IMG/VR virus record: IMGVR_UViG_3300021185_001264
Span: 1-64,000 of that record
Direction: 5' to 3' (one strand)
Source of the DNA: a virus
DNA: 64,000 nucleotides
This document shows positions 1 through 64,000 of this stretch, piece after piece (positions within the stretch are counted from its first letter, which is position 1; the number at the start of each line of letters is the position of its first letter). The notes under the pieces were generated by a model. That model worked only from the letters and a program-made list of their open reading frames with translations. It did not search any database and had not been told where the DNA came from. Made by a program: the position numbers and the translations under genes.

Positions 1-378
1 ATCAGCCGACATGTCGAGTATAAGTGCGTCAATAGCTACATTAGGGCTACCAGATTTAGTGCCTCTAAATTTTATATCGCCGTCAACTATTTTAGCGTCT
101 ATTGCTAGATTGTTGCCATTATGATTGAAGTTACCGAACCATACCGTAGCATCTTTCAGCATGATATTGCCGCCATCAGCGTCTAGTATGATATCGCTTC
201 CTGAATCTAGCGTCATATTTGAAGTTGTAGATATTGCGGCTTGATCTATGGTTATGGTATCTACAACGACTGAACCAAATGTTCCTGCCGCAGTTGTGTT
301 GATTGCGATTGCTGAGTGCAAGTCTGCGGCTACGATTGCGCCGTCTGTTATCTGGGATGATTTTATTCTAGTTGCCAT
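1..378 (-). CDS. Tail-fibre-like virion protein, 3' end outside window
   Basis: An open frame starts at the ATG at 378 and runs leftward off the window edge, giving 126 residues without a stop. The N-terminus reads MATRIKSSQITDGAIVAADL, a style seen at the start of many phage fibre proteins. It is followed by short Gly/Asp/Asn-rich beta-type segments such as GSDIILDADGGNIMLKD. The start lies 1 nt beyond the stop of the next gene upstream (380-1342), so the two are almost certainly co-translated. Function beyond a structural or fibre role cannot be told. The C-terminal part is missing from the window, so any chaperone or receptor-binding domain cannot be judged. Confidence 0.75.
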   Translation of the reverse strand, partial: MATRIKSSQITDGAIVAADLHSAIAINTTAAGTFGSVVVDTITIDQAAISTTSNMTLDSGSDIILDADGGNIMLKDATVWFGNFNHNGNNLAIDAKIVDGDIKFRGTKSGSPNVAIDALILDMSAD

Positions 379-379
379 G

Positions 380-1342
380 TTACACTCCCACCGTCAATCT
401 TTGAATTTTTATAGTTGTATTCGCATTTGCAGGAGTCACTAGTAGTCTCACTGAGCCAGAGTTGATGTCTCCGTCAATCGTACCTAAGCTTGCGTTAGAA
501 AATATTGTTCCGAATTCTGTCATGTAAACTGTTGTTCCGTCATGAATAAGTAAAACTTCTGTTGCGTGGAAATTAGAACCACTTGTCATCTGCACTAAGT
601 ATTTAGCTGTTCTGTACGATTGTGCTGGAAAAGTATCTGCAACTTGGTTTGCTGTAGTTGCTGTGAATGAAGTTGATACTGGCTTAAGTGAGTCATGATC
701 TGCGAAAGAAGCACGTGATAGAGATACAACTTCAACTGTGCCCGTGATCGTTTGCGATCCTTGAAAGACAATGCTTGTGCCATTCGTAGCGGCATAGTCT
801 GATCCGTCTACAAGTCTAACACCGTTGGCGTAGACTTCTACTTTACCAATATCATATGCAAGTGTGAGACTGTTATCGTCTGCACCAGATACTGAAGTAG
901 CATTTGTTAAGCCACTATACACGTATTGCTGATAATCTCTTACAACTATAGAAGAAGCTTCTGTTGCTACAACTCTAATTTCAATGTCATCTGAGGCTAA
1001 AGGAGCTGATGTAAATCTGAGAGTATTACCATTTACGAGTGAGAATTCTGATGTATGTTGAAGAACACCATTAAGATGTGCAAATACGTTTTGTTCGGAT
1101 ACTGGAATTGTAGGCAGAACAAAGTCTGTATCACTACCATTTCCTGTTGCTGTAAAAAGATATACAGTAGACTCGGAAGCAGGAGACCCGCTAAACGTGA
1201 CGATGGATTGTGTACCACCGACATCTTTCTTTACGTACAGTCTTCCGTCGTAGGTATTAAGTGCTATTTCACCTAAATCCAACTGAGCAATAGTTGGAGT
1301 TTTACCCGCAACGCCACTGCGTCTTAGTTTAATTGTTGACAT
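380..1342 (-). CDS. Tail fibre protein with two NGV-type beta domains
   Basis: 320 residues. The N-terminus (IKLRRSGVAGKTPTIAQLDL, then GEIALNTYDGRLYVKKD) is the common attachment segment of phage fibre proteins. Two similar beta-rich domains follow, around residues 60-125 and 145-215, each with a V-x-x-NGV core (VFAHLNGVLQ and VEVYANGVRL). The last 100 residues are another beta domain. The start ATG is preceded by GAGGAC, a good ribosome-binding site. The gene lies at the 3' end of a leftward fibre cluster, downstream of a 95-nt gap. It is probably a virion-surface protein. No enzymatic motif is visible. Confidence 0.8.
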   Translation of the reverse strand: MSTIKLRRSGVAGKTPTIAQLDLGEIALNTYDGRLYVKKDVGGTQSIVTFSGSPASESTVYLFTATGNGSDTDFVLPTIPVSEQNVFAHLNGVLQHTSEFSLVNGNTLRFTSAPLASDDIEIRVVATEASSIVVRDYQQYVYSGLTNATSVSGADDNSLTLAYDIGKVEVYANGVRLVDGSDYAATNGTSIVFQGSQTITGTVEVVSLSRASFADHDSLKPVSTSFTATTANQVADTFPAQSYRTAKYLVQMTSGSNFHATEVLLIHDGTTVYMTEFGTIFSNASLGTIDGDINSGSVRLLVTPANANTTIKIQRLTVGV

Positions 1343-1364
1343 CTGTCCTCACATCTGATATAAT

Positions 1365-1376
1365 GGCTATATAGCC
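1365..1376. repeat. 12-bp palindrome in the gap between two fibre genes
   Basis: GGCTATATAGCC is a perfect palindrome in the 95-nt gap 1343-1437. Neither strand has a T-run after it, so it is not a clear terminator. The rest of the gap is AT-rich, and I see no exact late-promoter box in it. Confidence 0.3.
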
Positions 1377-1437
1377 TGCGTATATTATCAATTAGTGTTT
1401 ACGGTATATACCTACACTTCATAACTATTTTAACTAT

Positions 1438-3510
1438 TTAGAACGTTCCACCATCAATAGTATCGATAGTGACTACACCTCCGGATGATACATCAAAGTT
1501 TGTTGCGTTATATGTACTTGTACCAATTCCGCCTGCGGCATCTGCAATATTAACCTTAACTGTTACTGCCGCAGTCTCAGATCCTGATCCCGTTACTACG
1601 ATACCGTTTGAAGTTGTGCTGTTAGCATCTGTCTGGCCTCCTGTACCTTGTACAATAGTAGCTACATAGTTACCAGTTGTATCAGTACCTAAAGCAACCG
1701 AGTTCGGTTGAATTGTAGTTGCTATACTATGTGCAGTAGTGCCGAAGTCTGAAATTGTGATTTGACCAGCAACATCACCAGTAAGACTGAATGTCTTTGA
1801 AGCAAACTTAACAGTATCAACATTCAACTTAGCTAGACTAAACGAAGCATCTGACATATTAACAACATTATCAGTTAAGTCAGTATCGATATACTCATCG
1901 AATATATGCCATTCACCAGCAGTTGCGTCTCTAAAGATACCAGTAAACTGATCGTTGGTTCCATCACTGTATCTACCAACAACACCAATATCAACTGAGT
2001 CGGATGTGTTACCGGATGCTAATCTAATCAGAGCATCTTCAACATCAAGTACGTCAACGTTAACTGAGGTTGTAGTACCGTTGACAGTTAAGTCACCGCC
2101 AACAATCATATTACCAGCAGTTTCAGCGTTACCGTTTGATGCATCTACAGTAAAGTTAGTTGCGCCTACTCTGAAATTACCAGTTACGTCAGTAGGGTTA
2201 TTAATAGTTGTCTTACCAGTGGCAGCACCTATACTAATCGCTGTACCAGCACCGAATGCGTTAACTGTAGTTGCAGTAGTGTTAAGTAGGTTAAATGTAG
2301 TTGCAGTAGTGGTAATGTCTCCGCCATTAACCGCAAGATCAAGCGTGATCACTCCGTTTCCAGCAACATGCAAGTTTTCAGCGATACCAACACCACCGGC
2401 AACTGTTACTGCGCCTGTAGTAGCACTTGTAGAAGTAGTTGTGTTAAGAACAGCAAGTGTGTCCTCATCAAGCGTCATTGCTTGTTTGTTTGTCGTATTA
2501 CCAGTTGCAGTGTAGAAATGTAGTGTATCGTCTGAGTTACCTGGACTAGTCTCTGCAATAATGAATGTGAGACCATCAACTGATCTTACGCCACCCAAAG
2601 ATGACCAGTTAGAATTTGAATATCCTTCAAACTGACCGCTTGTAGAGTTTAATCGAATAGCACCATTAACTGCTGGTCCTTGTTGTGCGTTTGTGCCAAC
2701 TGGAATAACAAGTCCGTTAGTTCCAGAAATAACAACATAACCGGTACCATTTGGTGTTAATGTTAGATTGCCGTTTGTATTTGTCGTAGATAATACATTA
2801 CCGTCAAGACGTAAATTATCTACATTCCATTGACCAGTTACAGTACCAGTACCAGTTTGAGTAAAAGCACTAGTAATTGCTAATGTGGTGCCGTCAAAGG
2901 TAAAGTTTGCATCGTCTTCTAGTGAGCCTGCTGTGCCAGCAATTACAACACGATTGTTAGTAAGGTCGCTTACCGTTGCAGATGCGAGTGTTGATTCGCC
3001 TGTAACTCCTAAAGTACCTGCAATTAAAGTATTACCGGTTCCGTCTGCTACAGTAAATTTATTTGTATCTACTGCAATACCACCGTTTGCATTAAGTAAG
3101 CCAGTAAATGTAGACGCACCAGAAAAGTTAACTGGTCCATTTAAGTCAATAGTACCTGTTCCAGCAGGATCAAGTACAATGTTACCGTTAGTATCTGTTG
3201 AAGTGATTGTATTACCGTTAAGAGTAAGATTATCGACATTAAGTACATCGATCTTCGAACTCGCATCTACGATAATTGCAGACGATGCAGTAAGTGTACC
3301 GTGTGCGTGATCAGTTAGATTAGTAAAATACTTACCGCCAACTACGTCAATTGCACTCGCAACACCGCCGTTTTCGCCGCCTGTACCTAAGTATAATCTA
3401 TCTCCGCCGTTTGCTTGTGTGCCAGTGCCATATGCATAACCGAACTCACCTAATGCGAGTGCAGATGGTGCAGTAGTACCACTGGATCTTTTGATCTTAA
3501 TAATAGACAT
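1438..3510 (-). CDS. Long tail fibre shaft protein
   Basis: 690 residues of low-complexity, Thr/Asn/Gly/Val-rich beta sequence. The N-terminus (MSIIKIKRSSGTTAPSALAL, then GEFGYAYGT) is a fibre attachment segment like that of the 380-1342 protein. Internal repeats are evident: the unit around residues 90-125 (NVDNLTLNGN, then TDTNGNIVLDPAGTGTIDLNG-like) recurs near residues 228-262 (NVDNLRLDGN, then NTNGNLTLTPNGTGYV). A further stretch carries GNMIVGGDLTVNGTTTSVNV, typical of trimeric fibre shafts. The C-terminus ends IDTIDGGTF, resembling the end of the small upstream protein (INTIINGGNF). The start is preceded by GGAGG, and an exact late-promoter box lies 27-34 nt upstream. No S74 domain is visible. 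Confidence 0.8.
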   Translation of the reverse strand: MSIIKIKRSSGTTAPSALALGEFGYAYGTGTQANGGDRLYLGTGGENGGVASAIDVVGGKYFTNLTDHAHGTLTASSAIIVDASSKIDVLNVDNLTLNGNTITSTDTNGNIVLDPAGTGTIDLNGPVNFSGASTFTGLLNANGGIAVDTNKFTVADGTGNTLIAGTLGVTGESTLASATVSDLTNNRVVIAGTAGSLEDDANFTFDGTTLAITSAFTQTGTGTVTGQWNVDNLRLDGNVLSTTNTNGNLTLTPNGTGYVVISGTNGLVIPVGTNAQQGPAVNGAIRLNSTSGQFEGYSNSNWSSLGGVRSVDGLTFIIAETSPGNSDDTLHFYTATGNTTNKQAMTLDEDTLAVLNTTTSTSATTGAVTVAGGVGIAENLHVAGNGVITLDLAVNGGDITTTATTFNLLNTTATTVNAFGAGTAISIGAATGKTTINNPTDVTGNFRVGATNFTVDASNGNAETAGNMIVGGDLTVNGTTTSVNVDVLDVEDALIRLASGNTSDSVDIGVVGRYSDGTNDQFTGIFRDATAGEWHIFDEYIDTDLTDNVVNMSDASFSLAKLNVDTVKFASKTFSLTGDVAGQITISDFGTTAHSIATTIQPNSVALGTDTTGNYVATIVQGTGGQTDANSTTSNGIVVTGSGSETAAVTVKVNIADAAGGIGTSTYNATNFDVSSGGVVTIDTIDGGTF

Positions 3511-3729
3511 TTAGAAATTGCCTCCGTTTATAATTGTATTTATATTATCCATTTCAGTGGTCGATTGCCACTTTGCGGCAGTGCTGTCATACATGATAAC
3601 AGATCCGTCTTTTTGATTAGTAGCGTCAACGTCAAAGAGGTCGCCAAGCCTGATAGAGGCAGCATTAATCTGGTAATTTGTTACCATAAAGTTTTGATTT
3701 GGTGTAAGTTTTGCCTTAATGTTTGCCAT
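3511..3729 (-). CDS. Small virion-associated protein, 72 aa
   Basis: 72 residues. I do not recognise a named family. The N-terminal half (NFMVTNYQINAASIRLGD) shares a QINAA-x-I pattern with residues around 103-115 of the leucine-rich-repeat protein at 7549-10035. The C-terminal half (MYDSTAAKWQSTTEMDN) looks like the unit often found in phage fibre sequences. The tail INTIINGGNF resembles the C-terminus of the neighbouring 690-aa fibre. The stop codon directly abuts the start of that fibre (TAA followed by ATG). Probably a small structural or fibre-connecting protein. Confidence 0.7.
   Translation of the reverse strand: MANIKAKLTPNQNFMVTNYQINAASIRLGDLFDVDATNQKDGSVIMYDSTAAKWQSTTEMDNINTIINGGNF
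3537..3544 (-). promoter_or_regulatory. Late promoter box TATAAATA for the 690-aa fibre gene
   Basis: On the minus strand the exact T4-type late box TATAAATA lies inside the end of the 72-aa gene, 27 nt before the ATG at 3510. The GGAGG ribosome site is between them. T4-like late transcription (gp55/gp33/gp45) uses this octamer as its -10 element with no -35. Confidence 0.6.
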
Positions 3730-3731
3730 CT

Positions 3732-4064
3732 TTATGTCCTTGTTATGCCGGCTGTTACTGTCGCTGTTCCTTGTACAACACGTGATTTAGAGCCGCCAGG
3801 TGAGGTAATTTCTATATCATATAAGTATCTACCAGGAGATAAGTTATTAGTTACGCTACTACTTAGAGTGATAGAAATTTGACCGAGTACTCCGTTATGC
3901 GAACAGCCAATGTCCGTTGCAGTTGCCGAATTATACGTTTTTCTCATTTGAGCGGCAACAGTAAATCCAGTAAGATTGAATACGGCATCTGTAGCTGTTT
4001 CTACATCAATCAACGCCGAGAAATCTGTACCTTGGTCTATTACAATATTTGCTTTAACTGCCAT
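3732..4064 (-). CDS. Small Ig-like virion protein, 110 aa
   Basis: 110 residues, all beta by pattern. It has a layout common in small tail proteins: IDQGTDFSALIDV at the start, then LTGFTVAAQMRK, GQISITLSSSVTNNLSPGRY, LYDIEIT and GTATVTAGIT at the end. This resembles the small immunoglobulin-like or BppU-N-terminal-like domains of phage tail proteins. It is the first gene of the leftward unit that starts at the divergent late promoter (4091-4098). AGGGA precedes the ATG. The family assignment is by pattern only. Confidence 0.7.
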   Translation of the reverse strand: MAVKANIVIDQGTDFSALIDVETATDAVFNLTGFTVAAQMRKTYNSATATDIGCSHNGVLGQISITLSSSVTNNLSPGRYLYDIEITSPGGSKSRVVQGTATVTAGITRT

Positions 4065-4090
4065 GTTTTTTCCCTAATCTATGCTACATG

Positions 4091-4098
4091 TATTTATA
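4091..4098 (-). promoter_or_regulatory. Late promoter, leftward half of a back-to-back pair
   Basis: TATTTATA on the plus strand is TATAAATA on the minus strand, 27 nt before the ATG at 4064. It overlaps the rightward box at 4095-4102, so 12 bp (TATTTATAAATA) carry two perfect late boxes facing away from each other. Confidence 0.7.
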
Positions 4099-4102
4099 AA
4101 TA
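4095..4102 (+). promoter_or_regulatory. Late promoter, rightward half of a back-to-back pair
   Basis: Exact TATAAATA, 34 nt before the ATG at 4137. It is the only visible promoter for the single rightward gene 4137-6596. It shares four bases with the leftward box. Confidence 0.7.
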
Positions 4103-4136
4103 ATAAGAACAGAACCTTTAACCAATTGGATTTAAA

Positions 4137-6596
4137 ATGACCTCAAAGTACATCAAATTCGGACTTAGAGCCGATAAGAACTTAGCAGACCTAACAGTCC
4201 CCACAACGGCTTTAGCTAATCTACTAGACGATATATCGCTAAAGGTAAACGATCAAAATGTTAGCACTGGTTTCTTTGTACAAGACATTGAGCCTATAAA
4301 AGGCTTAAGAAACACTGGACTATCAGACTTCACTGACGAAAACGGGCGGTCTAATGATCTCGTTAACTTAAACGGCACTATAGTAACTTTTACGAATACG
4401 TCAAATTCAGTACTACCTGTCGAACCTTTAGTCACTCTTCAAGATAACATAAGCAATTTTAAATCAATTTTGGGTAAGCCTCCTTGGATAAATGGTGGTG
4501 ATGGACTCGTATGTAAATTCGTGGGAAGCGATAGAATTAAGTCAACCGCTCTCACTCCTTCCATAACTGGTAATTCTGCTAACGTAAGTGCTATCAGCGG
4601 TCTATCTGCCAGTCAACTATGGACATCATCTACAACAGGCAATTTAACTAGACTTATTGGACCAGTTGACTTCTGGAACAACGGAGTATTTGCCTTTAGT
4701 GCAAAGCTTCATCCTGAAATGAAAGATACGTATGGTCTTGTACAATGGACTGGATATCTTTCAACTAGATTTAATCAAAACTGGGGCTCTACAGGGTTAT
4801 TTATCATAGAGGAAGATACGGTTGATGACGGAACTGAAAACAATTGGACACAACTAAAATCAGTTTTTAGTGCATCCCAAACGATAGATAACCTCAGCTT
4901 TAGTTCTCCGTCAGGTGGAATTGTCACAATGAACTTCGGTAGTGCTACATCAGGTGGTGTACCTATAAGAAATTATATATGTACTGGAATGAAGTTTGGC
5001 AGTAGCTCCGAATATACTGTAGTTGGTGTTAATCAAGCAGGTAAAACTGCAACAGTGGAATCGTCCAGCGCCATCTCTGGTACTACACATACATTTACTT
5101 TCGCATTAGGTCAAGATGAGGTGTCTACGCCTGTAAACTTTACTAGTCAAAAAGCAGGAAACAGGGTTAGAGTGAGATACACTCTCTGGTATCCAAAAAT
5201 TAATAACGGTAGTGCTTACAGACAAAAAACGTTTAGAGAAGTCACTTCCAACTCCAATAGGGCGCCATTTTCAGATTTCTATAAAGAGTTTGATAGAAAT
5301 CAAGTATTCGGCCCATACACGTACAAATACTTTAGCGATAATAAAGCAAGCGAATTAAATCAAACATCAAATTCAAAACTAACGGTGCTTGATACAATAT
5401 CTCTCTTGGTAGATCCTCCCAAAGCTTTGACTGATAAAGTATTATACAGCACAGCGACAGGAGCTACTCCTAAAACTATTACAGTCAGAGATGGATTTGG
5501 CAAAATATCCGCAAGCAACTTCACAGGAGTTAGCGTAGGAGACTGGATGGCATTCGAACGAGGAGGCAGAATGTTTGCATATCAAATACTCGATATTAGT
5601 GGAAGCGATATTGCAGGGAATCCATATGCTTACGTTAAGGAAAATTTCAACCAGGATACAGATAACAGCAATCAAAAGTTTAGCATCGGAGATACAGAAT
5701 CAGTACTCTTCTTTAAGAATTTAGGTCTTATAGGACTGTTTAGACTCTCTTCAGCTGGAAACTCCACTGGATCTCTCTATCAACTTTATCCGCAAACTTC
5801 AGATACCGTTAATCCAAATACGACAGTATTCACTGATCAAATTATAATGTCTATTAATCCTAACGGTACGCAGGGAATGCCGTCGAAAAGAGTGTTTAGT
5901 GCAACTGGCACATCACCGAGAACCGTAGTAATAAATGATTATTTAAGTAGCGGTACTAGTGCTTTTTTTGCTAGTACATCGACCAATCACTTTGCCGCAG
6001 TTTATGCTTCTAGAGGACTAGACGATAAGGCATCATATCTTCAATGTAATGGAGTTTACGGAAGAGAAGTGAACGCTACTGCGGGAAGCGGTCAAAGCCA
6101 AATAGAGTTAACTACAACAGAAGGAGTGACTATAGGAGATTACGTACACTTTTACGGTAGCGGTAGTGCAGGAGGTACAGGAGCTGTACCTGGATCACCA
6201 GACTTCACCAACAATAAAGTTGGTACTACCACAACAGTGCAATCTATAAACAACAGTACTAAAACGATAACATTAACCGCACCTCTTACAGCCGCCATAC
6301 CTAAGGCTCGCACTATAGTTTTCATAAAATCAACAAATAATCCAGGAAGTGCTAATAAAGAGTTCTGCGTCATTCCCCTAAACACTGCTCCTCCATTTGA
6401 AGGTACCACTATCGGACTTAAAACGCCTAGCGCAAACGCAAACTTAGTTGTAGTCGGATTGACATTTGGTACTCTAAAAATACAAACTCCTACTTCAAAG
6501 CTTGTCGCAATATCAGGTAGTCCAGAAGAAAATAGTTCAGCGTATTTTCCTATAAAATATGGTAATAGTGCTATCTACAAAGCCCTTATAGTTTAA
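4137..6596 (+). CDS. Large virion structural protein, inverted relative to neighbours
   Basis: 819 residues, and the only rightward gene in the first 42 kb. The N-terminus reads MTSKYIKFGLRADKNLADLT. The rest is beta-rich, Ser/Thr/Asn/Gly-rich sequence typical of phage tail proteins, with recurrent DYV/GDWM-type segments (GVSVGDWMAFERGG near residue 465, GVTIGDYVHFYGSG near residue 665). No enzymatic motif or membrane segment is visible. It is placed between fibre genes and driven from its own late promoter, so a tail or fibre role is likely. The 3' end overlaps the convergent gene 6586-7536 by 11 nt. I cannot assign a named family. Confidence 0.75.
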   Translation: MTSKYIKFGLRADKNLADLTVPTTALANLLDDISLKVNDQNVSTGFFVQDIEPIKGLRNTGLSDFTDENGRSNDLVNLNGTIVTFTNTSNSVLPVEPLVTLQDNISNFKSILGKPPWINGGDGLVCKFVGSDRIKSTALTPSITGNSANVSAISGLSASQLWTSSTTGNLTRLIGPVDFWNNGVFAFSAKLHPEMKDTYGLVQWTGYLSTRFNQNWGSTGLFIIEEDTVDDGTENNWTQLKSVFSASQTIDNLSFSSPSGGIVTMNFGSATSGGVPIRNYICTGMKFGSSSEYTVVGVNQAGKTATVESSSAISGTTHTFTFALGQDEVSTPVNFTSQKAGNRVRVRYTLWYPKINNGSAYRQKTFREVTSNSNRAPFSDFYKEFDRNQVFGPYTYKYFSDNKASELNQTSNSKLTVLDTISLLVDPPKALTDKVLYSTATGATPKTITVRDGFGKISASNFTGVSVGDWMAFERGGRMFAYQILDISGSDIAGNPYAYVKENFNQDTDNSNQKFSIGDTESVLFFKNLGLIGLFRLSSAGNSTGSLYQLYPQTSDTVNPNTTVFTDQIIMSINPNGTQGMPSKRVFSATGTSPRTVVINDYLSSGTSAFFASTSTNHFAAVYASRGLDDKASYLQCNGVYGREVNATAGSGQSQIELTTTEGVTIGDYVHFYGSGSAGGTGAVPGSPDFTNNKVGTTTTVQSINNSTKTITLTAPLTAAIPKARTIVFIKSTNNPGSANKEFCVIPLNTAPPFEGTTIGLKTPSANANLVVVGLTFGTLKIQTPTSKLVAISGSPEENSSAYFPIKYGNSAIYKALIV

Positions 6597-7536
6597 CTAA
6601 TAAAAAGAATTGTTCTCCGTTTATGGTAATAGGCAATTTGTGGGTATAAGAAGCTGTTGTATTTGATTGACTTACTATATTCGTTGATGTAGTAGTAAGT
6701 CTAGGCGCTAGGCTTGCATTACTAGGCTTTAAGTGTAGTACATTGGGCTGAGAATTAGCGTTTGTCGTAGATATAGAATTTGCTGTTGTTTGGTCACTCC
6801 ATGGGTTAGATGCATCGCTGAATGCTCTCTGTGCGGCAGCACTAGGATTACTTGGGTCTATGATAAACAGCCCAGGAGTATTATTTGCTGGCTGAGTACT
6901 TGATGTCGCATCTAAATCAGCAATCACAACTCCGCCTTTAAACTTTACAACTGTATCAAACGTACTGTCTTCAAACGTTAAAGGAATTCGACTTCTCTTG
7001 TAGTAAAATAGTCCTAGTTGCGAATTGATATAATTAACTTGTTCAGATGCATTATATTCATTAAACAGATCCGATGCACCATCATCTTGACTAACTCCAC
7101 TACTTGCAGATGGATTAGTTTCCAATCTCTTTTTACTTAAATTAGATAGATTCTCAGCCGTTACTCCATCATTTCTTCTTAAAATGCCAGAAGGAGCAAT
7201 TGCGGCGTTTTGAGCGTTCACAACTTTGAATTTATCTATTCCATTAGATTCAGTAATTGTATGATCGAATACTGTTGGAGAACCCGCTACAGAAACCTTA
7301 GTGCCGTCTGAGAATGCAGTTTTACCTTGAACAGTAACGGTTACTACCTTAGTAGTGGCATTTACTGTATAATCCGTACCGTCTAGCTTAGAAATGACTC
7401 TAAAATTTCCATCAAAAAGCATAATATCTGCTTTGATGTTAGGTCCGCCTAAGTTGTTAAGTATTTTTTCATCTCTTATACCAGTATCACTTTCTACGAA
7501 GTTTAAGTCTCTTACAAATCCTTGTTGTCCTGACAT
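6586..7536 (-). CDS. Virion structural protein, 316 aa
   Basis: 316 residues with no recognised domain. The N-terminus is MSGQQGFVRDLNFVESDTGI. A segment DYTVNATTKVVTVTVQGKTAF resembles small beta modules of fibre proteins. The C-terminus ends in a beta hairpin-like ITINGEQFFLLVKL. It lies directly downstream of the leucine-rich-repeat gene (12-nt gap) in the leftward fibre operon, and its stop overlaps the end of the convergent rightward gene. Probably a tail or fibre component. Confidence 0.7.
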   Translation of the reverse strand: MSGQQGFVRDLNFVESDTGIRDEKILNNLGGPNIKADIMLFDGNFRVISKLDGTDYTVNATTKVVTVTVQGKTAFSDGTKVSVAGSPTVFDHTITESNGIDKFKVVNAQNAAIAPSGILRRNDGVTAENLSNLSKKRLETNPSASSGVSQDDGASDLFNEYNASEQVNYINSQLGLFYYKRSRIPLTFEDSTFDTVVKFKGGVVIADLDATSSTQPANNTPGLFIIDPSNPSAAAQRAFSDASNPWSDQTTANSISTTNANSQPNVLHLKPSNASLAPRLTTTSTNIVSQSNTTASYTHKLPITINGEQFFLLVKL

Positions 7537-7548
7537 ATTACCAAATTC

Positions 7549-10035
7549 CTATGTTAAATCTAAAAGAATGGTCCAGAATTGTTCTAGATACTTAAGTTTT
7601 GCTATCGTACTATTCTCTTCCTGACCACTTCCATCATTGATAATGGCATCTCTACTTAATCCGTTATTACCTAATAAGTTAATGCTAACTCCCGATCTAG
7701 GATTAAGGAAATAGTTATCGTATAAATCACTGATGATATTTGTGCCAACTCCAGCGTTCAAGGCATTATTACTCATGTCGAGCGTTCGTAGAATAGTATT
7801 ATACTTTAACGCCTCTGGAGTATAGCCTACTATAGAGTTATTATTTAAGTACAAGATTTGAAGTCTAGTTGCTCCAGACATATCAGGCAAATTACCAGAA
7901 ATTTGATTATTATGTAAATCTAGTATGTATAGATAAGGAGTATTCAGTGCAGGTAAAGATCCTGCAAACCCATTATTGTATAGATAAGCATAAGTTAACC
8001 TATTACTAGTCCAACTTGGAATAGTTCCGGTCATGGAATTACTATTAAGTCTCAAATAGTATAGATTGTTATTTCCTACTAATAGAGGAAGATTTCCGTT
8101 TATTCCAGTGTTTGCTATATACAAGCCCCGTAAATTTGCGTTGCTTGAGAAATTGGGAAGAGGTCCTGCGATATTAGAGTTACTATACGTATATAACCAT
8201 TGCAAATTTCCCATTTCGGCAAATACTTCTCCAGTGCCTCCTCCCGCTATAGATGCTGTTGTTCCAAAGAAGTCGGTGCCCGTGTGTCTAGATCCTGCAA
8301 ATAAAATAGTCGATAGACTATCAGCTCCTATGAAACTACTATCCCTCAGTTCTCCTGATGCGGAGGTCCACCTAAGATCAAGGTAAGATAGTGAAGATAA
8401 TCCTTTGTTTGAGAAATCTGCGCCTATGTTAGACGCAACGGTAGAAGATCCGTACATGTGTATAGTATCGAGTGATGTACAGCCATTAAATTTACCATTC
8501 AAATTTCTGCTTCTATTAGAGTCAGGGTGAGAATGCGTTTGCCGGTATATTCTGATCACAGTATTACCAGATACATCGACCACATTATGAGCATTACCAT
8601 CAGAGACAAATGAATCCAATAATGTACTTGCAATAGTAATATCTCCTCCTCCTTGTTTTTGCGTAATGCCGCACGAAGTAAAACTAAGTGAAGTCAAATT
8701 AGGACTAGCGCAAACACCGTTATCTAATTGACTAAAAGGTTGATGATCTAAGCTATAGCTTTTTATTCCCTTTACCCCATTTGAATCAACAAATGTCTGA
8801 GGACTAATTACGGCTCCGCTAATCATTGTTCTTCGTGCATCTCTACTGTATAACGATCCTAGTGATATATGTTCCAAATCTTGATAATCAGTTAAGACAA
8901 TTGGAGTGCTATCCCTAAATGTTCCATTCATAGTCAAATGGGTAAGTGTAGTAGGAAGAGTATTAAGTTGAGTGTTAGCGGGTATTTGATTACCGTTGAC
9001 ATCTTCTGCTCTAGACATATCGTTTGAAGATATATTTATTTTTAAAAGAGCAGGAGCTAGATTGTCTCCATTTCTAGTTGAGTTTCCAAATTTAGGCAAT
9101 TCGTAAAAATCGTTATTGTTAATATCTATTCTTTTTATCGCAGGCAAACTTACATTTGTCCACTCTGATAAATTAACGAAAGGAATACGCAGTTCAAGAA
9201 TGTTAGCAGGATTATAAAAGAATTCTAATGTTCTGGCTCTCGATGTGTTGTCATTAAAAGAGTATGTTCCTGGCGCAGTATCATATACTCCTAAGGCTCT
9301 ATCGCCGCTTTCATACACTTGTCCTCCAGCTTTATTTGTAATTCTGTATACGGGAGGAATATTGCCTGCACTATCTTGTATAGGAGTGACTGTATGACTA
9401 AATGTATTACTTCTGAAAAACGTATTGAATACTAAAGGAATTCCTTTCATAACTAAGAATTTTTTAGTTGAGAAACTACTAGTATTGTCCTTAATATCTA
9501 TAGATAGTTCATGTGTTGCGACCTCTGCCCTATACTTCTTTTCAATTGGCGCTTTCGTAGTACCTAAAGAAGAAAAAGTAATGTCCTGTCCTGTTACTTC
9601 AACTTCTCCGCCATATGTAATTGAACTTCCTATTGAGGACCAAGATGACACTCTAGATGTAGAGATATCGGCAACACTCATATTATGCTTACCGTTCACT
9701 AGTGGGTTAGAATAATCTAAGTAATTGTATTTTATAGCGGCGGCATTGATCTGGTTGTTTATCTGTAGATTAAAGTTTAATGGCTGACCAATATCTTTTA
9801 AGCTAGTGAGTAATCCTCCTACGGTATTTGAGGACCTAGAAAGAGATGCTAATTCTTTTTTCTGATCTTCAACAAGTCCAGAAATAGTGTGTAATTCGTC
9901 AGAGTTTATGCCTGCGGAAGATAGACCTGAAATCAGATCCAAATCTCTTTGGTCTAATCCTAAATTGTTGAGAGCTTCTGCTGAATTATCGACATCATTC
10001 AAAGCTAACTGTACGTTGAGACCTCTAAATGCCAT
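7549..10035 (-). CDS. Leucine-rich-repeat tail fibre or adhesin protein
   Basis: 828 residues. Residues 1-120 form an alpha-helical N-terminus (LNNLGLDQRDLDLISGL, then VEDQKKELASLS) that probably attaches to the virion. From roughly residue 350 to 790 there is a series of leucine-rich repeats. The clearest are the last ones, with the plant-receptor-like pattern L-x-x-L-x-L-x-x-N-x-(I/M/F)-x-G-x-(I/L)-P: for example LYYLRLNSNSMTGTIP, LYILDLHNNQISGNLP and LQILYLNNNSIVGYTP. Earlier repeats are more irregular and contain N-ISSND-type turns. The start overlaps the stop of the upstream structural gene (TAATG). An LRR solenoid on a phage tail is best read as a ligand-binding surface; that role is inferred. 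Confidence 0.85.
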   Translation of the reverse strand: MAFRGLNVQLALNDVDNSAEALNNLGLDQRDLDLISGLSSAGINSDELHTISGLVEDQKKELASLSRSSNTVGGLLTSLKDIGQPLNFNLQINNQINAAAIKYNYLDYSNPLVNGKHNMSVADISTSRVSSWSSIGSSITYGGEVEVTGQDITFSSLGTTKAPIEKKYRAEVATHELSIDIKDNTSSFSTKKFLVMKGIPLVFNTFFRSNTFSHTVTPIQDSAGNIPPVYRITNKAGGQVYESGDRALGVYDTAPGTYSFNDNTSRARTLEFFYNPANILELRIPFVNLSEWTNVSLPAIKRIDINNNDFYELPKFGNSTRNGDNLAPALLKINISSNDMSRAEDVNGNQIPANTQLNTLPTTLTHLTMNGTFRDSTPIVLTDYQDLEHISLGSLYSRDARRTMISGAVISPQTFVDSNGVKGIKSYSLDHQPFSQLDNGVCASPNLTSLSFTSCGITQKQGGGDITIASTLLDSFVSDGNAHNVVDVSGNTVIRIYRQTHSHPDSNRSRNLNGKFNGCTSLDTIHMYGSSTVASNIGADFSNKGLSSLSYLDLRWTSASGELRDSSFIGADSLSTILFAGSRHTGTDFFGTTASIAGGGTGEVFAEMGNLQWLYTYSNSNIAGPLPNFSSNANLRGLYIANTGINGNLPLLVGNNNLYYLRLNSNSMTGTIPSWTSNRLTYAYLYNNGFAGSLPALNTPYLYILDLHNNQISGNLPDMSGATRLQILYLNNNSIVGYTPEALKYNTILRTLDMSNNALNAGVGTNIISDLYDNYFLNPRSGVSINLLGNNGLSRDAIINDGSGQEENSTIAKLKYLEQFWTILLDLT

Positions 10036-13000
10036 TATTGTTCCTTTACCGTAAGCGTCATTTCTATATTGCCGACAGATAATCCATCTACTGCCGATGC
10101 AGTAAGATACACTGCTCTATTATTTAGTAGTCCTCTAGCTATTCCCTTTCTGTCTCTATTGAAAATATTAGACAAGTCAAATTTTTCTGGTGATCCACCT
10201 TTAACGTATAAAGAATATATCACTGTACCTGGTCGCAAAGGATTTAAACATTGATCATCAAATCTCACGCTAGACAGCCTATTATCACTTTGAAAGGCCG
10301 CTGGCGTTAGAGCGTTACTTGATGATGGGCCTCCTGATTGACTAGAATTGACTATTGTTAGTGTAGACGCATCTTTAATAAACACTGGAGTATGAGTGCG
10401 AACTGTTTCTGGAGTAAATTCTTCAACTATGATATTATTTACTTTCGCATTATCTTTCAAGGCAAATACGAGATATAAAGGCTGAGAATTAAATTTAACA
10501 GCTTTAGATTTGTTAAATGAGTCACCATTTAGGTCGCTGTCAAGTTGCCAATCGTCTTTGATTGTTATGATTTTAGTGTTAACTGAGGCAACAGTTCTGT
10601 TTCCGCCATTAGTAGGATCTCCATCTACATAAGCAAAAGTGCCTTCTCCATCTACAGTGATAGGAACAGTGTGATAATATACTCCTATACCAACTCCGCC
10701 CACTCCAACTTCTGTGCTTTGAGGCACAACAGCTCCAGAACTATCAAGAGTGAAAAGTGAAGAGTCAGGACCGTTATTATTATCAAAATTAATTCTCCAT
10801 TTACCGCTAAATTGTCCTGAAGTTATAGCCGTTACGCTACTGACTGCATTGCTTAAAATTCTTACTTCGCCTATAAGAGTAGATATGTATCCTGAATCAG
10901 GACCTTCTGGGCTTCCTAATCTGTAATCGACCATGAACATGTCCGATAATCCTGGATCCCATTCATACTTATCTGCTTTTACTGAATAGTCTGGTGCTGT
11001 TCCTTCTGAAGAATATTCCTGATGGAGTTCATCATATAAAGAGTATGGAGCTTTTACTCCACCGGCATCTTCAAACTTTAGAACATTGGGATTGACGGTC
11101 GTATCAATTTCTGGTACTTTAGATGTGACTGACACTGCAAAATCTGCAAAGTGTTTACTTCCGTCTCCGCTCCTAGGATTTAAAAAATGTATCTTAAAGT
11201 TGTTGCTATATATCGGAACAGTAGATGCCGCAATAGCATGATAATTAGAAAGTCTCCCGGTAAAAGTAGGTCCAGTAGAAGTGTCTAATAAAGTACCATC
11301 AGCTTTAATTCCTTTTAATTCAAACGAAATTGGAGAAGAAAGTGTTTGACTACTAGTTCGCCTTCGTATAACTGTAGAATTTGTAAGATTACTATCAAAG
11401 TTGACATACGCATTATACACTCCATCTGCTATCAAATGCGCTTTATCATCCTTCAACGTTAAATTATCTCCTCCTAAAATATTTAACTGACTGCCGAGTG
11501 GAGCTATAGCCTGAAAAGTTAAGGTTCTAGAATTTGGATGAACTCCATTATGAAGAGAGGGAGAAAAGTTATAATGAACTCCATCGGGAGAACCTCGTAT
11601 TTCTTCGATATCAACTCTAGTATCTATACTACTAGATATAGACATTGTAGTTGGATAAGCCTTTTTAAAGTTAGGTATTCCTACTCCATCTTGGTTAAAA
11701 ATCTCTTGTTTAGGAAGAATTCCCAAAATTGGAGTCCGTTCATCGCCAGAGAACGATTTAGTGTCTACTGTCGTTGTCGCAAGTCTTATTGTTCCCTCAT
11801 CTCCTCCATCAACATAATAACTACTACCGTACTTATACAAAACTACCGGCTTTTCCATAGTCTTATTTTCTTCAGTGGAAATCAGATATTTGAATTTAAA
11901 ATCTGGATTATTAAGAATAGGCAACCCCAAACCATTCTCGATGATAAGTCGATGCATCAATACCCAACGGGCTTCACCGTTATTAACAGGAACATAAGCG
12001 TAAAACTTTGCTCCAATAGCTCCATACCAAGAAAACTCAATTTTATACATGGTAACATCTTCGAATGAAAGTATGTATCCAGAATCACCGCCGCCCAAAA
12101 GCTTATCGCCGTTAAACTTGGTTCTAGGTATAACAGTCTCCCACATAGCTTCACGAACTTCTACACCTTTAGTCTCAATAGGAGATGAACCTTGATCTGA
12201 TACAGCAAGTCCTTGCTTAAGTAACAAATCGTCTGGTAATTTTATAGTGCTTCTGCGTACAATGTTGAATTTCGATCCTACTAATTGAAACATATATTCA
12301 TCTGTAGAGTTTGAACATCCCCACTCGATAGTATTTGTCGGTGATGTAGGATCAGTCTCTTGTCTTACGCCAAAAGTGAATCCGCTTGCTCTGCCAGGCT
12401 GATATCTAAAAGTTTTTTTACTTTCCAATATAGCAAATTTTGGCTGAATTGATGATCCACCAGGTCGAGATTCTTCTTGCAAGAATTCTTGTATTATCTT
12501 GTATAATGCCAGCTCGGTAAAGTCTGTTACCGCTGAACCAGTTAGGATAGGAAAAGTAGCCACGCTGGCAATAATCTTGTCGTATAATGCAGTCCATCTT
12601 TCAACCTGATCAAATGAATCTTGTAAATCTGCTCCATACTCTACATCGTGAAAATTAGTATCATTATCAAAAAATCTTGTAGTCTCATTAAATGAAATGG
12701 GTATTACTGCCTCTGATGCGTTCACAATAGTTATGTTTCTATTGATAAGGTTTCTTTCAGCAAATTGTGTGGCGGCATCTAAATCAAGTTCTAAGAAATA
12801 TTCATACAGCCATTTACCCATAGCAATAAAGTTCATGTATGCTACCATAGTGCTACTAGCACTCGATAGCTTGTCTACTATCGTGCTACCTGGAAAGGCG
12901 TATTGAGATGGAAAAGAAGAAAGAGAGAGTGCTTGTTCTTCAGATTCTTCTTGAAATTTCGGATCGAATCTTCTACCATATACAGGATTCTCTTTTCTAT

Positions 13001-13385
13001 ACCACTCTCCAGGATAACTACCAGTTGGGCCAAGATACACGCTCCAATTATCAGTGTCTAATCCATATGTGGATACGTCCGAGAAAAGACTTAACTGTTC
13101 CTCTGAGCGAGGAACACCTAAAAGAGAACTACTTACTTCTGATTCAGAAGAAAATTGCTCGGCAATTGGAATAGATAGAACAGGATTATTGTCATAGTTA
13201 TTAGCGTAAACAGGTGTAGAATAATCCGATTTGGAAAACGATCCTACTACTGCCTCGTCTTCAGTGTAAATCGGATTACCTGCAACGTCTACAAGTTTGT
13301 TGCCCTCGATGTCAATAAGCTGTATGAACTGCTTAGTGACTGGAGCAGGTACTTTATCCAGTCCAAGTTTTATCTGCTTTGGCAT
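10035..13385 (-). CDS. Large virion protein, paralogue of 13389-17537
   Basis: 1116 residues. It shares several collinear segments with the next gene upstream. These are SSSLLGVPRSEEQLSLFSDV (here) against ALSLLGIPRAEVALGIFADV, FRYQPGRASGFTFGV against FRYQPGRVSAATFGV, YKIEFSWYGAIGAKFYAYVP against LKIEFSWYGAVGALFLAYVP, and KYGSSYYVDGGDEGTIRL against KYGASYYIDGGDRGTVRL. This establishes an ancient duplication. No enzymatic signature is seen. The conserved middle block with Trp-Tyr-Gly and GGD motifs may be a folded receptor or tail domain. The gene lies in the leftward fibre operon with 1-nt overlap or few-nt spacing to its neighbours. Likely a tail or fibre subunit. Confidence 0.8.
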   Translation of the reverse strand: MPKQIKLGLDKVPAPVTKQFIQLIDIEGNKLVDVAGNPIYTEDEAVVGSFSKSDYSTPVYANNYDNNPVLSIPIAEQFSSESEVSSSLLGVPRSEEQLSLFSDVSTYGLDTDNWSVYLGPTGSYPGEWYRKENPVYGRRFDPKFQEESEEQALSLSSFPSQYAFPGSTIVDKLSSASSTMVAYMNFIAMGKWLYEYFLELDLDAATQFAERNLINRNITIVNASEAVIPISFNETTRFFDNDTNFHDVEYGADLQDSFDQVERWTALYDKIIASVATFPILTGSAVTDFTELALYKIIQEFLQEESRPGGSSIQPKFAILESKKTFRYQPGRASGFTFGVRQETDPTSPTNTIEWGCSNSTDEYMFQLVGSKFNIVRRSTIKLPDDLLLKQGLAVSDQGSSPIETKGVEVREAMWETVIPRTKFNGDKLLGGGDSGYILSFEDVTMYKIEFSWYGAIGAKFYAYVPVNNGEARWVLMHRLIIENGLGLPILNNPDFKFKYLISTEENKTMEKPVVLYKYGSSYYVDGGDEGTIRLATTTVDTKSFSGDERTPILGILPKQEIFNQDGVGIPNFKKAYPTTMSISSSIDTRVDIEEIRGSPDGVHYNFSPSLHNGVHPNSRTLTFQAIAPLGSQLNILGGDNLTLKDDKAHLIADGVYNAYVNFDSNLTNSTVIRRRTSSQTLSSPISFELKGIKADGTLLDTSTGPTFTGRLSNYHAIAASTVPIYSNNFKIHFLNPRSGDGSKHFADFAVSVTSKVPEIDTTVNPNVLKFEDAGGVKAPYSLYDELHQEYSSEGTAPDYSVKADKYEWDPGLSDMFMVDYRLGSPEGPDSGYISTLIGEVRILSNAVSSVTAITSGQFSGKWRINFDNNNGPDSSLFTLDSSGAVVPQSTEVGVGGVGIGVYYHTVPITVDGEGTFAYVDGDPTNGGNRTVASVNTKIITIKDDWQLDSDLNGDSFNKSKAVKFNSQPLYLVFALKDNAKVNNIIVEEFTPETVRTHTPVFIKDASTLTIVNSSQSGGPSSSNALTPAAFQSDNRLSSVRFDDQCLNPLRPGTVIYSLYVKGGSPEKFDLSNIFNRDRKGIARGLLNNRAVYLTASAVDGLSVGNIEMTLTVKEQ

Positions 13386-13388
13386 GAG

Positions 13389-16300
13389 TTATTGTTCTTC
13401 CCACGTGCAACCTATGCTTACCTTGTCAGCGGTATGTCCTGCCGATGTATCAGAATCTACTGCAAAATAAAGACTATCCGCTTGATTTGTTAGCGGGAAC
13501 GATAGATATTCTTTATTATAATCAAAGTATGGGCTTAGGTCAAGTTGCTCTGTTCCCTGTTGTAAGTATATAGTTGCTACGTTTACACCGCTATTAGGAA
13601 CAGGCACTACTGTATTACTCGAAATTTTAATTGAACTTAAACCTTCTTTTTCTGAAGAAACTTTGGTCGCTACTGATTGAGCGGCAATTGCTCTTGCTGG
13701 ATGCGTGCCAGTTGTAAAGTTTTGGGCAGAGCCTGATCCAGGATATTTTCCATCTGCCTCGAATCTAGCATCTGGCAAGAATGATCCAGCTTTCAACTGT
13801 ATTGTGCCATTATATGATTCGAGAAGTTCGAAGTAGTACTCATCAGATTCTTTATACAGTCTACCAAACACTGTGACATCATCTGATCCAACAATTGCTT
13901 GGAACCAACCAAAGAGACTTTCATTATTATCAAAATATGATCCAGCGCCAGTCGATTCAGTTACTCCGACTGTACTCAGAGGATCGTTTAAAGCCGTGAG
14001 TGTATAAGGAGCATTTAAAGTAAACGAGCCAGAATACACAGTGTCAGTTTGGAAAATAGGAGTCTTTTTAAATCTCATACGAATAGGATTATTTCCTAAA
14101 TTCGATGTTGATAATTTAGTTGGATAAACCTGAACTCTATTTCGGACTGCATTCGAATCCTGCGTACTCAAAATTACTTTCTTAGTTTCAAGTTCATAAG
14201 TAGCATTTGCTCTATCCACAAGAAGTTGTACGCTAGTAGTACTTGAAGGAACACCGTCAAGATAAACTTTAGTTGTATCAGCCCAAATAACTTTAATATT
14301 CTGATCTGTTCTGTTACTACTTTTAAACTTAGCTCCCATAAAGAATCTAGGGTCAACTGCGGTCGAAGGATTGGTATAAGCTACACCTCCTATAGTTTCT
14401 CCTGATAATGTAGTTGCATTAATATTAATAGCATTATTTGCAGAGTCATAGTTACTTGTGTTCTTAATCGTCCACTGTTTGCCGTAAGCGTCTTGAGTGT
14501 CTTCGTTGTTATGACTGTACAATCTAACTGTACCTCTGTCACCACCATCGATATAGTATGAAGCACCGTATTTTACGATTGAATGTGAATCAGATCCATA
14601 GCCTCTATTGACGTAATTTATATCTTCTTGATCGCCTAGAGATTTTTGATCACCGCCACCATATGTGTTGTATGTAATGGGAAGTGTCGCATTACCTAGA
14701 GAGGCGTTCTTGTATTGATTGGAAGCACGTAAATGATGGACTCGTACCCACCTTGCTTCTCCGTTATCGACAGGAACGTATGCTAAGAACAATGCGCCAA
14801 CAGCTCCATACCATGAGAATTCAATCTTAAGCATGGTAACTTTAGTAAAGTCAAAGTTGTATAGGCTTTCCGTAAACTTGGCCTCGCCTAATACTTTGTA
14901 TATTTCTCCTGGGCGGGCAGTACCTGTCTCTCCAGTAGCAACATCACTATACACTCTTTGTTTAGCAGGAGGAGTTGTTAATTCAGTTCTTCCGTCTAAA
15001 GTGTCATGACTGTATCTTGATCTAGGCACACGATAATCGTATACACCCCAATACTCAGGCTTAACATTGAATCTTACCCAAGTAACAAAATGTGGATCAA
15101 AGTTTATGTAATCAATTTGTTCACATACTTCATTTAACTTAGCGCCATCAGATAAATCGTTTGCAGTGTTTATGTATCCAACACGTTTACTTGTCGTAGC
15201 ATTATCGCTCTTAAGATTGCCGTCAAGTGCGTACATGTAAGGAAATACCATTCCTTTTGGGAATACATCGTCATTTACATCAGTAATGCCCAAAGCTGTC
15301 CTATAACTAGTGGGATTGTATCCATGATATCCCTTTTCAATAGCAGGAATATATGAATTGGCGCCAGTTAAATCTTGTTTTATCTTTTGACCCGAAGATG
15401 TCGAGTCAGGAAGAGTCGTACCGGTACTAGGGAAGATGAACGGAACAACTGTTTCTACTTTAAGGTTGTTAACACTCGTTGCGAGGAAGGTTTGAGCAGT
15501 ACCGCCTTCATCTTCTAACGTAAATTCGTTGCCCTTTGGTCCAATAACACTTTTCACTTTATACACTTGACCTGCTACGAGTCCTGTTTTTCCGCCAGTA
15601 TTTGCCACAGTAGTTTTAACTTTGACGTGTCCCTTAAACGGAACTACGCCTTTAGTCAGTTTAAGTTGATCGTTAGTATCAGAGACTGCCACAATTTCTT
15701 CAATTGGATTCAATAAATCTGGATCATATACAGCAGAGTGTGTTAAGATAATGCCGTCTCGCATCGCTACTAAGTTACCCGCAAACCCATTACTGCCGAT
15801 TTCCATCTTCAGAGTATCTTCTCGGCTAAAATTACTAATAACTCTGCCTGCAAGAGCAGTAAGTTTAGCGTGTTCTGCGGTTGAAGAACTATAACCTAAT
15901 CCACCAGAGTTGTTGTTACTTGCGTTTATAGTAGACCCGGCGATATTGGCCGTTCCGGCAAAGTCAGCAAGTATCAGAGTCCTCAAATGAGTGTGTCGTT
16001 CAATTTCTAAGGCCGCAGTCGCATTCTGTGAGTAAATTGACATTCCGTAACCAGGAGTATCACTACTGGGTCTTCCTCCTTTGAAGTACATAGACATGTT
16101 ATATTTCGTTTCTGCATCACCACCGCCATCAATATCATTTCCATATCCACCTATGATATAACCTAAGTCTCTTTGACACTTGTATTTTATTTCTTCTGGT
16201 GTAAATCCTGGAGCCGAAGACAGTGTTGCCGCTTGGCCATTGGCTTTGTAGTTAGTTACGTAATATGCCCAGTAATAAGACTTAGCCGCAAAGATCGTAT

Positions 16301-17537
16301 CGATTTTGCTTCTTGTTCCATAATCATTATTTGATATAGTAGGAAGTGCTGGCTTGGTATTAGCTGATACGTTAAAGGCTGTTATTACGATATCAGCTAG
16401 AGTAGTTATTTTAGCTGTAGCCGCTGAAGATATACCAGCAAACGCAAGCAACTTAGCTTTCAGTGCTGTATGGGTGATCTTCTCATAACGCTGTGGATTA
16501 GGTAAGATTGCGTTTGCATAGTTACTAAGGTTAAGTATAGTGTGGTTCTTACCGCCGTATTCCATATCTAGTAGATAAAAATCTATCCAGTAGTCTAGAT
16601 CACGCTTACACTTCTCTTCCACTATCGCCTTGTTCGCCGCTGAGCCTTGCCCACTGCCGTAGATTGATACTGCTAGATCAGCATAGTAATCCGCACTACT
16701 ACCTGTGCCACTTATACCCTGATATAGTCCAGTGCCGGCGGCATAGTCCCCTACGACTTGAGTCAAAGCACTATTAATAATCGTAAATCTATTTCTGAGA
16801 ATAAGTTCACGATCTTTGACTAGAAGCACACTAGGCTCAATACCTTCGCTTGCACCTTGACCTATAATACGAAAATCGTCAAATTGTGTTGTGCCCAAGT
16901 TTTGATTACCGGGTGCTCCGCCTTTAAGTTTTTGTGTTGCGATTCCTGTTGGAGAATTTGGACATTTTGTCAACGACTGTGAGCGCCTAACTACAGCGAA
17001 GTTATCGCCTTCCGAGTTATTTCTAGTTTCCCAAAAGTATCCGTCAAAATTATCAAAGATTCCGAATTTGCGAACAGATGGATTCTGTGAAAAGTCTGCA
17101 ATACCTGTAGTACTTTTAACTCCAAACGTTGCGGCTGATACACGACCAGGCTGATATCTAAAGAAACGCTTAGATGTGAGAACTGCTGTTTTGTTTCTAG
17201 GTGCTTCCACCAGTGCGCCAGCTTCTGTCGGTATGTGTTGAATACCGTGCCCAGTAATATGATACTGAGGCGAAGATGACCACTCTGTAGGGTTAACATC
17301 ATATGTGTTAACGTCTGCGAAGATGCCTAAAGCAACTTCGGCACGTGGAATACCTAAGAGAGAAAGCGCAACTTCCGACTGTACCTTGTTTTGCTCCTCA
17401 ACCGGAATAGCAGCCTGATCTGTAGCCATTACGACTGGGATCGATTTAGAAGCAGGCTGTGCACCAGGAGAAACAGGCGTGGTACGTCCGACGTTGACTA
17501 CGCTTGCGTTATTATTTACATTTGTTATACTTGACAT
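13389..17537 (-). CDS. Giant virion protein, paralogue of 10035-13385
   Basis: 1382 residues. The N-terminus (ASVVNVGRTTPVSPGAQPAS, then KSIPVVMATDQAAIPV) is a low-complexity attachment segment of a type seen in phage structural proteins. The conserved core shared with the 1116-aa neighbour follows: LLGIPRAEVALGIFADV near residue 62, FRYQPGRVSAATFGV near 128, FSWYGAVGALFLAYVP near 910, YGASYYIDGGDRGTVRL near 990. Between residues about 230 and 560 there is an insertion absent from the paralogue. It has KCQRDLGYIIGGYGNDIDGG and a second related block with CKRDLDYWIDFYLLDMEYGG, which suggests an internal duplication. A structural tail role is inferred from context. Confidence 0.8.
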   Translation of the reverse strand: MSSITNVNNNASVVNVGRTTPVSPGAQPASKSIPVVMATDQAAIPVEEQNKVQSEVALSLLGIPRAEVALGIFADVNTYDVNPTEWSSSPQYHITGHGIQHIPTEAGALVEAPRNKTAVLTSKRFFRYQPGRVSAATFGVKSTTGIADFSQNPSVRKFGIFDNFDGYFWETRNNSEGDNFAVVRRSQSLTKCPNSPTGIATQKLKGGAPGNQNLGTTQFDDFRIIGQGASEGIEPSVLLVKDRELILRNRFTIINSALTQVVGDYAAGTGLYQGISGTGSSADYYADLAVSIYGSGQGSAANKAIVEEKCKRDLDYWIDFYLLDMEYGGKNHTILNLSNYANAILPNPQRYEKITHTALKAKLLAFAGISSAATAKITTLADIVITAFNVSANTKPALPTISNNDYGTRSKIDTIFAAKSYYWAYYVTNYKANGQAATLSSAPGFTPEEIKYKCQRDLGYIIGGYGNDIDGGGDAETKYNMSMYFKGGRPSSDTPGYGMSIYSQNATAALEIERHTHLRTLILADFAGTANIAGSTINASNNNSGGLGYSSSTAEHAKLTALAGRVISNFSREDTLKMEIGSNGFAGNLVAMRDGIILTHSAVYDPDLLNPIEEIVAVSDTNDQLKLTKGVVPFKGHVKVKTTVANTGGKTGLVAGQVYKVKSVIGPKGNEFTLEDEGGTAQTFLATSVNNLKVETVVPFIFPSTGTTLPDSTSSGQKIKQDLTGANSYIPAIEKGYHGYNPTSYRTALGITDVNDDVFPKGMVFPYMYALDGNLKSDNATTSKRVGYINTANDLSDGAKLNEVCEQIDYINFDPHFVTWVRFNVKPEYWGVYDYRVPRSRYSHDTLDGRTELTTPPAKQRVYSDVATGETGTARPGEIYKVLGEAKFTESLYNFDFTKVTMLKIEFSWYGAVGALFLAYVPVDNGEARWVRVHHLRASNQYKNASLGNATLPITYNTYGGGDQKSLGDQEDINYVNRGYGSDSHSIVKYGASYYIDGGDRGTVRLYSHNNEDTQDAYGKQWTIKNTSNYDSANNAININATTLSGETIGGVAYTNPSTAVDPRFFMGAKFKSSNRTDQNIKVIWADTTKVYLDGVPSSTTSVQLLVDRANATYELETKKVILSTQDSNAVRNRVQVYPTKLSTSNLGNNPIRMRFKKTPIFQTDTVYSGSFTLNAPYTLTALNDPLSTVGVTESTGAGSYFDNNESLFGWFQAIVGSDDVTVFGRLYKESDEYYFELLESYNGTIQLKAGSFLPDARFEADGKYPGSGSAQNFTTGTHPARAIAAQSVATKVSSEKEGLSSIKISSNTVVPVPNSGVNVATIYLQQGTEQLDLSPYFDYNKEYLSFPLTNQADSLYFAVDSDTSAGHTADKVSIGCTWEEQ

Positions 17538-17538
17538 A

Positions 17539-20500
17539 TTAGATTATCCTTCCTTGCGCCATCACAAAGCTATCGATTATATTTAGCGTACCACCTGAAC
17601 CTGCGGACAGCCCCTGTTTATTATTATTATCGTTGCCTCCTCCGGCGCCAAAAAACTGAATTGTTATAGTTTTCTCTCCTGTTTCTGGACCAGTAATCTC
17701 ATCGACAATGCCGTCAATGACATTTCCATTATTTCCCCAACCGCTGTGTCCAAAGAACCTAACTCTTTGTCCACTAAACAGATATTTGGGATTCGTTATT
17801 TGTACTTTATATTTAGGATTACCCGATGATGCTGAAGAACTAGCACTCGCATCTGCTACCCACGGATCACTCGTAACAGTTACAGTACCAGCAGAAACTT
17901 CATGTCTATATGATGAAGACCATCCTATTCCTACATGTAAAGGATTTTTAGATTTTAGTTCTGAATAACTGTGTATGCCTCCATTCTCTAGAGCGGCACC
18001 ATCTCCGGATGTGCCGACTGCGGCTGCAACAAAACTCATACCAGCAACATATGTAACGTTAGACGTACCAGCAGCCGTATTCCAATGAGCCTGAGTCGTT
18101 GTAGTACCCACACTTGTTATTCTATATCTTCTTCCTACTATAAAACTACCTATAGATTTTACGGTGCCCGCATCTTTAATTTGAGTGACAGTGGGAGCAT
18201 CTATAGTGAACTGGAATTCTCCCTCACTTCTAGTCTGATTTTGATTAACGAGAACAATGGTATCAACACCTCCCGTTGTTGCTGTTCCAGGTGTTCCTGA
18301 ACTTGTAGCTCCAGCTGTTATTGCATTAAAAGTATCTCCTACACGATACACTTTATTAGTTGTCCCAGCAAGCGTATTCCACTCACCCTGAGTCGTACCA
18401 CCTAATGTGAGAATAGTATATCTTAATTTAGCACCATTTTGTGTAACAACGAAGTTTCCTACATCTGTAGTTGTTCCGTATACCTCTTCAACTCCTGATG
18501 AAGTCTTTTGAATGTAGAATGCTCTGTGAGTGATATCTGATATAACTCCGTCTGTTTTCGTTAGATCAAAAACAGCTCCGTCTTCTTGGTATACCAATCC
18601 CGCAGTTGATGCAAACGATGCACCAGAATTTCTAGCCTCAGTTAAATCATAGTTTATGAGATCATATTCAGAGTTTAAAATATCTGGCGTTGGCAAAAAC
18701 TCTCCAGCTGGGCCCATGAGAACATTAGGAGATGATACAAAGAAAACTGATCCATATACGAAAAGACCACTGCCACAGTTATTAATAACGTTGTTTGCCA
18801 CGATGCCCTTATTTGTTACTGATACGTCAACATTATCTGAATAGTTCTGAAATCTATTTCCCACAATCATTGTGTCAGTGCCGCCGTCGGCAACCAATGC
18901 TTTGTATGGATATCTATCAGTCACACCGCTATTAACAATCTCACTAGTGCTTATCTTTAACTCAACGGGACTAGTTGCCCAAATACCGCCTGCAGGAGCA
19001 TTCGTAATTCTTGCCCTGTCTATCAAAAGAGAGTTACAATTTGACCCAAAATCTAAAAGATAATTTGTCTGTGGTATACTTTCATCTGGCCAAAGAAATT
19101 GGTTCGCCGCTTCTCCGTCTAGATCGACTCCGACAATTGATATCGATGATGCTCCAGTGGTTGACTGAGATACAATGAACTTACTGTTATTTTCTCCTAT
19201 TGCACCGCCTGACCATGGCAACTTTCTAATCTTTGTAATATATGCTGTTCCTACTAGGCCAAAGGTATCTGGCAATTGTAGCTGAGATGTAACATAAGTT
19301 TTTGCATTTAAAGTAATGTTCTTTTTGCCTGCTAGAGCATTATTGGTTATAGCAGTTTGTATTAAAGATGTGTCATTATGGCAAATTTGAGCAGTGACAT
19401 CACTGTTAACGAACACAGTGTTATCTAATGTCAAATCAAAATTATTCGTATTGTTTGTTATTCCAGAAATAGTTTTATCTGTCCATCCACGTCTCGCAAC
19501 AGATGGTGCTGTAAGAGGAAAGTGAATAATACTTGAGAATGTGTTATCTACGATATTTTTACCAGACCAAGAAGTGTAATCAAATGTGCCGTAGTCAATC
19601 CAATTACCTGAAGCTACATCTTTTCTGCCTAATACAGCAGTGAGTTTATAGTCACCAGAAGTGCCAATACGCCTGTAGACTACAATTCCTTTATCAGCAG
19701 GAGTTCCGTTGAAGCCAAGTCTAACAAAGTGAGCTACGTTAAACTGAGTTGCTATGCTATTTCCTCCTCCGGTTGCAGGAACATAAATAATTTTGGTAAT
19801 TGCAGAACTAGCAGGAGAAATCTCTCCAGTCTCTAGATCAAACTCTGCAATCTTATATGAGTATGTTCCTTTATAAGCTCCAGTGCCGTTACCTTTTACT
19901 CCAGAAGGAACAGTATTACCTGAGCCTTCTATAAAGCCTGAAGTAACAACAGAAAGTGTCGTAGCTGATGCAAGGCTTACAAATTGATCCTGCGCTCCAT
20001 AAATTCGGATAGTTTGTCCAACTGCAAATTGCTGCCGAACAGCAGAAGTCGGTAAAGAGTTTATTCGTAATTTTTGAGACTGAGTTTGTTGTCCGGCCAC
20101 TTGAGGATCCTGAAACGTAGCACTCATTCCATACACGCTGTCTCTTACGTCACCTTCATCAAAGGTAGTGTTGTATATATTAAACTGTTCTGCAAAATTT
20201 GCTTCTAAGCTTGCCTTGGCTCTTGCTTCAGTATAGTAAAGATTGTTCGCACCCTCTGATAGGTAATTAGTCGTAATAGGAAATGATTGGTCGTTGTCAC
20301 GTAACCATTCAATTGAGCCATTATTATTTGCGTTATATCTTAAAAATCCAGTCGTGTTGTTTAGATTATCTAAGTCTGTGGGTATTGTAGGCTTACCAGA
20401 AAGATTGGCATACGTTAAAAAGTATGAACCTTCTTGATAGTCAGTTTCGCCATTTGAGCCTGAACCAGGAGCATATAGTCGAGTTGCATAAAGACCATTC

Positions 20501-20700
20501 TTTCCATCATTAGATGGATTGTGTGCATTTAATTGAGATACAAGAACGCCATAATCAAAATCAGCCTCATCTAGAATAGAATTCTTTAAGTCCTGGAATG
20601 TTATTCTCTTTGATTCTGCCGCAGAAGAATCCGAAACCGCAAAAAGATCGCCAGATGCGGGCGTTGTGATCGGTTCTAGTGTGCTAAATTTTTTAGTCAT
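17539..20700 (-). CDS. Tail fibre/tailspike-like protein with beta-helix region
   Basis: 1053 residues. The N-terminus (MTKKFSTLEPITTPASGDLF, then AVSDSSAAESKRITFQDLK) is an attachment domain with the DLFAVSD motif typical of phage tail proteins. Residues about 450-690 have the irregular Asn/Gly/Val pattern of a right-handed parallel beta-helix (for example TMIVGNRFQNYSDNVDVSV, then NKGIVANNVINNCGSGLFVYG), as in pectate-lyase-fold tailspikes. The region 780-940 contains two copies of an R-x-x-I-x-x-x-G-T-T-T-x-x-x-W-N-T-x-A-G-T module (LGGTTQGEWNTLAGTTNKVY and VGTTTTQAHWNTAAGTSNVT). It starts 37 nt downstream of an exact late box. Polysaccharide binding or cleavage is possible, but catalytic residues were not identified. 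Confidence 0.75.
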   Translation of the reverse strand: MTKKFSTLEPITTPASGDLFAVSDSSAAESKRITFQDLKNSILDEADFDYGVLVSQLNAHNPSNDGKNGLYATRLYAPGSGSNGETDYQEGSYFLTYANLSGKPTIPTDLDNLNNTTGFLRYNANNNGSIEWLRDNDQSFPITTNYLSEGANNLYYTEARAKASLEANFAEQFNIYNTTFDEGDVRDSVYGMSATFQDPQVAGQQTQSQKLRINSLPTSAVRQQFAVGQTIRIYGAQDQFVSLASATTLSVVTSGFIEGSGNTVPSGVKGNGTGAYKGTYSYKIAEFDLETGEISPASSAITKIIYVPATGGGNSIATQFNVAHFVRLGFNGTPADKGIVVYRRIGTSGDYKLTAVLGRKDVASGNWIDYGTFDYTSWSGKNIVDNTFSSIIHFPLTAPSVARRGWTDKTISGITNNTNNFDLTLDNTVFVNSDVTAQICHNDTSLIQTAITNNALAGKKNITLNAKTYVTSQLQLPDTFGLVGTAYITKIRKLPWSGGAIGENNSKFIVSQSTTGASSISIVGVDLDGEAANQFLWPDESIPQTNYLLDFGSNCNSLLIDRARITNAPAGGIWATSPVELKISTSEIVNSGVTDRYPYKALVADGGTDTMIVGNRFQNYSDNVDVSVTNKGIVANNVINNCGSGLFVYGSVFFVSSPNVLMGPAGEFLPTPDILNSEYDLINYDLTEARNSGASFASTAGLVYQEDGAVFDLTKTDGVISDITHRAFYIQKTSSGVEEVYGTTTDVGNFVVTQNGAKLRYTILTLGGTTQGEWNTLAGTTNKVYRVGDTFNAITAGATSSGTPGTATTGGVDTIVLVNQNQTRSEGEFQFTIDAPTVTQIKDAGTVKSIGSFIVGRRYRITSVGTTTTQAHWNTAAGTSNVTYVAGMSFVAAAVGTSGDGAALENGGIHSYSELKSKNPLHVGIGWSSSYRHEVSAGTVTVTSDPWVADASASSSASSGNPKYKVQITNPKYLFSGQRVRFFGHSGWGNNGNVIDGIVDEITGPETGEKTITIQFFGAGGGNDNNNKQGLSAGSGGTLNIIDSFVMAQGRII

Positions 20701-20740
20701 CTTTTGCTGCCTTTAAAAAATATGTAATGTTATCTGTCTT

Positions 20741-20748
20741 TATTTATA
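20741..20748 (-). promoter_or_regulatory. Late promoter box TATAAATA for 17539-20700
   Basis: Exact TATAAATA on the minus strand in the 62-nt gap between 20700 and 20763, 40 nt before the ATG at 20700. It would start the left part of the fibre cluster. Confidence 0.65.
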
Positions 20749-20762
20749 TCATCAATCAGTAG

Positions 20763-22445
20763 CTATGCTGTTTCCCACGATACATTAACTGGATCAATAC
20801 TAAGCTTAAAGTCTGGGTCATTAGAGCCGGTATATACTTGATTATGAGCATAGTCGAATGCCAGATATACAATAAATCTTCCAGTATCATTTGTCGCTGA
20901 CGAAGTATATGAACTTCCTGAAGTTTCCGAACCATCTTCGTTCAGATATCTACTAAACGTTTTCATGTTGCCATTATTACCTTGTGCAGAAAAAAGAAAA
21001 GAACCGTTTCCGTTCGGTCCGCCTGTATAAAATAGAGCCGCCCTTCCCGATGGATGATGATCTATTCTAATTCCGATATTTTTGACCTTAATGTAGCCAT
21101 TACTTCCGTCATCATCGATCTTACCATCATATTTAATATCACGTTGCGCTATAGAAGAAGCCTTTAGTGTAAATTTAATACCAGAAGGAAATGTTGCTGG
21201 ATCTACGTAGAGTGTGCCTAAGGGTACACTCATAGTTGTAAAGTTGGTACCGTTTGTTAAGTCTCTATAAGCAAGAGCGCCAGGTAAAATTCCACTTCTA
21301 ATTTCTGTCCCATCTGTAGTTATGTTAGCAGGATAAAGACTACTGTTCCATATATATCCTTCATCTGCCGGGCTATGACCTGGAATATCTACGTTAGCTT
21401 CCTGTATGTTTGCAGATCCATATAACTGAGAAAATGAAATTGGTCCACTTAGCGGCACTAAATTATTTATGGGAACTGTTTGATTATTAATAGCATCAGC
21501 AGTGGTTCTTCTTTTAATGTAATATCTATCATACCAAGTATTATAGATTGGTTGATTCTCATACCTAAATTGGAATTGTTTATTTCCATAAGGAGTATTA
21601 GGAGGATAGAATCCCATTACTTCGCCTGTTTCTTCTTTTAAAACACTCACTCCACTCGCATCACCTCCAGTCGTGTATGTGTATCCGTCATGTTCGTACT
21701 CTTCGCCTATGATTCCATTTGGAATTTTAAAAGTGTATCCGTGCTTTTCAACACCATTTGTTGGATATTGCCAAGCAAAAAGTAAATCGCCTACTTGGGC
21801 TGGCTCACTTGTAGACATAGAATAATCTCTCTGATAGATGCTACCTGTATTTGGAGATTCTTCAATGCGAGCCAGACTGCCTTTAGTATAAGTTATACCA
21901 TTAACTGTCAGTTCAGTAATGGCATCAATAGTCTGTGTTTGCCCTAAAGTACCAGTAAAATATACTCTGACGGCATTGTCAAAAATACTTATGTATGCTC
22001 CAGCACCTTGACTCTGATTGTAGTTTACTCTCCATTGATTTACGCCTTTTTCAAATTCCACTGGAATATTAACAGCTGGTACGGGTGCTTGTGTGGTTTT
22101 AACTTTTCTTACATAAAACAAATTATCTGGAGGAGAGTTATTTATCTCCGATGGGAAGCCGCTACGTCCTGCATCGAACGTCCACCTAGATTCGATAAGT
22201 TGAATATCTCCATACGCACTTTGATTTTGACCTTCTACTAATGCCGAAGATGGTACAACACCTCCACCCCCATAATATTCGCTTAAAGATGCTCCGGGTC
22301 TAGGTTGACCATCTGGTCCGGTATCAGTCTCATGAGGAAACTCTTTACGCAAGCTTTGGTTCCCAGAGTCATTGGGTGTACCAAACTTTAATGAAGGTCT
22401 GGGTGTAGCAGGATTGTTGTCTGGATCTGCGGACGTGATAGCCAT
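20763..22445 (-). CDS. Virion structural protein, 560 aa
   Basis: 560 residues. The N-terminal region (SLRKEFPHETDTGPDGQP, then GASLSEYYGGGGVVPSS) contains the S-L-S-x-Y-Y-G-G motif common in tail proteins of T4-like phages. The rest is beta-rich with many aromatic residues. It lies between an S74 fibre gene (adjacent, 0-nt gap) and the beta-helix protein in the leftward operon. No known enzyme motif is visible. A tail or fibre-connector role is likely from position only. Confidence 0.7.
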   Translation of the reverse strand: MAITSADPDNNPATPRPSLKFGTPNDSGNQSLRKEFPHETDTGPDGQPRPGASLSEYYGGGGVVPSSALVEGQNQSAYGDIQLIESRWTFDAGRSGFPSEINNSPPDNLFYVRKVKTTQAPVPAVNIPVEFEKGVNQWRVNYNQSQGAGAYISIFDNAVRVYFTGTLGQTQTIDAITELTVNGITYTKGSLARIEESPNTGSIYQRDYSMSTSEPAQVGDLLFAWQYPTNGVEKHGYTFKIPNGIIGEEYEHDGYTYTTGGDASGVSVLKEETGEVMGFYPPNTPYGNKQFQFRYENQPIYNTWYDRYYIKRRTTADAINNQTVPINNLVPLSGPISFSQLYGSANIQEANVDIPGHSPADEGYIWNSSLYPANITTDGTEIRSGILPGALAYRDLTNGTNFTTMSVPLGTLYVDPATFPSGIKFTLKASSIAQRDIKYDGKIDDDGSNGYIKVKNIGIRIDHHPSGRAALFYTGGPNGNGSFLFSAQGNNGNMKTFSRYLNEDGSETSGSSYTSSATNDTGRFIVYLAFDYAHNQVYTGSNDPDFKLSIDPVNVSWETA

Positions 22446-23729
22446 CTATTTGTCCTTCTTAAGTTCTTCTATCTCTGCCTTTAATTCTTTAATAGATTCG
22501 ATCAGCAGACCTACGATATTACCATGACGAACTGCTTTGCTTTGTATACCATCTGGTGATTCTGTTTCGTAAACAACTTCTGGTAAAACTTCTTCTAACT
22601 CTTGTGCGATAACACCAGTCATAGGAGTATCATCACCGATATAATTAAATGTGTATCCAGAGATTTGTGATACTTTGTCTAGAGCATTCTCAATCTTAAC
22701 GATATTCTCTTTACGGTTTCGATCAGATACAGTACCGAATGCTGTGATGTCGCCTTTTGCTACAAAATTTCCATTTGCACTTGCGAATGAAAATTTTCCA
22801 GTAGCTCCACTGTTGATGATAAGGTTTTTGTCAGCTAGATCAATTTTTATTCCTGCAGTTTGTGTACTGCCAGTACCGGTACCATCAACCATAGCAATAG
22901 CCAACTCACGACTAGAATTATATTGAATCGATGCGTGTGCGACAGCGGCGCTTGCTGTTTTTCCAAAATATAATTGTTTCTCCGCATTGATTGTAACAGC
23001 TTCAGTGAATACTGCGGCGTCTGCTTGAATATAACGTGAGTCTGATTCTGTTTCGGTAAAATACCGGCCATCATGGGTATGACTATCATTTGCTACAACT
23101 AGCTTTACATTAGCAACGTCTCCCGAGCCATCTATATCAAAGCTACCAGTTACATCACCACTATTATCTGTGTCTCGGATAAAAGTTACTGTGCGAGCGG
23201 TTGCCCATTTCGTTGCTGTTCCGGCATTACCTGTAGTAGCTAGACCAATCGTTCCTGTTGCTGGAAGTAAATCTAAGTCAAGCTTAATGTTTGCACCAGT
23301 AATCTCCCCGGCAGTATTCCCACTGGGACTGGTCACTCTCAGGTACTTTGTGCCTTTCTTAATATCAATACTGGAATGATTAGCCGAAGTTTCGATCTTC
23401 CAAGTATCAGTGTTATTTTCTCGAAACACGATCTTGCCTGCTACACCAGTCGCTTGATCTAAAAATACATTTCCATCGCCATCGCCGGTGACAACTAATT
23501 TTGAGTTTACAGTAATAGTATTAGCACTATTACCTGTAACCTTTTCTATAGTGTTAGTGTTTATCTTTCCAGTTGCAGTGATGTCTCCAGTAATTTTAAC
23601 GTTTCCCGAATTAGTTTCACTGTTCCCTATAGTGACAACATCACCAAGAACGCCGATGATATCATTCGTTCTGGTTTTCCATACACCGAAAGTATTTTGA
23701 TTAGTTATCTGTGTTAGTGTTCTACTCAT
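22446..23729 (-). CDS. Tail fibre with C-terminal S74 self-cleaving chaperone
   Basis: 427 residues. The body is a Gly/Thr/Asn-rich fibre shaft (GNVKITGDITATGKINTNTI and similar). The last ~95 residues are the peptidase_S74 intramolecular chaperone: SDRNRKENI starts at Ser335 with Lys340 (the Ser/Lys dyad of the family), then YTFNYIGDDTPMTGVIAQEL, LPEVV, VRHGNIVGLLIESIKELKAE and a coiled-coil end. In this family the domain trimerises the fibre and is then cut off at the Ser. The gene overlaps the small coiled-coil gene upstream by 8 nt. This is the best candidate here for a classical trimeric host-recognition fibre. Confidence 0.9.
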   Translation of the reverse strand: MSRTLTQITNQNTFGVWKTRTNDIIGVLGDVVTIGNSETNSGNVKITGDITATGKINTNTIEKVTGNSANTITVNSKLVVTGDGDGNVFLDQATGVAGKIVFRENNTDTWKIETSANHSSIDIKKGTKYLRVTSPSGNTAGEITGANIKLDLDLLPATGTIGLATTGNAGTATKWATARTVTFIRDTDNSGDVTGSFDIDGSGDVANVKLVVANDSHTHDGRYFTETESDSRYIQADAAVFTEAVTINAEKQLYFGKTASAAVAHASIQYNSSRELAIAMVDGTGTGSTQTAGIKIDLADKNLIINSGATGKFSFASANGNFVAKGDITAFGTVSDRNRKENIVKIENALDKVSQISGYTFNYIGDDTPMTGVIAQELEEVLPEVVYETESPDGIQSKAVRHGNIVGLLIESIKELKAEIEELKKDK

Positions 23730-23907
23730 TGGTTATCTCTTTGCATGTTTTTTGTAGTGTTAGTACTACTAATTCTAGATTATTTAGTCGAGCTTCCAGA
23801 GACTTAATCGTTTTAGTCTGCTCAATTCTTGCCTTAGCTGATCTAAAGGCTGATAAATCCTTGCTGACAACTCCAGCTTCTCTTCTGATGTATACTTCGT
23901 CTATCAT
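23722..23907 (-). CDS. Small coiled-coil protein, 61 aa
   Basis: 61 residues, highly charged and helical, with a C-terminal heptad stretch (IKSLEARLNNLELVVLTLQK). The start overlaps the stop of the 1760-aa gene (ATGA), and the end overlaps the S74 fibre start by 8 nt, so it is translated as part of the operon. It may be a fibre assembly or connector factor. No named family is recognised. Confidence 0.65.
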   Translation of the reverse strand: MIDEVYIRREAGVVSKDLSAFRSAKARIEQTKTIKSLEARLNNLELVVLTLQKTCKEITNE

Positions 23908-26900
23908 GTCAGTGCAATCGCTCTATAGTCGTAAATGTGTGCAAAAATGTTTTCTGCTGTTGAAAGAGGCAATGCTGAATTTAATGGATCTTTTAAATCG
24001 AGAGTATTGATTTCACTAGTAGTCGCATGTCTAATCTCAAACTTTAATTGAAAACTGCTATAGTCCTTACTCGCATTGCTTAACTCTGTAAGATCATATT
24101 GGAACTCTCTATAGTCTGAAGTGTTTGATTGATTAGAGTACATATCTTCGTTAGAGTTTACCAACTTAATCCAATCACTTTGAACCTCAGCATCAGTGAG
24201 ATACACAAGTCTAGCATACACATCTACAAATGTACCAGCCGGTCTGTATGCACTTAAGTATACCCTAAGTCCCCTAGCGTCTATCTCTTCTTGCAGAATA
24301 ACTTCTTTAGTTACCCAACTCGAAGTTGATGCACTAGAATCTGAAATTTTATATTTATAGACGTTTAGTATAGACAGATCAGGATCAACAATAGGAGTTG
24401 CTGCCTGATATCCACTATTACTCATATTGACTCTAATCTTGAAGTCATCTGTAGGAGCACTATCGGTAACAACAATATTCGATGTGCTATTAATAACACG
24501 TAACTTATTCGTATTGTATACATTACCGTTGTATGGTATTTTTTTATCTATTCCCTGATCATCGTATAGAACTAACTCTGTTGAAGTTCTAGCAGTATTA
24601 CTCACTAGAATTTGAGGCTGAAAGTATGATACGGGCTCATTATCTACTGAAGCAATGGTTGTCACTGTACCTGTTCTATATCCAGTTAGTATTTCTCCCG
24701 CCGCAAATATATTACCTCTTTTAGCAGAACTCTTCCGCAAGAACACTCTATCGTTTCTTCTTTTGTTAAAGTATGATATTCTACCAGCAACTGCAAGTGT
24801 CGCTGTAGTACCTGTATTGCTATTTGTAGAGTTGTATGCCGTGCGAATAGTAATCTCATTTCCTGAATTATTAACCGATTCAACTTCAGATAAGAATACG
24901 TTATTACCACTCTCAAGTAATATATAATCGCCTATAGCAAATACGCTTGATCCTTGAATCGTAACAGTACGATTATTAACTCCACAATCGTATGAAATAT
25001 TCTTTTTAACATATGCTAGTTCATCGATTCTAAAGCCTCCAGTTGTGTTGTTAACTGTAAGAAATTCTACGTCATTAGGAGATAAGTCAACCCAACCTGG
25101 ACCTGCTTGATGTTGATATCTCTTCAGTGTAAACTTAATGTCTTCATCTTGATAAGATTTCCAAGCACTATCGTTTGTAGATGTAAACAGAACTCCATCA
25201 CCCCAATCGTTAGTTATTGATGCGCCTGTTGTTAAATCATTGCCGCCAACCTTAGATGTAAATACTAAGAAATCTGGCGAGTTAGCATCCGGAATAATAA
25301 CAAAACAATATTCTTTGTTAGTATTAAGTTTCACTGGATTTTTAAATTCGAATGAAGTAACTACTGAGCCGTTATCAGACGTATTAATTTGACTAGGGCG
25401 TAAATGCTTTGTTCCGAAAGGAAGAGTAGCCGAAGATGGATACCCATTCACAACTTCCCTCAATTCAAGTGTTACGCCTACGCTTGTAGATTTGGATTTA
25501 AAATAAACATCTACACTACTAATCATAGACATATTTGCACCTAAAGCTTGTGCGGGTCTAACTATGAAAGTTTGTGCAAGAGGATCTCCTCCTTCTTGCC
25601 ATCGTCTAGTAAACGATCTAGTTGTAACATTTCTTTCTATATCGAAAGTAGGTGTACGAGTAGTTTGAGTTAGATCAGATTTATTTACTTCAAAGTTATA
25701 CGCCCTATAGATTGCTTTAGTGTATGAAGTCTTACCACTATCGATGCTTGAATACTGATCAACGTCAACTATTTCGATTGATCGTTCACCGACAAAGAAT
25801 GTAGCTTCAGGTATCACAAATAATGCCGCAAGAGTTCCTTCTGCGTCTGTACGAACAGCTCCTCCAAGAATACCTAAACCTCCACCTTGTACGTCCACTT
25901 CACTAACATTGTACTCTAATTTAGACCCAATGACAGTAGGATTAACTTCACCAGGATAAACGTGATCATTAATTGCAGTGCCATCTAAGAAGAAGTAATG
26001 TCTTGTGTTTGGTCTCAGACCAGTTACGAGTATTTTAACTTCTCTTGATTGAATATAAGGAGACATAGTAACATCCGTCACAAAGTTTCCTACGGCGCTA
26101 GTAGTAGTTTGGCTATCACCCGCAACTAAGCTGGTAGAAGTTGTCGTAGTTGTCGTAGTCTGAGCGAATGAATTTCCATTCTGCACAATAGCACCAGTAA
26201 TAGAATTTACTTGCTCTCTAGTTAAAGGAAGAACTTCTTGAAGATTGTCAACTAAATCTAAAAGAGGAGTTGCAATATCGATCTCTAAATTGATAGCTGG
26301 ATTCTGAATAACATCATAACCAGCATCAAACGGAGGATCGATTGCCGCTTTGCCTCTGAAGTTATAGAAGTTAGATACACAGTTTCTAAAGTTTGTCGCA
26401 AAAGGCTGATTAATTACAGTAATACGACTTCCCTCATCGCCCAATGTAACTACGTCTTGGTATACATTTGCTCCCTGTGAAGCATTTACCTTAAGATCAA
26501 TTGGGAACTGTGTGACTGCAGGAGTTGCAACAGTTCTAGACTTATCGACAGCGGCGCCAAATTCAGGATCTGCTACATCGCCTACAGCAAGACTCTTAAA
26601 GCTGTCTACAAGAATACCATTCTTAAATCTATTAAGTCCGTCTCCATCTGGAATAAACAGACTATTCGTTTCGGCTTCTAATAAGCTGAGTGTAACTAAA
26701 TCAGTAAGTCTGTCGATCTTCTGCTCTATGCCACCAATATCTTTCATCGTGTAGTTTTTGTTAGTTACATCTACAACACGGATTGGATTGTTACCTGTAA
26801 TCTTAGTGACATTACCAGGAACATAGATATTACTTAATGCGTATAGTCCAGGTATGTCCGGAATACTTGGATTCTCAGATTCGCCACCTTTGTATATAAT

Positions 26901-29186
26901 TGTATCTCCGAACTCATCTAGCACAACACTGTCAATACGTGACATGTAGTAAGACTGATTCGATATAATCAGAGACTCGTAAGAAGGAGAAACTCCAGCT
27001 GTTATGGAATACGTCAACGAATTGACAGTCGAAGCGCCAGCGGCACTGAGCGCATAAGAAGCCGAAGGCTGTTTATAAGGTCTGAAGTCAAAAGAGTTTA
27101 CTAGATTATATACTTTTCCATCTTTACTTTCAAAATTCTTGACTAAATTTTTATTAGTAAGTGAACTGTAACTATTCGCAGTTAAGTATCCACTACCTTG
27201 AGTTGATTGTCTACGTAAAACTTTTACTTTTACTTTGAGTGTGTTATTAGCTAACGTTTCACCTGCTTTAAGTGTGATGAACGAGTGGTCGTATAGATGC
27301 TCTTTCTGATTGTTAACTAATTTAAATTTGCTAGTAACGTCTACAGAAGGTGTACGTCCGTCCATAACTTCAAGAAGCTGTATGGCATTAGGTAGACCAA
27401 GTGACGCCATATTAGGAACGCCAAAGGCTCCCGTTCCATCTAAGTCGTAAGATGTGTTGACGTAGACATCGAGTTCTTGAAATACGTCTGCTTGTGTTGA
27501 TGATACTAGTGCATCGAAATATACAAACTCTACATTTGCACCTCCGATCTTAGTAAATGAGATCGTTAAGTCACCTGTACCCTCATTCGCATTTGCAAAA
27601 GAGCGAGAACATGCTACTATCTTATTATTCGAATCAACTGCATATATAGACGAATTGGAAAGAGGTCTGAAGTCTGAAGTGTTTCCGACAATAATACTAG
27701 TACCAGTGCCTATTCCACCTAGCCTTACTCTTTTCGTAAAGGTAACATTTGATATGGAATTAATGCTTCCTTTTCCAGCATCAAATATTTTTGGTCCACC
27801 ACTAGTTTCATGTAATTTTCCACTGCTTTGCAGATCAACGAATGCGGATCCAGTTCCTAGTCTTGTAGGAGAGGCATTCTTCTGCGAAGCTTCTTTCTTT
27901 ATATTATAAACGAATATTTTACCTAAAGTGCCAGTAGTTGCTGGAACTATGTTAGAAATAGAGCATGACCCTATAAGAGTTGAGCCATTATAGAGTGGGT
28001 ATACCGTACCATCTATAGCAAAATCATTAAGTACTTGACCTACCGTTGAAGTGTAATGAAAGTATTGTCCGTATCGTGAGGTAGTGTACTGCACATTTTT
28101 AGTTTGTGTGGCAGTAACAGGATCGATTAATAGTTTTCTAGCGGATACGTTAGTAGTCTCACGTCCAAATACATAAGCTTTACCTGGAGACACGACTGCA
28201 TAAGAATTGCTTCCCTCTTGATCAAGCGTCACTTTAAGTCCATGTGTTACATAGTTACCAGACTCATCGTAAGTTCTACGTGCAAGTTCATCTCCCAATA
28301 CGTTGAATTCGGTTCTATCACGAATTCGTACTGCTTCACCTCCAACATATCTAACTAGAGCAAAGAACTCTTCCGGCTCTGTAGCAGTTGGATAAGTTAC
28401 AAGTTGAGGCACTAACTGAAGTCTGTCTGCGCCTGGTGCGTTTTCATTATTAAAGCCAGCGGCATTGTCTAACAGAGTAGTATCTTGATTAGAGTTGATT
28501 AAATTTTCAGCGACAGTAAAGCCAACTGAAGATGCTCCAGGAATATTAGAGTACTTTGATACGATGATGAATTGATTATCAACAAAGATAAAGTGTCCTT
28601 TCTGATAGACAACACCCTCTTCACATGAAACCCCAAACGATCTACCAGCGTGGGCTGACACGGTAGCTACAGTCACAACTAATTGCTGTGCTCCTGAGGA
28701 ATCTTTAATGATTAAAGGCTCACCTTGCGAAAATTGCTTGACATCAGAAGAGCTGGAGTTTGGCACTGCCACATCATCAAAGCCAATATAGTTGATATAA
28801 AAAGTTTTGAGATCGGGATCTTGAGTTTGAAAGCCATTCTCGCCTAGAATAATTTCAGCTACAAGTCCAGTTGCAGTACCAGTTACGGTGTATATTTCTG
28901 AATCGGTTTGGTTATATAGTGCTGGATTTTCAAACCCAGCAACATCATTAAGCTTCACATAAAAAATATCTGGACGTGAAGTGATGTTGATACCACTAAT
29001 AACTGTACCTTCTTTATATACGTTTGATCCAAAGCGTTCAACCTGCTTCTGAAGAATAGTTTGTAGTTGTGTCAATTCACGTGCTTGTACGGCCTTTGCT
29101 GGCTTAAACAGAATACGGTTAAACTGTTTAGCTTCACTAAAATCGTCATAGTACGGATCAACATTTAAGTCTGTATTAATGCCCAT
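23904..29186 (-). CDS. DUF4815-type giant baseplate or tail-fibre protein
   Basis: 1760 residues, the largest protein in the window. The N-terminus (DPYYDDFSEAKQFNRILFKP, then AKAVQARELTQLQTILQKQV) is the characteristic start of the DUF4815 structural family found in marine T4-like phages. The remainder is a string of beta-rich modules, for example around residues 1240-1320 (DPLAQTFIVRPAQALGANMS, then FKNPVKLNTNKEYCFVIIPD), typical of virion adhesion proteins. It sits directly after gp8, where T4 carries its peripheral wedge genes (9-12), so a wedge/fibre-attachment role like gp10 is plausible. The family name comes from memory of the N-terminal motif and was not confirmed by search. Confidence 0.75.
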   Translation of the reverse strand: MGINTDLNVDPYYDDFSEAKQFNRILFKPAKAVQARELTQLQTILQKQVERFGSNVYKEGTVISGINITSRPDIFYVKLNDVAGFENPALYNQTDSEIYTVTGTATGLVAEIILGENGFQTQDPDLKTFYINYIGFDDVAVPNSSSSDVKQFSQGEPLIIKDSSGAQQLVVTVATVSAHAGRSFGVSCEEGVVYQKGHFIFVDNQFIIVSKYSNIPGASSVGFTVAENLINSNQDTTLLDNAAGFNNENAPGADRLQLVPQLVTYPTATEPEEFFALVRYVGGEAVRIRDRTEFNVLGDELARRTYDESGNYVTHGLKVTLDQEGSNSYAVVSPGKAYVFGRETTNVSARKLLIDPVTATQTKNVQYTTSRYGQYFHYTSTVGQVLNDFAIDGTVYPLYNGSTLIGSCSISNIVPATTGTLGKIFVYNIKKEASQKNASPTRLGTGSAFVDLQSSGKLHETSGGPKIFDAGKGSINSISNVTFTKRVRLGGIGTGTSIIVGNTSDFRPLSNSSIYAVDSNNKIVACSRSFANANEGTGDLTISFTKIGGANVEFVYFDALVSSTQADVFQELDVYVNTSYDLDGTGAFGVPNMASLGLPNAIQLLEVMDGRTPSVDVTSKFKLVNNQKEHLYDHSFITLKAGETLANNTLKVKVKVLRRQSTQGSGYLTANSYSSLTNKNLVKNFESKDGKVYNLVNSFDFRPYKQPSASYALSAAGASTVNSLTYSITAGVSPSYESLIISNQSYYMSRIDSVVLDEFGDTIIYKGGESENPSIPDIPGLYALSNIYVPGNVTKITGNNPIRVVDVTNKNYTMKDIGGIEQKIDRLTDLVTLSLLEAETNSLFIPDGDGLNRFKNGILVDSFKSLAVGDVADPEFGAAVDKSRTVATPAVTQFPIDLKVNASQGANVYQDVVTLGDEGSRITVINQPFATNFRNCVSNFYNFRGKAAIDPPFDAGYDVIQNPAINLEIDIATPLLDLVDNLQEVLPLTREQVNSITGAIVQNGNSFAQTTTTTTTSTSLVAGDSQTTTSAVGNFVTDVTMSPYIQSREVKILVTGLRPNTRHYFFLDGTAINDHVYPGEVNPTVIGSKLEYNVSEVDVQGGGLGILGGAVRTDAEGTLAALFVIPEATFFVGERSIEIVDVDQYSSIDSGKTSYTKAIYRAYNFEVNKSDLTQTTRTPTFDIERNVTTRSFTRRWQEGGDPLAQTFIVRPAQALGANMSMISSVDVYFKSKSTSVGVTLELREVVNGYPSSATLPFGTKHLRPSQINTSDNGSVVTSFEFKNPVKLNTNKEYCFVIIPDANSPDFLVFTSKVGGNDLTTGASITNDWGDGVLFTSTNDSAWKSYQDEDIKFTLKRYQHQAGPGWVDLSPNDVEFLTVNNTTGGFRIDELAYVKKNISYDCGVNNRTVTIQGSSVFAIGDYILLESGNNVFLSEVESVNNSGNEITIRTAYNSTNSNTGTTATLAVAGRISYFNKRRNDRVFLRKSSAKRGNIFAAGEILTGYRTGTVTTIASVDNEPVSYFQPQILVSNTARTSTELVLYDDQGIDKKIPYNGNVYNTNKLRVINSTSNIVVTDSAPTDDFKIRVNMSNSGYQAATPIVDPDLSILNVYKYKISDSSASTSSWVTKEVILQEEIDARGLRVYLSAYRPAGTFVDVYARLVYLTDAEVQSDWIKLVNSNEDMYSNQSNTSDYREFQYDLTELSNASKDYSSFQLKFEIRHATTSEINTLDLKDPLNSALPLSTAENIFAHIYDYRAIALT

Positions 29187-29200
29187 GTGTTACTCTTTTC

Positions 29201-31036
29201 CTAGAAGTCGAAAATAAATTTAATTTTTTCTTTACGTGCGGCTTGTCTCTGAATGGGATCGAAGTCTACAAAATGTAAGACTTTTCCGCTATATGGAGAA
29301 TAGTTACCGTACGTAACGTCTGTACTAGCATTATTTATATTAAGCGTAGTACTACTTGTATCACTCAAACTGTCTTTTACTTTAATGCTACCAGTTTGAA
29401 ATTTGTTCTTAAAGTTTCCTGTGTAGTCCACAAGATAGATTTTTGTTTTGGTGGTGGTTGTAGAATAAACACTCTCATGAATTCTCGCTACTATTGTTTC
29501 GCTATTAGATGAATCTAATGCAACTGTTTGCGTGACATACTTTCCAGCAACGGCACCTGATCTCTGATCGCCTGCAATAGTAATAACTGCTCTGTTATCA
29601 AATCCTGTGGGTAATGTGTTGTCAATGAAAGAAGGATTTTTGACAAGTCCTACTTTTGTATATGTGTTAGCATTTGGAATTGCTATATCATCACCCGAGA
29701 AGTTTGTTATTACAGACAATCTACTCATCGATAGTTCAGATATCATATCTGATCCGTGACCACCAGGAGGAGAAATTACGCATCTAAGAGTTGCGGCTGT
29801 ATCAGGAGTGTATAGATTCGAAAGACCGCTAGGCAAAGCCAGAGTAGCAGTAGCGTACTTATATTCATCGCCTCTACTCTTGAAAGATATTCTCTTTAGT
29901 GTACCGAACTGATCTATAATGCCATATGCAATACTAGGAGTGCCAGTAGAAGTGCTTTGTGTTACATCGATTTTGGGTACAAGTTGAAAAGTGAAAGCAT
30001 CGAAAGCATCGAAAGAACTTATAGTTGAGTTAATTAAAACTTTAATTGTTTTATTGTCTGCTGTCGTACTACTCAAAACATCATATACGGTAACTCCATT
30101 AAATGTGTTTACACTGTCCCCTTTGCTGGTTTGCACTAGATACATATTTGTATATGAATCAGTTCCACTGTCGAGTGTAAGTCCAGATTTAGGAATAATT
30201 TCTAAAGTTAATTCTTTAACATTAGAAGTTGATGTTCCAGTAAAGCCTTTGAGTTTAACAGTGCTTGTGTCATTAGCTATTTCTGGATCACCAAATCTGT
30301 AACCAGAAAATAAGTTAGTAACAGTATCCTCGATAATAATCTGCGAAATGCTTTCTTTAGCAGCCGCAATTACTTTAGGGTCTCCATATGAAGGATAAGG
30401 CAATGGTAAACTATCATCAGTGCCAAAAACTCTATCGTCTGCTCTTCGTACAGTAAAAAGATATTTCCAGACATATCCATCCGCTGAATATATTTGCTCG
30501 TAAGAAGTAGCATCTATGCCATTAAAAGTAGGAGATGATGTTGAAGGAGAACCATTATTATTTTCAATGCATTTGAACACTTCATAATCAAGTTCAGCAT
30601 TCGATACAGTTACGATACTATTTAAAGTTGAAGTATCTTGAGTGTCATCAAAGTCATCGTATACTGTACCAGTAGTCCAAGCATTTTTATAAAACATATA
30701 TCGAATGTTTTCATCTGTAACTTTGTTGCCAAAGATAACTCTTCTCTTAAAATCTCTTTGTTCTGATATAGTGTTTTTAATTGAACTTGCCTTATCGATA
30801 CTCGATCCCATGATATAATAAGACGATACTGGAATATTCTCGTTAAGCTGTACTTCTACAATATCTTGTATTTGACCTTTCTGTGAGGTGCTTAAGGTTA
30901 CGCCATTGTTATTAGCAACGTAAGAATCCAGACCCGCCAGAAAGTTTGTCGCAATCGTTTCGTTCTGACTCGTAAAGCTAGAGAATATTTCTTTTGCAGT
31001 CTCTACTCTAAAATTTTCTGTGATAATCTTTGCCAT
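29201..31036 (-). CDS. 8: Baseplate wedge protein gp8
   Basis: 611 residues. The N-terminal third matches the T4 gp8 type in overall pattern: ITENFRVETAKEIFSSF, NIPVSSYYIMGSSIDKA, FGNKVTDENIRYMFYKNAW, FKCIENNNGSPST and YEQIYSADGYVWKYLFTV. T4 gp8 is 334 residues; the long form with extra beta domains is usual in marine T4-like phages. gp8 is a dimer at the outer part of the baseplate wedge, contacting gp7 and gp10. Position next to gp7 and gp6 supports the assignment. Confidence 0.8.
   Translation of the reverse strand: MAKIITENFRVETAKEIFSSFTSQNETIATNFLAGLDSYVANNNGVTLSTSQKGQIQDIVEVQLNENIPVSSYYIMGSSIDKASSIKNTISEQRDFKRRVIFGNKVTDENIRYMFYKNAWTTGTVYDDFDDTQDTSTLNSIVTVSNAELDYEVFKCIENNNGSPSTSSPTFNGIDATSYEQIYSADGYVWKYLFTVRRADDRVFGTDDSLPLPYPSYGDPKVIAAAKESISQIIIEDTVTNLFSGYRFGDPEIANDTSTVKLKGFTGTSTSNVKELTLEIIPKSGLTLDSGTDSYTNMYLVQTSKGDSVNTFNGVTVYDVLSSTTADNKTIKVLINSTISSFDAFDAFTFQLVPKIDVTQSTSTGTPSIAYGIIDQFGTLKRISFKSRGDEYKYATATLALPSGLSNLYTPDTAATLRCVISPPGGHGSDMISELSMSRLSVITNFSGDDIAIPNANTYTKVGLVKNPSFIDNTLPTGFDNRAVITIAGDQRSGAVAGKYVTQTVALDSSNSETIVARIHESVYSTTTTKTKIYLVDYTGNFKNKFQTGSIKVKDSLSDTSSTTLNINNASTDVTYGNYSPYSGKVLHFVDFDPIQRQAARKEKIKFIFDF
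29332..29339 (-). promoter_or_regulatory. Possible internal late promoter ahead of 23904-29186
   Basis: Exact TATAAATA on the minus strand inside the 3' end of gp8, about 145 nt before the next start codon (29186). It could give extra late transcripts of the 1760-aa gene, but chance occurrence in AT-rich coding DNA is possible. Confidence 0.35.
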
Positions 31037-31045
31037 TATGTTACC

Positions 31046-33862
31046 TTAAGTTCCTATCGATGTCTCGATACTATCTGTTAATGATGTATCGAGTTGAATT
31101 ATTTGTGCTACAAGTTCGTCAGAACCAGTATATCCTGGTCGTACTGTAGTGACTGGAGGGTTATTGGTATCAGCATTAAACTCAGTCTTCATGTTCACAG
31201 ATCCAGATCCTTCTGTCATTAAGTTCTCGTTACTTAGATTCCAAACTTGAAACTCTACATCAAGCGTACTGTTTAAATCATTAACACTATTTATGAGAGG
31301 GGAACTGAAGACTTTTGTGCCCGCAACTCCAACAGTATCTTTAATTAGTGTGTTGTATAAATCAGGATCAATGATAGTTGATATGTCGTAAGAGTATTCC
31401 TGATAATAGTCATTGTCATGTAAGTATTTAGAGTCATCGCTAAGAAAAGAAGTGCTTGATTTCCATTTACCTTCTGTCTTACCAATACCTAAAGTCCTTA
31501 CTGTTGCCTTTGCTACTTCACTACCAGCTGAGTTTGTAATAGATACATCTTCTCCATCACTATATCTATAGCCCGTATTGTCTATATTAATACTATCGAT
31601 CTGTCCTTTTTCATAGCTTGCTTGACCAGATATGTTAGCATTTTTGCCCATTGGTAAAGAGTTGATATCTGGTCTAATTCCAGAGAGTGCATAAGCCTTA
31701 CCCTTGATTGTTATAGTATACGCTTCATCGAAATCATAGAACGATAGTTGTCGGAAGTAAAAGTCGTTACCTTCTCTCTTTAGAAATCTTCCCTTTGCAG
31801 TATAGTAAACAATCTGATCATTTGTATTAGGAACAAAATCAGCATTTGGATTTTTTCCGAATTCTGGATCTTCTATCTGAACAACTTGAGTTACTATATC
31901 TCCAGCTTCTAAGATAAAGTCTGGATTTGTGAATGTGATAATAGCGTCTCGCTTATCAAATCTTGATACGTCAATATATTCGATCTCATTGAACACATCG
32001 TTAACGTAATTGAAACCAGTGTTTGTAGGATTAATCGCAGATATAGATCCAATAACAATTGCCTTTGATTTGAATGCATCTTCTAGTTTAGTGTTAAGAG
32101 TCTCTCCGTTAAAGTTCTGATACTCTTTATCACCACTCATGCCATAGTTAGTTGCGACAACATCAGTCACAGTACCATTACCTGTAGCAGTAGTACTATT
32201 TTTAATAAACCTTGTGCCTATATTAGCATTATCAGCACCAATAGCTGTAAAGTTTGTAGCAGTACCACCAACAGTTTCAATTTCGTAGATACCGCTTTCT
32301 ACCATAGCACTAGCATTAATGATAACAGCAAGAGGCTTACTTGTAAAGTCTCCTATGAAATCTGTGATTACGTTCACGGGCTCTATGTCAGATATACTCG
32401 ATATGTCAAATGTTCCGCTATCATTATACGCAGAGATAGTTGTAACTGGCACAGAATTATTATCTTCGACTTTGACGTTTACTGTCTCATCTGCGGCAAG
32501 TAAGTTGAACTTATATCCAAAACCACCAGCATAGATAGCAGGTAACAATCGATCTTCAATCCAGTTAGTCTGTGCAGAAGTCAAACTCTGACTCGTTCTA
32601 TATTTTTCAAATAGATCAAGGTCAGCACTCGTAATGTAACTGTCAGATATAAAATCGTATCCGCTATTGCTTATGTCACCTAGTCTATAGTTAGTAGATA
32701 AATCTTCTGTCTCACGATTAAATATCGAAATCATCTTAGAGTTTACTGTCGAGCTACCACCAACAGCAAGACTCAATTGATCTTTTACGAACTGAAGAAA
32801 CTGAGCCTTTGTTCTATCTTCTGTCTTGAAGTATAAGAGAGGATGATTATATGCTACAACTCTTCCTCCTCCACTAATCACAGTATTCTTTGATCCAGAT
32901 GCGGCTTCCGCCAAAATGTAATTGCCTACTTTAATTGAAGCAATTGCTGTAGCGCCGCTTACAATCATAACCTGATTTGATGTCATCTTATCATTCAACG
33001 CTAACTTCTCAGCCTTCGTTGTATCATCTGCACTTGTCGAAGCAGTAGAGTATCCAAAGCCGCCATCTAAGAGGTCGAAGTCTATCTTACCTGTTGTATT
33101 CGTTGATATAGTTCTTACTGTACCTGTAGCACTCGTACCTTGTTGAGGAGATATAAGTTTTATTTTATCACCAACACTCTGACCAGATGTTCTTTGCGAA
33201 GGCTTGATATTCACTTCGCTGATAGAACCCGATAGAATTTTACCATAGTTATTTGTAACGCCTAGTCGAGTCACGAAAAAGCTGTCATCAGTAATAAACG
33301 TACCTGAAAGATTAGAGAGATACGTAATAGGAGTCAATGCACCCGAGAAGTTTACAAAGATAATATCGTCTACGAATCCAGAAGCATCTGAGATACTTCC
33401 TCGTAGCTTATCACCACGCTGAATAGGATAGTTTTCAACAGAGTTAACAGTCTTGAGTTCGAGATAAACAGCCCCACCCCATATAGAGTCAGAAGGCTTG
33501 AGTATAGCGGTAGAGGGATAAAAGACTTCAATGTCTTCATCAAAGAACATACGGAACAATAGCCGTAAACTTTCTTCAGAACCTTTTCGCTTGTATAAGT
33601 CTTGAATATGTTTTATAATGAATCGTGTATCAACTACAGTATCAATAGGTAAAGACTGAAGATATTTCTTCTTAAAGAATACAAGAAAAGACGCAAGAGT
33701 AGTATCAATGTCACGGAGCTTAGGTACATTCCTATCCATGATAGATTCGTTATGCTCATAATAAGCTTTAACAAACTCTACGAGAAAGTCGCCTTCTTCC
33801 CTATATAGTGCTGGAAACTGATCAGCAATCGTGGGTGATATATGGTCTCTTACACTAAGCAT
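31046..33862 (-). CDS. 7: Baseplate wedge protein gp7-like
   Basis: 938 residues (T4 gp7 is about 1030). The N-terminus (VRDHISPTIADQFPALYREE, then FLVEFVKAYYEH, LRDIDTTLASFLVFFKKKYL and LYKRKGSEESLRLLFRMFFD) is characteristic of gp7-type wedge proteins of marine T4-like phages. A long series of beta domains follows. gp7 links gp8, gp10 and gp6 in the wedge. It is located between gp8 and gp6, as in T4, with gaps of 9 and 3 nt. The assignment rests on position plus N-terminal pattern. Confidence 0.75.
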   Translation of the reverse strand: MLSVRDHISPTIADQFPALYREEGDFLVEFVKAYYEHNESIMDRNVPKLRDIDTTLASFLVFFKKKYLQSLPIDTVVDTRFIIKHIQDLYKRKGSEESLRLLFRMFFDEDIEVFYPSTAILKPSDSIWGGAVYLELKTVNSVENYPIQRGDKLRGSISDASGFVDDIIFVNFSGALTPITYLSNLSGTFITDDSFFVTRLGVTNNYGKILSGSISEVNIKPSQRTSGQSVGDKIKLISPQQGTSATGTVRTISTNTTGKIDFDLLDGGFGYSTASTSADDTTKAEKLALNDKMTSNQVMIVSGATAIASIKVGNYILAEAASGSKNTVISGGGRVVAYNHPLLYFKTEDRTKAQFLQFVKDQLSLAVGGSSTVNSKMISIFNRETEDLSTNYRLGDISNSGYDFISDSYITSADLDLFEKYRTSQSLTSAQTNWIEDRLLPAIYAGGFGYKFNLLAADETVNVKVEDNNSVPVTTISAYNDSGTFDISSISDIEPVNVITDFIGDFTSKPLAVIINASAMVESGIYEIETVGGTATNFTAIGADNANIGTRFIKNSTTATGNGTVTDVVATNYGMSGDKEYQNFNGETLNTKLEDAFKSKAIVIGSISAINPTNTGFNYVNDVFNEIEYIDVSRFDKRDAIITFTNPDFILEAGDIVTQVVQIEDPEFGKNPNADFVPNTNDQIVYYTAKGRFLKREGNDFYFRQLSFYDFDEAYTITIKGKAYALSGIRPDINSLPMGKNANISGQASYEKGQIDSINIDNTGYRYSDGEDVSITNSAGSEVAKATVRTLGIGKTEGKWKSSTSFLSDDSKYLHDNDYYQEYSYDISTIIDPDLYNTLIKDTVGVAGTKVFSSPLINSVNDLNSTLDVEFQVWNLSNENLMTEGSGSVNMKTEFNADTNNPPVTTVRPGYTGSDELVAQIIQLDTSLTDSIETSIGT

Positions 33863-33865
33863 TCT

Positions 33866-35659
33866 TTATTCCGTCAATGTAGTTACGTTAACTGTGATGT
33901 CATCACCACGAATTGTAATAATACGATCTTTAGGTGCCTTGATATCTTTCGCTACTGAGTTAGCAATGAATTTAATTGCACCACCTTCGTAACTATCTAC
34001 AATTAGATTTGACAACTTAATCGCACCTGTGCTATAATCAATCGTACCAACACTACGCTTAAACACTGATACATCAGCAGTCGAAGCAGTCACAGCCATC
34101 ATCTTACCAGCACCATCGTCTTGGAGTGTCACAAGCGTACCTTCGATAGTCATCTTACTAGTACGTACAGCTGGTGTAAATCCTGTCAAGCCTGTTGTAG
34201 CGTCATACGCATATGGCTGAACAAGTGCAGTCTCGTATGAGAAAGCAGGGTTCTGGACAGTACTCAATACAGGTACGTATTGAATAATTGGTGAAGCAAA
34301 GATACTTGAAGAGATAATCGAATTGTCTACAGCATCCAATGCCGCTGCCAAACGAGACTGACGTAGTGTCTTATTAAAGTCAGAAAGAGAATCAGTAGAG
34401 TATGCTGATATGGCATTTGTCACTTCGCTTCGTATCTGTGATGCACTCTTTGTTGTGATATTAGGATCGAATACTACGTCTACTATAGTATCAACAAACA
34501 AGAATTTCGCAGGTACAAACACTGGCTCGATAGTCAATGGTGTCTTGTCTTTGAGGTAATCAGCGAATGATGCAATCTCAAAGTCAGCAGCCCCTTCGCC
34601 GCCAGTCACATCAACAGAGATAATTACCTTACCAAACTGAGGAGGTTCTACTTCGTCTCCACCATATACTGATATCGCTTCGATATTAGGAAAACGATTA
34701 CGTAGTAGTATCTCGTAGTCACGTGTCGTAACAGCACGTTCTTGTACTTGTAGAGCCTTAGGAGCAAATGTTCGAATAGACGCAACACTCTCTGCTGAGA
34801 GCCCGCCATTCGAAATCGTTGATACTGTAATCGTAACATTCGAGGCACCAGTTAAACCATTGCTCGTCATAGACCTAACGCCATTCGCATCTTCTGCTGA
34901 ACTGATACGATACTTTGCTGTAATGATATCACCTTGCGTAGGCTGTTTACCGAACTTGTCTTGTCCAAACTGTAGAGAGTATTTCTCATCTTCTTCTGGC
35001 TGAAGATAGAATACTTTGTCAATAGCAGTAATGCCAAATATGTCTGTCTTATATACGTACTCTTCACCATTCACTTCTACGTAGAGTGAGCGAGTATCTA
35101 TCATACTATTAGACAACACTGTGTCTGAAATGTCAAGTGTTTCTGTAATTAATCTACCTTGAAATGCTTCTACAGCCGCTACAGTGAATGTTCTAGGTAA
35201 GTATACACCAGGTGTATTAGGGCTAGCAAGAGTAGCAACTTGTGATGTGACTGCTGTATATGCTTTCTCAGTAAGGAATGTGAACGTCTTATTGCCACAC
35301 TTACCATTAATCTTTGTATCTTTCGGAATAATAAAGAAATTTCCTGCTTGACTTGCAGTGATATTAAATGTTACAATAGCTTTAGCTGATCTACGTGAAC
35401 GTGGTAGATAGTTTAATTCTTTTGCGTGTGATATCATACTGTTACGCTCTTGAGCAGAGTCAAGGAACATCTCACTAATCATCATGTTATAATAGTAGTT
35501 GTTATAGAACGTATTGTATGCGAGTAAGTCAAGCAATACATTCATGTTAGAGCCTTCGAAGTCGTAGTCAGCAAACCTATCTTGATTGCTTAGATATGTC
35601 TTAAGTGCCGACTTCGTTTCAAAGAAGTCTAAATTTTGTACTGGTGAAATGTTTGCCAT
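33866..35659 (-). CDS. 6: Baseplate wedge protein gp6
   Basis: 597 residues (T4 gp6 is 660). The N-terminus shows the gp6/gpJ-like pattern: LKTYLSNQDRFADYDFEGSN, MNVLLDLLAYNTFYNNYYYN and MISEMFLDSAQERNSMISHA. The central TRDYEILLRNRFPNIEAISVYGG stretch is the baseplate-J core. gp6 forms the inner ring of the baseplate with gp25 and gp53. It starts with a TAATG overlap on the gp25 stop codon, so it is translationally coupled. Confidence 0.88.
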   Translation of the reverse strand: MANISPVQNLDFFETKSALKTYLSNQDRFADYDFEGSNMNVLLDLLAYNTFYNNYYYNMMISEMFLDSAQERNSMISHAKELNYLPRSRRSAKAIVTFNITASQAGNFFIIPKDTKINGKCGNKTFTFLTEKAYTAVTSQVATLASPNTPGVYLPRTFTVAAVEAFQGRLITETLDISDTVLSNSMIDTRSLYVEVNGEEYVYKTDIFGITAIDKVFYLQPEEDEKYSLQFGQDKFGKQPTQGDIITAKYRISSAEDANGVRSMTSNGLTGASNVTITVSTISNGGLSAESVASIRTFAPKALQVQERAVTTRDYEILLRNRFPNIEAISVYGGDEVEPPQFGKVIISVDVTGGEGAADFEIASFADYLKDKTPLTIEPVFVPAKFLFVDTIVDVVFDPNITTKSASQIRSEVTNAISAYSTDSLSDFNKTLRQSRLAAALDAVDNSIISSSIFASPIIQYVPVLSTVQNPAFSYETALVQPYAYDATTGLTGFTPAVRTSKMTIEGTLVTLQDDGAGKMMAVTASTADVSVFKRSVGTIDYSTGAIKLSNLIVDSYEGGAIKFIANSVAKDIKAPKDRIITIRGDDITVNVTTLTE

Positions 35660-36069
35660 TATCTTACCCTATCGATATCGATTGAAAGTGTTTGAGGTGT
35701 CTCATTATTTATGACATAGAATACAACGTTTATTCTTACGCTATTTGAATCAACGTCTCCAATGACTTCTACGTCTACGATGCTACAGCGTGGTTCATAT
35801 GAATTCAATGCAGATTCGATTCTGTCTTTAATGAGTATTGCTGTTACTGGTGTGGCATTCTCGAACAACATACTATTAATATCGCTACCCACAAGAGGCT
35901 GAAAGAGACGTTCGCCCTTATTCGTGAGTAGTATATTCTTAATTGCCTCTTTGACAGAGTTCTCGTTTACTCTTCGTGCAAGATCATTACGACCAGGCAA
36001 TAGAGCCAAGTCCTTATGAAAATCACTGTGAAGTTCACGGCGTCTGGTAAGAGGTGTTATAGTAGCCAT
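35659..36069 (-). CDS. 25: Baseplate wedge protein gp25 (GPW/gp25 family)
   Basis: 136 residues, matching the T4 gp25 length of 132. It has the family signature of a GPW/gp25 lysozyme-like wedge protein: NDLARRVNENSVKEAIKNIL, LLTNKGERLFQPLVGSDI (the conserved E-R-x-x-x-P/x-x-G-x-x-I element) and RIESALNSYEPRCSIVDVEV. It holds the baseplate wedge to the sheath-initiation region together with gp6 and gp53. It is the first gene after the late-like box at 36089-36096. Confidence 0.92.
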   Translation of the reverse strand: MATITPLTRRRELHSDFHKDLALLPGRNDLARRVNENSVKEAIKNILLTNKGERLFQPLVGSDINSMLFENATPVTAILIKDRIESALNSYEPRCSIVDVEVIGDVDSNSVRINVVFYVINNETPQTLSIDIDRVR

Positions 36070-36088
36070 TTAATTTGCCTTTTACTTT

Positions 36089-36096
36089 TATTTATG
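36089..36096 (-). promoter_or_regulatory. Near-consensus late box CATAAATA ahead of gp25
   Basis: Minus-strand CATAAATA (one mismatch to TATAAATA), 19 nt before the gp25 ATG in a 27-nt gap. A weak or variant late promoter is plausible. Confidence 0.4.
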
Positions 36097-37755
36097 TTAT
36101 ACTGAGCGAAGTTTGTCTCGATCATGTCTCGAAACAAGCTCTACCCATCTAGCTGTCTGTGTTTTTGGTACTGGATAATCAGATGGTGTAGTAGGCTCTC
36201 CAGCTACCCATGCTCTACGTCCAGCGATGTCAAGATGTATAAACGAACTATAGACACCGATACCAGTAAAGCCAGCACGTGAGGCAGCAACAACAAACTC
36301 TGCTCTCTTCGTATAGTCACCCGTGACTCGTACATCGATTGCTTGTCCTGTCATATGCTTAGACTTAGATACGCCTCTACCTTTATTGTAATTAGGTGAT
36401 CTATATGCAGAATTTATCTTGACTTCTGTTCCCGTTTGGTCTAATGTACGTAGTAGTTTAAACCATACTTCTTTCTGTACTTTCTTATAACCAGCGCCCT
36501 TGAGATACTTACCTTCGAAGTCGTTCTGATTTACAACTTGTGATTCGAATGTGAACTTGCCTGGTATACCATTCTCGTCTAAGGCAGCTATTTGTTTCAT
36601 CTCATCCCCAGATGGACAGGTAGGACATTCGTAATTACCTGATGCTCCCTCTGATACCTCAGCAAGACTTGGTGCTTCTTTGTTGACTTTCTCGTTAGTT
36701 TCTGTTATAGTCTTTGCTCGTTCATCAGCAGATATTCTCAATGCACCTGCTTCTACTGCTTTCTTTGTCTCTACAAGACCCGCACTCTTAAGGGCAGCTT
36801 GCTCGATTGTCAATGCTGTAGCAAGTTTCTTAATACCATCAACTGGTGCAGTGAGTAGTTCTTGGATGACTTCACTTAACTGGCAGAAACGAAACATCAT
36901 AAGTGCTACGTTCTCGGCTGTTAATCTTTCGAATTGTGCTACTAGCTTAGACATGAACTTCTCGATAGACTTCTTCAAGCCATCTTTATTGACTTCATCG
37001 AAGAATTCTTTGATCTGATCTGCGGCACCTTGTATATGAGCGAATGCAGACTTAGCGGCACACTTAAGATCGTCTGCCATGCCTACGACACTATCTACCA
37101 CCCCCTGTACCTGCTTCATTAACTGTGCGATTACTTTGTCTACAATCTCTAGTATCGTATCTTTAATCTTCTTTAATACAGCAGTGAGAGTCAACGACTT
37201 CGCAAGCTTAATAGGATCTTTCTCTGCTAAGTTCTTGATATCAGCTATTAATTCTTGGGCTGTACTAATGAGTGTAAAGATACCACCGAGTGTGGCAAAG
37301 ATATTCGCAAACGCACCACATAGTCCACTTGATATAGACTTGCCTAGATTCACGTTTAAGTAATAGTCTAGATCGGCTAGATAGGAATCAATAGGAGTAG
37401 AGAGACCTCCACTCATTACGGCAGGCGAATATGCGCTTACTGCTGAGAAGATACCATCAATGTCTTGATTGTTTGACACAATAAAGTCAGCAATCTCAAC
37501 AAACGTTAACGGTGCCTGTAAATGTCTATCACTAAGTGTATTATAACTGGAAGAATCGATGTTGTCAAGTAAATTATTCGTAGCATTTGTTAAATCTACA
37601 ACTGTCTGCCTATTCAATCTCTCAATAGGATTGGCATTAAAGTCTACGAGGCGTGTAAAATCATCGATCTCATTGAACACATCAGAGCCAGCTGTGAGCA
37701 ACGAAGCGTCAAAGCGAGAGGCTAGAGGTGTTGTTGATTCACATAAAGCTGTCAT
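36097..37755 (-). CDS. Virion protein with C-terminal M15 peptidoglycan peptidase
   Basis: 552 residues. The N-terminal ~380 residues are mostly helical and amphipathic (for example DLKCAAKSAFAHIQGAADQI). The last ~150 residues form a peptidase M15 (D-Ala-D-Ala carboxypeptidase-like) domain: VKINSAYRSPNYNKG, SKHMTGQAIDV with zinc ligands His467 and Asp474, and FIHLDI with His507. Zinc peptidases of this type cut peptidoglycan cross-links. The gene lies between gp25 and the gp5-like spike, which lacks a lysozyme domain. It may therefore supply the tail-borne wall-cutting activity during DNA entry. Confidence 0.85.
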   Translation of the reverse strand: MTALCESTTPLASRFDASLLTAGSDVFNEIDDFTRLVDFNANPIERLNRQTVVDLTNATNNLLDNIDSSSYNTLSDRHLQAPLTFVEIADFIVSNNQDIDGIFSAVSAYSPAVMSGGLSTPIDSYLADLDYYLNVNLGKSISSGLCGAFANIFATLGGIFTLISTAQELIADIKNLAEKDPIKLAKSLTLTAVLKKIKDTILEIVDKVIAQLMKQVQGVVDSVVGMADDLKCAAKSAFAHIQGAADQIKEFFDEVNKDGLKKSIEKFMSKLVAQFERLTAENVALMMFRFCQLSEVIQELLTAPVDGIKKLATALTIEQAALKSAGLVETKKAVEAGALRISADERAKTITETNEKVNKEAPSLAEVSEGASGNYECPTCPSGDEMKQIAALDENGIPGKFTFESQVVNQNDFEGKYLKGAGYKKVQKEVWFKLLRTLDQTGTEVKINSAYRSPNYNKGRGVSKSKHMTGQAIDVRVTGDYTKRAEFVVAASRAGFTGIGVYSSFIHLDIAGRRAWVAGEPTTPSDYPVPKTQTARWVELVSRHDRDKLRSV

Positions 37756-37780
37756 AGTTCTGTCCTAATTGTTGTAATTT

Positions 37781-37788
37781 TATTTATC
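37781..37788 (-). promoter_or_regulatory. Possible late box GATAAATA ahead of the M15 protein
   Basis: Minus-strand GATAAATA (one mismatch) in the 36-nt gap upstream of the ATG at 37755. Low confidence on its own. Confidence 0.3.
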
Positions 37789-37791
37789 ACT

Positions 37792-39354
37792 TTATTCCCC
37801 ATCCGCAGTATCATCAGGCATACTACTATTCGATGGTGGTGGTTTTCTTGTTCTTAAATTACCTTTAGTTGTATAACCTGTAGGAACACGACTAGGAGGA
37901 ATATCTCCGGGGTTGACAACTGTAGCAATCTCTGTTATACTTAAAGGAGGTATTGTAGCCGTACCAGATTGAAGTAGCTGTGGTGCTAATGATGCAGACA
38001 CAGTACCAGTGGCTAATCCACTTGTTGCTCCGACTGTACCATTACCAATATTTACAAGACTACCGTCGATATTCACAATCAAACCTGCTCCTATGCCTAG
38101 TTGTGCACCCGCTGATAAGTCCATAGTACCAACAGACTTGACTCCTAGGGCAGCTCCTGCGTTAATACCAAGCGCACCAACAGCATTAATATTCATTGTA
38201 GCAAGAGAGTTCATACGCAAAGATGTCGTACTATTGATGTCAATACCTAAATGACCAGCATCAGGAAAAGGTAAAGTTTGTGTTGACACAGCGGGTATAC
38301 CTGTGCTATGTATCTTCGTATATGCACTACTATACAGATTCATCTTATAACTGTCAAGATGTACATCACCAAACAATGCTTGTCCATATATGCCACCAAA
38401 GTTTAATGGAGTACCAGCTTTCATCTTGATGTTCGCATTAGCGGCTAAGTTAATATCGTCTGAAGTCGCAAAGAGTCCTACTTTACCACCAGATATATTC
38501 GTACCAGCGGCGGCATCAATGTTAGCAGAACCTCTTGCTGTAACATTAAAGTTCTCACACTCGATGTCTAGATTACCATTAATCCATATCTTACCAGAGC
38601 CTCTTTCGACTCTTAATGACCAGTCATCCCCTACATTCGTATGAGAGTCTAACTCGGTACGGTTCATTGTAAAGCCTTCGGTACTATTATAAGTGTCACC
38701 AAAAGACTTGACAAGTATCGTTCCATGTGAGTCTATCTGTATGGCAGAGCCAGAGGCATGTGATATAAGAATGTATGTACCATCTCCCTCTCTACTATCA
38801 CTCAACACCACATAGTTATTATCATTCTTACTGGTATATACAGTGTTGTCAAGATTCTTTTCTGGTGTTATAATAGGTGGTTCATTCCAATCTTCGCCTT
38901 CAATAGCACTCTTAATACCACCCTTAACGGCAGCGGCTTGTAATGGTCCCTGTCCTATCTCTGCATCTTCACCACCTAGATGTCTATGTAAAGGAGGCTT
39001 ACCATACTTAGGCATAGACTCTATAGGGACATAGTTCGCATCACTAGGCGCACCAGCTTCAGGAGGTAATTGTAGATTGACACCAGGTACTCTTCCCATT
39101 ACCATAGGGTGTTGTGCATCGTCTCCATCCATAAAGAATCCAAAGCACCAGTCGCCCACTTCAGGTATCTTCTGTACACCACCATATGAGCCATCGAGTA
39201 CAATCGCCCAGGGTAAATCAGCAGTAGGCATTGCTTGCTTGTCTTCTGTATGAATGCCAAATGCTCTCACTTTCACACGTCCATCATTAGTGGCATCTTG
39301 ACGGTCTTCTACGACTCCCACGAACCACAGTAGATTTCTAAATCCACCACTCAT
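37792..39354 (-). CDS. 5: Baseplate hub spike protein gp5-like (no lysozyme domain)
   Basis: 520 residues. The N-terminal ~110 residues are the gp5/VgrG OB-fold: LLWFVGVVEDRQDATNDGRVK, VRAFGIHT, LPWAIVLDGS, VPEVGDWCFGFFMDGDDA-like with QHPMVMGRVPG. From about residue 230 the chain is a repetitive beta-helix (INGNLDIECENFNV, LRMNSLATMNINAVGALGIN, LVNIDGSLVNIGNG) that forms the membrane-piercing needle. The T4 lysozyme domain that lies between these parts in T4 gp5 is not visible. The start overlaps the stop of the gp27-like gene (TAATG). Confidence 0.85.
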   Translation of the reverse strand: MSGGFRNLLWFVGVVEDRQDATNDGRVKVRAFGIHTEDKQAMPTADLPWAIVLDGSYGGVQKIPEVGDWCFGFFMDGDDAQHPMVMGRVPGVNLQLPPEAGAPSDANYVPIESMPKYGKPPLHRHLGGEDAEIGQGPLQAAAVKGGIKSAIEGEDWNEPPIITPEKNLDNTVYTSKNDNNYVVLSDSREGDGTYILISHASGSAIQIDSHGTILVKSFGDTYNSTEGFTMNRTELDSHTNVGDDWSLRVERGSGKIWINGNLDIECENFNVTARGSANIDAAAGTNISGGKVGLFATSDDINLAANANIKMKAGTPLNFGGIYGQALFGDVHLDSYKMNLYSSAYTKIHSTGIPAVSTQTLPFPDAGHLGIDINSTTSLRMNSLATMNINAVGALGINAGAALGVKSVGTMDLSAGAQLGIGAGLIVNIDGSLVNIGNGTVGATSGLATGTVSASLAPQLLQSGTATIPPLSITEIATVVNPGDIPPSRVPTGYTTKGNLRTRKPPPSNSSMPDDTADGE

Positions 39355-40688
39355 TATCTCTTCTCCTTAAATAGGCTTCGGTCATTCGTATCAGATAGGC
39401 CGCCCTTTGTCAAGCTTATGATCTGCGTAAAGTCGTCCTCAAAGAAGAGGTTCGTTACGTCTGTCACCATATACAGCCCATCTCTCTGTACATCTGGACC
39501 CTTCGTTTCACCAACTTCAACAACAGACACCATTAAAAAAATAACCATTCCTGGAATCAACGGATTACGCCCCTTGATAGAGCAATTAATAGCGTTTTTA
39601 GTCATTGAGTTCATAAATAATTTCTTTGAATTAATTACCTCTCGATAAAAAGGATAATGTCTATTGACTCCCCTGTCTTGACCTGGTACATTATAGTCTT
39701 TTAATGCATATACTTCGTCTATCACAGGCATCCTATCAGATAAAAACTCACTGCTATGAGGTATCTTCAACTCATCTATAGGCATATTGTCTAATATATC
39801 CTCGAGATTAGTAATTGTCCTAGACGTTGTGCGATTTAATAGGTCTATCTCTAGCATTGATGTCTTATACTGACCTTCATTGATCTCATTTAATGTATTA
39901 GATGGATCACCATAGCTTATGCCTGCGACTGTCTGTTGATTTCTTAGCTGACCATTAGGTGAATTATCGTCAGCGATCTTTGCTGTGTAGAATAAAAGAT
40001 TATTATCCTCTAAATTCTTTTCGCTTTCTACTTTATCTTTGTATTTGTTGTATAGATATTCGGGTGTACAGAAATAAAAGTTTTCTTTTGTCTCGAAGAA
40101 CATATAATTGTTTGTAGAACTCTCACCACCGTAGGCTTTTCTGGCGAGGAAACTCATCGTGGCGGCGGGCGTTAGGCTCGGAATTGCATAGGTCTGATTT
40201 CCCACAGTGGGTTCGATCTCAATTGTCTTTGATGAGGTGTCAAAGTAAGTATCGAATACTGATTGTACCATATCTGATATGAGTTGATTCGCAAATGATT
40301 GTCGAACTTCACCTTGATGGGCAGTTAAATGTTCGATTGATGTGAAATTAATTCGATACGATAGCATATCATCTTTATTATCATGTGGTCCTAGATCATT
40401 GGCACCATAGCAAAAGAATTGTTTCTTCGCAACATCACCATAGAAATCTTTCCATTCGATTGTAGCTATCTCTTCACCAATAATAGGTAGGGTACGCATG
40501 ATACCTTCTGCGTCTAATACATTTGCAGAGCCATTAATATTGGTACGGAACATACTCTCGCTGATCTGCCACTGCGTAATGATTTGTTTTAATTCAACAC
40601 CAGTATCAGCCGACGCACTGATCGGTCTTATTTTAAATGAAATAAGTTCGTAGTGTCCCGCTTGAGTAGCAGGTTGATTACTTGCCAT
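39354..40688 (-). CDS. 27: Baseplate hub protein gp27-like
   Basis: 444 residues (T4 gp27 is 391). It contains ELISFKIRPISASADTGVEL, ITQWQISESMFRTNINGSAN and ISDMVQSVFDTYF, compatible with the tube-like hub domains of gp27/gpD. A C-terminal INCSIKGRNPLIPGMVIFL segment is typical of hub proteins. It lies immediately upstream of the gp5-like spike and downstream of gp53, in line with hub genes. gp27 would form the trimeric adaptor between the tail tube and the spike. Assignment is by context and pattern. Confidence 0.7.
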   Translation of the reverse strand: MASNQPATQAGHYELISFKIRPISASADTGVELKQIITQWQISESMFRTNINGSANVLDAEGIMRTLPIIGEEIATIEWKDFYGDVAKKQFFCYGANDLGPHDNKDDMLSYRINFTSIEHLTAHQGEVRQSFANQLISDMVQSVFDTYFDTSSKTIEIEPTVGNQTYAIPSLTPAATMSFLARKAYGGESSTNNYMFFETKENFYFCTPEYLYNKYKDKVESEKNLEDNNLLFYTAKIADDNSPNGQLRNQQTVAGISYGDPSNTLNEINEGQYKTSMLEIDLLNRTTSRTITNLEDILDNMPIDELKIPHSSEFLSDRMPVIDEVYALKDYNVPGQDRGVNRHYPFYREVINSKKLFMNSMTKNAINCSIKGRNPLIPGMVIFLMVSVVEVGETKGPDVQRDGLYMVTDVTNLFFEDDFTQIISLTKGGLSDTNDRSLFKEKR

Positions 40689-41250
40689 TTAATCTTCGCT
40701 CTAATAAATTTGATATCTCACCCATATAGGCAACATTAAATAATTCGATCTGGCGCCTTTGCTCGTTTAATCTAAATTCATAGTCATAAATACGAATAGG
40801 ATTCCACTCGGTTGCTTCAAATGACGGATCTGGTTGAGGTGATGCAGAGAATGTCCTATGATTAATTTGTACATCTGAATTATACTTACTCTCATACCAT
40901 TTAATATTAGTGGTAATTGATGTATTTCGAGTCCAATCGATGACTGCTTGACCAGTGACACCTGATTGTGTCTCGTATTGTTTCTTGATATATTCATCAA
41001 ATGTCGATTGTGTCTTTGGCCAATGCGTATAGGGATCAATAATATCATTGACTGATAGTACTAACCATGCTAATTCTGGATCACCATAATAATAAAAGGC
41101 AACATCTTCTGGCTTCTCGCCTTCTTTTACTGTATATGGTAGATATGCTGTACCACTGTTCGATACTTTTAATTTACCCTTGCGAGTAATGTCTACAACA
41201 GAGTTGCCATCTTTTCTTTTTGTCAGAGGGAATTTACTAAAATAACTCAT
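40678..41250 (-). CDS. 53: Baseplate wedge protein gp53
   Basis: 190 residues (T4 gp53 is 196). The pattern is typical of gp53: SYFSKFPLTKRKDGNSVVDI, YTVKEGEKPEDVAFYYYGDP (a LysM-like part), ELAWLVLSVNDIIDPYTHWP and the C-terminal EQRRQIELFNVAYMGEISNL. It closes the wedge together with gp6 and gp25. The stop overlaps the start of the gp27-like gene by 11 nt; the start overlaps the gp48 stop (TAATG). Confidence 0.9.
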   Translation of the reverse strand: MSYFSKFPLTKRKDGNSVVDITRKGKLKVSNSGTAYLPYTVKEGEKPEDVAFYYYGDPELAWLVLSVNDIIDPYTHWPKTQSTFDEYIKKQYETQSGVTGQAVIDWTRNTSITTNIKWYESKYNSDVQINHRTFSASPQPDPSFEATEWNPIRIYDYEFRLNEQRRQIELFNVAYMGEISNLLERRLNGK

Positions 41251-42311
41251 TATTGGGCTCCGGGTACTGGTTTCGGATCTTGTTTATCACCTAATTCATT
41301 GATTCGATTTTCAAGAATTTCAAGATCAGATTCAGCGGCGGCTTTTTCAGTTGGAGTGGTCTCACCTTGAGGTTGCTCTGGTAACGCTTCAACTGATATC
41401 ATATCGTCTGGTTGATAGTCTGCCTTAGTATGAATAGCGGCTTCTGTCATGATCATATTAATTCGTACTGCACTAGGCTTACCACCTTTATTTAATGCAA
41501 TACCGTTTGGAGTATAGTCAACATTAAATTGTGATACCATACATGTCTTTAATCTGTAAAAAAAGTTCTGATTAATACCATGAAAGAAACAGTCAACCAT
41601 TGCTGGATACTTTAATAGTCCACGACCAAGCGTACCCTTACTCACACTCTCACCTATTACCCCATCCATCTCTGGAGTTACGTGACGTTGAATTGTTCGA
41701 ATAATCTTTCTTAATGTCTCGGCTTCTTGTGGTGTGTCAGGTGATAATAGCCACTCAAATGTGTGTACTTTTAGATCAACACCGCTAAATACAAGAGTTG
41801 CATATGGGTTAATTGCAGTGCCTTGTCCTGCACCCATACCTTTTGCGATGTCGGGAGCAATACCACCTAAACCTGCTCTTGCTAGAAATAGTCCTGATTC
41901 AATACCCTTATTTAATACTTCACCTAAGCTATCGATTGCGGATAGACTTCCCGCTTCTTCTTTTCCTTGTCCAAACATTCTTTTTAATTTAGAGTTTATT
42001 GTACTGGTGTCACTCGCTAATTCTGTACCACCTTGAGTTGCACCAGCTGCCAGTGATCCCATAATACCTAATTCGTCTGCGCCCACTTTAATATTTAAAT
42101 TATCTTGTAGGTTTTTAGGTAGAGGCAGAATAATGCTGTCATTACTGACCTCTTGCATGTGAGTACTACCGCCATATCTATAATTCTTAAAATTAAGTAT
42201 CATGGCATGATGACCAATGTCGTGAGGAAAGTATAAACCTAAATTATTATTTAAGTTCTGCTTTCTTTGTTCGGCAACAGCGGCTGCTGGCTTGATTGTC
42301 TTGTCACTCAT
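41250..42311 (-). CDS. 48: Baseplate tail-tube cap protein gp48
   Basis: 353 residues (T4 gp48 is 364). Typical stretches are YFPHDIGHHAMILNFKNYRY, DSIILPLPKNLQDNLNIKV, EWLLSPDTPQEAETLRKIIR and LKYPAMVDCFFHGINQNFFY, then MVSQFNVDYTPNG. gp48 sits on top of the baseplate hub and starts the tail tube together with gp54. It is the first gene of the leftward baseplate operon, starting from the late box at 42358-42365. Confidence 0.85.
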   Translation of the reverse strand: MSDKTIKPAAAVAEQRKQNLNNNLGLYFPHDIGHHAMILNFKNYRYGGSTHMQEVSNDSIILPLPKNLQDNLNIKVGADELGIMGSLAAGATQGGTELASDTSTINSKLKRMFGQGKEEAGSLSAIDSLGEVLNKGIESGLFLARAGLGGIAPDIAKGMGAGQGTAINPYATLVFSGVDLKVHTFEWLLSPDTPQEAETLRKIIRTIQRHVTPEMDGVIGESVSKGTLGRGLLKYPAMVDCFFHGINQNFFYRLKTCMVSQFNVDYTPNGIALNKGGKPSAVRINMIMTEAAIHTKADYQPDDMISVEALPEQPQGETTPTEKAAAESDLEILENRINELGDKQDPKPVPGAQ

Positions 42312-42328
42312 CTGATTTAATTACCTTG

Positions 42329-42336
42329 TATAAATA
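42329..42336 (+). promoter_or_regulatory. Late promoter for the rightward gp4-tape measure operon
   Basis: Exact TATAAATA, 38 nt before the gp4 ATG at 42375. It is interleaved with the leftward box at 42358-42365. The two transcripts would start inside each other's leader, giving about 10 nt of antisense 5' overlap. Confidence 0.7.
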
Positions 42337-42357
42337 CTATGTTAGACTAATTACAAC

Positions 42358-42365
42358 TATTTATA
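42358..42365 (-). promoter_or_regulatory. Late promoter for the leftward baseplate operon
   Basis: Minus-strand exact TATAAATA, 46 nt before the gp48 ATG at 42311. It probably starts the whole leftward baseplate transcript. Confidence 0.7.
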
Positions 42366-42374
42366 TGAGTTCAC

Positions 42375-42821
42375 ATGGCTTATCAGGGAAAATTTCGACC
42401 AAGAAACCCTTCAAAATATCTGGGTGATCCTTTAAATATCATTTATCGGAGTCATTGGGAATTGAAGCTTATGTCTTATTTAGACAGACACCCGCATGTC
42501 ATGAAGTGGTCAAGCGAAGAGGTTGTTATACCGTATAAGAGTCCGATTGATGGGAGATTACACAGATACTTTCCAGACTTCTATGTGGAACAGATAAATA
42601 AAGATAAGAAGAAAGATAAAATATTAATTGAGGTAAAGCCTAAGTATCAGACTGTACCTCCTATGATAAAAAAGAATGGGACTAAGCCAACTAAGAGATA
42701 TATCAACGAAGTAAAGACATGGGGAATAAATCAAGCAAAGTGGGATGCTGCCCGTGAATTCTGTTTAGATAGAGGCTGGAAGTTTCAAATAATGCACGAA
42801 GATCATTTAGGGATAAAGTAA
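42375..42821 (+). CDS. 4: Head completion nuclease gp4
   Basis: 148 residues (T4 gp4 is 150). It shows an endonuclease core: Glu29 in RSHWELKLMSYL, Asp68 in YFPDFYVE and Glu86/Lys88 in LIEVKPK, i.e. the E...PD...ExK arrangement of restriction-like nucleases. In T4, gp4 (also called gp50/65) is needed to finish filled heads before tail joining. First gene of the rightward late operon; the next start lies 1 nt downstream. Confidence 0.9.
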   Translation: MAYQGKFRPRNPSKYLGDPLNIIYRSHWELKLMSYLDRHPHVMKWSSEEVVIPYKSPIDGRLHRYFPDFYVEQINKDKKKDKILIEVKPKYQTVPPMIKKNGTKPTKRYINEVKTWGINQAKWDAAREFCLDRGWKFQIMHEDHLGIK

Positions 42822-42822
42822 C

Positions 42823-43269
42823 ATGTATGAATATAAATGTAAAGTATTAAGAGTAGTCGATGGTGACACAGTAGATGTTGATATCGATTTAGGATTTGGA
42901 GTTTGGCTTCACCGTGAGCGAGTACGAGTCATGGGTATTGACACCCCCGAATCAAGAACAAGAGATAAAGTAGAGAAGAAGTTTGGTCTTGCCGCTAAGT
43001 CACATGTAAAAGATATGCTACCAATTGGATCTATTCAGATACTTAAGACTGAAGTAGACAAGAGTGGCGAAGACGCTAAGGGTAAGTTTGGTCGTATCTT
43101 AGGCGACTTCTTACTAGATCAAGACGATGGTAGTATCAAGCGTTTAACTGAAATTATGATCGAAGACGGTCATGCTGTACCATATTTTGGTGGTAGTAAA
43201 GAAGAAGTTGATGCGGCACATATGAGAAATCGTGAACGTCTAATCGAAGAAGGTGTAGTAGTACTCTAA
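42823..43269 (+). CDS. Staphylococcal nuclease-like (thermonuclease family) protein
   Basis: 148 residues covering the whole SNase fold: CKVLRVVDGDTVDVDIDLGF with Asp15, then ERVRVMGIDTPESR with Arg35, Asp40 and Glu43, and KFGRILGDFLLD with the downstream Arg. These are the calcium and catalytic residues of the family. There is no signal peptide, so it acts in the cytoplasm or in the virion. It lies in the late operon between gp4 and a gp2-like gene, with the TAATG overlap to the next start, so a role in head or DNA-end processing is possible. The exact role is not established. Confidence 0.88.
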   Translation: MYEYKCKVLRVVDGDTVDVDIDLGFGVWLHRERVRVMGIDTPESRTRDKVEKKFGLAAKSHVKDMLPIGSIQILKTEVDKSGEDAKGKFGRILGDFLLDQDDGSIKRLTEIMIEDGHAVPYFGGSKEEVDAAHMRNRERLIEEGVVVL

Positions 43270-43859
43270 TGGCAACTCTCTTTGACGAAATTCTAACTAA
43301 AGGTGTTCGAACAGGACAAGTACCTGCACGTACTGCTAAAGCACGTGAATGGTATCGTAGCACTGCTAAAGAATATCGAAGAGTGAACGACAGTAAACTC
43401 ATGAAGGGTGATGCTGAAAGATTAACTGCACGACCTATGGTTGGTCAGATGTATATGTATTACTATGATGCGAAGCATAAAGAAACTCTACCATATTTCG
43501 ATAGATTTCCACTTGTATTTCCATTTAAGAAAGTCGCCGGTGGGTTCTACGGACTGAACATGCACTATTTACCTCTACCTTTACGTGCTAAACTCATGGA
43601 CGCACTATACGATACAGCGACCAATTCTAGATTTGATGAGTCTACTCGACTTAAACTTAGTTATAAACTACTAGACAATGCGGCTAAATATAAGGGCTTC
43701 AAACCTTGTGTTAAAAGATATCTAACATCACAACTCAGAAGTCGATTTATGTACATATACCCTTCTGAATGGGACGTTGCTCTATTCTTACCATTAGAGA
43801 GATTCCAGGGAGCATCTAAAACTCAAGTCTGGGCAGACACCAGAAGAAACATAGGATAA
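43269..43859 (+). CDS. Possible DNA end protector gp2-like protein
   Basis: 196 residues, basic, with no classical domain. Stretches such as QMYMYYYDAKHKETLPYFDR, FPLVFPFKKVAGGFYGLNMH and YLPLPLRAKLMDALYD are, as far as I remember, shared by proteins annotated as gp2 (DNA end protector) in marine T4-like phages. T4 gp2 is longer (274). The position close to gp4 fits T4, where genes 2 and 4 are neighbours. gp2 protects the injected DNA ends from RecBCD. The assignment is tentative. Confidence 0.5.
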   Translation: MATLFDEILTKGVRTGQVPARTAKAREWYRSTAKEYRRVNDSKLMKGDAERLTARPMVGQMYMYYYDAKHKETLPYFDRFPLVFPFKKVAGGFYGLNMHYLPLPLRAKLMDALYDTATNSRFDESTRLKLSYKLLDNAAKYKGFKPCVKRYLTSQLRSRFMYIYPSEWDVALFLPLERFQGASKTQVWADTRRNIG

Positions 43860-43863
43860 CAAC

Positions 43864-44643
43864 ATGGCATTCAACATTAATGATTTCTCAGCACAAGTCA
43901 ATAAGCACGGATTAGCACAGACTAACCTGTTTCTTGTGCGTATTGTTCCACCACCTGGATTTACAGGTATCGCTGACGGAAACACTGACGAAGATAACGC
44001 AGTAGAACTCAATCTGGCAAGGGAACTAGAATTCTTTTGTAGAAGCGTAACTTTACCAGAATTAGACGCTCAGACAGTTGATGTACAGAAGCAAGCATTT
44101 GGCGCCATCACTAGACGACCTCAGTCTATACAGTTTCCTATTTTGCCCACAGTGTTTATGGTTGACAGTAACTTTGCTATTCTAAAATTCTTTCACAGAT
44201 GGATGCAGAAGATTGTTAACTATGATACATCTTCTGGTCCTATATCTGAAGTAGACGGAATGTTACCTCACGAAATGGGGTATAAAATAGACTATGCGAC
44301 TACTATAGAGATTATAGTGTACTCTTTTCAATCAGAAAGCATTACATACACGTACAAAATGTCAGGAGCATATCCAATTCAAGTGGGTAACATCACTGAA
44401 GCTTGGGAATCACAAGGCGAGATTATGACATTGCCCGTAGGATTTACATACGATGAACTACAAGTAACTGGCGCTAAGTCAGGTAATGTAGTAGGAGGAT
44501 TGAGTGGTGGAAATGGACTACTCTCTTATCTATCATCTATAAATACATTTACACAAGCGATTCGAGGATTGAGACGACCTAGAGGCATTCAAGACGCAAT
44601 TAACCAAGTCACGAATGTATCTACTATTTTAAAATCTTTTTAA
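43864..44643 (+). CDS. Tail tube family protein, probably tube initiator gp54
   Basis: 259 residues. The N-terminus (FNINDFSAQVNKHGLAQTNL, then FLVRIVPPPGF) and the C-terminal part (YTYKMSGAYPIQVGNITEAW, then PVGFTYDELQV) have the tail-tube pattern shared by T4 gp19 and gp54. The neighbours are hub assembly protein gp26 downstream and, on the other strand, gp48. That favours gp54, the protein that starts the tube on gp48, over gp19, which in T4-like phages lies beside the sheath gene. The length is between gp19 (163) and gp54 (320). Confidence 0.65.
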   Translation: MAFNINDFSAQVNKHGLAQTNLFLVRIVPPPGFTGIADGNTDEDNAVELNLARELEFFCRSVTLPELDAQTVDVQKQAFGAITRRPQSIQFPILPTVFMVDSNFAILKFFHRWMQKIVNYDTSSGPISEVDGMLPHEMGYKIDYATTIEIIVYSFQSESITYTYKMSGAYPIQVGNITEAWESQGEIMTLPVGFTYDELQVTGAKSGNVVGGLSGGNGLLSYLSSINTFTQAIRGLRRPRGIQDAINQVTNVSTILKSF

Positions 44644-44669
44644 TTATTACTATACAATAGGAGTATAAC

Positions 44670-45377
44670 ATGGCATTACCAAAAATTGATCAACCACTAT
44701 TTGAACTTGAGATCCCGTCAACGGGCAAAAAGGCGAAATACAGACCCTTTACTGTTAAAGAGGAAAAAATTCTTCTGATTGCACAAGAATCAAAAGACAT
44801 GGATCAGATCATCTTATCAATCAAACAAGTAATCAACAACTGCATGCCAGAGATTGGCGTGGATACATTATCAGTGTTTGATTTAGAATATATCATCTTA
44901 AACATTAGAGCAAAGTCTGTTAATAACGAGATTGCATTTGGATTCGAAGATGAAGATACAGGAGAAAAAATCGATACAGTAATCGATATAAATGAAGTCA
45001 AAGTTCAGTTTAACGATGAACACACTAAAAAGATCAATATTAACGATCAGTACTACATGATGATGCGATACCCTAGCTTAGAAGAAGTTAGGCAGATGCA
45101 GAATACAGAAGAAGGTTCTACAGAGCAAATGTTCACTACAATGATTTCGTGTATCGATACTCTAGTAGATGAATCATCTGATGAAGTGTTTAAGTTATCA
45201 GACTTTTCCGATGAAGAGGTTTCAGATTTTGTGGATGGATTCACTAGTTCAGTAGTAGAAGATATTCAAAAGTTCTACGTAACTATGCCTAAACTAAAAC
45301 ACACGATTGACTATAAAGACAATAAAGGCAAGAAGAAACAATTTGTAGTGGAGGGTATGGACTCTTTTTTTACATAA
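44670..45377 (+). CDS. 26: Baseplate hub assembly / tail assembly chaperone gp26
   Basis: 235 residues (T4 gp26 is 208). Typical segments are PLFELEIPSTGKKAKYRPFT, VKEEKILLIAQESKDMDQII, FDLEYIILNIRAKSVNNEI and a conserved YPSLEEVRQM. It has a good AGGAG ribosome site. It lies between the tube-type gene and the tape measure, the place occupied by G/GT-type tail assembly chaperones in other tailed phages. The gene ends in tct ttt ttt aca taa, a seven-T run in the right phase for a -1 shift into the overlapping 52-codon frame. Confidence 0.85.
   Translation: MALPKIDQPLFELEIPSTGKKAKYRPFTVKEEKILLIAQESKDMDQIILSIKQVINNCMPEIGVDTLSVFDLEYIILNIRAKSVNNEIAFGFEDEDTGEKIDTVIDINEVKVQFNDEHTKKININDQYYMMMRYPSLEEVRQMQNTEEGSTEQMFTTMISCIDTLVDESSDEVFKLSDFSDEEVSDFVDGFTSSVVEDIQKFYVTMPKLKHTIDYKDNKGKKKQFVVEGMDSFFT
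45365..45371 (+). other. Candidate -1 ribosomal frameshift site (T TTT TTT)
   Basis: Seven consecutive T in the zero frame as T TTT TTT (X XXY YYZ), two codons before the gp26 stop. A -1 slip would read tac ata atg and continue into the 52-aa frame without a stop, adding 54 residues to gp26. That is the arrangement known for G/GT-type tail assembly chaperones. Confidence 0.6.
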
Positions 45378-45535
45378 TGTTGAGCCATAATAATCTTATG
45401 GCATACTACAAAAATGTGTTTTCATTGGCTCAACATCATAAATATAGCATAAGGGATATAGAAAACTTAATGCCTTATGAACGTGACTTGTATATGGATA
45501 TGTTAATTGAATTTATAGAATCAACTAAACAATAA
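45377..45535 (+). CDS. 52-aa tail assembly chaperone extension
   Basis: The frame starts ATG TTG AGC CAT at 45377, overlapping the gp26 stop (TAATG). It ends at the TAA closing at 45535, giving 52 residues. The C-terminal part (IRDIENLMPYERDLYMDMLI, then EFIEST) resembles the small Tyr/Glu-rich proteins with a YER-x-x-x-x-x-x-L motif that follow the first chaperone frame in other tailed phages. It may be made by -1 frameshifting as a gp26 extension, by coupled reinitiation, or both. A ribosome site before the ATG is not obvious, which favours coupling or shifting. Confidence 0.65.
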   Translation: MLSHNNLMAYYKNVFSLAQHHKYSIRDIENLMPYERDLYMDMLIEFIESTKQ

Positions 45536-45553
45536 ACATAGCTAGGAGCTAAC

Positions 45554-45871
45554 ATGGCAAAGAAATTACAAACCGGTTCTAAATTAGAATCAGCAGACAT
45601 GGACGGAGATGGCATCATCACTGATGCTGAATTAGATATGCAAGAACGTATGATTATGCTTGAGAATGAAGATAAGAAGCAGGATGCACAACGAAACATG
45701 GCATGGTTTGCATTGTTCGGTATGCTGTTATACCCCTTTGCTGTGGTAATTGCATCACTAGTAGGACTTGATAATGCTGGTAAAATTTTAGGCGACATTG
45801 CACCCACATACTTTGTATCAGTTGCGGCTATCGTAGCGGCATTCTATGCAAAAGAAGCTATTGGTAAATAA
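45554..45871 (+). CDS. Small membrane protein with an EF-hand loop
   Basis: 105 residues. Residues 15-26 are a canonical EF-hand calcium loop (DMDGDGIITDAE, with ligands D15, D17, D19, T23 and E26). A charged helix (residues 27-47) and two hydrophobic segments follow, about 49-68 (WFALFGMLLYPFAVVIASLV) and 83-100 (APTYFVSVAAIVAAFYA). AGGAG precedes the ATG. It is encoded between the chaperone frames and the tape measure. It could be a calcium-sensing tail or channel protein or a holin-like factor. No family name is assigned. Confidence 0.8.
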   Translation: MAKKLQTGSKLESADMDGDGIITDAELDMQERMIMLENEDKKQDAQRNMAWFALFGMLLYPFAVVIASLVGLDNAGKILGDIAPTYFVSVAAIVAAFYAKEAIGK

Positions 45872-45882
45872 GGTAAAGTAAG

Positions 45883-48300
45883 ATGGCTAGGAAACCACAA
45901 GTAGTAAATCTATCTAAAGAGACGCTGGATCAAATTACTCCAGCGTTACATTCTATGCGTGATTCCCTTAGAAATCAAACTAGACTATTAACAGATACCT
46001 TTAACTTACAGACTAATGAACTCAGAGCGGCAGAGAGAAGAAGAAATCTAGCGCAATCCCAAGCAGACGAACAAGCGTCAGCCCTAGCGGCTGCGGCAAA
46101 CACTTCTGCTAGTCCAGCAGTCGCTGGTGGTAGTGGAGGCGGTGGTGGTCTTGGAAAACTAGGTTTAGCTGGTATGGCAGGATTAGGCGGTCTTGCTATG
46201 ACAGCCATGAAGGGTGTTGGAGGTCTTGCATTACTTGGAGTAGCAATACCTACATTCTTTGGTGGTTTACTAGCTGGATCTGAAACATTAAGTTGGATGC
46301 AAGAAACGAAGGGAATGGATTTTGAGGGTCTGAAGACTGCGGCATTAGGATTCAGTGAAGTCATTCAAGTTATGGATCCTAAAGCGTTTGTGGCATTAGG
46401 TGCAATCACTGCAATAGGAGCAGTCGGAGGCACTAGTGGTGCTATCGGGTTAGGCACAATGGGCTTTGCTATTAGTGCTTTTCTTGGCGGTCTATTAGCA
46501 GGCGATCTTATATTCGCAGGAGTCACAGCATTAGGTGGATCATTAGACTTTGGAGCCATAGGTAAAGCAGTTACCGGTGTCGGGACTATCTTTAACGGTC
46601 TAGATACGAAAGGACTAGTTGTATTAGGTACACTCTTAGGAGGTGCAACATTAGCGTCTGCGTTTGGCGGAGGTAAATCAGCGGCTAAAGGACTCGCATT
46701 TATGGGTCTTGGCATTAGCGGTTTCTTAGCAGGTCTATTAGCAGGCGATCTTCTATTTGCAGGTGCAAGTGCCCTTGGAGCAAGTTTAGATTTTAATAAC
46801 GTAAAGACTATGCTCACTGGTTTCTCTTCAGCTATAGGAGCATTGACTCTTCCTGCTGTAGCCGCACTAGGAGCCCTGATGACAGGTGGTGCGATTGTTG
46901 GATATTCTCCACTGAAAGCAAAATCATTAGCTAAGGGTCTATTTGCGATTAGTGCAGGAATGGTAGCATTAATGGCAGGCTTTGCCGCTACTGATGTCGT
47001 TGGAGCAGGTGCTTTAGCACTAGGCGCAAGTGCCGACTTCAGCAACGTACAGAAATTGATGACAGGATTCTCTGCGGCTGTTGGATCACTAGACACTAAA
47101 TCTGTTGCTACACTAGGCGGTCTGTTAGTCGCAGGTGGAGCATTGGGCGCAATAACAACTGAAAAAATGAAAGCTAAGTTTGTTTTAGGAGCTGGAGCTT
47201 TAGCCGCATCGATTGTAGCGTTCATGGGTGCATTTGCTGTAGGAGATGCAGGTGTTGCCGCATTAGGAGCAGATGGTTCATCAATTGCTACACTCGTTAG
47301 TAATTTTGGATTAGCGATTGACTCTCTCAGTGATAAATCAATTAAAACTCTAGGCGCACTAGTCGGTGTAGGTGGAGTTTTAGGAGCAGTAACAGCCGCA
47401 ACAGGCGGAGTAGGCGCCGCTGTGTTTGCAGGTATACCAGCATTAGGTGCATCGATTGCCGCATTCTTCTTAGCGTTTGAAGGAATAGCCGCTGTTGGCG
47501 ACATAATAGGACTGGACGGATCAAAAACAAAAGCTCTATTAATGAATTTTGGCGAAGGAATTGGGGCACTTACTGGCTTAGATATGGCTAATGCTGAAAA
47601 GGTTGGAGCAGGGTTAACATCTCTAGCCGCAGGCATGACAGCATTCTTTGCCGCTAAAGCAATAGGCGGAGTAGTCGATTTCTTTGGAGGAGTCAAAGCC
47701 GCATTCAAAAATTCTTGGAACTGGTTATGGGGTACCGACTCTGAAACAAAGAGTCCATTTCAAGGAATGCTTGACGCTCTAGAGCCACTTAAGAGTTTAG
47801 ATGATGCTATTATAACTAAGATGGATAAATTTGGCGTTGCAATTGATAACTTCGTCGGTAGTTTTGAAGGATTAAAGAACATTGATGCTTCTGCTGGCTC
47901 TGCGGCTTTAGGAAGAATCATTGCAGATGTCGGAGCTGTTCTGGCGATGATGGACACTCTCATGAAGGGTGGCACATATGATACCGGTACTGGTCCAGCA
48001 TTCAGACTGTTTGGCAATAAAAGAGGACTTATAGACTTTGGTCCAGGCTTAGATAGCTTGGATGAGCCAACTCTAGCTAGATTAACTACAGGTGTAGATA
48101 ACTTACGTGGCGCACTCGGTAGAAGCCAAGCAACAGATCAGGCTGCTGTCGATTCCGCATCAAGAGAGGCTGCCGCAGTTGCCGCACAAGTAAATGTAGG
48201 ACCAACTACTGTAATAAATCAAGGCGGTAGTCAAAGAACAACACTAGTAACAGCTAATCCAAAAGTATCTGCTCAAATGTCATTCGCAGGTGGATTCTAG
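45883..48300 (+). CDS. 29: Tail tape measure protein (gp29-like)
   Basis: 805 residues (T4 gp29 is 590). Residues 1-75 are a charged helix (NLSKETLDQITPALHSMRDS and so on). From residue 95 there are Gly/Ala-rich hydrophobic segments, then six copies of an ~80-residue repeat (residues 154-600), each with a GF-x-x-x-(I/V)-x-x-L-x-x-K-x-x-x-x-LG core. The C-terminal 200 residues are non-repetitive (WNWLWGTDSETKSPFQGMLD and others). Length, hydrophobicity and position behind the tail chaperones identify a tape measure, the protein that sets tail length and threads the tube. Last gene of the rightward operon. Confidence 0.85.
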   Translation: MARKPQVVNLSKETLDQITPALHSMRDSLRNQTRLLTDTFNLQTNELRAAERRRNLAQSQADEQASALAAAANTSASPAVAGGSGGGGGLGKLGLAGMAGLGGLAMTAMKGVGGLALLGVAIPTFFGGLLAGSETLSWMQETKGMDFEGLKTAALGFSEVIQVMDPKAFVALGAITAIGAVGGTSGAIGLGTMGFAISAFLGGLLAGDLIFAGVTALGGSLDFGAIGKAVTGVGTIFNGLDTKGLVVLGTLLGGATLASAFGGGKSAAKGLAFMGLGISGFLAGLLAGDLLFAGASALGASLDFNNVKTMLTGFSSAIGALTLPAVAALGALMTGGAIVGYSPLKAKSLAKGLFAISAGMVALMAGFAATDVVGAGALALGASADFSNVQKLMTGFSAAVGSLDTKSVATLGGLLVAGGALGAITTEKMKAKFVLGAGALAASIVAFMGAFAVGDAGVAALGADGSSIATLVSNFGLAIDSLSDKSIKTLGALVGVGGVLGAVTAATGGVGAAVFAGIPALGASIAAFFLAFEGIAAVGDIIGLDGSKTKALLMNFGEGIGALTGLDMANAEKVGAGLTSLAAGMTAFFAAKAIGGVVDFFGGVKAAFKNSWNWLWGTDSETKSPFQGMLDALEPLKSLDDAIITKMDKFGVAIDNFVGSFEGLKNIDASAGSAALGRIIADVGAVLAMMDTLMKGGTYDTGTGPAFRLFGNKRGLIDFGPGLDSLDEPTLARLTTGVDNLRGALGRSQATDQAAVDSASREAAAVAAQVNVGPTTVINQGGSQRTTLVTANPKVSAQMSFAGGF
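46342..47682 (+). repeat. Six ~80-aa coding repeats in the tape measure
   Basis: Repeat cores begin near residues 154 (ALGFSEVIQVMDPK), 230 (VTGVGTIFNGLDTK), 311 (LTGFSSAIGALTL), 393 (MTGFSAAVGSLDTK), 472 (VSNFGLAIDSLSDK) and 553 (LMNFGEGIGALTG). Spacing is 76-82 residues. Each core is followed by a LG-rich hydrophobic helix and a GLLAGD-type segment. Confidence 0.75.
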
Positions 48301-48302
48301 AC

Positions 48303-48339
48303 AATAAAAAAGGCGACTCACATTTCTGCAAGTCGCCTT
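48303..48339 (-). terminator. Rho-independent terminator after gp32
   Basis: On the minus strand, AAGGCGACT and AGTCGCCTT form a 9-bp stem (48331-48339 with 48310-48318) with a 12-nt loop. Six T follow across the stem base (CCTTTTTTATTG). It lies 24 nt after the gp32 stop. It is also in the convergent gap after the tape measure gene, but on the plus strand no T-run follows. Confidence 0.88.
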
Positions 48340-48362
48340 AGTCGCTTCAACTATTAATCAGA

Positions 48363-49298
48363 TTAATTGTCTTCAGCTAGGCTCTTGAAGAAATCCAGTG
48401 ATTCATCATCACCGTTATCACTAGCAAGAGTTGGAGATGGAGATGCTTCCTGTTCTGGAGCAGAACGCTCCTTGAAATTAGGAGAGAATCCCATCCCCGC
48501 ATTGTCGTCCTCAGCGGTTACTTTGGGTGCGTGTGCACCGCCATCAAGTCCTAGAACCTTATACAGTTTTGCTTTCAGTTCATCATAAGATTTGAAGTTT
48601 TTAGGATCAACAATATCGGAAAGGGAATGTTGCTTGCCCCAAGTTTCTTCAAGTGCTTCATCAGTGAGTTCTGAACCATCTGCACCAGATAGAACACTTA
48701 CACTGTCGAATTCAGACTTATCATAGTTACGATAGCCTTCTACTTGACGAATTTTTAACTTGAAGTCAGCACCTTCCCAAAAGTCAAATGGATTGATAGG
48801 CGATTCATCATCATATTGAGGATTCATCGCATCGTTTAGTTTGTCAAAGATTTTCTTACCAAACTTATAAAGATACACTTGACCTTCCGTTGAAGGGTTT
48901 GCACTATCTTTAACAACATAGATGTTTGCAATGTAGTTCAGCCTACGCTTCTGCTTACGTGCAACTTCTTTGTCCTCATCGTGACCAGAATTCCACAGCT
49001 TAGAGTTATACTCTGAAACTGGATCGTCCTGACTAAGAGTGGTGAGAGAGTTTTCTATGTACCAACCACCTGGTCCTTGAAATCCATGATCCCACATTCT
49101 TACGAATGGCATGTCTTCACCTGAAGGTGCTGGAAGAAAACGAATAACAGCGTAGCCGTTACCTGCTTTATCTACTGTTGGTTTCCAAAAGCGATCATCG
49201 CCTTTGTTACCTGTAGAATTCATCTTCTGGAGTTGAGAATTCAACTTATCGAAAGATGATGTACGTGCCTTTTTAAGGGCTGAAAAAGATTGTGTCAT
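48363..49298 (-). CDS. 32: Single-stranded DNA-binding protein gp32
   Basis: 311 residues (T4 gp32 is 301). The N-terminus is basic (ALKKARTSSFDKLNSQLQKM). The core has FWKPTVDKAGNGYAVIRFLP, GGWYIENSLTTLSQDDPVSE and RRLNYIANIYVVKDSANPS, and the C-terminus is an acidic tail (SDNGDDESLDFFKSLAEDN) for protein contacts. There is no cysteine, so the zinc site of T4 gp32 is absent. It coats ssDNA in replication and recombination. Own sigma70-like promoter and terminator. The leader contains a short hairpin (ACGATAAAATCGT), which might serve translational autoregulation as in T4. Confidence 0.93.
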   Translation of the reverse strand: MTQSFSALKKARTSSFDKLNSQLQKMNSTGNKGDDRFWKPTVDKAGNGYAVIRFLPAPSGEDMPFVRMWDHGFQGPGGWYIENSLTTLSQDDPVSEYNSKLWNSGHDEDKEVARKQKRRLNYIANIYVVKDSANPSTEGQVYLYKFGKKIFDKLNDAMNPQYDDESPINPFDFWEGADFKLKIRQVEGYRNYDKSEFDSVSVLSGADGSELTDEALEETWGKQHSLSDIVDPKNFKSYDELKAKLYKVLGLDGGAHAPKVTAEDDNAGMGFSPNFKERSAPEQEASPSPTLASDNGDDESLDFFKSLAEDN

Positions 49299-49349
49299 AT
49301 GCTTACTCCTGTGTATAGCGGTTTATATTACGATTTTATCGTTTTGTTT

Positions 49350-49365
49350 GTCTAGTATACTAGAC
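49350..49365. promoter_or_regulatory. 16-bp palindrome over the gp32 -10 box
   Basis: GTCTAGTATACTAGAC is a perfect 16-bp palindrome whose centre is the -10 element of the gp32 promoter. A dimeric repressor bound here would block the promoter. Confidence 0.5.
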
Positions 49366-49382
49366 TGCGTTGTATTTGTCAA
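49354..49382 (-). promoter_or_regulatory. Sigma70-like promoter of gp32
   Basis: Minus strand: TTGACA (49382-49377), 17-nt spacer, TATACT (49359-49354). The predicted leader is about 50 nt, ending in AGGAG before the ATG at 49298. Confidence 0.75.
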
Positions 49383-49962
49383 GACATATTTCACGCATTT
49401 TCACTTTATCATAATTTAAAAATGGTCCATATTTCTTAACAATCTTATTTATACTAGGGTAAACTATCGTATCATTGATGGATTTATCCCAGTACTTGAA
49501 GCATCCTGTCAAGTCACTTAATATGACTAGAGTTTCGATGCTTATGCGCTTCATGTTAAAGAGTGACAATACACGAGGATACTGTCCATCTTCAACAATG
49601 AAGTTAGCATTAAAGTCTTCGTTCAATTCGTCTAGTTCATTACTAAACACATATCCCAAAGACTGTTGACGTTTCGACCATTCCATGAAAGTTTCATTTG
49701 CGGTGTCACTGTCAACTAAGTCTCCAATCCAAACGTCTGGATTGTTGACCATGTTAGCTAACAAAAATTCTTTATAGTCCTTTCGCTTTGCCAACTTAAA
49801 GAAGAAAAACTTATCTTTACGATTTTCAAATGCATCGATTCTGGCGTTAACCTTGCCGTTGTATTTGAAGTAATCATAGTTCGAACCAAAGTGCCGCTTC
49901 AAGGCTAGATAGCATATGTAAACGTCAAATGCGTCTTTAGTGCTATACAAGCTTTTCGTCAT
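49360..49962 (-). CDS. 59: DNA helicase loader gp59
   Basis: 200 residues (T4 gp59 is 217). It matches the T4 protein pattern: YDYFKYNGKVNARIDAFENRK, DKFFFFKLAKRK, LLANMVNNPDVWIGDLVDSD (T4 has an equivalent NLVANQDAWIGDISDAD) and FNMKRISIETLVILSDL. gp59 loads the gp41 helicase at forks together with gp32. Gene order 33-59-32 is the same as in T4. The start overlaps the gp33 stop (ATGA). Confidence 0.88.
   Translation of the reverse strand: MTKSLYSTKDAFDVYICYLALKRHFGSNYDYFKYNGKVNARIDAFENRKDKFFFFKLAKRKDYKEFLLANMVNNPDVWIGDLVDSDTANETFMEWSKRQQSLGYVFSNELDELNEDFNANFIVEDGQYPRVLSLFNMKRISIETLVILSDLTGCFKYWDKSINDTIVYPSINKIVKKYGPFLNYDKVKMREICLDKYNAV
49446..49453 (-). promoter_or_regulatory. Late promoter box inside gp59, ahead of gp32
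   Basis: Exact TATAAATA on the minus strand, about 150 nt before the gp32 start. It would add late expression of gp32 to the early promoter. Confidence 0.45.
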
Positions 49963-50153
49963 ACTGGCAACCTTGTAAGTTTCTCTACCATATTTAGTTC
50001 TTCGGCTTCTCTGTAAATCTTAGCTTTCAGAACTGGTGATCGTCTAATAATCTCGCCGACCACTTCTACTTCTAGTCCATACTTCTCTGCGTAATATATC
50101 ACTGCATCGATGTAAGGCACTCCTTTAGAAATATTCTCTGCAATCTCTTTCAT
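49959..50153 (-). CDS. 33: Late transcription accessory protein gp33
   Basis: 64 residues, shorter than T4 gp33 (112). The core aligns by eye with the T4 C-terminal part: ISKGVPYIDAVIYYAEKYGL, EVEVVGEIIRRSPVLKAKIY, then REAEELNM. gp33 bridges RNA polymerase and the sliding clamp gp45 for transcription from TATAAATA promoters. It is located upstream of gp59 and gp32 as in T4. The presence of gp33 agrees with the many late boxes in this window. Confidence 0.8.
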   Translation of the reverse strand: MKEIAENISKGVPYIDAVIYYAEKYGLEVEVVGEIIRRSPVLKAKIYREAEELNMVEKLTRLPV

Positions 50154-50176
50154 GATTGTTTCAGAGTTTAATTCTT

Positions 50177-50365
50177 TTATAAGCCCAATGTTTTTGTTAT
50201 CTGCGATTTTTTATGCTCCCTGCCCATCAAATAGGCTAATTGAAATATGTAAGCTTCACGCTTACTATCATTAATATAAGATTCTCCACCAAGAGAAACG
50301 TTTCCATTATCACTATCTATTACGACATTATACAAATCATCTTCAACATAAGAAATTTTAGCCAT
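50177..50365 (-). CDS. Small hypothetical protein, 62 aa
   Basis: 62 residues. The N-terminal half is acidic and beta-like (SYVEDDLYNVVIDSDNGNVS), the C-terminal half helical (REAYIFQLAYLMGREHKK). I do not recognise the family. It overlaps the upstream 70-aa gene by 8 nt and precedes gp33 in the early operon, which supports it being real. Confidence 0.6.
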   Translation of the reverse strand: MAKISYVEDDLYNVVIDSDNGNVSLGGESYINDSKREAYIFQLAYLMGREHKKSQITKTLGL

Positions 50366-50570
50366 TGAGTACCTTAATACCTAAAGCCCAGTTCTCAGCG
50401 GCATCTTCTACATAAGAAACATGCTTGTCTTCAAACATTTCTGTCTTGAATGGATTAGTATCTCCAATGCCCATAAAGTATCGAATACCATATGTGCCAT
50501 CTTTAACTTCAAAGACTTCTGCTCTAGGACCTTCTGATCCTTCTTTGAAGTGAGTTGTAATGTGTTTCAT
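50358..50570 (-). CDS. Small hypothetical protein, 70 aa
   Basis: 70 residues, beta-rich, with TTHFKEGSEGPRAEVFEVKD and GTYGIRYFMGIGDTNPFKTE. It has the look of small conserved proteins of marine T4-like phages, but I cannot name it. First gene behind the strong promoter at 50603-50631; AAAGGATC-type purines before the ATG may serve as a ribosome site. Confidence 0.65.
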   Translation of the reverse strand: MKHITTHFKEGSEGPRAEVFEVKDGTYGIRYFMGIGDTNPFKTEMFEDKHVSYVEDAAENWALGIKVLNG

Positions 50571-50602
50571 CGTTAGTGATCCTTTGTTCTTTGTATGCGT
50601 CT

Positions 50603-50631
50603 ATTATAACATGCAATAGACGGTCTGTCAA
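50603..50631 (-). promoter_or_regulatory. Consensus sigma70-like promoter (TTGACA-17-TATAAT)
   Basis: Minus strand TTGACA (50631-50626), 17-nt spacer, TATAAT (50608-50603), a perfect consensus. It begins the leftward 70 aa-62 aa-33-59-32 operon. The -35 lies at the very end of the dsbA gene. Confidence 0.85.
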
Positions 50632-50634
50632 GTA

Positions 50635-50892
50635 TTATTTGACAGATTCTAAAAGGGCTTCGATCTCTTCTATCTCAGATACGATTTCACTCATGTTCTG
50701 TTTGTGATAGATACGAGCCATCTTGCCTAAATATTTTTTGGGAATACCAACTTCATCTTCGAGTGAGATGATAGCTTCTTTTACGAACTCACGTTCAGCT
50801 TCTTGTCGAAGATAGGAGTTACTAATCTCTTCCATACAGTCTTTGATCCGCTTGCGATCAGCTTCACTTGATGGGATTATAATTGATGTCAT
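50635..50892 (-). CDS. dsbA: Double-stranded DNA-binding protein dsbA-like
   Basis: 85 residues from the ATG at 50892. The C-terminal half (LEDEVGIPKKYLGKMARIYH, then KQNMSEIVSEIEEIEALL) aligns by eye with T4 DsbA (89 aa), a protein that binds late promoter regions and aids late transcription. An upstream in-frame ATG at 50952 is rejected: it lies in the -35 box of the promoter at 50924-50952, whereas 50892 has GAGGT five nt upstream. dsbA is next to gene 33 in T4; here two small genes lie between. Confidence 0.75.
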   Translation of the reverse strand: MTSIIIPSSEADRKRIKDCMEEISNSYLRQEAEREFVKEAIISLEDEVGIPKKYLGKMARIYHKQNMSEIVSEIEEIEALLESVK

Positions 50893-50923
50893 ACTATACC
50901 TCATATTGATTAAATGAGTGATC

Positions 50924-50952
50924 ATAATAACAGATGTTGATGTCTCTGTCAA
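50924..50952 (-). promoter_or_regulatory. Sigma70-like promoter of dsbA (TTGACA-17-TATTAT)
   Basis: Minus strand TTGACA (50952-50947), 17-nt spacer, TATTAT (50929-50924). It gives a leader of about 30 nt before the dsbA ATG at 50892. Confidence 0.78.
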
Positions 50953-50962
50953 TACATTTTGT

Positions 50963-50988
50963 CAAAAGAGGCGAAATTAATCGCCTCT
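50963..50988 (-). terminator. Rho-independent terminator after the outer-membrane-like gene
   Basis: Minus strand AGAGGCGA (50988-50981), loop ttaatt, TCGCCTCT (50974-50967), then TTTTG. The 8-bp stem is perfect. It ends the transcript coming from the tmRNA/outer-membrane-like gene just before the dsbA promoter. Confidence 0.85.
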
Positions 50989-51015
50989 CTTTATTTCGTA
51001 ATCCTTGTGGGATTA

Positions 51016-51384
51016 TTAGAAGCTAAATGTAGCACCGATGTGAATCTCTTCACGTGCTGTTGCTTCTAGGTTGTACTTTGTCTTTGCATAGTACTCTACA
51101 GAATCCATTGAGCCCATAGTATAGTTTAATTCGAACTCAAGCGTAGGCATAACTTCGATAGTGTTATCTGCTACCAATTCGTTATCCCATATTGCCAACT
51201 CTGTGCTTGTTACAAAGTTCAAGCCTTCAGTTGGCGTAAATGTCAACGCCGGTTCGATGTCAACTGTCATGCGAGCCGCATCTACAGCATAGTTAGCGTC
51301 TATTTCACCACCAAATGACCACATAGAGTCTGCATATGCAGTAGTTGCTGTTAATGCCGCAACTGTTGCGATTACGAGTTTCAT
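51016..51384 (-). CDS. Small exported protein, outer-membrane beta-barrel-like
   Basis: 122 residues with a clear Sec signal peptide (MKLVIATVAALTATTAYA, cut before DS). The mature ~104 residues show about six amphipathic beta strands (GGEIDANYAV, MTVDIEPALTF, LNFVTSTELAIW, TIEVMPTLEFELNYTM, VEYYAKTKYNLEA, EIHIGATFSF) and end with Phe, the usual C-terminal signal of outer membrane proteins. It is short for a full barrel, so it may oligomerise. The gene starts about 25 nt after the tmRNA coding piece and has AAAGGAAAT before the ATG, so it is probably co-transcribed with the tmRNA. A role in changing the infected cell surface (for example exclusion) is speculative. Confidence 0.75.
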   Translation of the reverse strand: MKLVIATVAALTATTAYADSMWSFGGEIDANYAVDAARMTVDIEPALTFTPTEGLNFVTSTELAIWDNELVADNTIEVMPTLEFELNYTMGSMDSVEYYAKTKYNLEATAREEIHIGATFSF

Positions 51385-51458
51385 TAGATTTCCTTTCTTA
51401 TAATTGAAACTTGGTCCGGCATTTTCTGTTCCAAGGCAAGCCGGTCAGCCCGTCAAAT

Positions 51459-51503
51459 TTACGCCGCTAGTGCGTAGTCTGAAGATACAAAGTTATCGTT
51501 TGC
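51459..51503 (-). other. tmRNA tag reading frame ANDNFVSSDYALAA
   Basis: Resume codon GCA at 51503-51501, then 13 more codons and TAA (51461-51459). The peptide starts AND and ends ALAA, as expected for a trans-translation degradation tag recognised by ClpXP-type proteases and SspB-like adaptors. With the Ala charged on the tmRNA the full tag would be 15 residues. Confidence 0.92.
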
Positions 51504-51588
51504 ATTTAGTTTGGTTTCTTGCGTTAACGGAGCTTGCGCCCGGATTCTCCACTTCTCTGCCCTGTCAGTCGATTCCTACTTCAGCCCC

Positions 51589-51670
51589 ATCAAAAATACA
51601 TTGTCTTGGACCCTTGCGAGGTCTGCGTCTCTGCAAAGACACCTTATTGCAGTAAGGCGCAATGTACTTT
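51589..51670 (-). other. Intervening segment of the permuted tmRNA
   Basis: 82 nt between the CCA end and the start of the coding piece. The ends pair (51666-51660 with 51603-51597, 7 bp). Inside are three small hairpins: CCTTA/TAAGG, GTCT/AGAC and GACC/GGTC. In known permuted tmRNAs such a segment is removed after transcription to give the two mature RNAs. Confidence 0.85.
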
Positions 51671-51736
51671 TGGTGGAGCTGTCGGGAGTCGCACCCGAGT
51701 CCTGTCCAGTATTAATCCGCTTCAACGAATCATTAG

Positions 51737-51744
51737 TATTTATA
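51737..51744 (-). promoter_or_regulatory. Late box TATAAATA at the tmRNA start
   Basis: Exact late octamer directly downstream of the -10 of the sigma70-like promoter, so the tmRNA could also be transcribed by late polymerase from almost the same start. Confidence 0.55.
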
Positions 51745-51745
51745 C

Positions 51746-51774
51746 ACTATACGCTATTTTTGAATGGATGTCAA
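51746..51774 (-). promoter_or_regulatory. Sigma70-like promoter of the tmRNA (TTGACA-17-TATAGT)
   Basis: Minus strand TTGACA (51774-51769), 17-nt spacer, TATAGT (51751-51746). The start of RNA would be near 51739, just ahead of the acceptor piece. The -35 lies directly after the stop of the 40-aa gene at 51778. Confidence 0.82.
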
Positions 51775-51777
51775 GAA

Positions 51778-51900
51778 CTAAATTAAGAAATAGTAACCTA
51801 AAAACAACAATAATAGCCATATTAGTCCTTTGATAAGAAAGAAGGCAAAAACACCCCATGCAAGAACCTTAGGAGTAATTAATGCCTTCAATCTTTTCAT
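51778..51900 (-). CDS. 40-aa membrane protein next to the phosphate permease
   Basis: 40 residues: MKRLKALITPKVLAWG, then VFAFFLIKGLIWLLLLFLGY and a short tail. The basic N-terminus is followed by one or two hydrophobic helices. The ATG lies 1 nt after the permease stop (TAATATG), so it is coupled to it. It may be a small partner of the permease. No family recognised. Confidence 0.6.
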   Translation of the reverse strand: MKRLKALITPKVLAWGVFAFFLIKGLIWLLLLFLGYYFLI

Positions 51901-51901
51901 A

Positions 51902-52861
51902 TTATAATCCGTTTGGTATTAGTACGTAATGTATAGTCAGAACTATGGCAACTGAAGCACCTAGTCCAATCATCATCTTCTGAAAGTCTCTTGCCACTAA
52001 CGGGAATACAGATTTCATTTTCATCTTACCTGTAAAAGTTGCGATAGCGAGTTCACGACCAGCAAGCATACCTACGAAGACCCACGTAGTTGACATAGGA
52101 ATGTCGTTGAGTTCTTTGAAGAAATACAGGCATAACCAATAGAACAGGTCGATTAAAGTCGCACTACGGACATATCTTGTGTTATGCTTCTCTAGTACAA
52201 TCTGTTGTATCTTGCCACCACGCTCTCTGAACATGAAGAAAAGACCCACAACAAACACACATGATATTAGCATCATTAGATCAACTGGTACGACACGTGG
52301 TAGAAACACAGCAATATTAGCCATGTCATGCGACAGCCAAGTCCACCAGAGTCCACCTGTTGCGAACCACTGCGCTATTCGCCAATAGTTTTTGTTCTTC
52401 TCTTGCACTGGTTCTGCTTCATCAAGTGTACGTGATACAACGTACCACACACCGTATGCGAACAGAGCGGCAATACCATAACCCATGATGCTCTTCATCA
52501 ACATCTTTTCTAGCACAAAAGTACTCGCAAAAGCACTCAACACTAAAAAGGATGTTGATACTGGTACACCAAGTCTGGTAAGTAGTACGAGTATTCCTGG
52601 TGCGGCGGCATGATACCACTGAACTTCTTGCCAGGGAATCTTATTCAATCGACCATAGCTGATGTCTCCACCGTTTACAGTCCAACCATACCATAGTGTC
52701 GCTAGTAATACAGCACTTGCGGCTGCCCACATAGTCTTGTAATTGAATCGCTCATTGTTTGATGCCATCCAAGTGCCGAGCGTCTGCACTGAATCATTTG
52801 CAATCACCGCATAAGCGGCAAAAAGGAACCCAATAAGGCTCCAGGTAGTTAGTAGTTCCAT
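51902..52861 (-). CDS. PiT-family phosphate permease
   Basis: 319 residues, with about nine hydrophobic helices. PiT (PHO4) proteins have two inverted repeats with a GAND signature. Here the first is AVIANDSVQTLGTW (Asn22-Asp23) and the second WLSHDMANIAVFLPR (Asp179, Asn182). Each is followed by the P-x-S-T motif: GVPVSTSFLVLSAF and DIPMSTTWVFVGMLAGRELA. The family imports phosphate with protons or sodium at the inner membrane. At 319 residues it is shorter than most bacterial PiT (about 400-500). AAGGAG precedes the ATG. A host-derived auxiliary gene that could feed phosphate to phage DNA synthesis. Confidence 0.88.
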   Translation of the reverse strand: MELLTTWSLIGFLFAAYAVIANDSVQTLGTWMASNNERFNYKTMWAAASAVLLATLWYGWTVNGGDISYGRLNKIPWQEVQWYHAAAPGILVLLTRLGVPVSTSFLVLSAFASTFVLEKMLMKSIMGYGIAALFAYGVWYVVSRTLDEAEPVQEKNKNYWRIAQWFATGGLWWTWLSHDMANIAVFLPRVVPVDLMMLISCVFVVGLFFMFRERGGKIQQIVLEKHNTRYVRSATLIDLFYWLCLYFFKELNDIPMSTTWVFVGMLAGRELAIATFTGKMKMKSVFPLVARDFQKMMIGLGASVAIVLTIHYVLIPNGL

Positions 52862-52931
52862 TCACTTTCTCCTTGCTTGCAGTATTTACCACTGCGCTCA
52901 CAAAGTACAAGCGGAATTGCTCGCACATAAT

Positions 52932-53618
52932 TTATTTAATTTCTGGAAATAACGATTCTGATATGAATGCATCGACATCATCCGAATCAAGACCCAAACT
53001 TTTCATCACATTTGGGGTATGTGGATTCATCTTCTGATGCTCTGCATAATAGTTTTGCGATGCTTTGCCTAAATCACTGTCAGCGTATCCGTTATACTTA
53101 CCAATGTTTTTCTTGTAGTAACACAGACCTTCTTTGGCAACCTTACATATCTGATCGATCTCTGCTGGTTCTTTGACCATACCAGCGGCAATCATGCTAT
53201 CACTGAAGATTGCTTTTGCCCATGGCGGCAGTTCTCGTTCTCTTTTCCATTGTAATGGTTTGGCAATTGTTGCGAAGTGTTCCATCATAGGATGTTCTGA
53301 ATTAGACGTAGAAGAGAAATCATAAAATGCACCTGTCATCTTATTGGCACCTGCAATCACATCAAACCCGTATATTGGTCCGTCATTATGTGTATGAGGA
53401 AAGACACATACATGCATCATCCACAGCTTCTTCTCTTCACGCATATCGACCACATCAATGTGTGCCCTACGATAATTGTTATTTGACCATACTCTGTTTA
53501 CCCAACCAGGCTGATTGAATCTATCCATACCAGGCTCACGTATTTCAGTAGCATCTGATGATAGCTGTTCGATTAGATTGTTTTGAAGATCAATCAAACT
53601 ATTCCATATAATAGACAT
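52932..53618 (-). CDS. Ferredoxin-dependent bilin reductase (PcyA/PcyX-like)
   Basis: 228 residues. The family core is clear: WSNNNYRRAHIDVVDMREEK, LWMMHVCVFPHTHNDGPIYG, FDVIAGANKMTGAFYDFSS. His69 and Asp86 are 17 residues apart, the same spacing as the catalytic His88/Asp105 of PcyA, and the remembered phage enzyme PebS lacks that His. It therefore belongs nearer the PcyA/PcyX side, where viral PcyX enzymes turn biliverdin into a reduced bilin. Electrons would come from host ferredoxin. The start overlaps the stop of the small membrane gene (TAATG); heme oxygenase lies one gene upstream. Confidence 0.88.
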   Translation of the reverse strand: MSIIWNSLIDLQNNLIEQLSSDATEIREPGMDRFNQPGWVNRVWSNNNYRRAHIDVVDMREEKKLWMMHVCVFPHTHNDGPIYGFDVIAGANKMTGAFYDFSSTSNSEHPMMEHFATIAKPLQWKRERELPPWAKAIFSDSMIAAGMVKEPAEIDQICKVAKEGLCYYKKNIGKYNGYADSDLGKASQNYYAEHQKMNPHTPNVMKSLGLDSDDVDAFISESLFPEIK

Positions 53619-53764
53619 TACAGCACCGTTGCTCCGACTACTGTCGTAACTATTATTAAGACGTATAAACCATACATCATTATACTTAATTTTTCAAGTC
53701 TTTTCTGTCTCTCTCCAAAAGCAACCATCAATCTTTCGAATGATTCATCCAATTCGCTCTTCAT
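53618..53764 (-). CDS. 48-aa one-helix membrane protein inside the bilin operon
   Basis: 48 residues from the ATG at 53764, which has GAGGAG seven nt upstream; a longer in-frame start at 53833 has no such site and overlaps heme oxygenase more. The N-terminal half is a charged helix (MKSELDESFERLMVAFGERQ), and the C-terminal half one membrane helix (MMYGLYVLIIVTTVVGATVL). It overlaps the heme oxygenase end by 20 nt and the reductase start by one base pair of codons (TAATG). No family recognised; it could tether or regulate the bilin enzymes. Confidence 0.7.
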   Translation of the reverse strand: MKSELDESFERLMVAFGERQKRLEKLSIMMYGLYVLIIVTTVVGATVL

Positions 53765-54302
53765 GCAATAACTCCTCAAATAGTCTAATCGCAAATGCAA
53801 AGCATTTATTTGCTTCATCTGCCATATTATCATTCAACAACAGTCGAACATTCTGCTTCATCTCTTCTTTGTTTTCAAACTGATACATGGTACCACTACC
53901 AGGAACACGTTTTGCAATGATAGCACCACCGTACATATCTCCAAAGTGTCTTACATATAAGTGCGAGATGATTCCGTCTACGTCTTCGTTCATTAAAAGG
54001 TTTTCAATGTGTCCGACATATTCTTGGGTTGACTTGCATATGAGTTCGCTATAGGTAAATCCGTAGATTTCCTCAAGTTCATGCATGTCATCTATGATCT
54101 TTTTTGCCCTAAAAATTGACCTGAACTCTTCTGGAAATGCGAGTTCACGCAACGCTGATTCGAGAACAACGTAGTTCTGGGACTGATTGATTAAGTATCT
54201 GTAATATAGAAAGGGATCAATATTACCACTGAGTAATATCTTGGCAAAATCTTTACGTTCTGCTGATCTATGGTTTTCTGCCGTTAGCTGTTTTAAATTC
54301 AA
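53745..54302 (-). CDS. Heme oxygenase
   Basis: 185 residues. The N-terminal LTAENHRSAER contains the proximal heme ligand His11, and the distal helix reads HLYVRHFGDMYGGAIIAKRV with the G-D-x-x-G-G motif (121-126). The enzyme opens heme to biliverdin, iron and CO, giving the substrate of the reductase two genes downstream. The start is TTG at 54302 with GGAG seven nt upstream; an in-frame stop two codons earlier rules out a longer form. The leader carries a 9-bp inverted repeat. Confidence 0.9.
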   Translation of the reverse strand: MNLKQLTAENHRSAERKDFAKILLSGNIDPFLYYRYLINQSQNYVVLESALRELAFPEEFRSIFRAKKIIDDMHELEEIYGFTYSELICKSTQEYVGHIENLLMNEDVDGIISHLYVRHFGDMYGGAIIAKRVPGSGTMYQFENKEEMKQNVRLLLNDNMADEANKCFAFAIRLFEELLHEERIG

Positions 54303-54321
54303 TTTTCATCTCCAATTCAAA

Positions 54322-54345
54322 ATATGTACATTGTTCTGTACATAT
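54322..54345. promoter_or_regulatory. 9-bp inverted repeat in the heme oxygenase leader
   Basis: ATATGTACA, 6-nt spacer, TGTACATAT: a perfect inverted repeat between the kinase stop and the heme oxygenase ribosome site. It can form a hairpin in the leader RNA or be a dimeric operator. No T-run follows, so it is not a terminator. Confidence 0.55.
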
Positions 54346-54356
54346 CATATATCTCA

Positions 54357-54364
54357 TATTTATC
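54357..54364 (-). promoter_or_regulatory. Late-like box GATAAATA ahead of heme oxygenase
   Basis: Minus-strand GATAAATA (one mismatch), overlapping the kinase stop codon, 55 nt before the TTG start. It could drive the bilin operon late. Confidence 0.35.
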
Positions 54365-55058
54365 TAGTCTTTTTAGCCTTCTCAGATTTAATCCATCTCT
54401 TGGCTACAGCATTATCTGGTTCTGCATTCACAAACTTGGTGATCTCTCTATAGGCACGGGTAGTTTCTTTTTGATAGTCTTTGCCTTCAGAGTTATCTAC
54501 AACAGTAAACTTTTGCTTTCCGAACATAGTCTGAAAAGAACCAATATTCTTTTGAACTGTAGTCCAGTACTTTTCTACTTCATCAGCAGGCAGTGTTCTT
54601 GCTCTCGCTTTGTTACGTGCTTGTGCTGTGGCTAAGTCAGTGTTAACGAAAATCATTGCAACATCGTAACCTAGCTTTTTGAGTTCTTTTGCTTGGTTTG
54701 TCAGCTTTGCTGTGTCTTTACCTGTACCATCGATACATAGACCTAAACGACCTTTTATGTACATCGCTTGCTTAGTCGCTGTCAGCTTCTTGGCTTTGCC
54801 TCGTAACTCTTGACCTTTAACGGAGAAGATGTTATCCGGATCCATTTCCATACCAGCTTTCTTCATAGCTGATTCAAATGCATCGTCTGAGTTCACAACC
54901 TTAAATCCAAGTGCTGGAAGTCCAGTTTTGCCTACAATGAATGATTTGCCAGAGCCAGGTCCACCGGCTAAGAATACTGCTTTGAAGATTGCAGGATCAT
55001 TAACGCCTTCTTCGATTTGTTTTAGTTCTTCTTTAAGATAGTTTTCAAACGATAACAC
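54360..55058 (-). CDS. P-loop kinase / zeta-toxin-like protein
   Basis: 232 residues. The Walker A motif is at about residues 30-39 (LAGGPGSGKS), followed by VVNSDDAFESAMKKAGMEMD and a Walker B-like LGLCIDGTGKD, then NKARARTLPADEVEKYW with the arginine-rich lid of polynucleotide-kinase or zeta-toxin-type enzymes. Such genes are frequent in marine T4-like phages, usually of unknown substrate. The start is GTG at 55058 with AAGGA before it. It could phosphorylate nucleic acid or a small molecule in the cytoplasm. Confidence 0.8.
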   Translation of the reverse strand: MLSFENYLKEELKQIEEGVNDPAIFKAVFLAGGPGSGKSFIVGKTGLPALGFKVVNSDDAFESAMKKAGMEMDPDNIFSVKGQELRGKAKKLTATKQAMYIKGRLGLCIDGTGKDTAKLTNQAKELKKLGYDVAMIFVNTDLATAQARNKARARTLPADEVEKYWTTVQKNIGSFQTMFGKQKFTVVDNSEGKDYQKETTRAYREITKFVNAEPDNAVAKRWIKSEKAKKTR

Positions 55059-55090
55059 TTTACGGTTCCTTATGAATATGTCTAATAATC

Positions 55091-55648
55091 TTATTTATAA
55101 AAAATGTGAGACTCAATTCTGCTAGTTTTACTATATGCTTTAGACCAATAAGGATTAACATATGATGCATGATACATCGTGGCGCCGTCCGTAATGTCTC
55201 GTTCAATGCCATAGTTTTTCATTACCCACTCAGCGTTATACATCGCTTCTTTAAATTTTACTTTATCGTGAGGAGTATCGTTCTTACCGTCACAGTACCA
55301 AGAGAATTGGCACTTATTACGAATAGGATTACCTCTGCTGTTTAAGTGAGACTGATACACTACATCACATATCGTATCTGGATACTTTTCGCTGTAGACA
55401 CGATTCATTGTAACCATGCCTACTGCTTCTTGTCCTAGAGTAGAATCACTTCTTGCTTCATGGTAGATATTAAGAGCCATACATTGTAACTGCTCCTGAT
55501 ACTGTAGGTCTGCAATCTCTGCTTCTATTACTGCATTACGTTCAATGGCAGCCTGTTCTTGTGCTTTAAGTTCTTCGACAGTTAATATCGTAACAGCCAC
55601 TATGGTTATTAAGGATAACGATCCTGTAAGAATACTCGATAGTTTCAT
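55091..55648 (-). CDS. SleB/CwlJ-type cell wall hydrolase, probable endolysin
   Basis: 185 residues. The N-terminal ~27 residues are a hydrophobic signal or anchor (LTGSLSLITIVAVTILTVEE), followed by a short helix and the Hydrolase_2 domain: MALNIYHEARSDSTLGQEAV with catalytic Glu64, MNRVYSEKYPDTICDVVYQS, CQFSWYCDGKNDTPHDK and the C-terminal TDGATMYHASYVNPYW. The family cuts peptidoglycan glycan strands. The uncut N-terminal segment suggests export and membrane anchoring before lysis (signal-arrest-release type). It has its own sigma70-like promoter. Confidence 0.88.
   Translation of the reverse strand: MKLSSILTGSLSLITIVAVTILTVEELKAQEQAAIERNAVIEAEIADLQYQEQLQCMALNIYHEARSDSTLGQEAVGMVTMNRVYSEKYPDTICDVVYQSHLNSRGNPIRNKCQFSWYCDGKNDTPHDKVKFKEAMYNAEWVMKNYGIERDITDGATMYHASYVNPYWSKAYSKTSRIESHIFYK
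55092..55099 (-). promoter_or_regulatory. Late promoter box ahead of the P-loop kinase
   Basis: Minus-strand exact TATAAATA overlapping the endolysin stop codon, 33 nt before the kinase GTG. Confidence 0.6.
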
Positions 55649-55693
55649 AAACTTGCCTCATACTTCTAAGTGTTTTATCAATCTTATAAAGTC

Positions 55694-55721
55694 ATTATAC
55701 ACCATTAAAAGTATATGTCAA
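55694..55721 (-). promoter_or_regulatory. Sigma70-like promoter of the endolysin (TTGACA-16-TATAAT)
   Basis: Minus strand TTGACA (55721-55716), 16-nt spacer, TATAAT (55699-55694), about 45 nt before the ATG at 55648. This is a host-type rather than a late promoter, which is unexpected for a lysis gene. Confidence 0.78.
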
Positions 55722-55744
55722 GTCTTTTCTCACTCAATTCTGCT

Positions 55745-57796
55745 TTATTTAGTCGTTGGGCGATACACTCCATCCCAATCTTTAGGCAGTTCTCTAGTCT
55801 TCATCTCTTTGCATCGATCAATCCATACGTCATAATATCCGTCCATAGTGCCTAAAAAGCACCCCTTTAAGTCATCACAGAACTTGATTGCCATGTCAAA
55901 TTTCTGCATTCGATATAAATCTAGCATCTTTATGTGCTGTTTAGTTTCAAATACATATGCAGAGTTTTCATTCCACCAAGAGTGTTCTCCTAGAACAGTG
56001 AAAATTCGTACACCTTCGTTCTTGCCCTTTACAGCAATACAGTCTAGTTCAAGTGTGGCAAATACATCATCGATCTCTTTTGCCGTCTCTTCTCCAATAA
56101 TAGTTTTCACGCCATATCCTTTCGTTTGTCCTTCGAGTCTGGCTGCCAAATTCACTGCATCTCCTAACACAGAGTAGTCGAACCTTTGCTCAGACCCCAT
56201 ATTACCAACAACGACTGCGCCGCTATTGATTCCTACGCCTATATTTATTGGTAACAAACCGTCACTCTCTAACTCAGCATTTAGGACTTCTAATGCTTCG
56301 TACATTTGTACGGACGTCAAACACGCTTTTCTTTCTTGCTCTTCTACATCAAGAGGAGCATTCCAGAAAGCCATAATACAATCGCCCATATACTTGTCAA
56401 TAGTACCCTCATTCTCCATAATGATATTAGTCATAGGAGTTAAGAATCTATTCACAAGTTCTGTCAGACCCTGTGGATCCGTCTTATATTGCTCTGAGAT
56501 GGGTGTAAATCCACGTATATCACAGAACAAAAATGTCATATGTTTAGTCTCTCCACCGAGTTGCAGTAACTCAGGATTCTTTTGTAGTTTTTCTACCATA
56601 GGTGCTGATAGATATGTGCCAAACTGTTTCTTAATTCGCATCTTGGCGAAGTACTCTTGCCCGTATTTGACTCCATACACGTGAGCAAACACTAGTATAG
56701 CCATCGCACCTTGCATCATTATGATATATAATTCTGCATAATTGTTGAACCAGTATATAGGAAAGTATATCGATGATCCGATCAGCAATAGCGGTGGTAC
56801 CCAACCAAATCTCACATAACTCAATCCAACTATTAGTATACCTAATCCTAGAATAGTTGCAAGTTTAGCAAAATCAGCAAGAGGTGGAGTTACGATGTTG
56901 TATTGGTTTTTGACTGAGGTAAATGCTCTTGCAGTTACATCATGTCCATATGCGGCACCTGATGCTGTCGGCACTGGGTTAGATATTCCGTCTGCTGTTA
57001 CACCCACGAATACTGTTGCACCTTTTAAATCGTCAAACTCTGTAGTTAGATCGTATCGTTTAAAGTCATAGTTTGGATTTATCCATATACGGCTTATTGG
57101 ATCTGTATTGATTGTAGGAAATCCTTTGACACGAACTGCCTGTACTCCAAACTCATTGCTCTTAACCTGAAACGTATTTGACCCAGTGTATGCCTTGAAT
57201 ATCTCTAAGATGATTGATGGGTAGAGTTTATCTTGTACGCCAGCAATCATAGGTAATCTTCGAACTACTCCGTCAATCTCAGGCAATGTGTTTGCAATGC
57301 CTATGCCAGTAGCGGCATTTTCATACTTCTCTAAGTTTGCGGCTATGCCAGGATAATTGTAAATATAATCCAAAGCATCACCACCAACCTGTACAATAGC
57401 TGTACTGTATGCGGATCTATTCTGAGCCTTATTGCTAGGGAAGTGAGAAAGAATGACTCCGTTCGGAAGCATGAGCGTGAAGCCTTCGTCTTCACCTGTT
57501 CGATCTTCTTCTGGAAATGATAGATTAAATACGATAACACCTGCATTCGCTTGACGCAATCTGAGGATTAAATCCCCATAAATGTTTCTTGGTAGTGGGT
57601 ATTGTCCATGTACTTCTAAAGTCTTCTCCGAGATGTCTACGAGAACGACATCCTCAATGAATTGCTTTTCCTTTACGATCAACTGGTCACTGATTCTCAG
57701 ATCAATGCTCTGAAGCAGTGTAGGATTTAATATTGTTAGCCACGTTAGAGTTAACGTAGTGATGATAGCGAATAATGGCGAAAGCAGTATTTTCAT
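55745..57796 (-). CDS. CHASE2-transmembrane-class III nucleotide cyclase
   Basis: 683 residues. N-terminal anchor helix (8-28), CHASE2 sensor in the periplasm (about 30-305: VVLVDISEKTLEVHGQYPLP, VIVFNLSFPEEDR, GATVFVGVTADGISNPVPT), then three membrane helices (about 307-375) and a cytoplasmic cyclase domain (about 415-600). Catalytic residues are visible: metal Asp426 (LFCDIRGFT) and Asp472 (KYMGDCIMAFWNAP), base-recognition Lys468 and Asp546 (SVLGDAVNLAARLE), and Asn549/Arg553. Lys and Asp at the base sites point to ATP, so cAMP is the likely product. It appears intact. GAGAGG precedes the ATG. It follows the curli/FecR genes in the same direction. Confidence 0.9.
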   Translation of the reverse strand: MKILLSPLFAIITTLTLTWLTILNPTLLQSIDLRISDQLIVKEKQFIEDVVLVDISEKTLEVHGQYPLPRNIYGDLILRLRQANAGVIVFNLSFPEEDRTGEDEGFTLMLPNGVILSHFPSNKAQNRSAYSTAIVQVGGDALDYIYNYPGIAANLEKYENAATGIGIANTLPEIDGVVRRLPMIAGVQDKLYPSIILEIFKAYTGSNTFQVKSNEFGVQAVRVKGFPTINTDPISRIWINPNYDFKRYDLTTEFDDLKGATVFVGVTADGISNPVPTASGAAYGHDVTARAFTSVKNQYNIVTPPLADFAKLATILGLGILIVGLSYVRFGWVPPLLLIGSSIYFPIYWFNNYAELYIIMMQGAMAILVFAHVYGVKYGQEYFAKMRIKKQFGTYLSAPMVEKLQKNPELLQLGGETKHMTFLFCDIRGFTPISEQYKTDPQGLTELVNRFLTPMTNIIMENEGTIDKYMGDCIMAFWNAPLDVEEQERKACLTSVQMYEALEVLNAELESDGLLPINIGVGINSGAVVVGNMGSEQRFDYSVLGDAVNLAARLEGQTKGYGVKTIIGEETAKEIDDVFATLELDCIAVKGKNEGVRIFTVLGEHSWWNENSAYVFETKQHIKMLDLYRMQKFDMAIKFCDDLKGCFLGTMDGYYDVWIDRCKEMKTRELPKDWDGVYRPTTK

Positions 57797-57821
57797 CTTG
57801 AACCTCTCAAGTCGTTACATA

Positions 57822-57986
57822 CTATTTATCAATCTTTACACGAGGTCTCCAGTGTGGATTTTCGACATATTCTAGCTTTTTCGTTGGTCTGTACATGAAC
57901 TCTCCATTGTCCATTTTTAGCTTCTCGACCTTTCCAGTGTTTACCCACTTTGATGTCCAACAGACTACAGGAGATTTCTTAGTCAT
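57822..57986 (-). CDS. 54-aa hypothetical protein between curlin fusion and cyclase
   Basis: 54 residues, basic, Trp- and Lys-rich (MTKKSPVVCWTSKWVNTGKV, then EKLKMDNGEFMYRPTKKL). The ATG at 57986 overlaps the end of the curlin-fusion gene by 8 nt, and the stop is 25 nt before the cyclase ATG. No signal peptide, so cytoplasmic. Function unknown; too short for common ORF cut-offs. Confidence 0.65.
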   Translation of the reverse strand: MTKKSPVVCWTSKWVNTGKVEKLKMDNGEFMYRPTKKLEYVENPHWRPRVKIDK

Positions 57987-59265
57987 TTTGATATATCGTT
58001 AAGTTGCAACCACCGGTGGCATTACATGTACCATTCACGCCAGAACCGTCTGTCATGGTATGTGGTAAAGTGTATGTTTTATTAGATGCTCCTGCTTGAT
58101 TTAGTTCGAAGTTCCAAGGCTCTGATCCATCTAGTGCAATTGTGGCTTCGTGGTCTCCACTTCCAGACTGAACCACATCAACCTCATGACTGTCTCCCTC
58201 GACATCTAAGTCTAAGTAATGACTGCCTGAACCAGTCTGACTGACTAGTACATCGTTTAAATCTCCATCAATACGTACAAACGCTCCTTTGTCTCCACTG
58301 CCTTTTTGTATAAGATCAAATTCATTGCTGTCACCTAGAATAGCGATTTCGGTATACCCATGAGCGCCTAGATCCATGTCTTGATCAATGTCGATAGCGT
58401 TGGTATTCCCTAGTATCGATAGTAATACGTAACTGGGACCACCTGCTTGCTCTATGAATATGTCATTACTAGAACCGTCAATGTCCATTTCAATAGTGTT
58501 TCCTTGTCCGTTGTCTGCCAGTACTTGAGCGGCGGCCACTCTCGTTGCTTGTGCTGTTGTTAGTCCTGAAGATCCATATACTGGAGTAGGAGCAGAAGTT
58601 GTAGTAGATGATGCTAAGAAATTTCCCATGTTATCTGCGTAAGTGTGTGTTGACGTTAACTGTCCGTATCCAAACGTCACAATTACCATTCCATCTCCAT
58701 AATCCCATACGTACCAACTATACCAAGTTGACGTTGAACTATTTGCGGCCATTCCTTCACCACCGCTTGCTGTGAATAGGTAATCTGGACCTGGCAGAAC
58801 GTTTTCACTTGAGGTGCTTGACGCATAATCTCCAATTGCCACTGAGCCGTAGCAATTATTACATCCGTTTGATAGAGATATGCTTCCCACGCTCATCACG
58901 TTTTCTATAAGAGATTCGATATTACCGATTCTATTCGTTGCACCATTAGGTGCCGCAATGATTAGTGTTCCACCACCGTCAACATAGCTGTCGTATACGT
59001 TTCTACAGTTACTACCACAGTTTGACGTACCTGCTATATCAATAACCATGTCCATATTACTCACATCGTTTGAACTCACCGATGTCGTATTACTGCCTGA
59101 TACAGTCCAGCCTGCATCCTCTAATATACTTTTTAGGTTAGCGTAATGTGCGCTGGTAGCATTGGTATAATATATAAACACACTATCTGCATAAGCATTT
59201 GTTGGAATGAATAGTAGTAATATGAGTGCTAAACTACTGAGACTGCGTAATATTGATGATAACAT
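57979..59265 (-). CDS. Exported protein: Rossmann-like domain fused to curlin-type repeats
   Basis: 428 residues from the ATG at 59265 (GGAGG five nt upstream); a GTG two codons earlier would overlap that site. Signal peptide to about residue 26 (ALILLLFIPTNAYA). Residues ~28-220 resemble a class I glutamine amidotransferase-like/ThuA fold without catalytic residues (VFIYYTNATSAHYANLKSIL, MDMVIDIAG, YVDGGGTLIIAAPNG, DGMVIVTFGYGQ). Residues ~245-425 contain five to six curlin-like repeats (G-x-x-N-x-x-x-x-x-Q): SSNDIFIEQAG, NTNAIDIDQD, DSNEFDLIQKGSG, DLNDVLVSQTGSG, DSHEVDVVQSGSG and WNFELNQAGASN. The start overlaps the FecR gene by 32 nt. A nucleator or cell-anchored curli subunit is a reasonable guess. 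Confidence 0.8.
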   Translation of the reverse strand: MLSSILRSLSSLALILLLFIPTNAYADSVFIYYTNATSAHYANLKSILEDAGWTVSGSNTTSVSSNDVSNMDMVIDIAGTSNCGSNCRNVYDSYVDGGGTLIIAAPNGATNRIGNIESLIENVMSVGSISLSNGCNNCYGSVAIGDYASSTSSENVLPGPDYLFTASGGEGMAANSSTSTWYSWYVWDYGDGMVIVTFGYGQLTSTHTYADNMGNFLASSTTTSAPTPVYGSSGLTTAQATRVAAAQVLADNGQGNTIEMDIDGSSNDIFIEQAGGPSYVLLSILGNTNAIDIDQDMDLGAHGYTEIAILGDSNEFDLIQKGSGDKGAFVRIDGDLNDVLVSQTGSGSHYLDLDVEGDSHEVDVVQSGSGDHEATIALDGSEPWNFELNQAGASNKTYTLPHTMTDGSGVNGTCNATGGCNLTIYQND

Positions 59266-60340
59266 CGCCACCTCCGTTTAGTGTGATCAGTGCTGGCACC
59301 GCATCTTTGTACATATTTACTTCTCCGTCGGTATCTCTAGTAGTCGTGACACTTGTGATGTGTGTCGAACTTTCACTAAAAACACCAATTGTTTCTTCAT
59401 CATAGTATGCCTGTACGATATCTCTATACTGATTATATGTAGGCAACACTGGATCTATTTCTAACTGTTCACCTCGCAACATTGCGGTGGCATCTAAAAT
59501 GTTTACAAGAAAATCGATGTCTAGTCGGTTGATGTCGAGTTCTAGAAATTCTAATTTATCTTCTTCCAAATTATCGTCATTAAGTTCTGAGTATTCTAGT
59601 AGGTCACTGTCCAAATATTCTGAAGCTTCAGCTTGTGCGATATATCCTACACCCTTCAACTCATCAGGTGGTGCAATGATTAGCATATTGTCAATACCTC
59701 GACCGTCAAGATCAATAATCATGGGCTTCGATGGTAATGACATTCCATCAGACACTAGTGTTGCTTGAAAAGCTTGATTGAGTATTACCATACCAATATC
59801 AGTCGCTACCTCGATTTCTCCTGTCCAACATGGATCACCATTTGAGGGACAAGTAGGAAGAAGTATTACTAGACTCCTGCCTAATTCGTCTACCGTCATA
59901 GTAAAATCTGTTCCTCTTACCGATATAGTAGCAGTGGGTGTTCTAAGTTTGACATTTTCTCTAGAATTTGCGGCAATGGCACCAGAAGAATATCTCACTG
60001 TTCCCAGTGCAACATTCATAGCAAGTTTGCCTGTTCCCGCATTGGGATCGTAAATGAAGTCATCAATCACTAGCGTACTTTGCTCAGATATGCTTACCTT
60101 AGTATCATCTTCAAAAGTAAGACCCATTTTGGTCTTAGCTGTAGATATCTCATCATTCATTGAGATGCCAACACCTTTACGAGATTCGATTATCTCGCTT
60201 TCACCTCTTTTTATCTGTGCGGCATTACCAGTTTGCTCAGTAACGCTTCCTACTTCATCCACACTAGCACTAGCAAATGTGTTTAGTGTAATCAATAAAA
60301 GTGATAGTAAAACACTAGTTCTGTTTAATGTCAATGACAT
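59234..60340 (-). CDS. Exported FecR-domain protein
   Basis: 368 residues. Signal peptide to about residue 25 (LLSLLLITLNTFASA). The FecR domain is at about 30-150: RKGVGISMNDEISTAKTKMG, LTFEDDTKVSISEQSTLVID, VALGTVRYSSGAIAANSREN, VKLRTPTATISVRGTDFTM. The rest (LDRGI-type segments, acidic EYSELNDDNLEEDKLEFLEL) is not recognised. FecR-type domains occur in sigma-regulator systems but also in exported proteins beside CHASE2 cyclases. There is no transmembrane anti-sigma part here. It overlaps the curlin gene upstream by 26 nt and the fusion gene downstream by 32 nt. Confidence 0.85.
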   Translation of the reverse strand: MSLTLNRTSVLLSLLLITLNTFASASVDEVGSVTEQTGNAAQIKRGESEIIESRKGVGISMNDEISTAKTKMGLTFEDDTKVSISEQSTLVIDDFIYDPNAGTGKLAMNVALGTVRYSSGAIAANSRENVKLRTPTATISVRGTDFTMTVDELGRSLVILLPTCPSNGDPCWTGEIEVATDIGMVILNQAFQATLVSDGMSLPSKPMIIDLDGRGIDNMLIIAPPDELKGVGYIAQAEASEYLDSDLLEYSELNDDNLEEDKLEFLELDINRLDIDFLVNILDATAMLRGEQLEIDPVLPTYNQYRDIVQAYYDEETIGVFSESSTHITSVTTTRDTDGEVNMYKDAVPALITLNGGGDVIINITQSQ

Positions 60341-61004
60341 TACTGTTGCCGTCTACTGTCATAGTAATTTTAGGCGAATCGTTACCGTCTTGCAATATAT
60401 CAATACTATTGAAACTACTTGAAGCTGTGCCACCTACCGTAATAGTGTTAACAGCATCAGCGGCATCCAACTCCATATTAATTGAGTTGTAGTCACCATT
60501 TGCAACGATAGTAGTTTTGGTATCCACTACAGCAACTTCAGTTGTACAGCCAGCAATAGTTCCAGATTGTGTTACTGAACTACCACTACCACTTACAGTA
60601 CCAGTAGTAGCCTTTCCGCTGCCGTCGTTAGTTCCACAGACAGTTACTAAGTTACTATCACCAGTTATTGTTGAAGTGATTTCAGTGCCAGTAGAGGCAA
60701 TACCTATTACCGTTTCGTTACTGTCACCAGTATTGACGATTGCAATATCTGTGTCATTGGATCCAGCGGCAGTAGATATGTCTGTCTTGTTGCTGTTACC
60801 TGTTTGAGTGATATCAATATCTTGGCTGTTACCTGTTAATGTTGTTGCCGTAGTTGAATTACCAACTAAGTTGCCATTTCCTGTTTGGACAATGTCAATA
60901 GTAGATGAACTACCAGCCTGATCTATATACACATCACTAGCAAACGCTGGCGCTGTGATTGCACTTAATAGTGCTAAAATTAAAAGTTTCTTATTAAAAC
61001 TCAT
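60315..61004 (-). CDS. Curlin-repeat protein (CsgA/CsgB-like)
   Basis: 229 residues. Signal peptide to about residue 22 (LLILALLSAITAPAFA). The mature chain contains curlin-like repeats with the N-x-x-x-I-x-Q-x-G pattern: DVYIDQAGSSSTIDIVQTGN, GNSQDIDITQTGNSNKTDIS, TDIAIVNTGDSNETVI, and at the C-terminus FNSIDILQDGN plus VDGNSNVIDIKQN. The middle part is less regular and carries two Cys. Such repeats stack into a beta solenoid and form amyloid fibres outside the cell. AAGGGAAAG precedes the ATG. The 82-nt gap to csgG holds a small GTCC/GGAC hairpin but no clear promoter. Confidence 0.85.
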   Translation of the reverse strand: MSFNKKLLILALLSAITAPAFASDVYIDQAGSSSTIDIVQTGNGNLVGNSTTATTLTGNSQDIDITQTGNSNKTDISTAAGSNDTDIAIVNTGDSNETVIGIASTGTEITSTITGDSNLVTVCGTNDGSGKATTGTVSGSGSSVTQSGTIAGCTTEVAVVDTKTTIVANGDYNSINMELDAADAVNTITVGGTASSSFNSIDILQDGNDSPKITMTVDGNSNVIDIKQN

Positions 61005-61086
61005 ATTACTTTCCCTTAAATGTCCACCTGGACTTATTTGTTATGTTAAATTATTCTCCTCTTTTTTCCATATCAAAACAAAAATG

Positions 61087-61875
61087 CTATTTAACGAAGT
61101 CCCAGTATCCTTTTCTGGCACCTTCTTTAATTAACTCTACAACCGATTGCTCGATTGCTACTCTGACTGCGTAGTTTACAGGTTCATTGATAGTGTGTCC
61201 CATCTCTGCCTCTAAACTATTAGTTCCCATATCAAAAAATCTAAAAAATGTCATGGAGGTACCTGTGCTTATAATCGTCTTTGTTGTTGAGACACTTATT
61301 AACACTTCTCCTGACTGTACACTCACCATTCTCATAGTAATAGTTACGATGTCTTGACGATACTGAGTACTAGGACCAACTCCTAAATACCTTGCTCCTG
61401 CTCCTCCAGTCAAAACATTCGAATCATAACCTATGATGCCGCCTTCTACTAATACTCCAGCGAACAACATAGGTCTTAATGCTCTTTCATCTCCGACAGA
61501 TGCTCTACTTTGTCTGATTATCTGCCGTTCTTTTGTTAAATTCTCTAGCCCTACTCTTTCTACTACCTGAAACCATTCACCATTACCTACTTCTTGTAAA
61601 GCCTTAATCAGCCAAACTTCAGCACCTTGAGTTACCGCAGTACTTATATTTGCCATTCTTTCACTCGGCTTTCGTTGACCTGTTTTGTCTTCAAAGCCAT
61701 ACACTGCAACTACTGCTTTGCCTGTTGATGGCCCCTTTATAGTCAAAAACTCAGTATTCTCGTTTTTGATTACTTTAGCAGGTTCCGGCTCAGGCATAAA
61801 TCCAAAGTCTTCAGTAAGTGTAGCACATCCGCTAGTCAGTAGCAAAAGTGCTGATATCATAAAAAAGTGTTTCAT
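61087..61875 (-). CDS. csgG: CsgG-type curli secretion channel lipoprotein
   Basis: 262 residues (E. coli CsgG 277). The lipobox LLTSGC puts the lipidated Cys at 17. The core is clearly CsgG: VVAVYGFEDKTGQRKP, ANISTAVTQGAEVWLIKALQ, WFQVVERVGLENLTKERQII, LFAGVLVEGGIIGYDSNVLT and GGAGARYLGVGPSTQYRQDI, then SGEVLISVSTTKTI. CsgG forms a nonameric outer-membrane pore for curli subunits. In the pore loop the Asn is kept, but the position of E. coli Phe56 is Ile and Tyr51 is replaced. The C-terminus stops right after GYWDFVK, lacking the E. coli tail. The start overlaps the csgF stop (TAATG). Confidence 0.93.
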   Translation of the reverse strand: MKHFFMISALLLLTSGCATLTEDFGFMPEPEPAKVIKNENTEFLTIKGPSTGKAVVAVYGFEDKTGQRKPSERMANISTAVTQGAEVWLIKALQEVGNGEWFQVVERVGLENLTKERQIIRQSRASVGDERALRPMLFAGVLVEGGIIGYDSNVLTGGAGARYLGVGPSTQYRQDIVTITMRMVSVQSGEVLISVSTTKTIISTGTSMTFFRFFDMGTNSLEAEMGHTINEPVNYAVRVAIEQSVVELIKEGARKGYWDFVK

Positions 61876-62354
61876 TAGAATGCAAAATCTCCAACTGGTA
61901 CATCGAACTCAGAAATTATATCACCGTTTGAGTCCTTTATAGTTACATATATTCTTCCGTCTAGTCTCATCCATGATATCTCATCGCCAAAAGGTGACTC
62001 TGCAATATACCATTCTCCGTCAACTGTTCCTTCACCTGTCTCACCAAAAAGTTGGTCCGCAATATTCTTAGATAGAGTAGCATAAATTCTTGATTCCAGA
62101 TTGTTCTGGAATTTGTATGCGTTAGTACTTTTACGTTCTCTCTCTAATCTGTCTTCCTCTGCTTTCGCCTCGTCCTTTAATTCCTTTTTTCTGTTTGCTT
62201 GTATTTGCTCAATGGTCAAAATGTGCGAACTGTATCCTTGACCGTTAAAGGCTGGGGACAAAAAGTCATGCGTCAACTCACTTGCGTTTACCAGATTTGG
62301 TATTAACATTACTGACAGTGTTAGTGTTAGTCCTTTCAATAGTCTCTTTTTCAT
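61875..62354 (-). CDS. csgF: CsgF-type curli assembly factor
   Basis: 159 residues (E. coli CsgF 138). Signal peptide to about residue 24. The mature N-terminus (ELTHDFLSPAFNGQGYSSHI) corresponds to the segment of CsgF that plugs into the CsgG channel (F-x-N-P-x-F-G-G in E. coli). A charged helix (KKELKDEAKAEEDRLERERK) and a C-terminal beta part (DGRIYVTIKDSNGDIISEFD) follow. CsgF links CsgG to the nucleator at the cell surface. It starts inside the end of the upstream gene (77-nt overlap) and ends in csgG. Confidence 0.85.
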   Translation of the reverse strand: MKKRLLKGLTLTLSVMLIPNLVNASELTHDFLSPAFNGQGYSSHILTIEQIQANRKKELKDEAKAEEDRLERERKSTNAYKFQNNLESRIYATLSKNIADQLFGETGEGTVDGEWYIAESPFGDEISWMRLDGRIYVTIKDSNGDIISEFDVPVGDFAF

Positions 62355-62604
62355 TTTTCTCTTTTTCCTGTTTTTCTAGGACAAGGTCTAACTTCGTTTT
62401 AAGTCTAATCAGATCGTTGTCCAGCATACGCACTCTATCGATTAAAGCGATAAGCGTCATATGCGATTCATCTATAACGGGATTAACTTCCTCAGTTACC
62501 CATTTCCAAATATAATATATAAAATACCCTAAACCGCCAGCGGCAATTATTGGGAACCCATACTGACTTACAGCCTGGGCTAAATCTAGCTCTACTACAT
62601 CCAT
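62278..62604 (-). CDS. Holin-like small membrane protein 1
   Basis: 108 residues: one N-terminal membrane helix (YGFPIIAAGGLGYFIYYIWK), then a coiled coil (HMTLIALIDRVRMLDNDLIR, LKTKLDLVLEKQEKEKN) and a Lys/Thr/Asn-rich tail. It shares the G-F-P-I-x-x-A-x-x-G-G-x-x-x-(F/Y) start and an L-(I/D)-x-R-(V/I)-x-x-(L/M)-(D/N)-N-(D/E) helix with the 62819-63097 protein, so they are probably paralogues. The design (one helix plus coiled coil) resembles small phage holins and BhlA/YvrJ-like proteins. The role is not established. Its 3' end overlaps csgF by 77 nt. Confidence 0.7.
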   Translation of the reverse strand: MDVVELDLAQAVSQYGFPIIAAGGLGYFIYYIWKWVTEEVNPVIDESHMTLIALIDRVRMLDNDLIRLKTKLDLVLEKQEKEKNEKETIERTNTNTVSNVNTKSGKRK

Positions 62605-62816
62605 TACTTATTTTGATCCGTATCTGTTGTAGTTCTTATATCGTCTGGGTGTTTAACAAACGTGACTTGCTCATATACTTGACCGTCTCGTTCAATTTTT
62701 GATATCGATGCCATAAACTTATCGCCATGCTTGATCTTTACCAACTCAGGCTTTAGTTCTCTGTCCATCATGATATGCTCACCTACCAAATCAAAGGTGT
62801 AATCTACAAATAGCAT
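62604..62816 (-). CDS. Small hypothetical protein, 70 aa
   Basis: 70 residues, beta-rich and charged, with no signal peptide (VDYTFDLVGEHIMMDRELKP, FMASISKIERDGQVYEQVTF). I do not recognise it. It lies between the two holin-like genes with a TAATG overlap downstream and a 2-nt gap upstream, so it is part of the same operon. Confidence 0.6.
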   Translation of the reverse strand: MLFVDYTFDLVGEHIMMDRELKPELVKIKHGDKFMASISKIERDGQVYEQVTFVKHPDDIRTTTDTDQNK

Positions 62817-62818
62817 TG

Positions 62819-63097
62819 TTAATCCTTCCTTGCATCCTGTTGTCCATCCGCTCTTGAAATGCGGTTTAAGTCAGGTGAAATTCCAAACGCATGGCATACT
62901 GAAACATCAATTCTAACTACTTCATTGTTCATCGTTTTAATTCTATTGTCTAGTGCCTGAGCGAAACCTCTTTGAGTTTTAATATCTCCGAGTACTCCAT
63001 CCAGAATAAACTTAAGTGTGAGAAACACAAAGAAACCTCCAGCTAAGGCAGAGGCTATTGGAAAGCCCACATCAGCTACAAACTGCAACATTTCCAT
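62819..63097 (-). CDS. Holin-like small membrane protein 2
   Basis: 92 residues: membrane helix near the N-terminus (VGFPIASALAGGFFVFLTLK), then a helical region (AQALDNRIKTMNNEVVRIDV) and a charged tail. Probable paralogue of the 62278-62604 protein. First gene after the late promoter 63134-63141 and so the first gene of the operon that continues into csgF/csgG. Confidence 0.7.
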   Translation of the reverse strand: MEMLQFVADVGFPIASALAGGFFVFLTLKFILDGVLGDIKTQRGFAQALDNRIKTMNNEVVRIDVSVCHAFGISPDLNRISRADGQQDARKD

Positions 63098-63133
63098 ATT
63101 GTATTCCTATGAGTTGTTTTCATTATATACGAT

Positions 63134-63141
63134 TATTTATA
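63134..63141 (-). promoter_or_regulatory. Late promoter of the curli operon
   Basis: Exact TATAAATA on the minus strand, 37 nt before the ATG at 63097, directly after a terminator. No terminator or strong promoter is visible between here and the end of the cyclase gene at 55745, so this box could drive all ten genes. Confidence 0.7.
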
Positions 63142-63142
63142 C

Positions 63143-63164
63143 GAAAAGGGCGCCTGAGCGCCCT
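63143..63164 (-). terminator. Rho-independent terminator after 63213-63581
   Basis: Minus strand AGGGCGC, loop TCAG, GCGCCCT followed by TTTT. The 7-bp GC-rich stem lies 49 nt after the membrane protein stop and insulates the curli operon. Confidence 0.8.
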
Positions 63165-63212
63165 AACTTTACAAAATGTGACAATATGAACTAATATTGC
63201 TTTTACAATGCA

Positions 63213-63581
63213 TCATTCATCTGGAGGATCTTTTGATTCTCCTAACTCGATGTATCCTAATAGCAGTAATGTAGAGAAAATGTCGCCTATAATGCCTATC
63301 ACAAAGAATGGTAGTATGTAGTAAAAGACCTCTATGTATCCTTGCATGTACATTATTAACATTGCCATACCCATGATAAATCGAAACTGCCACATCTCAG
63401 ATAGTCCACTCTCCCAGTCAAAAGATATTTGCTTAATGGTCATCATGACGGCTGTAACGTAATAGTAGAATATTGTGGCATACGTTACCATAATACTGAC
63501 TAGAAATAACTCAGTTTCCTCAGCAGGATAAAAGGCGAAGGCTGCTATGCTTAAAAGTAGTAGGTATTGTAATCTTGACAT
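63213..63581 (-). CDS. Four-helix membrane protein, 122 aa
   Basis: 122 residues, with about four hydrophobic helices: LQYLLLLSIAAFAFYP, LFLVSIMVTYATIFYYYVTA, FIMGMAMLIMYMQGYIEVFY and ILPFFVIGIIGDIFSTLLLL. The tail is acidic. No family recognised. It stands alone between two terminators, downstream of the CobS-like gene. A holin or superinfection role is possible but unsupported. Confidence 0.7.
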   Translation of the reverse strand: MSRLQYLLLLSIAAFAFYPAEETELFLVSIMVTYATIFYYYVTAVMMTIKQISFDWESGLSEMWQFRFIMGMAMLIMYMQGYIEVFYYILPFFVIGIIGDIFSTLLLLGYIELGESKDPPDE

Positions 63582-63597
63582 ATTTTATCCCTTGAAT

Positions 63598-63618
63598 TGA
63601 AACAGGAGCCGAAGCTCC
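63598..63618 (-). terminator. Hairpin terminator after the CobS-like gene
   Basis: Minus strand GGAGC, loop TTCG, GCTCC, then TGTTTC. A short stable stem with a UUCG loop and a weak T-rich end; it lies 25 nt after the stop codon. Confidence 0.6.
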
Positions 63619-63642
63619 CGTCAATGGATTATCTAATACTAT

Positions 63643-64000
63643 TTAGAACGAGGTAGAATCCATATTATCAATGAAGTCTTCATCAGTAGGAGTAGGAACA
63701 TCATCGGTCTGGTATGCACCAGTATCGATCTTGGTGTAAAGGTCGATGAACGCCCCACGTGTATCAGTATCGAAACGATTGACACATAACTCAATTGCCT
63801 TCATTCGATCACCGAAGATAGAGAAGGTCTGAACAATGTGGCAGAGACGGCGAGTAGAGATGATCTCATCAACCCCACCATCTTCGAAGGTCTTACGGAT
63901 TGCTTGACCCCACTGTACCAACTTTTCAGCAAACTCAGTATCGTTTGCACCGAACTTGGTCATGTGGTTGTTAACGATTCGCTTCTCAACGGCTGCCGTT
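63643..64000 (-). CDS. cobS: C-terminal part of CobS-like AAA ATPase
   Basis: 119 residues are visible. The reading frame stays open to the window edge (TAAVEKRIVNNH before the internal Met at 63963), so the N-terminal part, including the ATPase core, lies outside. The end (AEKLVQWGQAIRKTFEDGGV, DEIISTRRLCHIVQTFSIFG, DRMKAIELCVNRFDTDTRGA) resembles the C-terminus of the CobS-like MoxR/AAA ATPases common in marine T4-like phages. Despite the name, these are not established cobalamin enzymes. Confidence 0.75.
   Translation of the reverse strand, partial: TAAVEKRIVNNHMTKFGANDTEFAEKLVQWGQAIRKTFEDGGVDEIISTRRLCHIVQTFSIFGDRMKAIELCVNRFDTDTRGAFIDLYTKIDTGAYQTDDVPTPTDEDFIDNMDSTSF

Follow-up and report, generated by a model that had tools for sequence, protein, structure and literature searches.

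A permuted two-piece tmRNA gene of a T4-like phage and its candidate stacked early and late promoter

Does a phage that carries a two-piece tmRNA gene make a working ribosome-rescue RNA, and at what stage of infection would that RNA be made? We examined these questions for a locus in a stretch of 64,000 nucleotides (referred to here as the window) from a 66,783-base IMG/VR virus record (IMGVR_UViG_3300021185_001264). The gene content of the window, which includes baseplate and tail tube genes as well as members of the gp32 and gp59 families, is that of a T4-like myovirus, here taken to be a virus of aquatic bacteria. A sequence-only reading had proposed a permuted two-piece tmRNA at this locus and had named only one-piece tmRNAs as known from phages.

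A complete permuted tmRNA gene is present at positions 51731–51410, on the minus strand. The Rfam model for permuted tmRNA (RF04321, tmRNA_permuted) matched positions 51731–51459 with 100 bits (cut-off of 47), and the alphaproteobacterial model (RF01849, alpha_tmRNA), a search that the earlier reading had suggested as a check, matched positions 51786–51413 with 83.1 bits (cut-off of 50). These were the only Rfam families above gathering score within the window, and both lie at the tmRNA gene. ARAGORN also called a permuted tmRNA, with the tag ANDNFVSSDYALAA. The gene thus lies where it had been placed, on a strand that had been left unstated. The beta (48.4 bits, cut-off of 84), cyano (24.8, cut-off of 70), and one-piece RF00023 (19.8, cut-off of 47) models remained below cut-off on the contig. 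The alpha model alone of these four exceeded its cut-off. The following features of RF04321 were found: an acceptor piece ahead of the coding piece, an encoded CCA, G3-U70, and an open tag frame with a degron-like Ala-Ala end. The parts of the gene are as follows.

51671–51731, minus strand: acceptor piece, comprising the P2 5' strand, T arm, 3' half of the acceptor stem, discriminator A, and CCA (RF04321 start at 51731; alignment)
51589–51670, minus strand: intervening segment with closing stem, presumed excised (fold of –29.6 kcal/mol, z of –4.4, closing stem included; two-sided changes in 8 of 11 closing-stem pairs)
51410–51588, minus strand: coding piece, extending from acceptor-stem base G1 as far as the 3' hairpin (Rfam, alignment, and covariation; RF01849 match ends at 51413, the exact 3' end being predicted)
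51459–51503, minus strand: tag frame ANDNFVSSDYALAA and stop codon (ARAGORN; RF04321 match ends at the stop)
51416–51444, minus strand: 3' hairpin CCGGC/GCCGG with the conserved AACAGAA in its loop (covariation; loop kept in the alignment)

We aligned the window gene with 17 viral relatives hand-picked from the loci fetched in three viral scans (n = 18). For 39 named pairs, 95.0% of cells were paired, and two-sided changes were apparent in 24 pairs, compared with 4 to 8 in slid controls. The covariation score was 0.423, with slid versions yielding 0.042–0.087 and shuffled ones a mean of 0.166. The acceptor helix consists of seven pairs, with the G3-U70 pair being U-G in all 18 sequences, and CCACCA is invariant across the alignment. 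What had been claimed for the acceptor piece, the 7-bp helix, G3-U70, the encoded CCA, the closing stem, and the tag was therefore confirmed by Rfam, alignment, fold, and ARAGORN. The claim of a 3' pseudoknot held in part. Its hairpin showed two-sided changes in five of five pairs, yet with 79.5% of cells paired, whereas the second stem (CUUGG/CCAAG) attained at least 5 bp in no more than 5 of the 17 sequences that could be read, that of the window among them. The pseudoknot is thus weakly supported, and we rejected it as a conserved element.

The occurrence of such a gene in a phage was confirmed, whereas its novelty was not. Extracts of PMC9004378 describe Melnitz, a phage of OM43, as having a two-piece tmRNA and present a 2022 survey that found 402 tmRNA-bearing phages among 18,146 genomes; 53 of the 133 unique tmRNA structures were two-piece, and 50 of these 53 came from marine or aquatic samples. 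The tmRNA database contains 79 phage sequences according to an extract of PMC11915505. RF04321 exceeded its cut-off in all three isolates that we tested (Melnitz, Mosig, and HTVC008M). The window gene is a further example of this published kind, phage permuted tmRNAs being already known from Melnitz and Mosig.

Immediately upstream of the gene we identified three promoter elements.

51769–51774, minus strand: –35 element TTGACA (exact consensus; 17-bp spacer to TATAGT)
51746–51751, minus strand: sigma70-type –10 element TATAGT (one mismatch to TATAAT)
51737–51744, minus strand: T4-type late promoter box TATAAATA, predicted start at 51731 (sequence and position; T at –13 as in extracts of PMC2988020)

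In the same extracts, the T4 late promoter is an 8-bp box that begins at –13 and has no –35 element. Counting 13 bases from the first T of TATAAATA leads to 51731, which is the first base of both the RNA model and the acceptor piece. The box thus has the sequence and the position of a T4-type late promoter, about one turn before the start and with no –35 element needed. The sigma70-type pattern (TTGACA, TATAAT, and a spacer of about 17 bp) is likewise present with a single mismatch. The –10 element and the late box are separate in the window, the box beginning one base after TATAGT. There are 13 copies of TATAAATA in the window, compared with 6.9 expected from a first-order model. Eight of them lie 34–54 bp ahead of a same-strand ORF, none of these eight with an exact TTGACA upstream; among all 13, only the copy at the tmRNA has an exact TTGACA in the 40 bp ahead of it. 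On the basis of these eight boxes, TATAAATA looks like the late promoter of this phage. The stacking of early and late promoters at the tmRNA suggests production of the RNA throughout infection. This regulatory feature, which was overlooked in the sequence-only reading, may be new: in the literature covered (PMC9004378 and PMC5587285 among it, partly as extracts, and with subscription journals mostly outside its scope), no phage tmRNA was found to be described with early and late promoters stacked in this way.

The surrounding gene block contains two genes with a predicted role in late transcription.

49959–50153, minus strand: gp33-like late-transcription co-activator, in the tmRNA's own gene block (phrog_25387, E value of 1.9e-10)
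50635–50952, minus strand: DsbA-like late-transcription regulator (PF11126, 37.7 bits, cut-off of 25)

The gp33-like gene is 1.3 kb from the tmRNA. Whereas both of these genes are present, gp55 was not seen among the scanned ORFs of the contig, which is a fragment. The tmRNA is flanked on the minus strand by a 319-aa ORF (51902–52861) on one side and a 122-aa ORF (51016–51384) on the other. The 319-aa protein is hydrophobic and had no match in Pfam, PHROG, or NCBIfam and no tblastn match among isolate phages; relatives are encoded in 587 IMG/VR stretches, often adjoining a tmRNA. Its segment IANDSVQTLGTW is, we presume, reminiscent of PiT-type phosphate permeases. The 122-aa ORF, directly downstream of the tmRNA, begins with the signal peptide–like MKLVIATVAALTATTAYA and had no match in the families searched. 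Other minus-strand genes nearby encode a ferredoxin-dependent bilin reductase (52932–53618; PF05996, 48.9 bits), for which the top phage match was Pelagibacter phage Mosig (50.7%), and an adjoining heme oxygenase (53745–54302; PF01126, 58.6 bits), the two possibly constituting a PcyX-type cassette of marine phages as described in extracts of PMC11480375. Also on this strand are a protein with a Zeta toxin–like kinase domain (54360–55058; PF06414, 37.7 bits), with TATAAATA 41 bp upstream, and a protein with CHASE2 and adenylate/guanylate cyclase domains (55745–57796; PF05226, 106.7 bits; PF00211, 65.1 bits), a predicted phage cyclic-nucleotide enzyme with relatives at about 37% in Melnitz and HTVC008M.

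Comparison with the isolates revealed the same arrangement in Melnitz. Its ssrA gene (MZ577097, 45984–46436; tag of ANDNYVPVDYALAA) is also permuted, the gene block similarly runs tmRNA, late co-activator, gp59, gp32, and TTGACA precedes by 17 bp a TATAAATA box whose first base is exactly 13 nt ahead of the RNA model start. The –10 element and late box coincide in Melnitz, whereas they are staggered in the window. Blastn of the window's tmRNA gene gave no match to Melnitz and, against phages, a single 36-bp match, to Brevundimonas phage Bajun; a query from locus L192 matched the four Melnitz records, and one from L210 matched tRNA genes only, among the matches listed. Mosig (MT647606; tag of GEDNFALAA) and HTVC008M (KC465899; tag of ANFNEYALAA) resemble the window in having a permuted tmRNA near a late-transcription gene but differ from it in the absence of TATAAATA within 90 nt upstream. 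In both Melnitz and Mosig, the tmRNA is next to the late-transcription co-activator. The HTVC008M tmRNA (145161–145370, plus strand; locus L379) is unannotated in its record, where the last part of a hypothetical ORF extends over its start. One-piece tmRNAs of the Bxz1 and phage G types have the standard order, and, in contrast to these, the window is below cut-off for the one-piece model. They share with the window a phage-borne ssrA, as described for mycobacteriophages such as Bxz1 and for Bacillus phage G in extracts of PMC4131195. A glutamine riboswitch has been reported in the 3' part of the Melnitz gene (extracts of PMC9004378), whereas no Rfam riboswitch was found in the window. In another contig, a manA RNA motif (L193:8176–8382, minus strand; RF01745, 64.7 bits) directly adjoins the permuted tmRNA.

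We then determined how widespread the promoter is among viral tmRNA loci. The three viral scans gave ARAGORN-called permuted tmRNAs in at least 105 loci, that of the window included, which formed 75 clusters at 85% identity; the number is a lower bound, with ARAGORN having missed 8 viral tmRNAs confirmed by Rfam and four cellular genes, and its absence calls were not used. The loci had been fetched for a tmRNA, gp32, or neighbor gene and are not a random sample; the duplicate contigs L002/L180 and L083/L252 were merged by the clustering. Of the 74 eligible clusters, 25 had an exact TATAAATA upstream of the CCA end at a distance of 64–82 nt, compared with 34 of 18,322 random windows (0.19%) from the same loci; the other 49 had none at that site. 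An exact TTGACA was present in the –35 zone in 21 of 74 clusters, compared with 1.84% of random windows. With looser rules, both elements were detected in 21 clusters, the box alone in 5, the sigma70-type elements alone in 12, and neither in 36; with looser clustering, the box was retained in 23 of 70, 17 of 56, and 6 of 20 clusters (the last at 70%/30%). In all 16 genes checked (that of the window plus those of 15 of the 25 clusters), the predicted start fell between –4 and +2 of the start of the Rfam model, coinciding with it in 7.

As a control, we analyzed cellular genes. Of 96 genomes drawn from the class to which one Hyphomonadaceae-type genome belongs, 86 contained a match above the RF04321 cut-off; three further genomes brought the set to 89 loci, of which 87 could be anchored (L286 and L373, which had no anchor, were dropped). 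Neither TATAAATA (0 of 87, including 0 of 25 genes with a GC content of <45%) nor an exact TTGACA was found in the zone for any of these 87 genes. A hairpin of at least 5 bp whose end lay no more than 6 nt from the model start was instead present in 70 of 87 cellular genes, compared with 17 of 87 random windows, whereas it was present in only 9 of 74 viral clusters (absent in 65) despite seven offsets having been tried for each. Cellular RF01849 genes and that of the window share the piece order, acceptor features, ANDN..ALAA tags, and 3' hairpin loop; they differ in the leader hairpin just before P2, which is mostly missing in the phages. The pattern suggests that the cellular leader was lost in phages, with the late box found instead in about a third of clusters. 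In the window no alpha-type leader hairpin precedes P2, and the promoter occupies the site; we accordingly classed the gene as a phage version of the alpha-type permuted tmRNA rather than as a cellular one. A weak 5-bp palindrome around TATAAATA in the alpha-model alignment was considered as a cellular leader hairpin and rejected, being upstream of the predicted late start and outside the late transcript.

The compound arrangement was also found ahead of other genes. In 279 viral loci (2,238,800 bases) we counted 60 TTGACN-15..24-TATAAATA sites, 47 of them before permuted tmRNAs (39 called by ARAGORN, 8 by Rfam) and 13 before other genes; given that the loci were chosen for a tmRNA, gp32, or neighbor gene, this count is no fair census, and exclusivity cannot be derived from it. 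The 13 sites precede probable gp32 genes (six rows, five loci), the 319-aa neighbor gene (five loci), and two others. Such a promoter stands ahead of ORFs at L251:1232 (minus strand) and L027:1606 (plus strand), which we take from their NH2-termini to resemble a small heat-shock protein and QueD, respectively. The gp32 protein is required throughout infection, and its sharing of the compound promoter fits with an always-on tmRNA. We lean slightly toward the view that, in many aquatic T4-like phages, a compound promoter (TTGACA followed, at a distance of about 17 bp, by either TATAAATA or a –10 element that overlaps it), with its start at the tmRNA 5' end, has replaced the cellular leader hairpin and would render the tmRNA a whole-infection gene in the expression class of gp32.

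The Melnitz gene was placed by its authors behind an early promoter (extracts of PMC9004378), and the window gene might likewise be a working tmRNA with an early sigma70-type promoter only, TATAAATA being an AT-rich variant of the –10 element. Indeed, 11 of the 25 boxed clusters have a TTGACA-like hexamer at a distance of exactly 17 bp from the box, which places the box at the –10 position; TATAAA is also a passable sigma70 –10 element, and the late reading is less certain where the two coincide. However, of the 74 clusters, 8 have the sigma70 consensus TATAAT in the zone and 26 have TATAAATA, five show the box but no sigma70-type –35/–10 pair, the box lies without a –35 element ahead of other window genes, and the two elements are separate in the window. 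We consider an early promoter alone unlikely.

The RNA might instead be a competitor that ties up host SmpB or AlaRS and so blunts host trans-translation, with tagging being unimportant. A tRNA-like-only phage tmRNA is known from DS6A, and a similar molecule inhibits tmRNA (extracts of PMC4131195 and PMC11915505); moreover, a search of the examined phages did not reveal SmpB. The full coding piece, with its resume region, open tag frame, and Ala-Ala end, is nevertheless kept across most of the 75 clusters, and a pure decoy would have no need for a tag frame, which renders such a role improbable. That the gene is a decaying captured host gene or a functionless passenger is highly improbable, for, although the viral genes score lower with RF01849 (55–150 bits) than do the four Hyphomonadaceae-type genes examined (220–231 bits), 24 of the 39 named pairs changed on both sides and the tmRNA landmarks were invariant among the 18 aligned genes, and ARAGORN called such tmRNAs in at least 105 viral loci.

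The tags themselves vary. There were 67 distinct tags in the 75 viral clusters, most with an AND-type start and an LAA, MAA, or VAA end. Of 75 distinct viral tags, ANDNEAYALAA alone was shared with the 82 readable cellular tags (5 of 87 were unreadable, and a few readings are implausibly long). The pattern ANDNF[AV]xx[DE]YALAA was found in none of the genomes among the cellular genome contigs, and a looser pattern was found in four, three Hyphomonadaceae and the Proteobacteria isolate HYPHO1, all true alpha tmRNAs. Naming of a host from these matches was rejected as suggestive only. Judging by its RNA type, its tag, and the closest tag patterns, the gene would seem to have come from an alphaproteobacterium. 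The earlier proposal that the host is likely an alphaproteobacterium is unsafe, because Melnitz, with its alpha-type tmRNA, infects OM43 (Methylophilales), and gene origin and host identity can therefore differ.

We consider it probable that the gene encodes a functional alpha-type two-piece tmRNA of the phage that depends on host SmpB, is made both early and late, recycles stalled ribosomes, and tags their products. We infer promoter activity from sequence, and processing, charging, rescue, and timing would proceed as follows. A single transcript would start at or near 51731. Host tRNA-processing enzymes would then act on it, with RNase P cutting at 51588 and 3' trimming extending to the encoded CCA at 51671, and the acceptor and coding pieces would remain joined by base pairs. 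Host AlaRS would recognize G3-U70, and host SmpB would bring the RNA to ribosomes stalled on broken mRNA, where translation would resume at GCA and add the tag ANDNFVSSDYALAA, exposing the product to ClpXP-type proteolysis. That the phage supplies its own ribosome rescue and tag, as had been claimed, is plausible. However, neither the contig nor Melnitz, Mosig, or HTVC008M was found to encode SmpB, and the RNA would therefore need that of the host. The sigma70-type promoter would allow early synthesis by unmodified host polymerase, and the T4-type late promoter late synthesis by the phage late machinery, of which the gp33-like and DsbA-like genes in the contig would be part.

For Melnitz, early expression has been proposed to lead to degradation of host proteins, with viral ones being spared (extracts of PMC9004378). 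The presence of a late promoter where the RNA begins would speak against a purely early role and would point to the freeing of ribosomes amid heavy late mRNA turnover.

Follow-up and report, generated by a model that had tools for sequence, protein, structure and literature searches.

A phage heme oxygenase-PcyX cassette with an added small peptide, and candidate bilin-binding domains of predicted phycobiliprotein fold in phage tail proteins

Introduction

Phage cassettes that pair a heme oxygenase (HO) with a PcyX-type ferredoxin-dependent bilin reductase (FDBR) have already been published, and passages of PMC11480375 describe them in marine and freshwater phages as hemO-pcyX and hemO-pcyX-valaS arrangements. 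The same passages describe pcyX as phage-only and give Asp55 as the PcyX-specific catalytic residue, its absence being the explanation offered for a CB_2 phage enzyme that makes PCB. Curli-type genes, which recur near the cassette described below, are published for pelagimyophages and for Melnitz in parts of PMC7029224 and PMC9004378, and the word "bilin" occurs in neither paper.

Here we analyze a window, by which we mean the whole stretch of 64,000 bases taken from a partial IMG/VR virus record of 66,783 bases, whose baseplate, gp32, and helicase-loader genes mark it as that of a T4-like phage. The operon in the window is the known HO-PcyX cassette with one new part, a small peptide that we call S. 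In asking who uses the bilin, we arrived at a family of repeats in phage virion proteins whose predicted fold is that of phycobiliproteins, and two distant members of that family appear to lie in a tail-fiber-like protein of the window itself.

Results

The cassette and its surroundings

The three genes are encoded on the minus strand. HO (53745..54302, 185 aa) begins at a TTG with GGAG 7 nt ahead of it and matches Pfam PF01126 Heme_oxygenase (E 9.6e-16); S (53618..53764, 48 aa), a charged helix followed by a single C-terminal hydrophobic stretch, overlaps HO by 20 nt; and the PcyX-type FDBR (52932..53618, 228 aa; PF05996 Fe_bilin_red, E 8.6e-13) overlaps S in a TAATG. This confirms the three-gene operon read by the first-pass annotation, including its TTG-start HO and both overlaps. 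HO and FDBR occur together in 79 of 81 relatives, and the pairing is therefore more than chance; the two relatives without the pair (L021 and L023) are contigs that start inside the cassette.

Adjoining pcyX is a 319-aa membrane protein (51902-52861, minus strand) that most of the nearest relatives retain at this place; it has no match in Pfam, PHROGs, or NCBIfam, and a search of 50,697 phage records gave none either. A curlin-repeat protein with its neighbors, a CHASE2 cyclase, and a cell-wall hydrolase are found near the cassette, both in the window and in many of its distant relatives. The window's CHASE2-adenylate/guanylate cyclase (55745-57796, minus strand; phrog_35576, E 3e-182) is 37% identical to proteins of Melnitz and HTVC008M, and the genes of the curlin-repeat protein and its neighbors (57979-62354, minus strand; phrog_37870, 20175, and 35372) recur near HO-pcyX in distant relatives. 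A search of 16 records found AlaS in 7, and in the S-bearing relative L018 it is placed just upstream of HO-S-pcyX by coordinate arithmetic.

Residence of the cassette on a host chromosome was considered and rejected, as five of six genome-contig matches (L095-L099) are phage-like contigs binned into MAGs, an assignment judged by eye from gene content. The remaining match, L100, comes from a bacterium (Shewanella surugensis), but there (L100:5453-6225) the FDBR frame that comes after HO stops at 74 aa. Elsewhere the same genome has a second FDBR (L117:1405-2175), with Asn replacing Asp55, near apparent transposase genes. Of 398 Pseudomonadota genomes one had an FDBR, that one being the Shewanella genome used as the center, and of 369 genomes of the class of G302 two did; a search of plasmids gave no match. 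Among the binned contigs, L098, which is 335,231 bases long and comes from a Neomarinimicrobiota MAG, carries HO, FDBR, and AlaS along with ClpS- and Hsp20-like genes recognized by eye, and it is perhaps a large phage. The search within Pseudomonadota also turned up a genome (G748) with three FDBR-family genes on three contigs (L128, L130, and L131).

The host of the phage is likely not a cyanobacterium, judging from sequence features. The window has a permuted tmRNA of alphaproteobacterial type (RF01849, RF04321; 51368-51763, minus strand) with the tag ANDNFVSSDYALAA, and its baseplate gp6 has its best match in Sinorhizobium phage phiN3. The first-pass annotation had also supposed a non-cyanobacterial host, and these two features agree with it, but a tmRNA of this type is reported as well for Melnitz, a phage of a gammaproteobacterium (a part of PMC9004378), which softens the argument. 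Naming a host from the tmRNA was rejected, with short matches only, in 41 of 398 genomes, the best having an E of 5.5e-7 over 40 bases.

HO and the PcyX-type reductase

HO has the marks of the HO-1 type, with the proximal His11 in 77 of 80 aligned rows (gaps in the other three) and Gly121, Asp122, and Gly125 of the distal-helix G-D-x-x-G in 79 of 80 (one gap). In the reductase, Asp55, His69, and Asp86 are found in all 82 rows; the His and Asp occupy PcyA positions 88 and 105, so that the His69/Asp86 pair noticed earlier at PcyA spacing is joined by Asp55, a position at which the four PcyA reference rows have Glu (PcyA Glu76). The closest isolate match is the reductase of the pelagiphage Mosig, at 50.7% identity, and the closest solved structure is PDB 5owg (PcyX_EBK42635; E 1.8e-72), with PcyA 2d1e at 1.7e-9.

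For the phylogeny, 80 full-length rows were cut to 43 at 93% identity. In the resulting 59-row FDBR tree, whose root is not fixed, whose outgroup branches are saturated, and which leaves out alphaproteobacterial PcyA and the CB_2 vPcyA, the window, 5owg, and Mosig fall in one 26-row group (99/96) and the four PcyA rows form a separate group (100/100). Tree rows labeled gammaFDBR, our own label, come from G748. The tree and the invariant Asp55 together rule out a plain cyanobacterial PcyA, and of the PcyA/PcyX-type assignment made at first pass, the PcyX placement holds. HO and PcyX with phycoerythrobilin (PEB) as the predicted product are well supported at the level of sequence, and the reductase would convert biliverdin to PEB.

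The small peptide S

S is a real gene. Across the window and nine other S-bearing loci (10 sequences, 45 pairs, codons outside the overlap), it is under purifying selection, with a mean pN of 0.160 against a pS of 0.615 (pN/pS 0.26). In the S frame pN reached or exceeded pS in 0 of 45 pairs, compared with 26 and 39 of 45 in the two other frames, for which pN/pS across S was 1.07 and 1.83. Searches of Pfam and PHROGs for a family gave weak, mixed hits, and the earlier description of an unknown membrane peptide can now be sharpened to a selected coding sequence with no family match. By tblastn, S was found in 16 of 81 reductase loci, and ORFs of like make-up fill its slot in five more (L014, L016, L019, L022, and L026), with the result that the slot between HO and pcyX is occupied in 21 of the 31 loci examined. 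The L023 contig carries an L022-type S. Judged from HO-FDBR spacing, S is absent from L015, L024, and L025 and from more distant loci including that of Mosig, which restricts its position between HO and pcyX to one subclade.

We guess that S anchors HO and PcyX to the membrane or couples their translation. A competing explanation, to which we give a little less than an even chance, is that S has no tie to the two enzymes and is a small phage membrane protein, such as a holin-like protein or an exclusion peptide, that was inserted in the operon by accident. Its hydrophobic tail would suit such a protein, as would the hemolysin and holin names of weak PHROG hits (E 0.03-0.08). S also weakly matches a small protein encoded among the structural genes of other phage contigs, at eight loci where no HO or FDBR was found. 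The fixed location of S argues the other way: it takes the same HO/pcyX slot in most loci examined, it is tied to both enzyme genes by overlaps in the window, and in a single-protein scan with S, all 14 of the 14 confirmed IMG/VR relatives lay in pcyX contigs. The small protein of the eight loci (L102-L109) is a 77-aa protein with a charged helix and a C-terminal hydrophobic stretch, alike at about 50% over 34 residues to the S of L018, and we treat this likeness as a shared membrane-helix motif.

A repeat family with a predicted phycobiliprotein fold

When 16 records, 15 of them viral with the cassette and one a MAG, were searched with the Phycobilisome family, matches appeared in three, inside giant frames, with that in G752 above the Pfam cut-off (E 7.3e-8, 30.6 bits). 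The matching stretches are tandem repeats that carry a C-x-R-D motif. One repeat (L146:3574-3993) was modeled by template-free AlphaFold2 with 27 aligned phage repeats as the sole sequence input, and reached a pLDDT of 90.5 and a pTM of 0.86. In a Foldseek search of the PDB, ranks 1-30 were all phycobiliproteins, the best being 7f86_C (E 8.1e-3, probability 1.00, TMq 0.77); no match fell under E 0.001, and after rank 30 came RsbR and then phycobiliproteins mixed with unrelated chains. VIA-align placed phycoerythrin beta 2vjh_B first, with a Z of 16.1 and an rmsd of 1.8 over 125 of 140 residues, on a scale where helical models can reach a Z of about 14 without clear kinship. The result nevertheless carries weight because every top row comes from one family, the best 50 rows all being phycobiliproteins, one of which (8u0f) is titled a bacterial fluorescent protein. 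A search of BFVD found the same fold in cyanophage tail proteins and in uncultured Caudovirales.

Profile comparisons agree with the model. Of the 32 PDB sequences matched by the 27-repeat profile at E<=10, with a best E of 0.0027, all but one were alpha chains of phycocyanin or allophycocyanin (31), and the alignment sets the C-x-R-D of the repeats on Cys84-Arg86-Asp87, the bilin attachment site. The Cys, Arg, and Asp are kept in at least 90% of the 27 repeat rows, and most other positions vary. In a wider set, C.RD occurs in 40 of 56 domain rows from 15 sources, with six rows stopping short of the site; some repeats are without the Cys, and neither of the two in P-SSM4 shows C.RD. On the strength of the L146:3574-3993 model, we regard a phycobiliprotein fold for the family as well supported. 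The fold alone does not prove a ligand, and we infer bilin binding.

Two candidate domains in a tail-fiber-like protein of the window

Within the window, the likeness to this family is found in a 1382-aa virion structural (tail-fiber-like) protein (13389..17537, minus strand; phrog_1645, E 9.3e-27). Domain A (residues 242-394; 16356..16814, minus strand) has KCKRD, with the C-x-R-D at about 16599-16610, and domain B (residues 412-575; 15813..16304, minus strand) has KCQRD, with the C-x-R-D at about 16167-16178, and thus both carry the motif. Because window rows had entered the iterated profile, iterated E-values for the window are circular. With the A5 profile, made of 20 rows that exclude window-type rows, domain A scored 11.1 bits and domain B 9.0 bits; these are the two best scores among the 210 window frames, they fall in the same protein, and both lie on the motif, whereas the best of 4200 shuffled frames reached 8.7 bits. 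Profile-profile alignment with hhalign, one comparison each, gave a probability of 81.7 and an E of 1.1e-5 for domain A, and 93.4 and 2.5e-7 for domain B. An ortholog of the protein, 49% identical over 1145 aa, is present in G757, which also carries an HO-S-pcyX sequence, and domain B of this ortholog matches the A5 profile with an i-E of 4.6e-8.

Other searches gave fainter signals. A Pfam scan of domains A and B found nothing, and a predicted model of the window domains, from three sequences, had a pLDDT of 39.8. Against the PDB, the signal fades once window-type rows are left out: the A5 profile had five hits, two of them phycocyanin (best phycocyanin E 0.5), the A6 profile of domain A had a single hit, allophycocyanin beta at E 0.96, and the A7 profile of domain B had two hits, both unrelated. 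Taken together, the comparisons suggest that the window domains are distant members of the repeat family.

Distribution of the domain and of bilin lyases

Among 26 records scanned, the domain was found in 8 of 15 cassette-bearing IMG/VR records, the remainder of which may be fragments, in 6 of 6 cyanophages, and in none of four T4-like phages of heterotrophs (Melnitz, HTVC008M, phiN3, and Cr30), in which we know of no bilin genes. G752 (399,796 bases) has 42 domain matches, the majority in frames 6682 and 4122 aa long. A cyanophage-type query picked out 379 of 50,697 phage records, and apart from six named "Marine" these bear the names Synechococcus, Prochlorococcus, or cyanophage; a G750-repeat query matched 34, from cyanophages and one marine virus; and the two-domain stretch of the window matched none. 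The complete genome of Mosig, with HO and FDBR, shows no domain, and neither does P-SSM2, which a passage of PMC2984593 describes as having bilin reductase genes; both phages speak against a strict coupling of bilin genes to the domain. The isolates that show the domain are ones with access to bilin, a pattern that kinship could also explain: presence of the domain tracks phage kinship, and its distribution may reflect descent.

The CpeT lyase was found in 5 of the 26 records, all of them cyanophages (5 of the 6 domain-bearing cyanophages), and in none of the 16 non-cyanophage bilin-gene records; CpeS was found in 0 of 18 records. With neither CpeT nor CpeS in the non-cyanophage records, attachment there would be autocatalytic, performed by another lyase, or non-covalent.

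Discussion

We propose that the phage makes PEB to load its own tail fibers, a reading we hold to be about evenly poised between right and wrong. During infection, HO would open host heme to biliverdin IXalpha, which the PcyX-type reductase, with host ferredoxin, would convert to PEB, while S probably holds the two enzymes at the membrane or links the translation of their genes. The bilin would not be destined for host photosynthesis; it may instead be attached through the Cys of Cys-x-Arg-Asp to phycobiliprotein-fold domains in the phage's own tail-fiber-like protein, giving a pigmented virion that is perhaps photoprotective, light-responsive, or light-gated. For cyanophages the host would be the source of the bilin, and CpeT may take part, whereas non-cyanophages would rely on self-attachment or on another lyase. 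The photoreceptor, antioxidant, and heme/iron purposes named at first pass for the bilin were open guesses; while the PcyX placement that accompanied them stood, the evidence now points to a virion protein that may hold the bilin, a purpose absent from the first-pass list.

The alternative that fares best is that the biliprotein-fold domains are bilin-free structural spacers of marine T4-like tail fibers, and that their sharing a genome with HO and PcyX is a coincidence of kinship; this explanation is plausible, but we think it somewhat improbable. It would account for the many domain-bearing phage records (379) set against the few cyanophages with bilin genes (HO in 8, PcyA in 16, and PebS in 9 of 153 cyanophages, as given in a section of the review PMC10452541), for the repeats that have no Cys, and for Mosig and P-SSM2, in which bilin genes and domain are separated. 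Against it, the Cys, Arg, and Asp rank with the most conserved positions of a repeat that varies at most others, and the hosts of cyanophages make bilins, so that these phages would need no bilin genes of their own.

Ordinary auxiliary metabolism, in which HO and PcyX free iron from heme and dispose of biliverdin while the tail is unrelated, seems to us unlikely. Iron supply is discussed in a passage of PMC11480375, and Mosig combines the cassette with a putative ferrochelatase and several putative 2OG-Fe(II) oxygenases but has no biliprotein-like domain. Yet freeing iron needs no second enzyme specialized for PEB, and the AlaS that accompanies the cassette in 7 of 16 records and the putative ferrochelatase beside the cassette in Mosig weigh against a purely iron-directed role: making heme merely to open it gains no iron, and the bilin therefore looks like the product. 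A third alternative, in which the bilin goes to a host light sensor or to some other protein of the phage, for example a phytochrome, is highly improbable in our view. A passage of PMC11480375 describes HO and PcyA of a freshwater phage as able to provide phytochrome Cph1 with its chromophore, but no phytochrome-type gene is among the window genes scanned by Pfam and PHROGs, a set that leaves out some small ORFs and comes from a partial record.

If PEB does load the tail fibers, a further conjecture is that phages build pigmented, light-sensing virions in which light changes the PEB-loaded fiber and gates adsorption, which we consider doubtful, with perhaps some chance of proving correct. It is known that adsorption of S-PM2 depends on light, and this phage has nine domain matches; P-HM2 has five, the best with CARD at the motif. 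Several marine cyanomyoviruses are described as adsorbing in a light-dependent manner in a passage of PMC2984593, and a passage of PMC7112961 states that P-HM2 cannot adsorb in the dark and that P-SSP7 infects in the dark. No domain match was found in the 45-kb genome of P-SSP7. The contrast between P-HM2 and P-SSP7 is suggestive only, because the latter is a podovirus whose tails are quite different. The light-sensing reading, if true, would explain both PEB synthesis by phages of non-photosynthetic hosts and the cyanophages that adsorb only in light.

A tail protein that binds bilin would represent a new category, and we found no precedent for a phycobiliprotein-fold virion protein in bilin-making phages in openly licensed PMC papers. 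It would give phage PEB synthases a purpose outside photosynthesis, suggest a client for the CpeT of cyanophages, and make the light-dependent adsorption of some cyanophages directly testable.

The closest described systems share parts of this arrangement. The cassette of the Mosig EXVC030M type (a section of PMC11480375) likewise has HO followed by a PcyX-type FDBR, 51% identical to that of the window, in T4-like phages, but it is without S, whereas the window has S together with a curlin-repeat protein and a CHASE2 cyclase beside the cassette. The hemO-pcyX-valaS cassette of the same source resembles relatives of the window in which AlaS is nearby. The PEB-forming PcyX_EBK42635 (5owg) matches the window FDBR over nearly its full length, with equivalents of Asp55, His69, and Asp86, though it sits on a different branch within the 26-row group. 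Phycobiliproteins such as phycoerythrin beta (2vjh) and phycocyanin alpha (1f99) share with the repeat the predicted fold and the alignment of Cys84-Arg86-Asp87 with C-x-R-D, but they are alpha and beta antenna subunits, whereas the phage repeats are arranged in tandem in giant virion proteins, have about 15-22% identity to them, and are candidate bilin binders. Finally, the BBAGs of heterotrophic bacteria, which part of PMC10151467 describes as bilin-binding globins with a link to pre-PcyA, are, as here, a non-photosynthetic relative of phycobiliproteins found with HO and an FDBR; they are bacterial and have been shown to self-assemble with bilin, whereas the phage domains are located in structural proteins, away from the cassette.

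Follow-up and report, generated by a model that had tools for sequence, protein, structure and literature searches.

A conserved late curli module in an uncultured T4-like phage

We analysed a curli module of ten genes in a window of 64,000 nt, which covers most of the 66,783 bp of an IMG/VR virus record. The module is real, late and conserved, and it has already been published for other marine phages; its presence in a further T4-like lineage is new. Judged from the sequences, several other features appear to be new as well: the swapping of heads on the second curlin-repeat protein (curlin 2), the status of FecR as an exported protein, the neighbourhood of FecR and CHASE2 genes, a counterpart of the module in Hyphomonas, and the missing cNMP-binding domains. 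The ten genes, read leftward between 63097 and 55745, follow the order given in Table 1 and either overlap or are separated by short gaps. The intergenic spacing is -77 to +25 nt, with the sole exception of an 82-nt gap between csgG and the first curlin gene.

Table 1. Features of the curli module and its promoter region, in the order of transcription
Feature	Position	Strand	Basis or remark
Terminator-like hairpin	63147..63164	-	just upstream of the late promoter; consensus match only
T4-type late promoter box TATAAATA	63134..63141	-	36 nt upstream of the gene for the 92-aa protein
92-aa small membrane protein, phrog_18771 paralogue 1, holin-like	62819..63097	-	PHROG/Pfam comparison
70-aa protein, function not assigned	62604..62816	-	ORF list, locus comparison
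108-aa protein, phrog_18771 paralogue 2, holin-like	62278..62604	-	weak match to holin phrog_4898, E 1e-3
CsgF homologue, signal peptide	61875..62354	-	PF10614, E 1.7e-10
CsgG homologue, lipobox LTSGC, predicted outer-membrane secretion pore	61087..61875	-	PF03783, E 3.5e-54
Curlin-repeat fibre protein 1, signal peptide	60315..61004	-	PF07012 (Curlin_rpt), E 3e-5
Exported FecR-domain protein, 368 aa	59234..60340	-	FecR, E 2.3e-8
Curlin-repeat protein 2: GATase/ThuA-like head, curlin strands, C-terminal cysteine pair	57979..59271	-	Curlin_rpt, E 2.7e-6
54-aa ORF	57822..57986	-	locus comparison
CHASE2 class III adenylate cyclase	55745..57796	-	CHASE2, 2e-30; Guanylate_cyc, 8e-18

The phage is uncultured and T4-like. 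T4-type PHROG matches in the window were found for baseplate wedge, tail tube cap, hub and DNA end protector proteins; among phage proteins, those most similar to the wedge protein come from Sinorhizobium phages (38-39% identity). An alphaproteobacterial host is a fair guess, and the habitat is probably marine. The possibility raised by the earlier note, that a bacterial contig was mis-joined to a phage one, was ruled out by the matching GC content (0.399 in the module vs 0.393 in the window), the T4-type baseplate genes and flanks, and 82 other viral loci with the module or a part of it. Elsewhere in the window, a permuted tmRNA of the alphaproteobacterial type with the tag ANDNFVSSDYALAA is located at 51368-51763 (minus strand). 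No riboswitch family scored above the gathering threshold in the window; phage Melnitz was reported with a glutamine riboswitch.

All but one of the domains proposed in the earlier note were confirmed by Pfam, with CsgG, CsgF, curlin, FecR, CHASE2 and Guanylate_cyc above the gathering cut-offs, whereas the Rossmann-like head that it ascribed to curlin 2 comes from a low-confidence model. The genes it named are all present; the first three genes of the unit, encoding the 92-, 70- and 108-aa proteins, had been overlooked. The set has the sequence features of curli (type VIII) secretion, namely a CsgG lipoprotein, CsgF and two PF07012 proteins with signal peptides. CsgG is also similar to the E. 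coli CsgG structures (E 6e-52), and the N-terminal segment of CsgF is predicted to bind CsgG. No Pfam matches to CsgE, CsgC or CsgD were observed among the ten module proteins. These accessories are dispensable for fibres; CsgE is a secretion adaptor. Sets of csgG, csgF and curlin genes are conventionally read as amyloid export systems. Among the viral loci compared, relatives of the 54-aa ORF were found in two close contigs only.

The T4-type late promoter suggested previously for this unit is well founded. Of 47 homologous first genes, 17 have a box of the form [TA]ATAAATA in front of them, as against 1.2% of background stretches. The window contains 13 late boxes with 6.6 expected, a number reached in 2 of 100 shuffles, and eight of the 13 sit 26-46 nt before gene starts. 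No late box was observed before csgG, fecR or the second curlin gene in the module phages (0/203). The presence of a box before the first gene, together with its absence before these internal genes, points to late, read-through transcription and supports the assignment of the module as a T4-type late transcription unit. The number of terminator-like sites in this region is what chance would give (6 vs 7.0 expected).

A scan of viral contigs yielded at least 599 matching stretches and at least 596 relatives of CsgG. At the 82 loci besides the window, csgF was found in 81 and fecR in 76. The order csgF-csgG-curlin-fecR is constant, followed usually by a head-bearing curlin and the cyclase, and thus the co-occurrence and gene order that the earlier note proposed to look for in viral contigs were indeed observed. 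The csgF and csgG genes were described in pelagimyophages (PMC7029224, 2020), and a module HK-CsgF-CsgG-CsgA/B-FecR-CsgA/B-AC, expressed in metatranscriptomes, in podo- and myophages (PMC9599517, 2022). The layout of the latter is identical to that of the window. The earlier note mentioned csgG/csgF-type genes in some marine phages, but not the full set with FecR and cyclase, which is already seen in PMC9599517, HTVC008M and Melnitz. HTVC008M (NC_020484) contains the holin-like pair, csgF, csgG, a curlin gene, a FecR-type gene, a head-bearing curlin gene and the cyclase in the same order as the window; CsgG is 46% and the cyclase 37.5% identical. The curlin 2 head of HTVC008M is a PA14 domain, whereas that of the window is GATase-like. 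Melnitz (MZ577097, a Methylophilales phage) has the same gene set and order, with FecR and the cyclase annotated; its curlin 2, unlike that of the window, has no separate head. A lysis role was proposed for the Melnitz module, which was said to lack csgA and csgB (PMC9004378, 2022), although two curlin-repeat genes are annotated in the record.

The two holin-like proteins at the start of the unit are paralogues, both assigned to phrog_18771. Their small size and hydrophobic N-terminus would fit holins, and a match to a holin PHROG, though a weak one, was obtained for 17 of 32 homologues (best E 3.9e-6). Relatives of the 92-aa protein among phage records were found in HTVC008M and Melnitz only. 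A short, divergent "histidine kinase" (HK) was named upstream of csgF in PMC9599517. This position is occupied by phrog_18771 proteins, none of whose 32 members matches any Pfam kinase family, HisKA and HATPase included. Thus the published HK, identified here by position and size alone, is probably a small phrog_18771 protein, and the kinase label is probably wrong. The placement of the holin-like pair varies: many phages carry it on the opposite strand or at the opposite end of the module, and on three very large phage contigs (53, 286 and 364 kb) it is found at the 3' end. In about 15 loci a protein of about 100 aa is encoded before csgF, mostly within 110 nt. It was rejected as a candidate second cyclase of these phages, since its similarity to the phage cyclase is confined to the C-terminal tail.

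Several genes lie beyond the 3' end of the module, all on the minus strand. A SleB-type cell wall hydrolase gene (55091-55648) directly follows the cyclase gene and has its own perfect sigma70-like promoter-like site, TTGACA-16-TATAAT (55721-55694). A zeta-toxin-like kinase gene (54360-55058; PF06414, E 1.8e-9) is preceded by a late box at 55092-55099. The region 52932-54302 encodes a heme oxygenase (PF01126, E 9.6e-16) and a ferredoxin-dependent bilin reductase (PF05996, E 8.6e-13), a pair resembling the marine-phage pigment cassette ho1-pcyX. A heme oxygenase gene also occurs in 24 further curli loci, 1.1-4.3 kb upstream of csgF. Being near but not adjacent, it was not accepted as a part of the module.

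In the sequences listed from different phages, the second curlin retains its curlin strands and a pair of cysteines close to the C-terminus, and its N-terminal part varies. PA14 heads were found in HTVC008M (E 2.7e-6) and at one other locus (E 3.5e-10), and F5/8-C heads at three loci (E 8e-10 to 2e-9). Several phages have curlin 2 without any head. The head in the window is an alpha/beta domain with weak resemblance to GATase1, ThuA and IFT52 folds (best E 5e-3); the underlying model is partial and of low confidence (pLDDT 61). PA14 and F5/8-C domains frequently bind sugars. This, together with the swapping of heads between phages, suggests that curlin 2 may be an adhesin with an exchangeable head. 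In the literature outside subscription journals, no paper describing the head swapping was found. At three loci outer-membrane-barrel-like proteins of 682-1445 aa, recognized by eye, follow fecR in place of curlin 2.

The FecR protein of the module carries a signal peptide. Across 45 homologues, the sole family common to all is the FecR domain. The partial model of the window protein (pLDDT 80) opens with a signal helix; for its N-terminal fold, structural matches were obtained to the periplasmic signalling domain of PupR (6ovk, E 6e-5) and to related anti-sigma proteins. The cytoplasmic anti-sigma domain is missing, and a scan of neighbouring genes revealed neither a sigma factor nor a TonB receptor. 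By its sequence, the phage FecR is an exported protein and not an anti-sigma iron regulator. Its C-terminus is modelled as a small beta domain with a curlin-like end strand, and the ending [IVL]x[IVLF]x[QN] occurs in 68 of 70 FecR homologues as against 10 of 645 other ORFs. FecR was rejected as a full curlin subunit, since none of the 45 proteins matches Curlin_rpt at an E limit of 10 and the domain modelled is a small beta domain. Hence the likeness to curlin is claimed for the end strand only, which could simply be a normal terminal beta strand.

The CHASE2 cyclase is intact, as had been noted from the sequence. Alignment to solved cyclases identified all five catalytic residues: the metal-binding aspartates D426 and D472, the adenine-binding lysine K468, and N549 and R553 of the transition state. 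The lysine is of the type usual in adenylate cyclases. In 385 alphaproteobacterial genomes, a FecR gene lies within 5 kb of at least 28 of the 151 CHASE2 matches listed, with about 0.5 expected if 4-Mb genomes are presumed. Thus FecR neighbours CHASE2 in Alphaproteobacteria about 50 times above chance. A FecR/CHASE2-kinase operon was reported to control biofilm in Burkholderia (PMC5192318). It resembles the phage module in having an exported FecR gene beside a CHASE2 sensor; however, its CHASE2 domain is on a histidine kinase, its FecR carries LysM, and no curli genes are described.

The earlier note had the phage make its host export amyloid, and possibly cAMP signals, late in infection. Of this, late transcription was upheld, as was a curli export set that looks complete; cAMP signalling is problematic in a SAR11 setting, but may still operate in the host of this phage. 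The cNMP-binding domain PF00027 is absent from 58 of the 60 genomes in the family of the "uncultured Candidatus Pelagibacter sp." MAG, with positive controls found, and thus cAMP would have no classical receptor there. PF00211 (class III cyclase) is likewise absent from 58 of the 60 genomes, again with positive controls found. PF00027 was found in none of 21 curli-phage records, some of which are fragments. In two genomes from the Pelagibacter family, FecR and CHASE2 genes lie 2.3 kb apart, yet the search for a class III cyclase domain found none there.

Bacterial curli (type VIII secretion) operons share csgF, csgG and curlin genes with the phage module. The latter, however, has no CsgE or CsgD and additionally contains FecR and the CHASE2 cyclase. 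A survey of curli operon diversity (Dueholm 2012) mentions neither a cyclase nor phages. Among 80 bacterial-genome loci, FecR and a CHASE2 cyclase beside curli genes were observed only in the Hyphomonas sp. TMED17 MAG, where csgF, csgG, curlin, fecR and the CHASE2 cyclase gene have the same order as in the phage. In the class and order sampled, no further genome among the matches listed has FecR equally close to curli genes. The locus of this single MAG is on a 705-kb contig with ordinary bacterial genes on both sides, its GC content (0.505) matches that of the flanks (0.52-0.53), and it has no holin-like genes. In the CsgG tree phages and Hyphomonas split from other bacteria with support 99, and in the cyclase tree they form one clade with support 98; both trees have long branches.

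The likeliest reading, to which we assign an even chance, is that the module produces a late curli-type surface fibre gluing infected cells, debris or virions to neighbours. Late in infection, one operon would be switched on to build the fibre. By homology, the CsgG lipoprotein would make the outer-membrane pore with CsgF docked inside, and the two curlin-repeat proteins would be exported and then polymerise. The anatomy of curlin 2 suggests that its head would be shown on the fibre and bind an outside target, for example sugars carried by neighbouring cells or by particles. FecR, exported and with its curlin-like end strand, could couple to the CHASE2 domain that the membrane cyclase exposes in the periplasm. 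This pairing would be a bacterial inheritance, and the cyclase would report the state of export or of the fibre to the cytoplasm as cAMP. The phage would benefit as the infected cell, debris and progeny virions are held near new hosts. Several observations count against such a fibre. Firstly, no clumping was seen in Melnitz-infected cultures (PMC9004378). Secondly, CsgE is absent from the ten proteins, and no experiment showing fibres from any phage curli module was found in the literature. Finally, the FecR and curlin 2 models are partial, the head in the window has weak matches, and the cNMP-binding domain is mostly missing from the Pelagibacter family and was not found in the curli phages.

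The lysis role already suggested for Melnitz (PMC9004378) seems unlikely here. The CsgG/CsgF pore and the two holin-like proteins would depolarise or open the envelope and so time lysis, with the curlins and the cyclase as accessories. This agrees with a late unit that opens with two small membrane proteins, whose homologues often match a holin PHROG, and that is directly followed by a SleB-type hydrolase gene. However, a pore alone needs neither curlins nor FecR, yet most phages keep both; moreover, the hydrolase has its own promoter-like site and the holin-like pair is not fixed in strand or position. Superinfection exclusion, in which fibres coat the infected cell and keep out competing phages, was suggested in PMC9599517 and would use the same genes for the same surface fibres, but it is distinctly improbable, as late expression is late for exclusion and the variable heads point to outward binding. 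Import through CsgG of siderophores or cofactors, with FecR regulating iron uptake (PMC7029224, PMC9599517), would suit the heme oxygenase genes near the module in many phages, but is very improbable given a FecR with a signal peptide and no anti-sigma domain, scanned neighbouring genes that include neither a sigma factor nor a TonB receptor, and CsgF and curlins left unexplained.

Returning to the surface fibre, a more specific version of it is tentative and rather doubtful: display of the fibre with exchanged heads, combined with an inherited FecR-CHASE2 export sensor. In hosts lacking the receptor, the cyclase would then work in some novel way, such as draining ATP, acting through a non-classical receptor or supplying cAMP to neighbours. 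A great many viral contigs contain curli modules (at least 599 matching stretches), and the swapped heads, the FecR-CHASE2 link and the bacterial operon of the same layout make the ideas of sibling capture, lysis and import testable.

Follow-up and report, generated by a model that had tools for sequence, protein, structure and literature searches.

A CHASE2 nucleotide cyclase in the curli module of a T4-like phage, with relatives in two catalytic forms

The window analysed here, a stretch of 64,000 bases, is the part from position 1 to 64000 of a virus record 66,783 bases long, and it encodes on its minus strand (55745..57796) a CHASE2-containing class III, IIIb-like nucleotide cyclase. Taken as a whole, the observations are best explained if this protein is the membrane adenylate cyclase of a phage curli (type VIII secretion) module, reporting on the periplasm, a reading that we consider probable. 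The phage cyclase and its module are already known. A 2022 paper on pelagiphages (PMC9599517) reported a curli/T8SS module that includes FecR and an adenylate cyclase; the curli portion had appeared in 2020 (PMC7029224) and was also described from the isolate Melnitz (PMC9004378). In HTVC008M and Melnitz the cyclase sits at the same place and in the same gene order, and relatives of the window cyclase were found in at least 599 viral stretches. The gene is therefore a member of a known group, neither rare nor of a new kind, contrary to the initial annotation, in which phage class III cyclases were called rare. What would be new is a second catalytic form, termed S-type below, together with a cartridge-like swapping of domains, both of which were seen from comparing relatives and not from the window alone.

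The cyclase gene is an uninterrupted reading frame of 683 codons. Pfam CHASE2 matches residues 18-321 (E 2e-30, profile positions 5-254 of 257) and Guanylate_cyc matches residues 417-594 (E 8e-18; 65.1 bits against a curated cut-off of 21.9). An AlphaFold model made with 30 aligned sequences (mean pLDDT 86.3, pTM 0.58) begins with helices, followed by a mixed domain (45-300), three helices within 307-392, the cyclase fold and, at 605-667, a helical tail; individual helices are predicted at 9-40, 307-325, 333-353 and 360-392. The modelled full-length protein, with a helix, CHASE2, three helices and a C-terminal cyclase, would thus have the layout of CHASE2 membrane cyclases, and the Pfam span and the model agree with the earlier view that the CHASE2 and membrane regions are full length. 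The nearest solved relatives by sequence are cyclases of the Cya2, CyaB and CyaC type, and the same three were the best single-domain fold matches of the cyclase part (TM about 0.85 of the target); no solved structure related to the CHASE2 sensor was found by sequence search. The gene is under strong purifying selection: against a close relative (L003), dN/dS was 0.057 in CHASE2 and 0.03 in the catalytic domain. A degenerate or pseudogene cyclase was ruled out on the catalytic-domain value and on the retention of every catalytic residue.

The record, which comes from a marine phage, was marked as T4-like from its baseplate, tail, head-closure, gp32, gp59 and DsbA-like genes, and these structural genes, being on the same contig, bear out that the cyclase is phage-encoded. 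On the cyclase strand the 5' to 3' order is cobT-like, cobS-like, two small membrane proteins, csgF, csgG, curlin, fecR, curlin and cyclase; the name cobT for a gene in locus L082 is a reading of its sequence with no family search behind it. The small membrane proteins, paralogues matching phrog_18771, are encoded at 62819..63097 (92 aa) and 62278..62604 (108 aa, with a weak match to a holin family). They are followed by a CsgF-like protein (61875..62354, 159 aa, PF10614), a CsgG-like outer-membrane secretion pore (61087..61875, 262 aa, PF03783, E 3.5e-54), a first curlin-repeat protein (60315..61004, 229 aa, PF07012), the FecR-domain protein (59234..60340, 368 aa, PF04773, phrog_37870) and a second curlin-repeat protein (57979..59271, 430 aa, GTG start, PF07012), all on the minus strand. 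The cyclase is the last gene of the conserved csgF-csgG-curlin-fecR-curlin-cyclase order, and it belongs to a phage curli/T8SS module in the sense that csgF, csgG, curlin repeats and fecR accompany it in conserved order. A histidine kinase has been reported before csgF in pelagiphages (PMC9599517); in the window the two genes at this place (92 and 108 aa) have no Pfam kinase match.

The window cyclase has the same gene order and domain content as the pelagiphage module cyclases HTVC008M gp019 and Melnitz gp104, and is about 37% identical to them over 84-93% of the length. It has a helical tail of about 80 residues which gp019 lacks, and it has Asn at position 549 whereas gp104 is S-type. No near-identical phage record was found by DNA comparison.

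Downstream of the cyclase, on the same strand, lie genes for a SleB-type cell wall hydrolase (55091..55648, minus strand; PF07486, phrog_938 endolysin), which is the next gene, a zeta-like kinase, a haem oxygenase and a bilin reductase. The hydrolase is a doubtful member of the module, being found near 8/80 cyclase loci and 6/80 FecR loci, some of which are short. The hydrolase and the zeta-toxin-like kinase (54360-55648, minus strand) are shared by a minority of relatives. The bilin reductase and haem oxygenase genes adjoin the module (52932-54302, minus strand), and in some loci such genes stand directly before csgF. Both were present in 10/18 S-type against 3/36 N-type loci among FecR-found loci with a typed cyclase, relatedness being ignored. 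Elsewhere in the window, an 805-aa reading frame (45883-48300, plus strand) with no PHROG or Pfam match lies where GC content is raised (0.46) and the GC skew is strong.

The association of the cyclase with FecR was followed in loci found through FecR, each scan being limited to its best 80 loci. A cyclase is held by 65 of these 80; where at least 4.5 kb lie beyond FecR it is present in 51/52, directly downstream in 44 and away from that place in 7 of the 51, and locus L154 has enough room but no cyclase. Chance adjacency was ruled out, both genes being present in 51/52 loci with room. Identity to the window protein is 32-38% in the best 80 bacterial cyclases, most of which are alphaproteobacterial. 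These alphaproteobacterial CHASE2 class III cyclases share its architecture, including the C-terminal tail, and its catalytic residues are found in 112/112 of those sampled. Phage profiles for csgG, csgF and curlin gave no match in the 80 bacterial cyclase loci. Of the 68 loci with enough upstream sequence, 19 have directly before the bacterial cyclase a gene for a FecR-domain protein, which is often very large; in the other 49 FecR is not immediately upstream, and it occurs anywhere in the locus in 30/68.

A comparable pairing is BiofilmReg of Burkholderia, in which an exported FecR is encoded beside a CHASE2 membrane sensor as in the window; unlike in the window, that sensor is a histidine kinase accompanied by a response regulator, and the FecR part is linked to LysM (PMC5192318). 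Since the FecR-cyclase pair occurs in bacteria too, transfer of the pair is plausible. The initial annotation had read FecR and the cyclase as a transferred sensing module; the linkage stands and is shared with bacteria, but the curli module, published in 2022 (PMC9599517), had been missed. One marine alphaproteobacterial CHASE2 cyclase (L165:2753-9873) is flanked by a fusion of cNMP-binding and HlyD domains, two single-domain cNMP proteins, DUF1538 and a P-II-like protein; transporter genes lie nearby and a FecR/RTX protein is encoded several genes further off, on the opposite strand. This locus may represent cAMP-gated export.

In class III cyclases the base reader lies seven residues before the catalytic Asn, and the IIIb base readers are Lys plus Thr or Ser. 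In the window cyclase the metal Asp residues are D426 and D472, K468, N549 and R553 are also present, and S542 is presumably the base reader of a class IIIb pattern. Alignment to Pseudomonas aeruginosa CyaB (3r5g) places the Thr of the CyaB motif MDYTIIG opposite S542 and an Arg opposite D546; D546 as a base selector was ruled out by this alignment, and the residue is unchanged even in phage forms with other base readers. Thus, of the base-selecting pair proposed earlier, Lys468 holds and Asp546 gives way to S542, while the metal Asp residues and Asn549/Arg553 are retained as had been described. Ser or Thr at 542 was found in 114/114 N-type phage rows and 112/112 bacterial rows. Together with the CyaB alignment this points to a IIIb-like enzyme with a predicted preference for ATP, and the Pfam score above cut-off, the two metal Asp residues, the Asn/Arg pair and K468 with S542 would place it in that class. 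D426, K468, D472, D546 and R553 are present in 119/119 distinct phage proteins, counted once where contigs appeared in two scans, although conservation at about 467-479 is inflated here because the viral and bacterial cyclase scans chose loci partly by motifs (KYMGDCIM; DKYMGDC and IMAFWNA). The same five residues are present in 50/50 proteins found through FecR and not through cyclase motifs, a sample that, like the one drawn by similarity to the S-type, is free of that bias. Proteins shorter than 570 aa were dropped before the catalytic-residue counts, the domain-identity comparisons and part of the N549/S549 counts. With all catalytic residues present and a catalytic-domain dN/dS of 0.03, the protein does appear active, as first supposed, and very probably can produce cAMP.

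Comparison of relatives revealed two catalytic forms. Asn549 is found in 100/119 distinct phage proteins (window included) and Ser549 in 19/119; in the FecR-found sample, which involved no selection by cyclase motif, the N549 form accounts for 32/50 and the S-type for 18/50. The S-type signature consists of I467, H476, H478, D542 and S549, always together, with both metal Asp residues, K468, D546 and R553 kept. At the five signature positions the window has D, A, W, S and N and is not S-type. No S-type was found among 112 bacterial relatives, including 30 picked for likeness to it. In seven S-type pairs the catalytic domains gave dN/dS values of 0.025-0.086, so the S-type does not look like decaying copies, and a model of the S-type (mean pLDDT 80.5) matched the same folds as the window form. 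A degenerate clade had been named at the outset as an observation that would count against activity; a Ser549 clade does exist, but the window lies outside it and the clade itself is under purifying selection. A literature search gave no paper on how replacement of the catalytic Asn acts.

Further comparison revealed that sensor and catalytic domains do not share one history. Three relatives (L087, L088, L089) are 79-80% identical to the window in the CHASE2 and membrane part and 40% in the catalytic domain; conversely, L006, L007 and L146 are 82-85% identical in the catalytic domain and 24-32% in the sensor. In the N/S pairs examined, identity switches near residues 384-392, a conserved linker. 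A window-like CHASE2 is joined to an N-type catalytic domain in the window, L002, L003/L086 and L085, and to an S-type domain in L087, L088 and L004/L089. Trees were made by quick searches with SH-aLRT support only, from 64 and 63 chosen rows, the long-branch L147 being omitted from the second. In the catalytic tree 13 S-type rows lie on one side of a branch with support 100; in the tree of CHASE2 domains they are spread out, with 7 changes of which at least 6 are forced by well-supported branches, and a single S-type clade is rejected (p-AU 4e-37). This clustering in one tree and scatter in the other indicates that phage sensors and catalytic domains have recombined several times near 384-392. 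Assembly chimaeras were ruled out as the source, both combinations recurring in different metagenomes, and the S-type is also carried by Melnitz, an isolate. The main text of PMC9599517 has zero occurrences of "chase", and no mention of sensor/catalytic swapping was found in the part of that paper available; among the papers listed for pelagiphage or phage-encoded CHASE2 or adenylate cyclases, no further report of swapping was found, and the literature search gave no assay of a phage cyclase of the present family.

From these observations a mechanism can be proposed. The N-terminal helix and the three later helices would span the inner membrane, with CHASE2 facing the periplasm. Two cytoplasmic catalytic domains would pair, converting ATP to cAMP once CHASE2 detects a periplasmic cue. 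The likeliest cue would be the state of the module itself, that is FecR or curlin subunits crossing the periplasm, because the genes for FecR and the cyclase go together in phages and frequently lie side by side in bacteria. The partner genes suggest that the cyclase monitors periplasmic curli or FecR. In SAR11 hosts the output would pass not through a Crp-like protein but through an unrecognised receptor, or would lie in some other effect of the reaction.

The alternative closest to the initial annotation is that cAMP from the cyclase acts on a Crp/Fnr-type regulator of the host and so rewires host transcription during infection, which we regard as unlikely. PMC9599517 draws attention to the cAMP-driven regulation of curli in Gammaproteobacteria, cNMP-binding proteins are present in 141/190 Alphaproteobacteria sampled, three cNMP-binding genes surround the marine bacterial cyclase of L165, and the host of the window phage may be a bacterium with such proteins. 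HTVC008M, however, infects Pelagibacter. An order was located through two 16S sites that we take to be SAR11 probe sites: the first was found in 2/385 genomes, and the order containing them was searched as SAR11-like; the second was found in 34/97 genomes of that order. Class III cyclases were found in 0/147 genomes of the SAR11-like order. PF00027, a domain that covers one receptor type among other possible cAMP receptors, had no match in 137/147; in the remaining 10 the best scores were a marginal 27.7-29.2 bits, 9 of them in an 870-aa frame. No cNMP-binding domain (PF00027) was found in the window's record, HTVC008M or Melnitz, nor a cNMP-binding protein in 20 large phage contigs, some of which are possibly fragments, and no paper on cAMP receptors in SAR11 was found. 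With no class III cyclases and few, weak cNMP matches in this order, and no cNMP match in the phages searched, action through Crp is doubtful: the proposed route to host Crp-like regulators is weakened and unlikely in SAR11, possible for other hosts, and the SAR11-like order may not be that of the window phage's own host.

The window also contains a permuted two-piece tmRNA gene (51368-51763, minus strand; tag ANDNFVSSDYALAA); it matches both alphaproteobacterial and permuted tmRNA families. Similar genes are described for Melnitz-like phages in PMC9004378. Used as a host marker, the phage tmRNA gave one marginal match in 372 alphaproteobacterial genomes and 0/97 in the SAR11-like order.

A more tentative and rather unlikely extension is that many periplasmic sensors are spliced at one linker either to a classical cAMP-producing domain, as in the window protein, or to an S-type domain with a rebuilt site that does not make cAMP in the ordinary way. 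The product would then be a messenger introduced by the phage and read by an unrecognised kind of receptor, since SAR11 hosts appear to be without class III cyclases and Crp-like receptors. Less probable still is that the reaction itself is the point, a late and uncontrolled cyclase draining ATP or timing lysis with the hydrolase, the holin-like proteins and the CsgG pore. The position of the hydrolase directly after the cyclase, the weak holin match of the small proteins before CsgF, the empty receptor search in phages and the lysis-timing role for CsgGF proposed in PMC9004378 all fit with this. However, the hydrolase is near few cyclases, and a simple drain would need no large, conserved and diverse periplasmic sensor. 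Finally, the commonness and conservation of the Ser-for-Asn form, from which full activity may not always be needed, would suit a nucleotide-binding regulator that is not a working cyclase, but this is highly improbable for a protein which, like 100/119 distinct phage proteins (itself included), keeps all catalytic residues.

The reading as a module cyclase that reports on the periplasm is therefore preferred. Phage cyclases of the present family are widespread in marine virus collections, and their natural chimaeras offer constructs already made for testing which cue CHASE2 detects and whether the product of the S-type differs. If active in SAR11, these enzymes would introduce a second messenger to cells that seemingly have neither a class III synthase nor the usual receptor.
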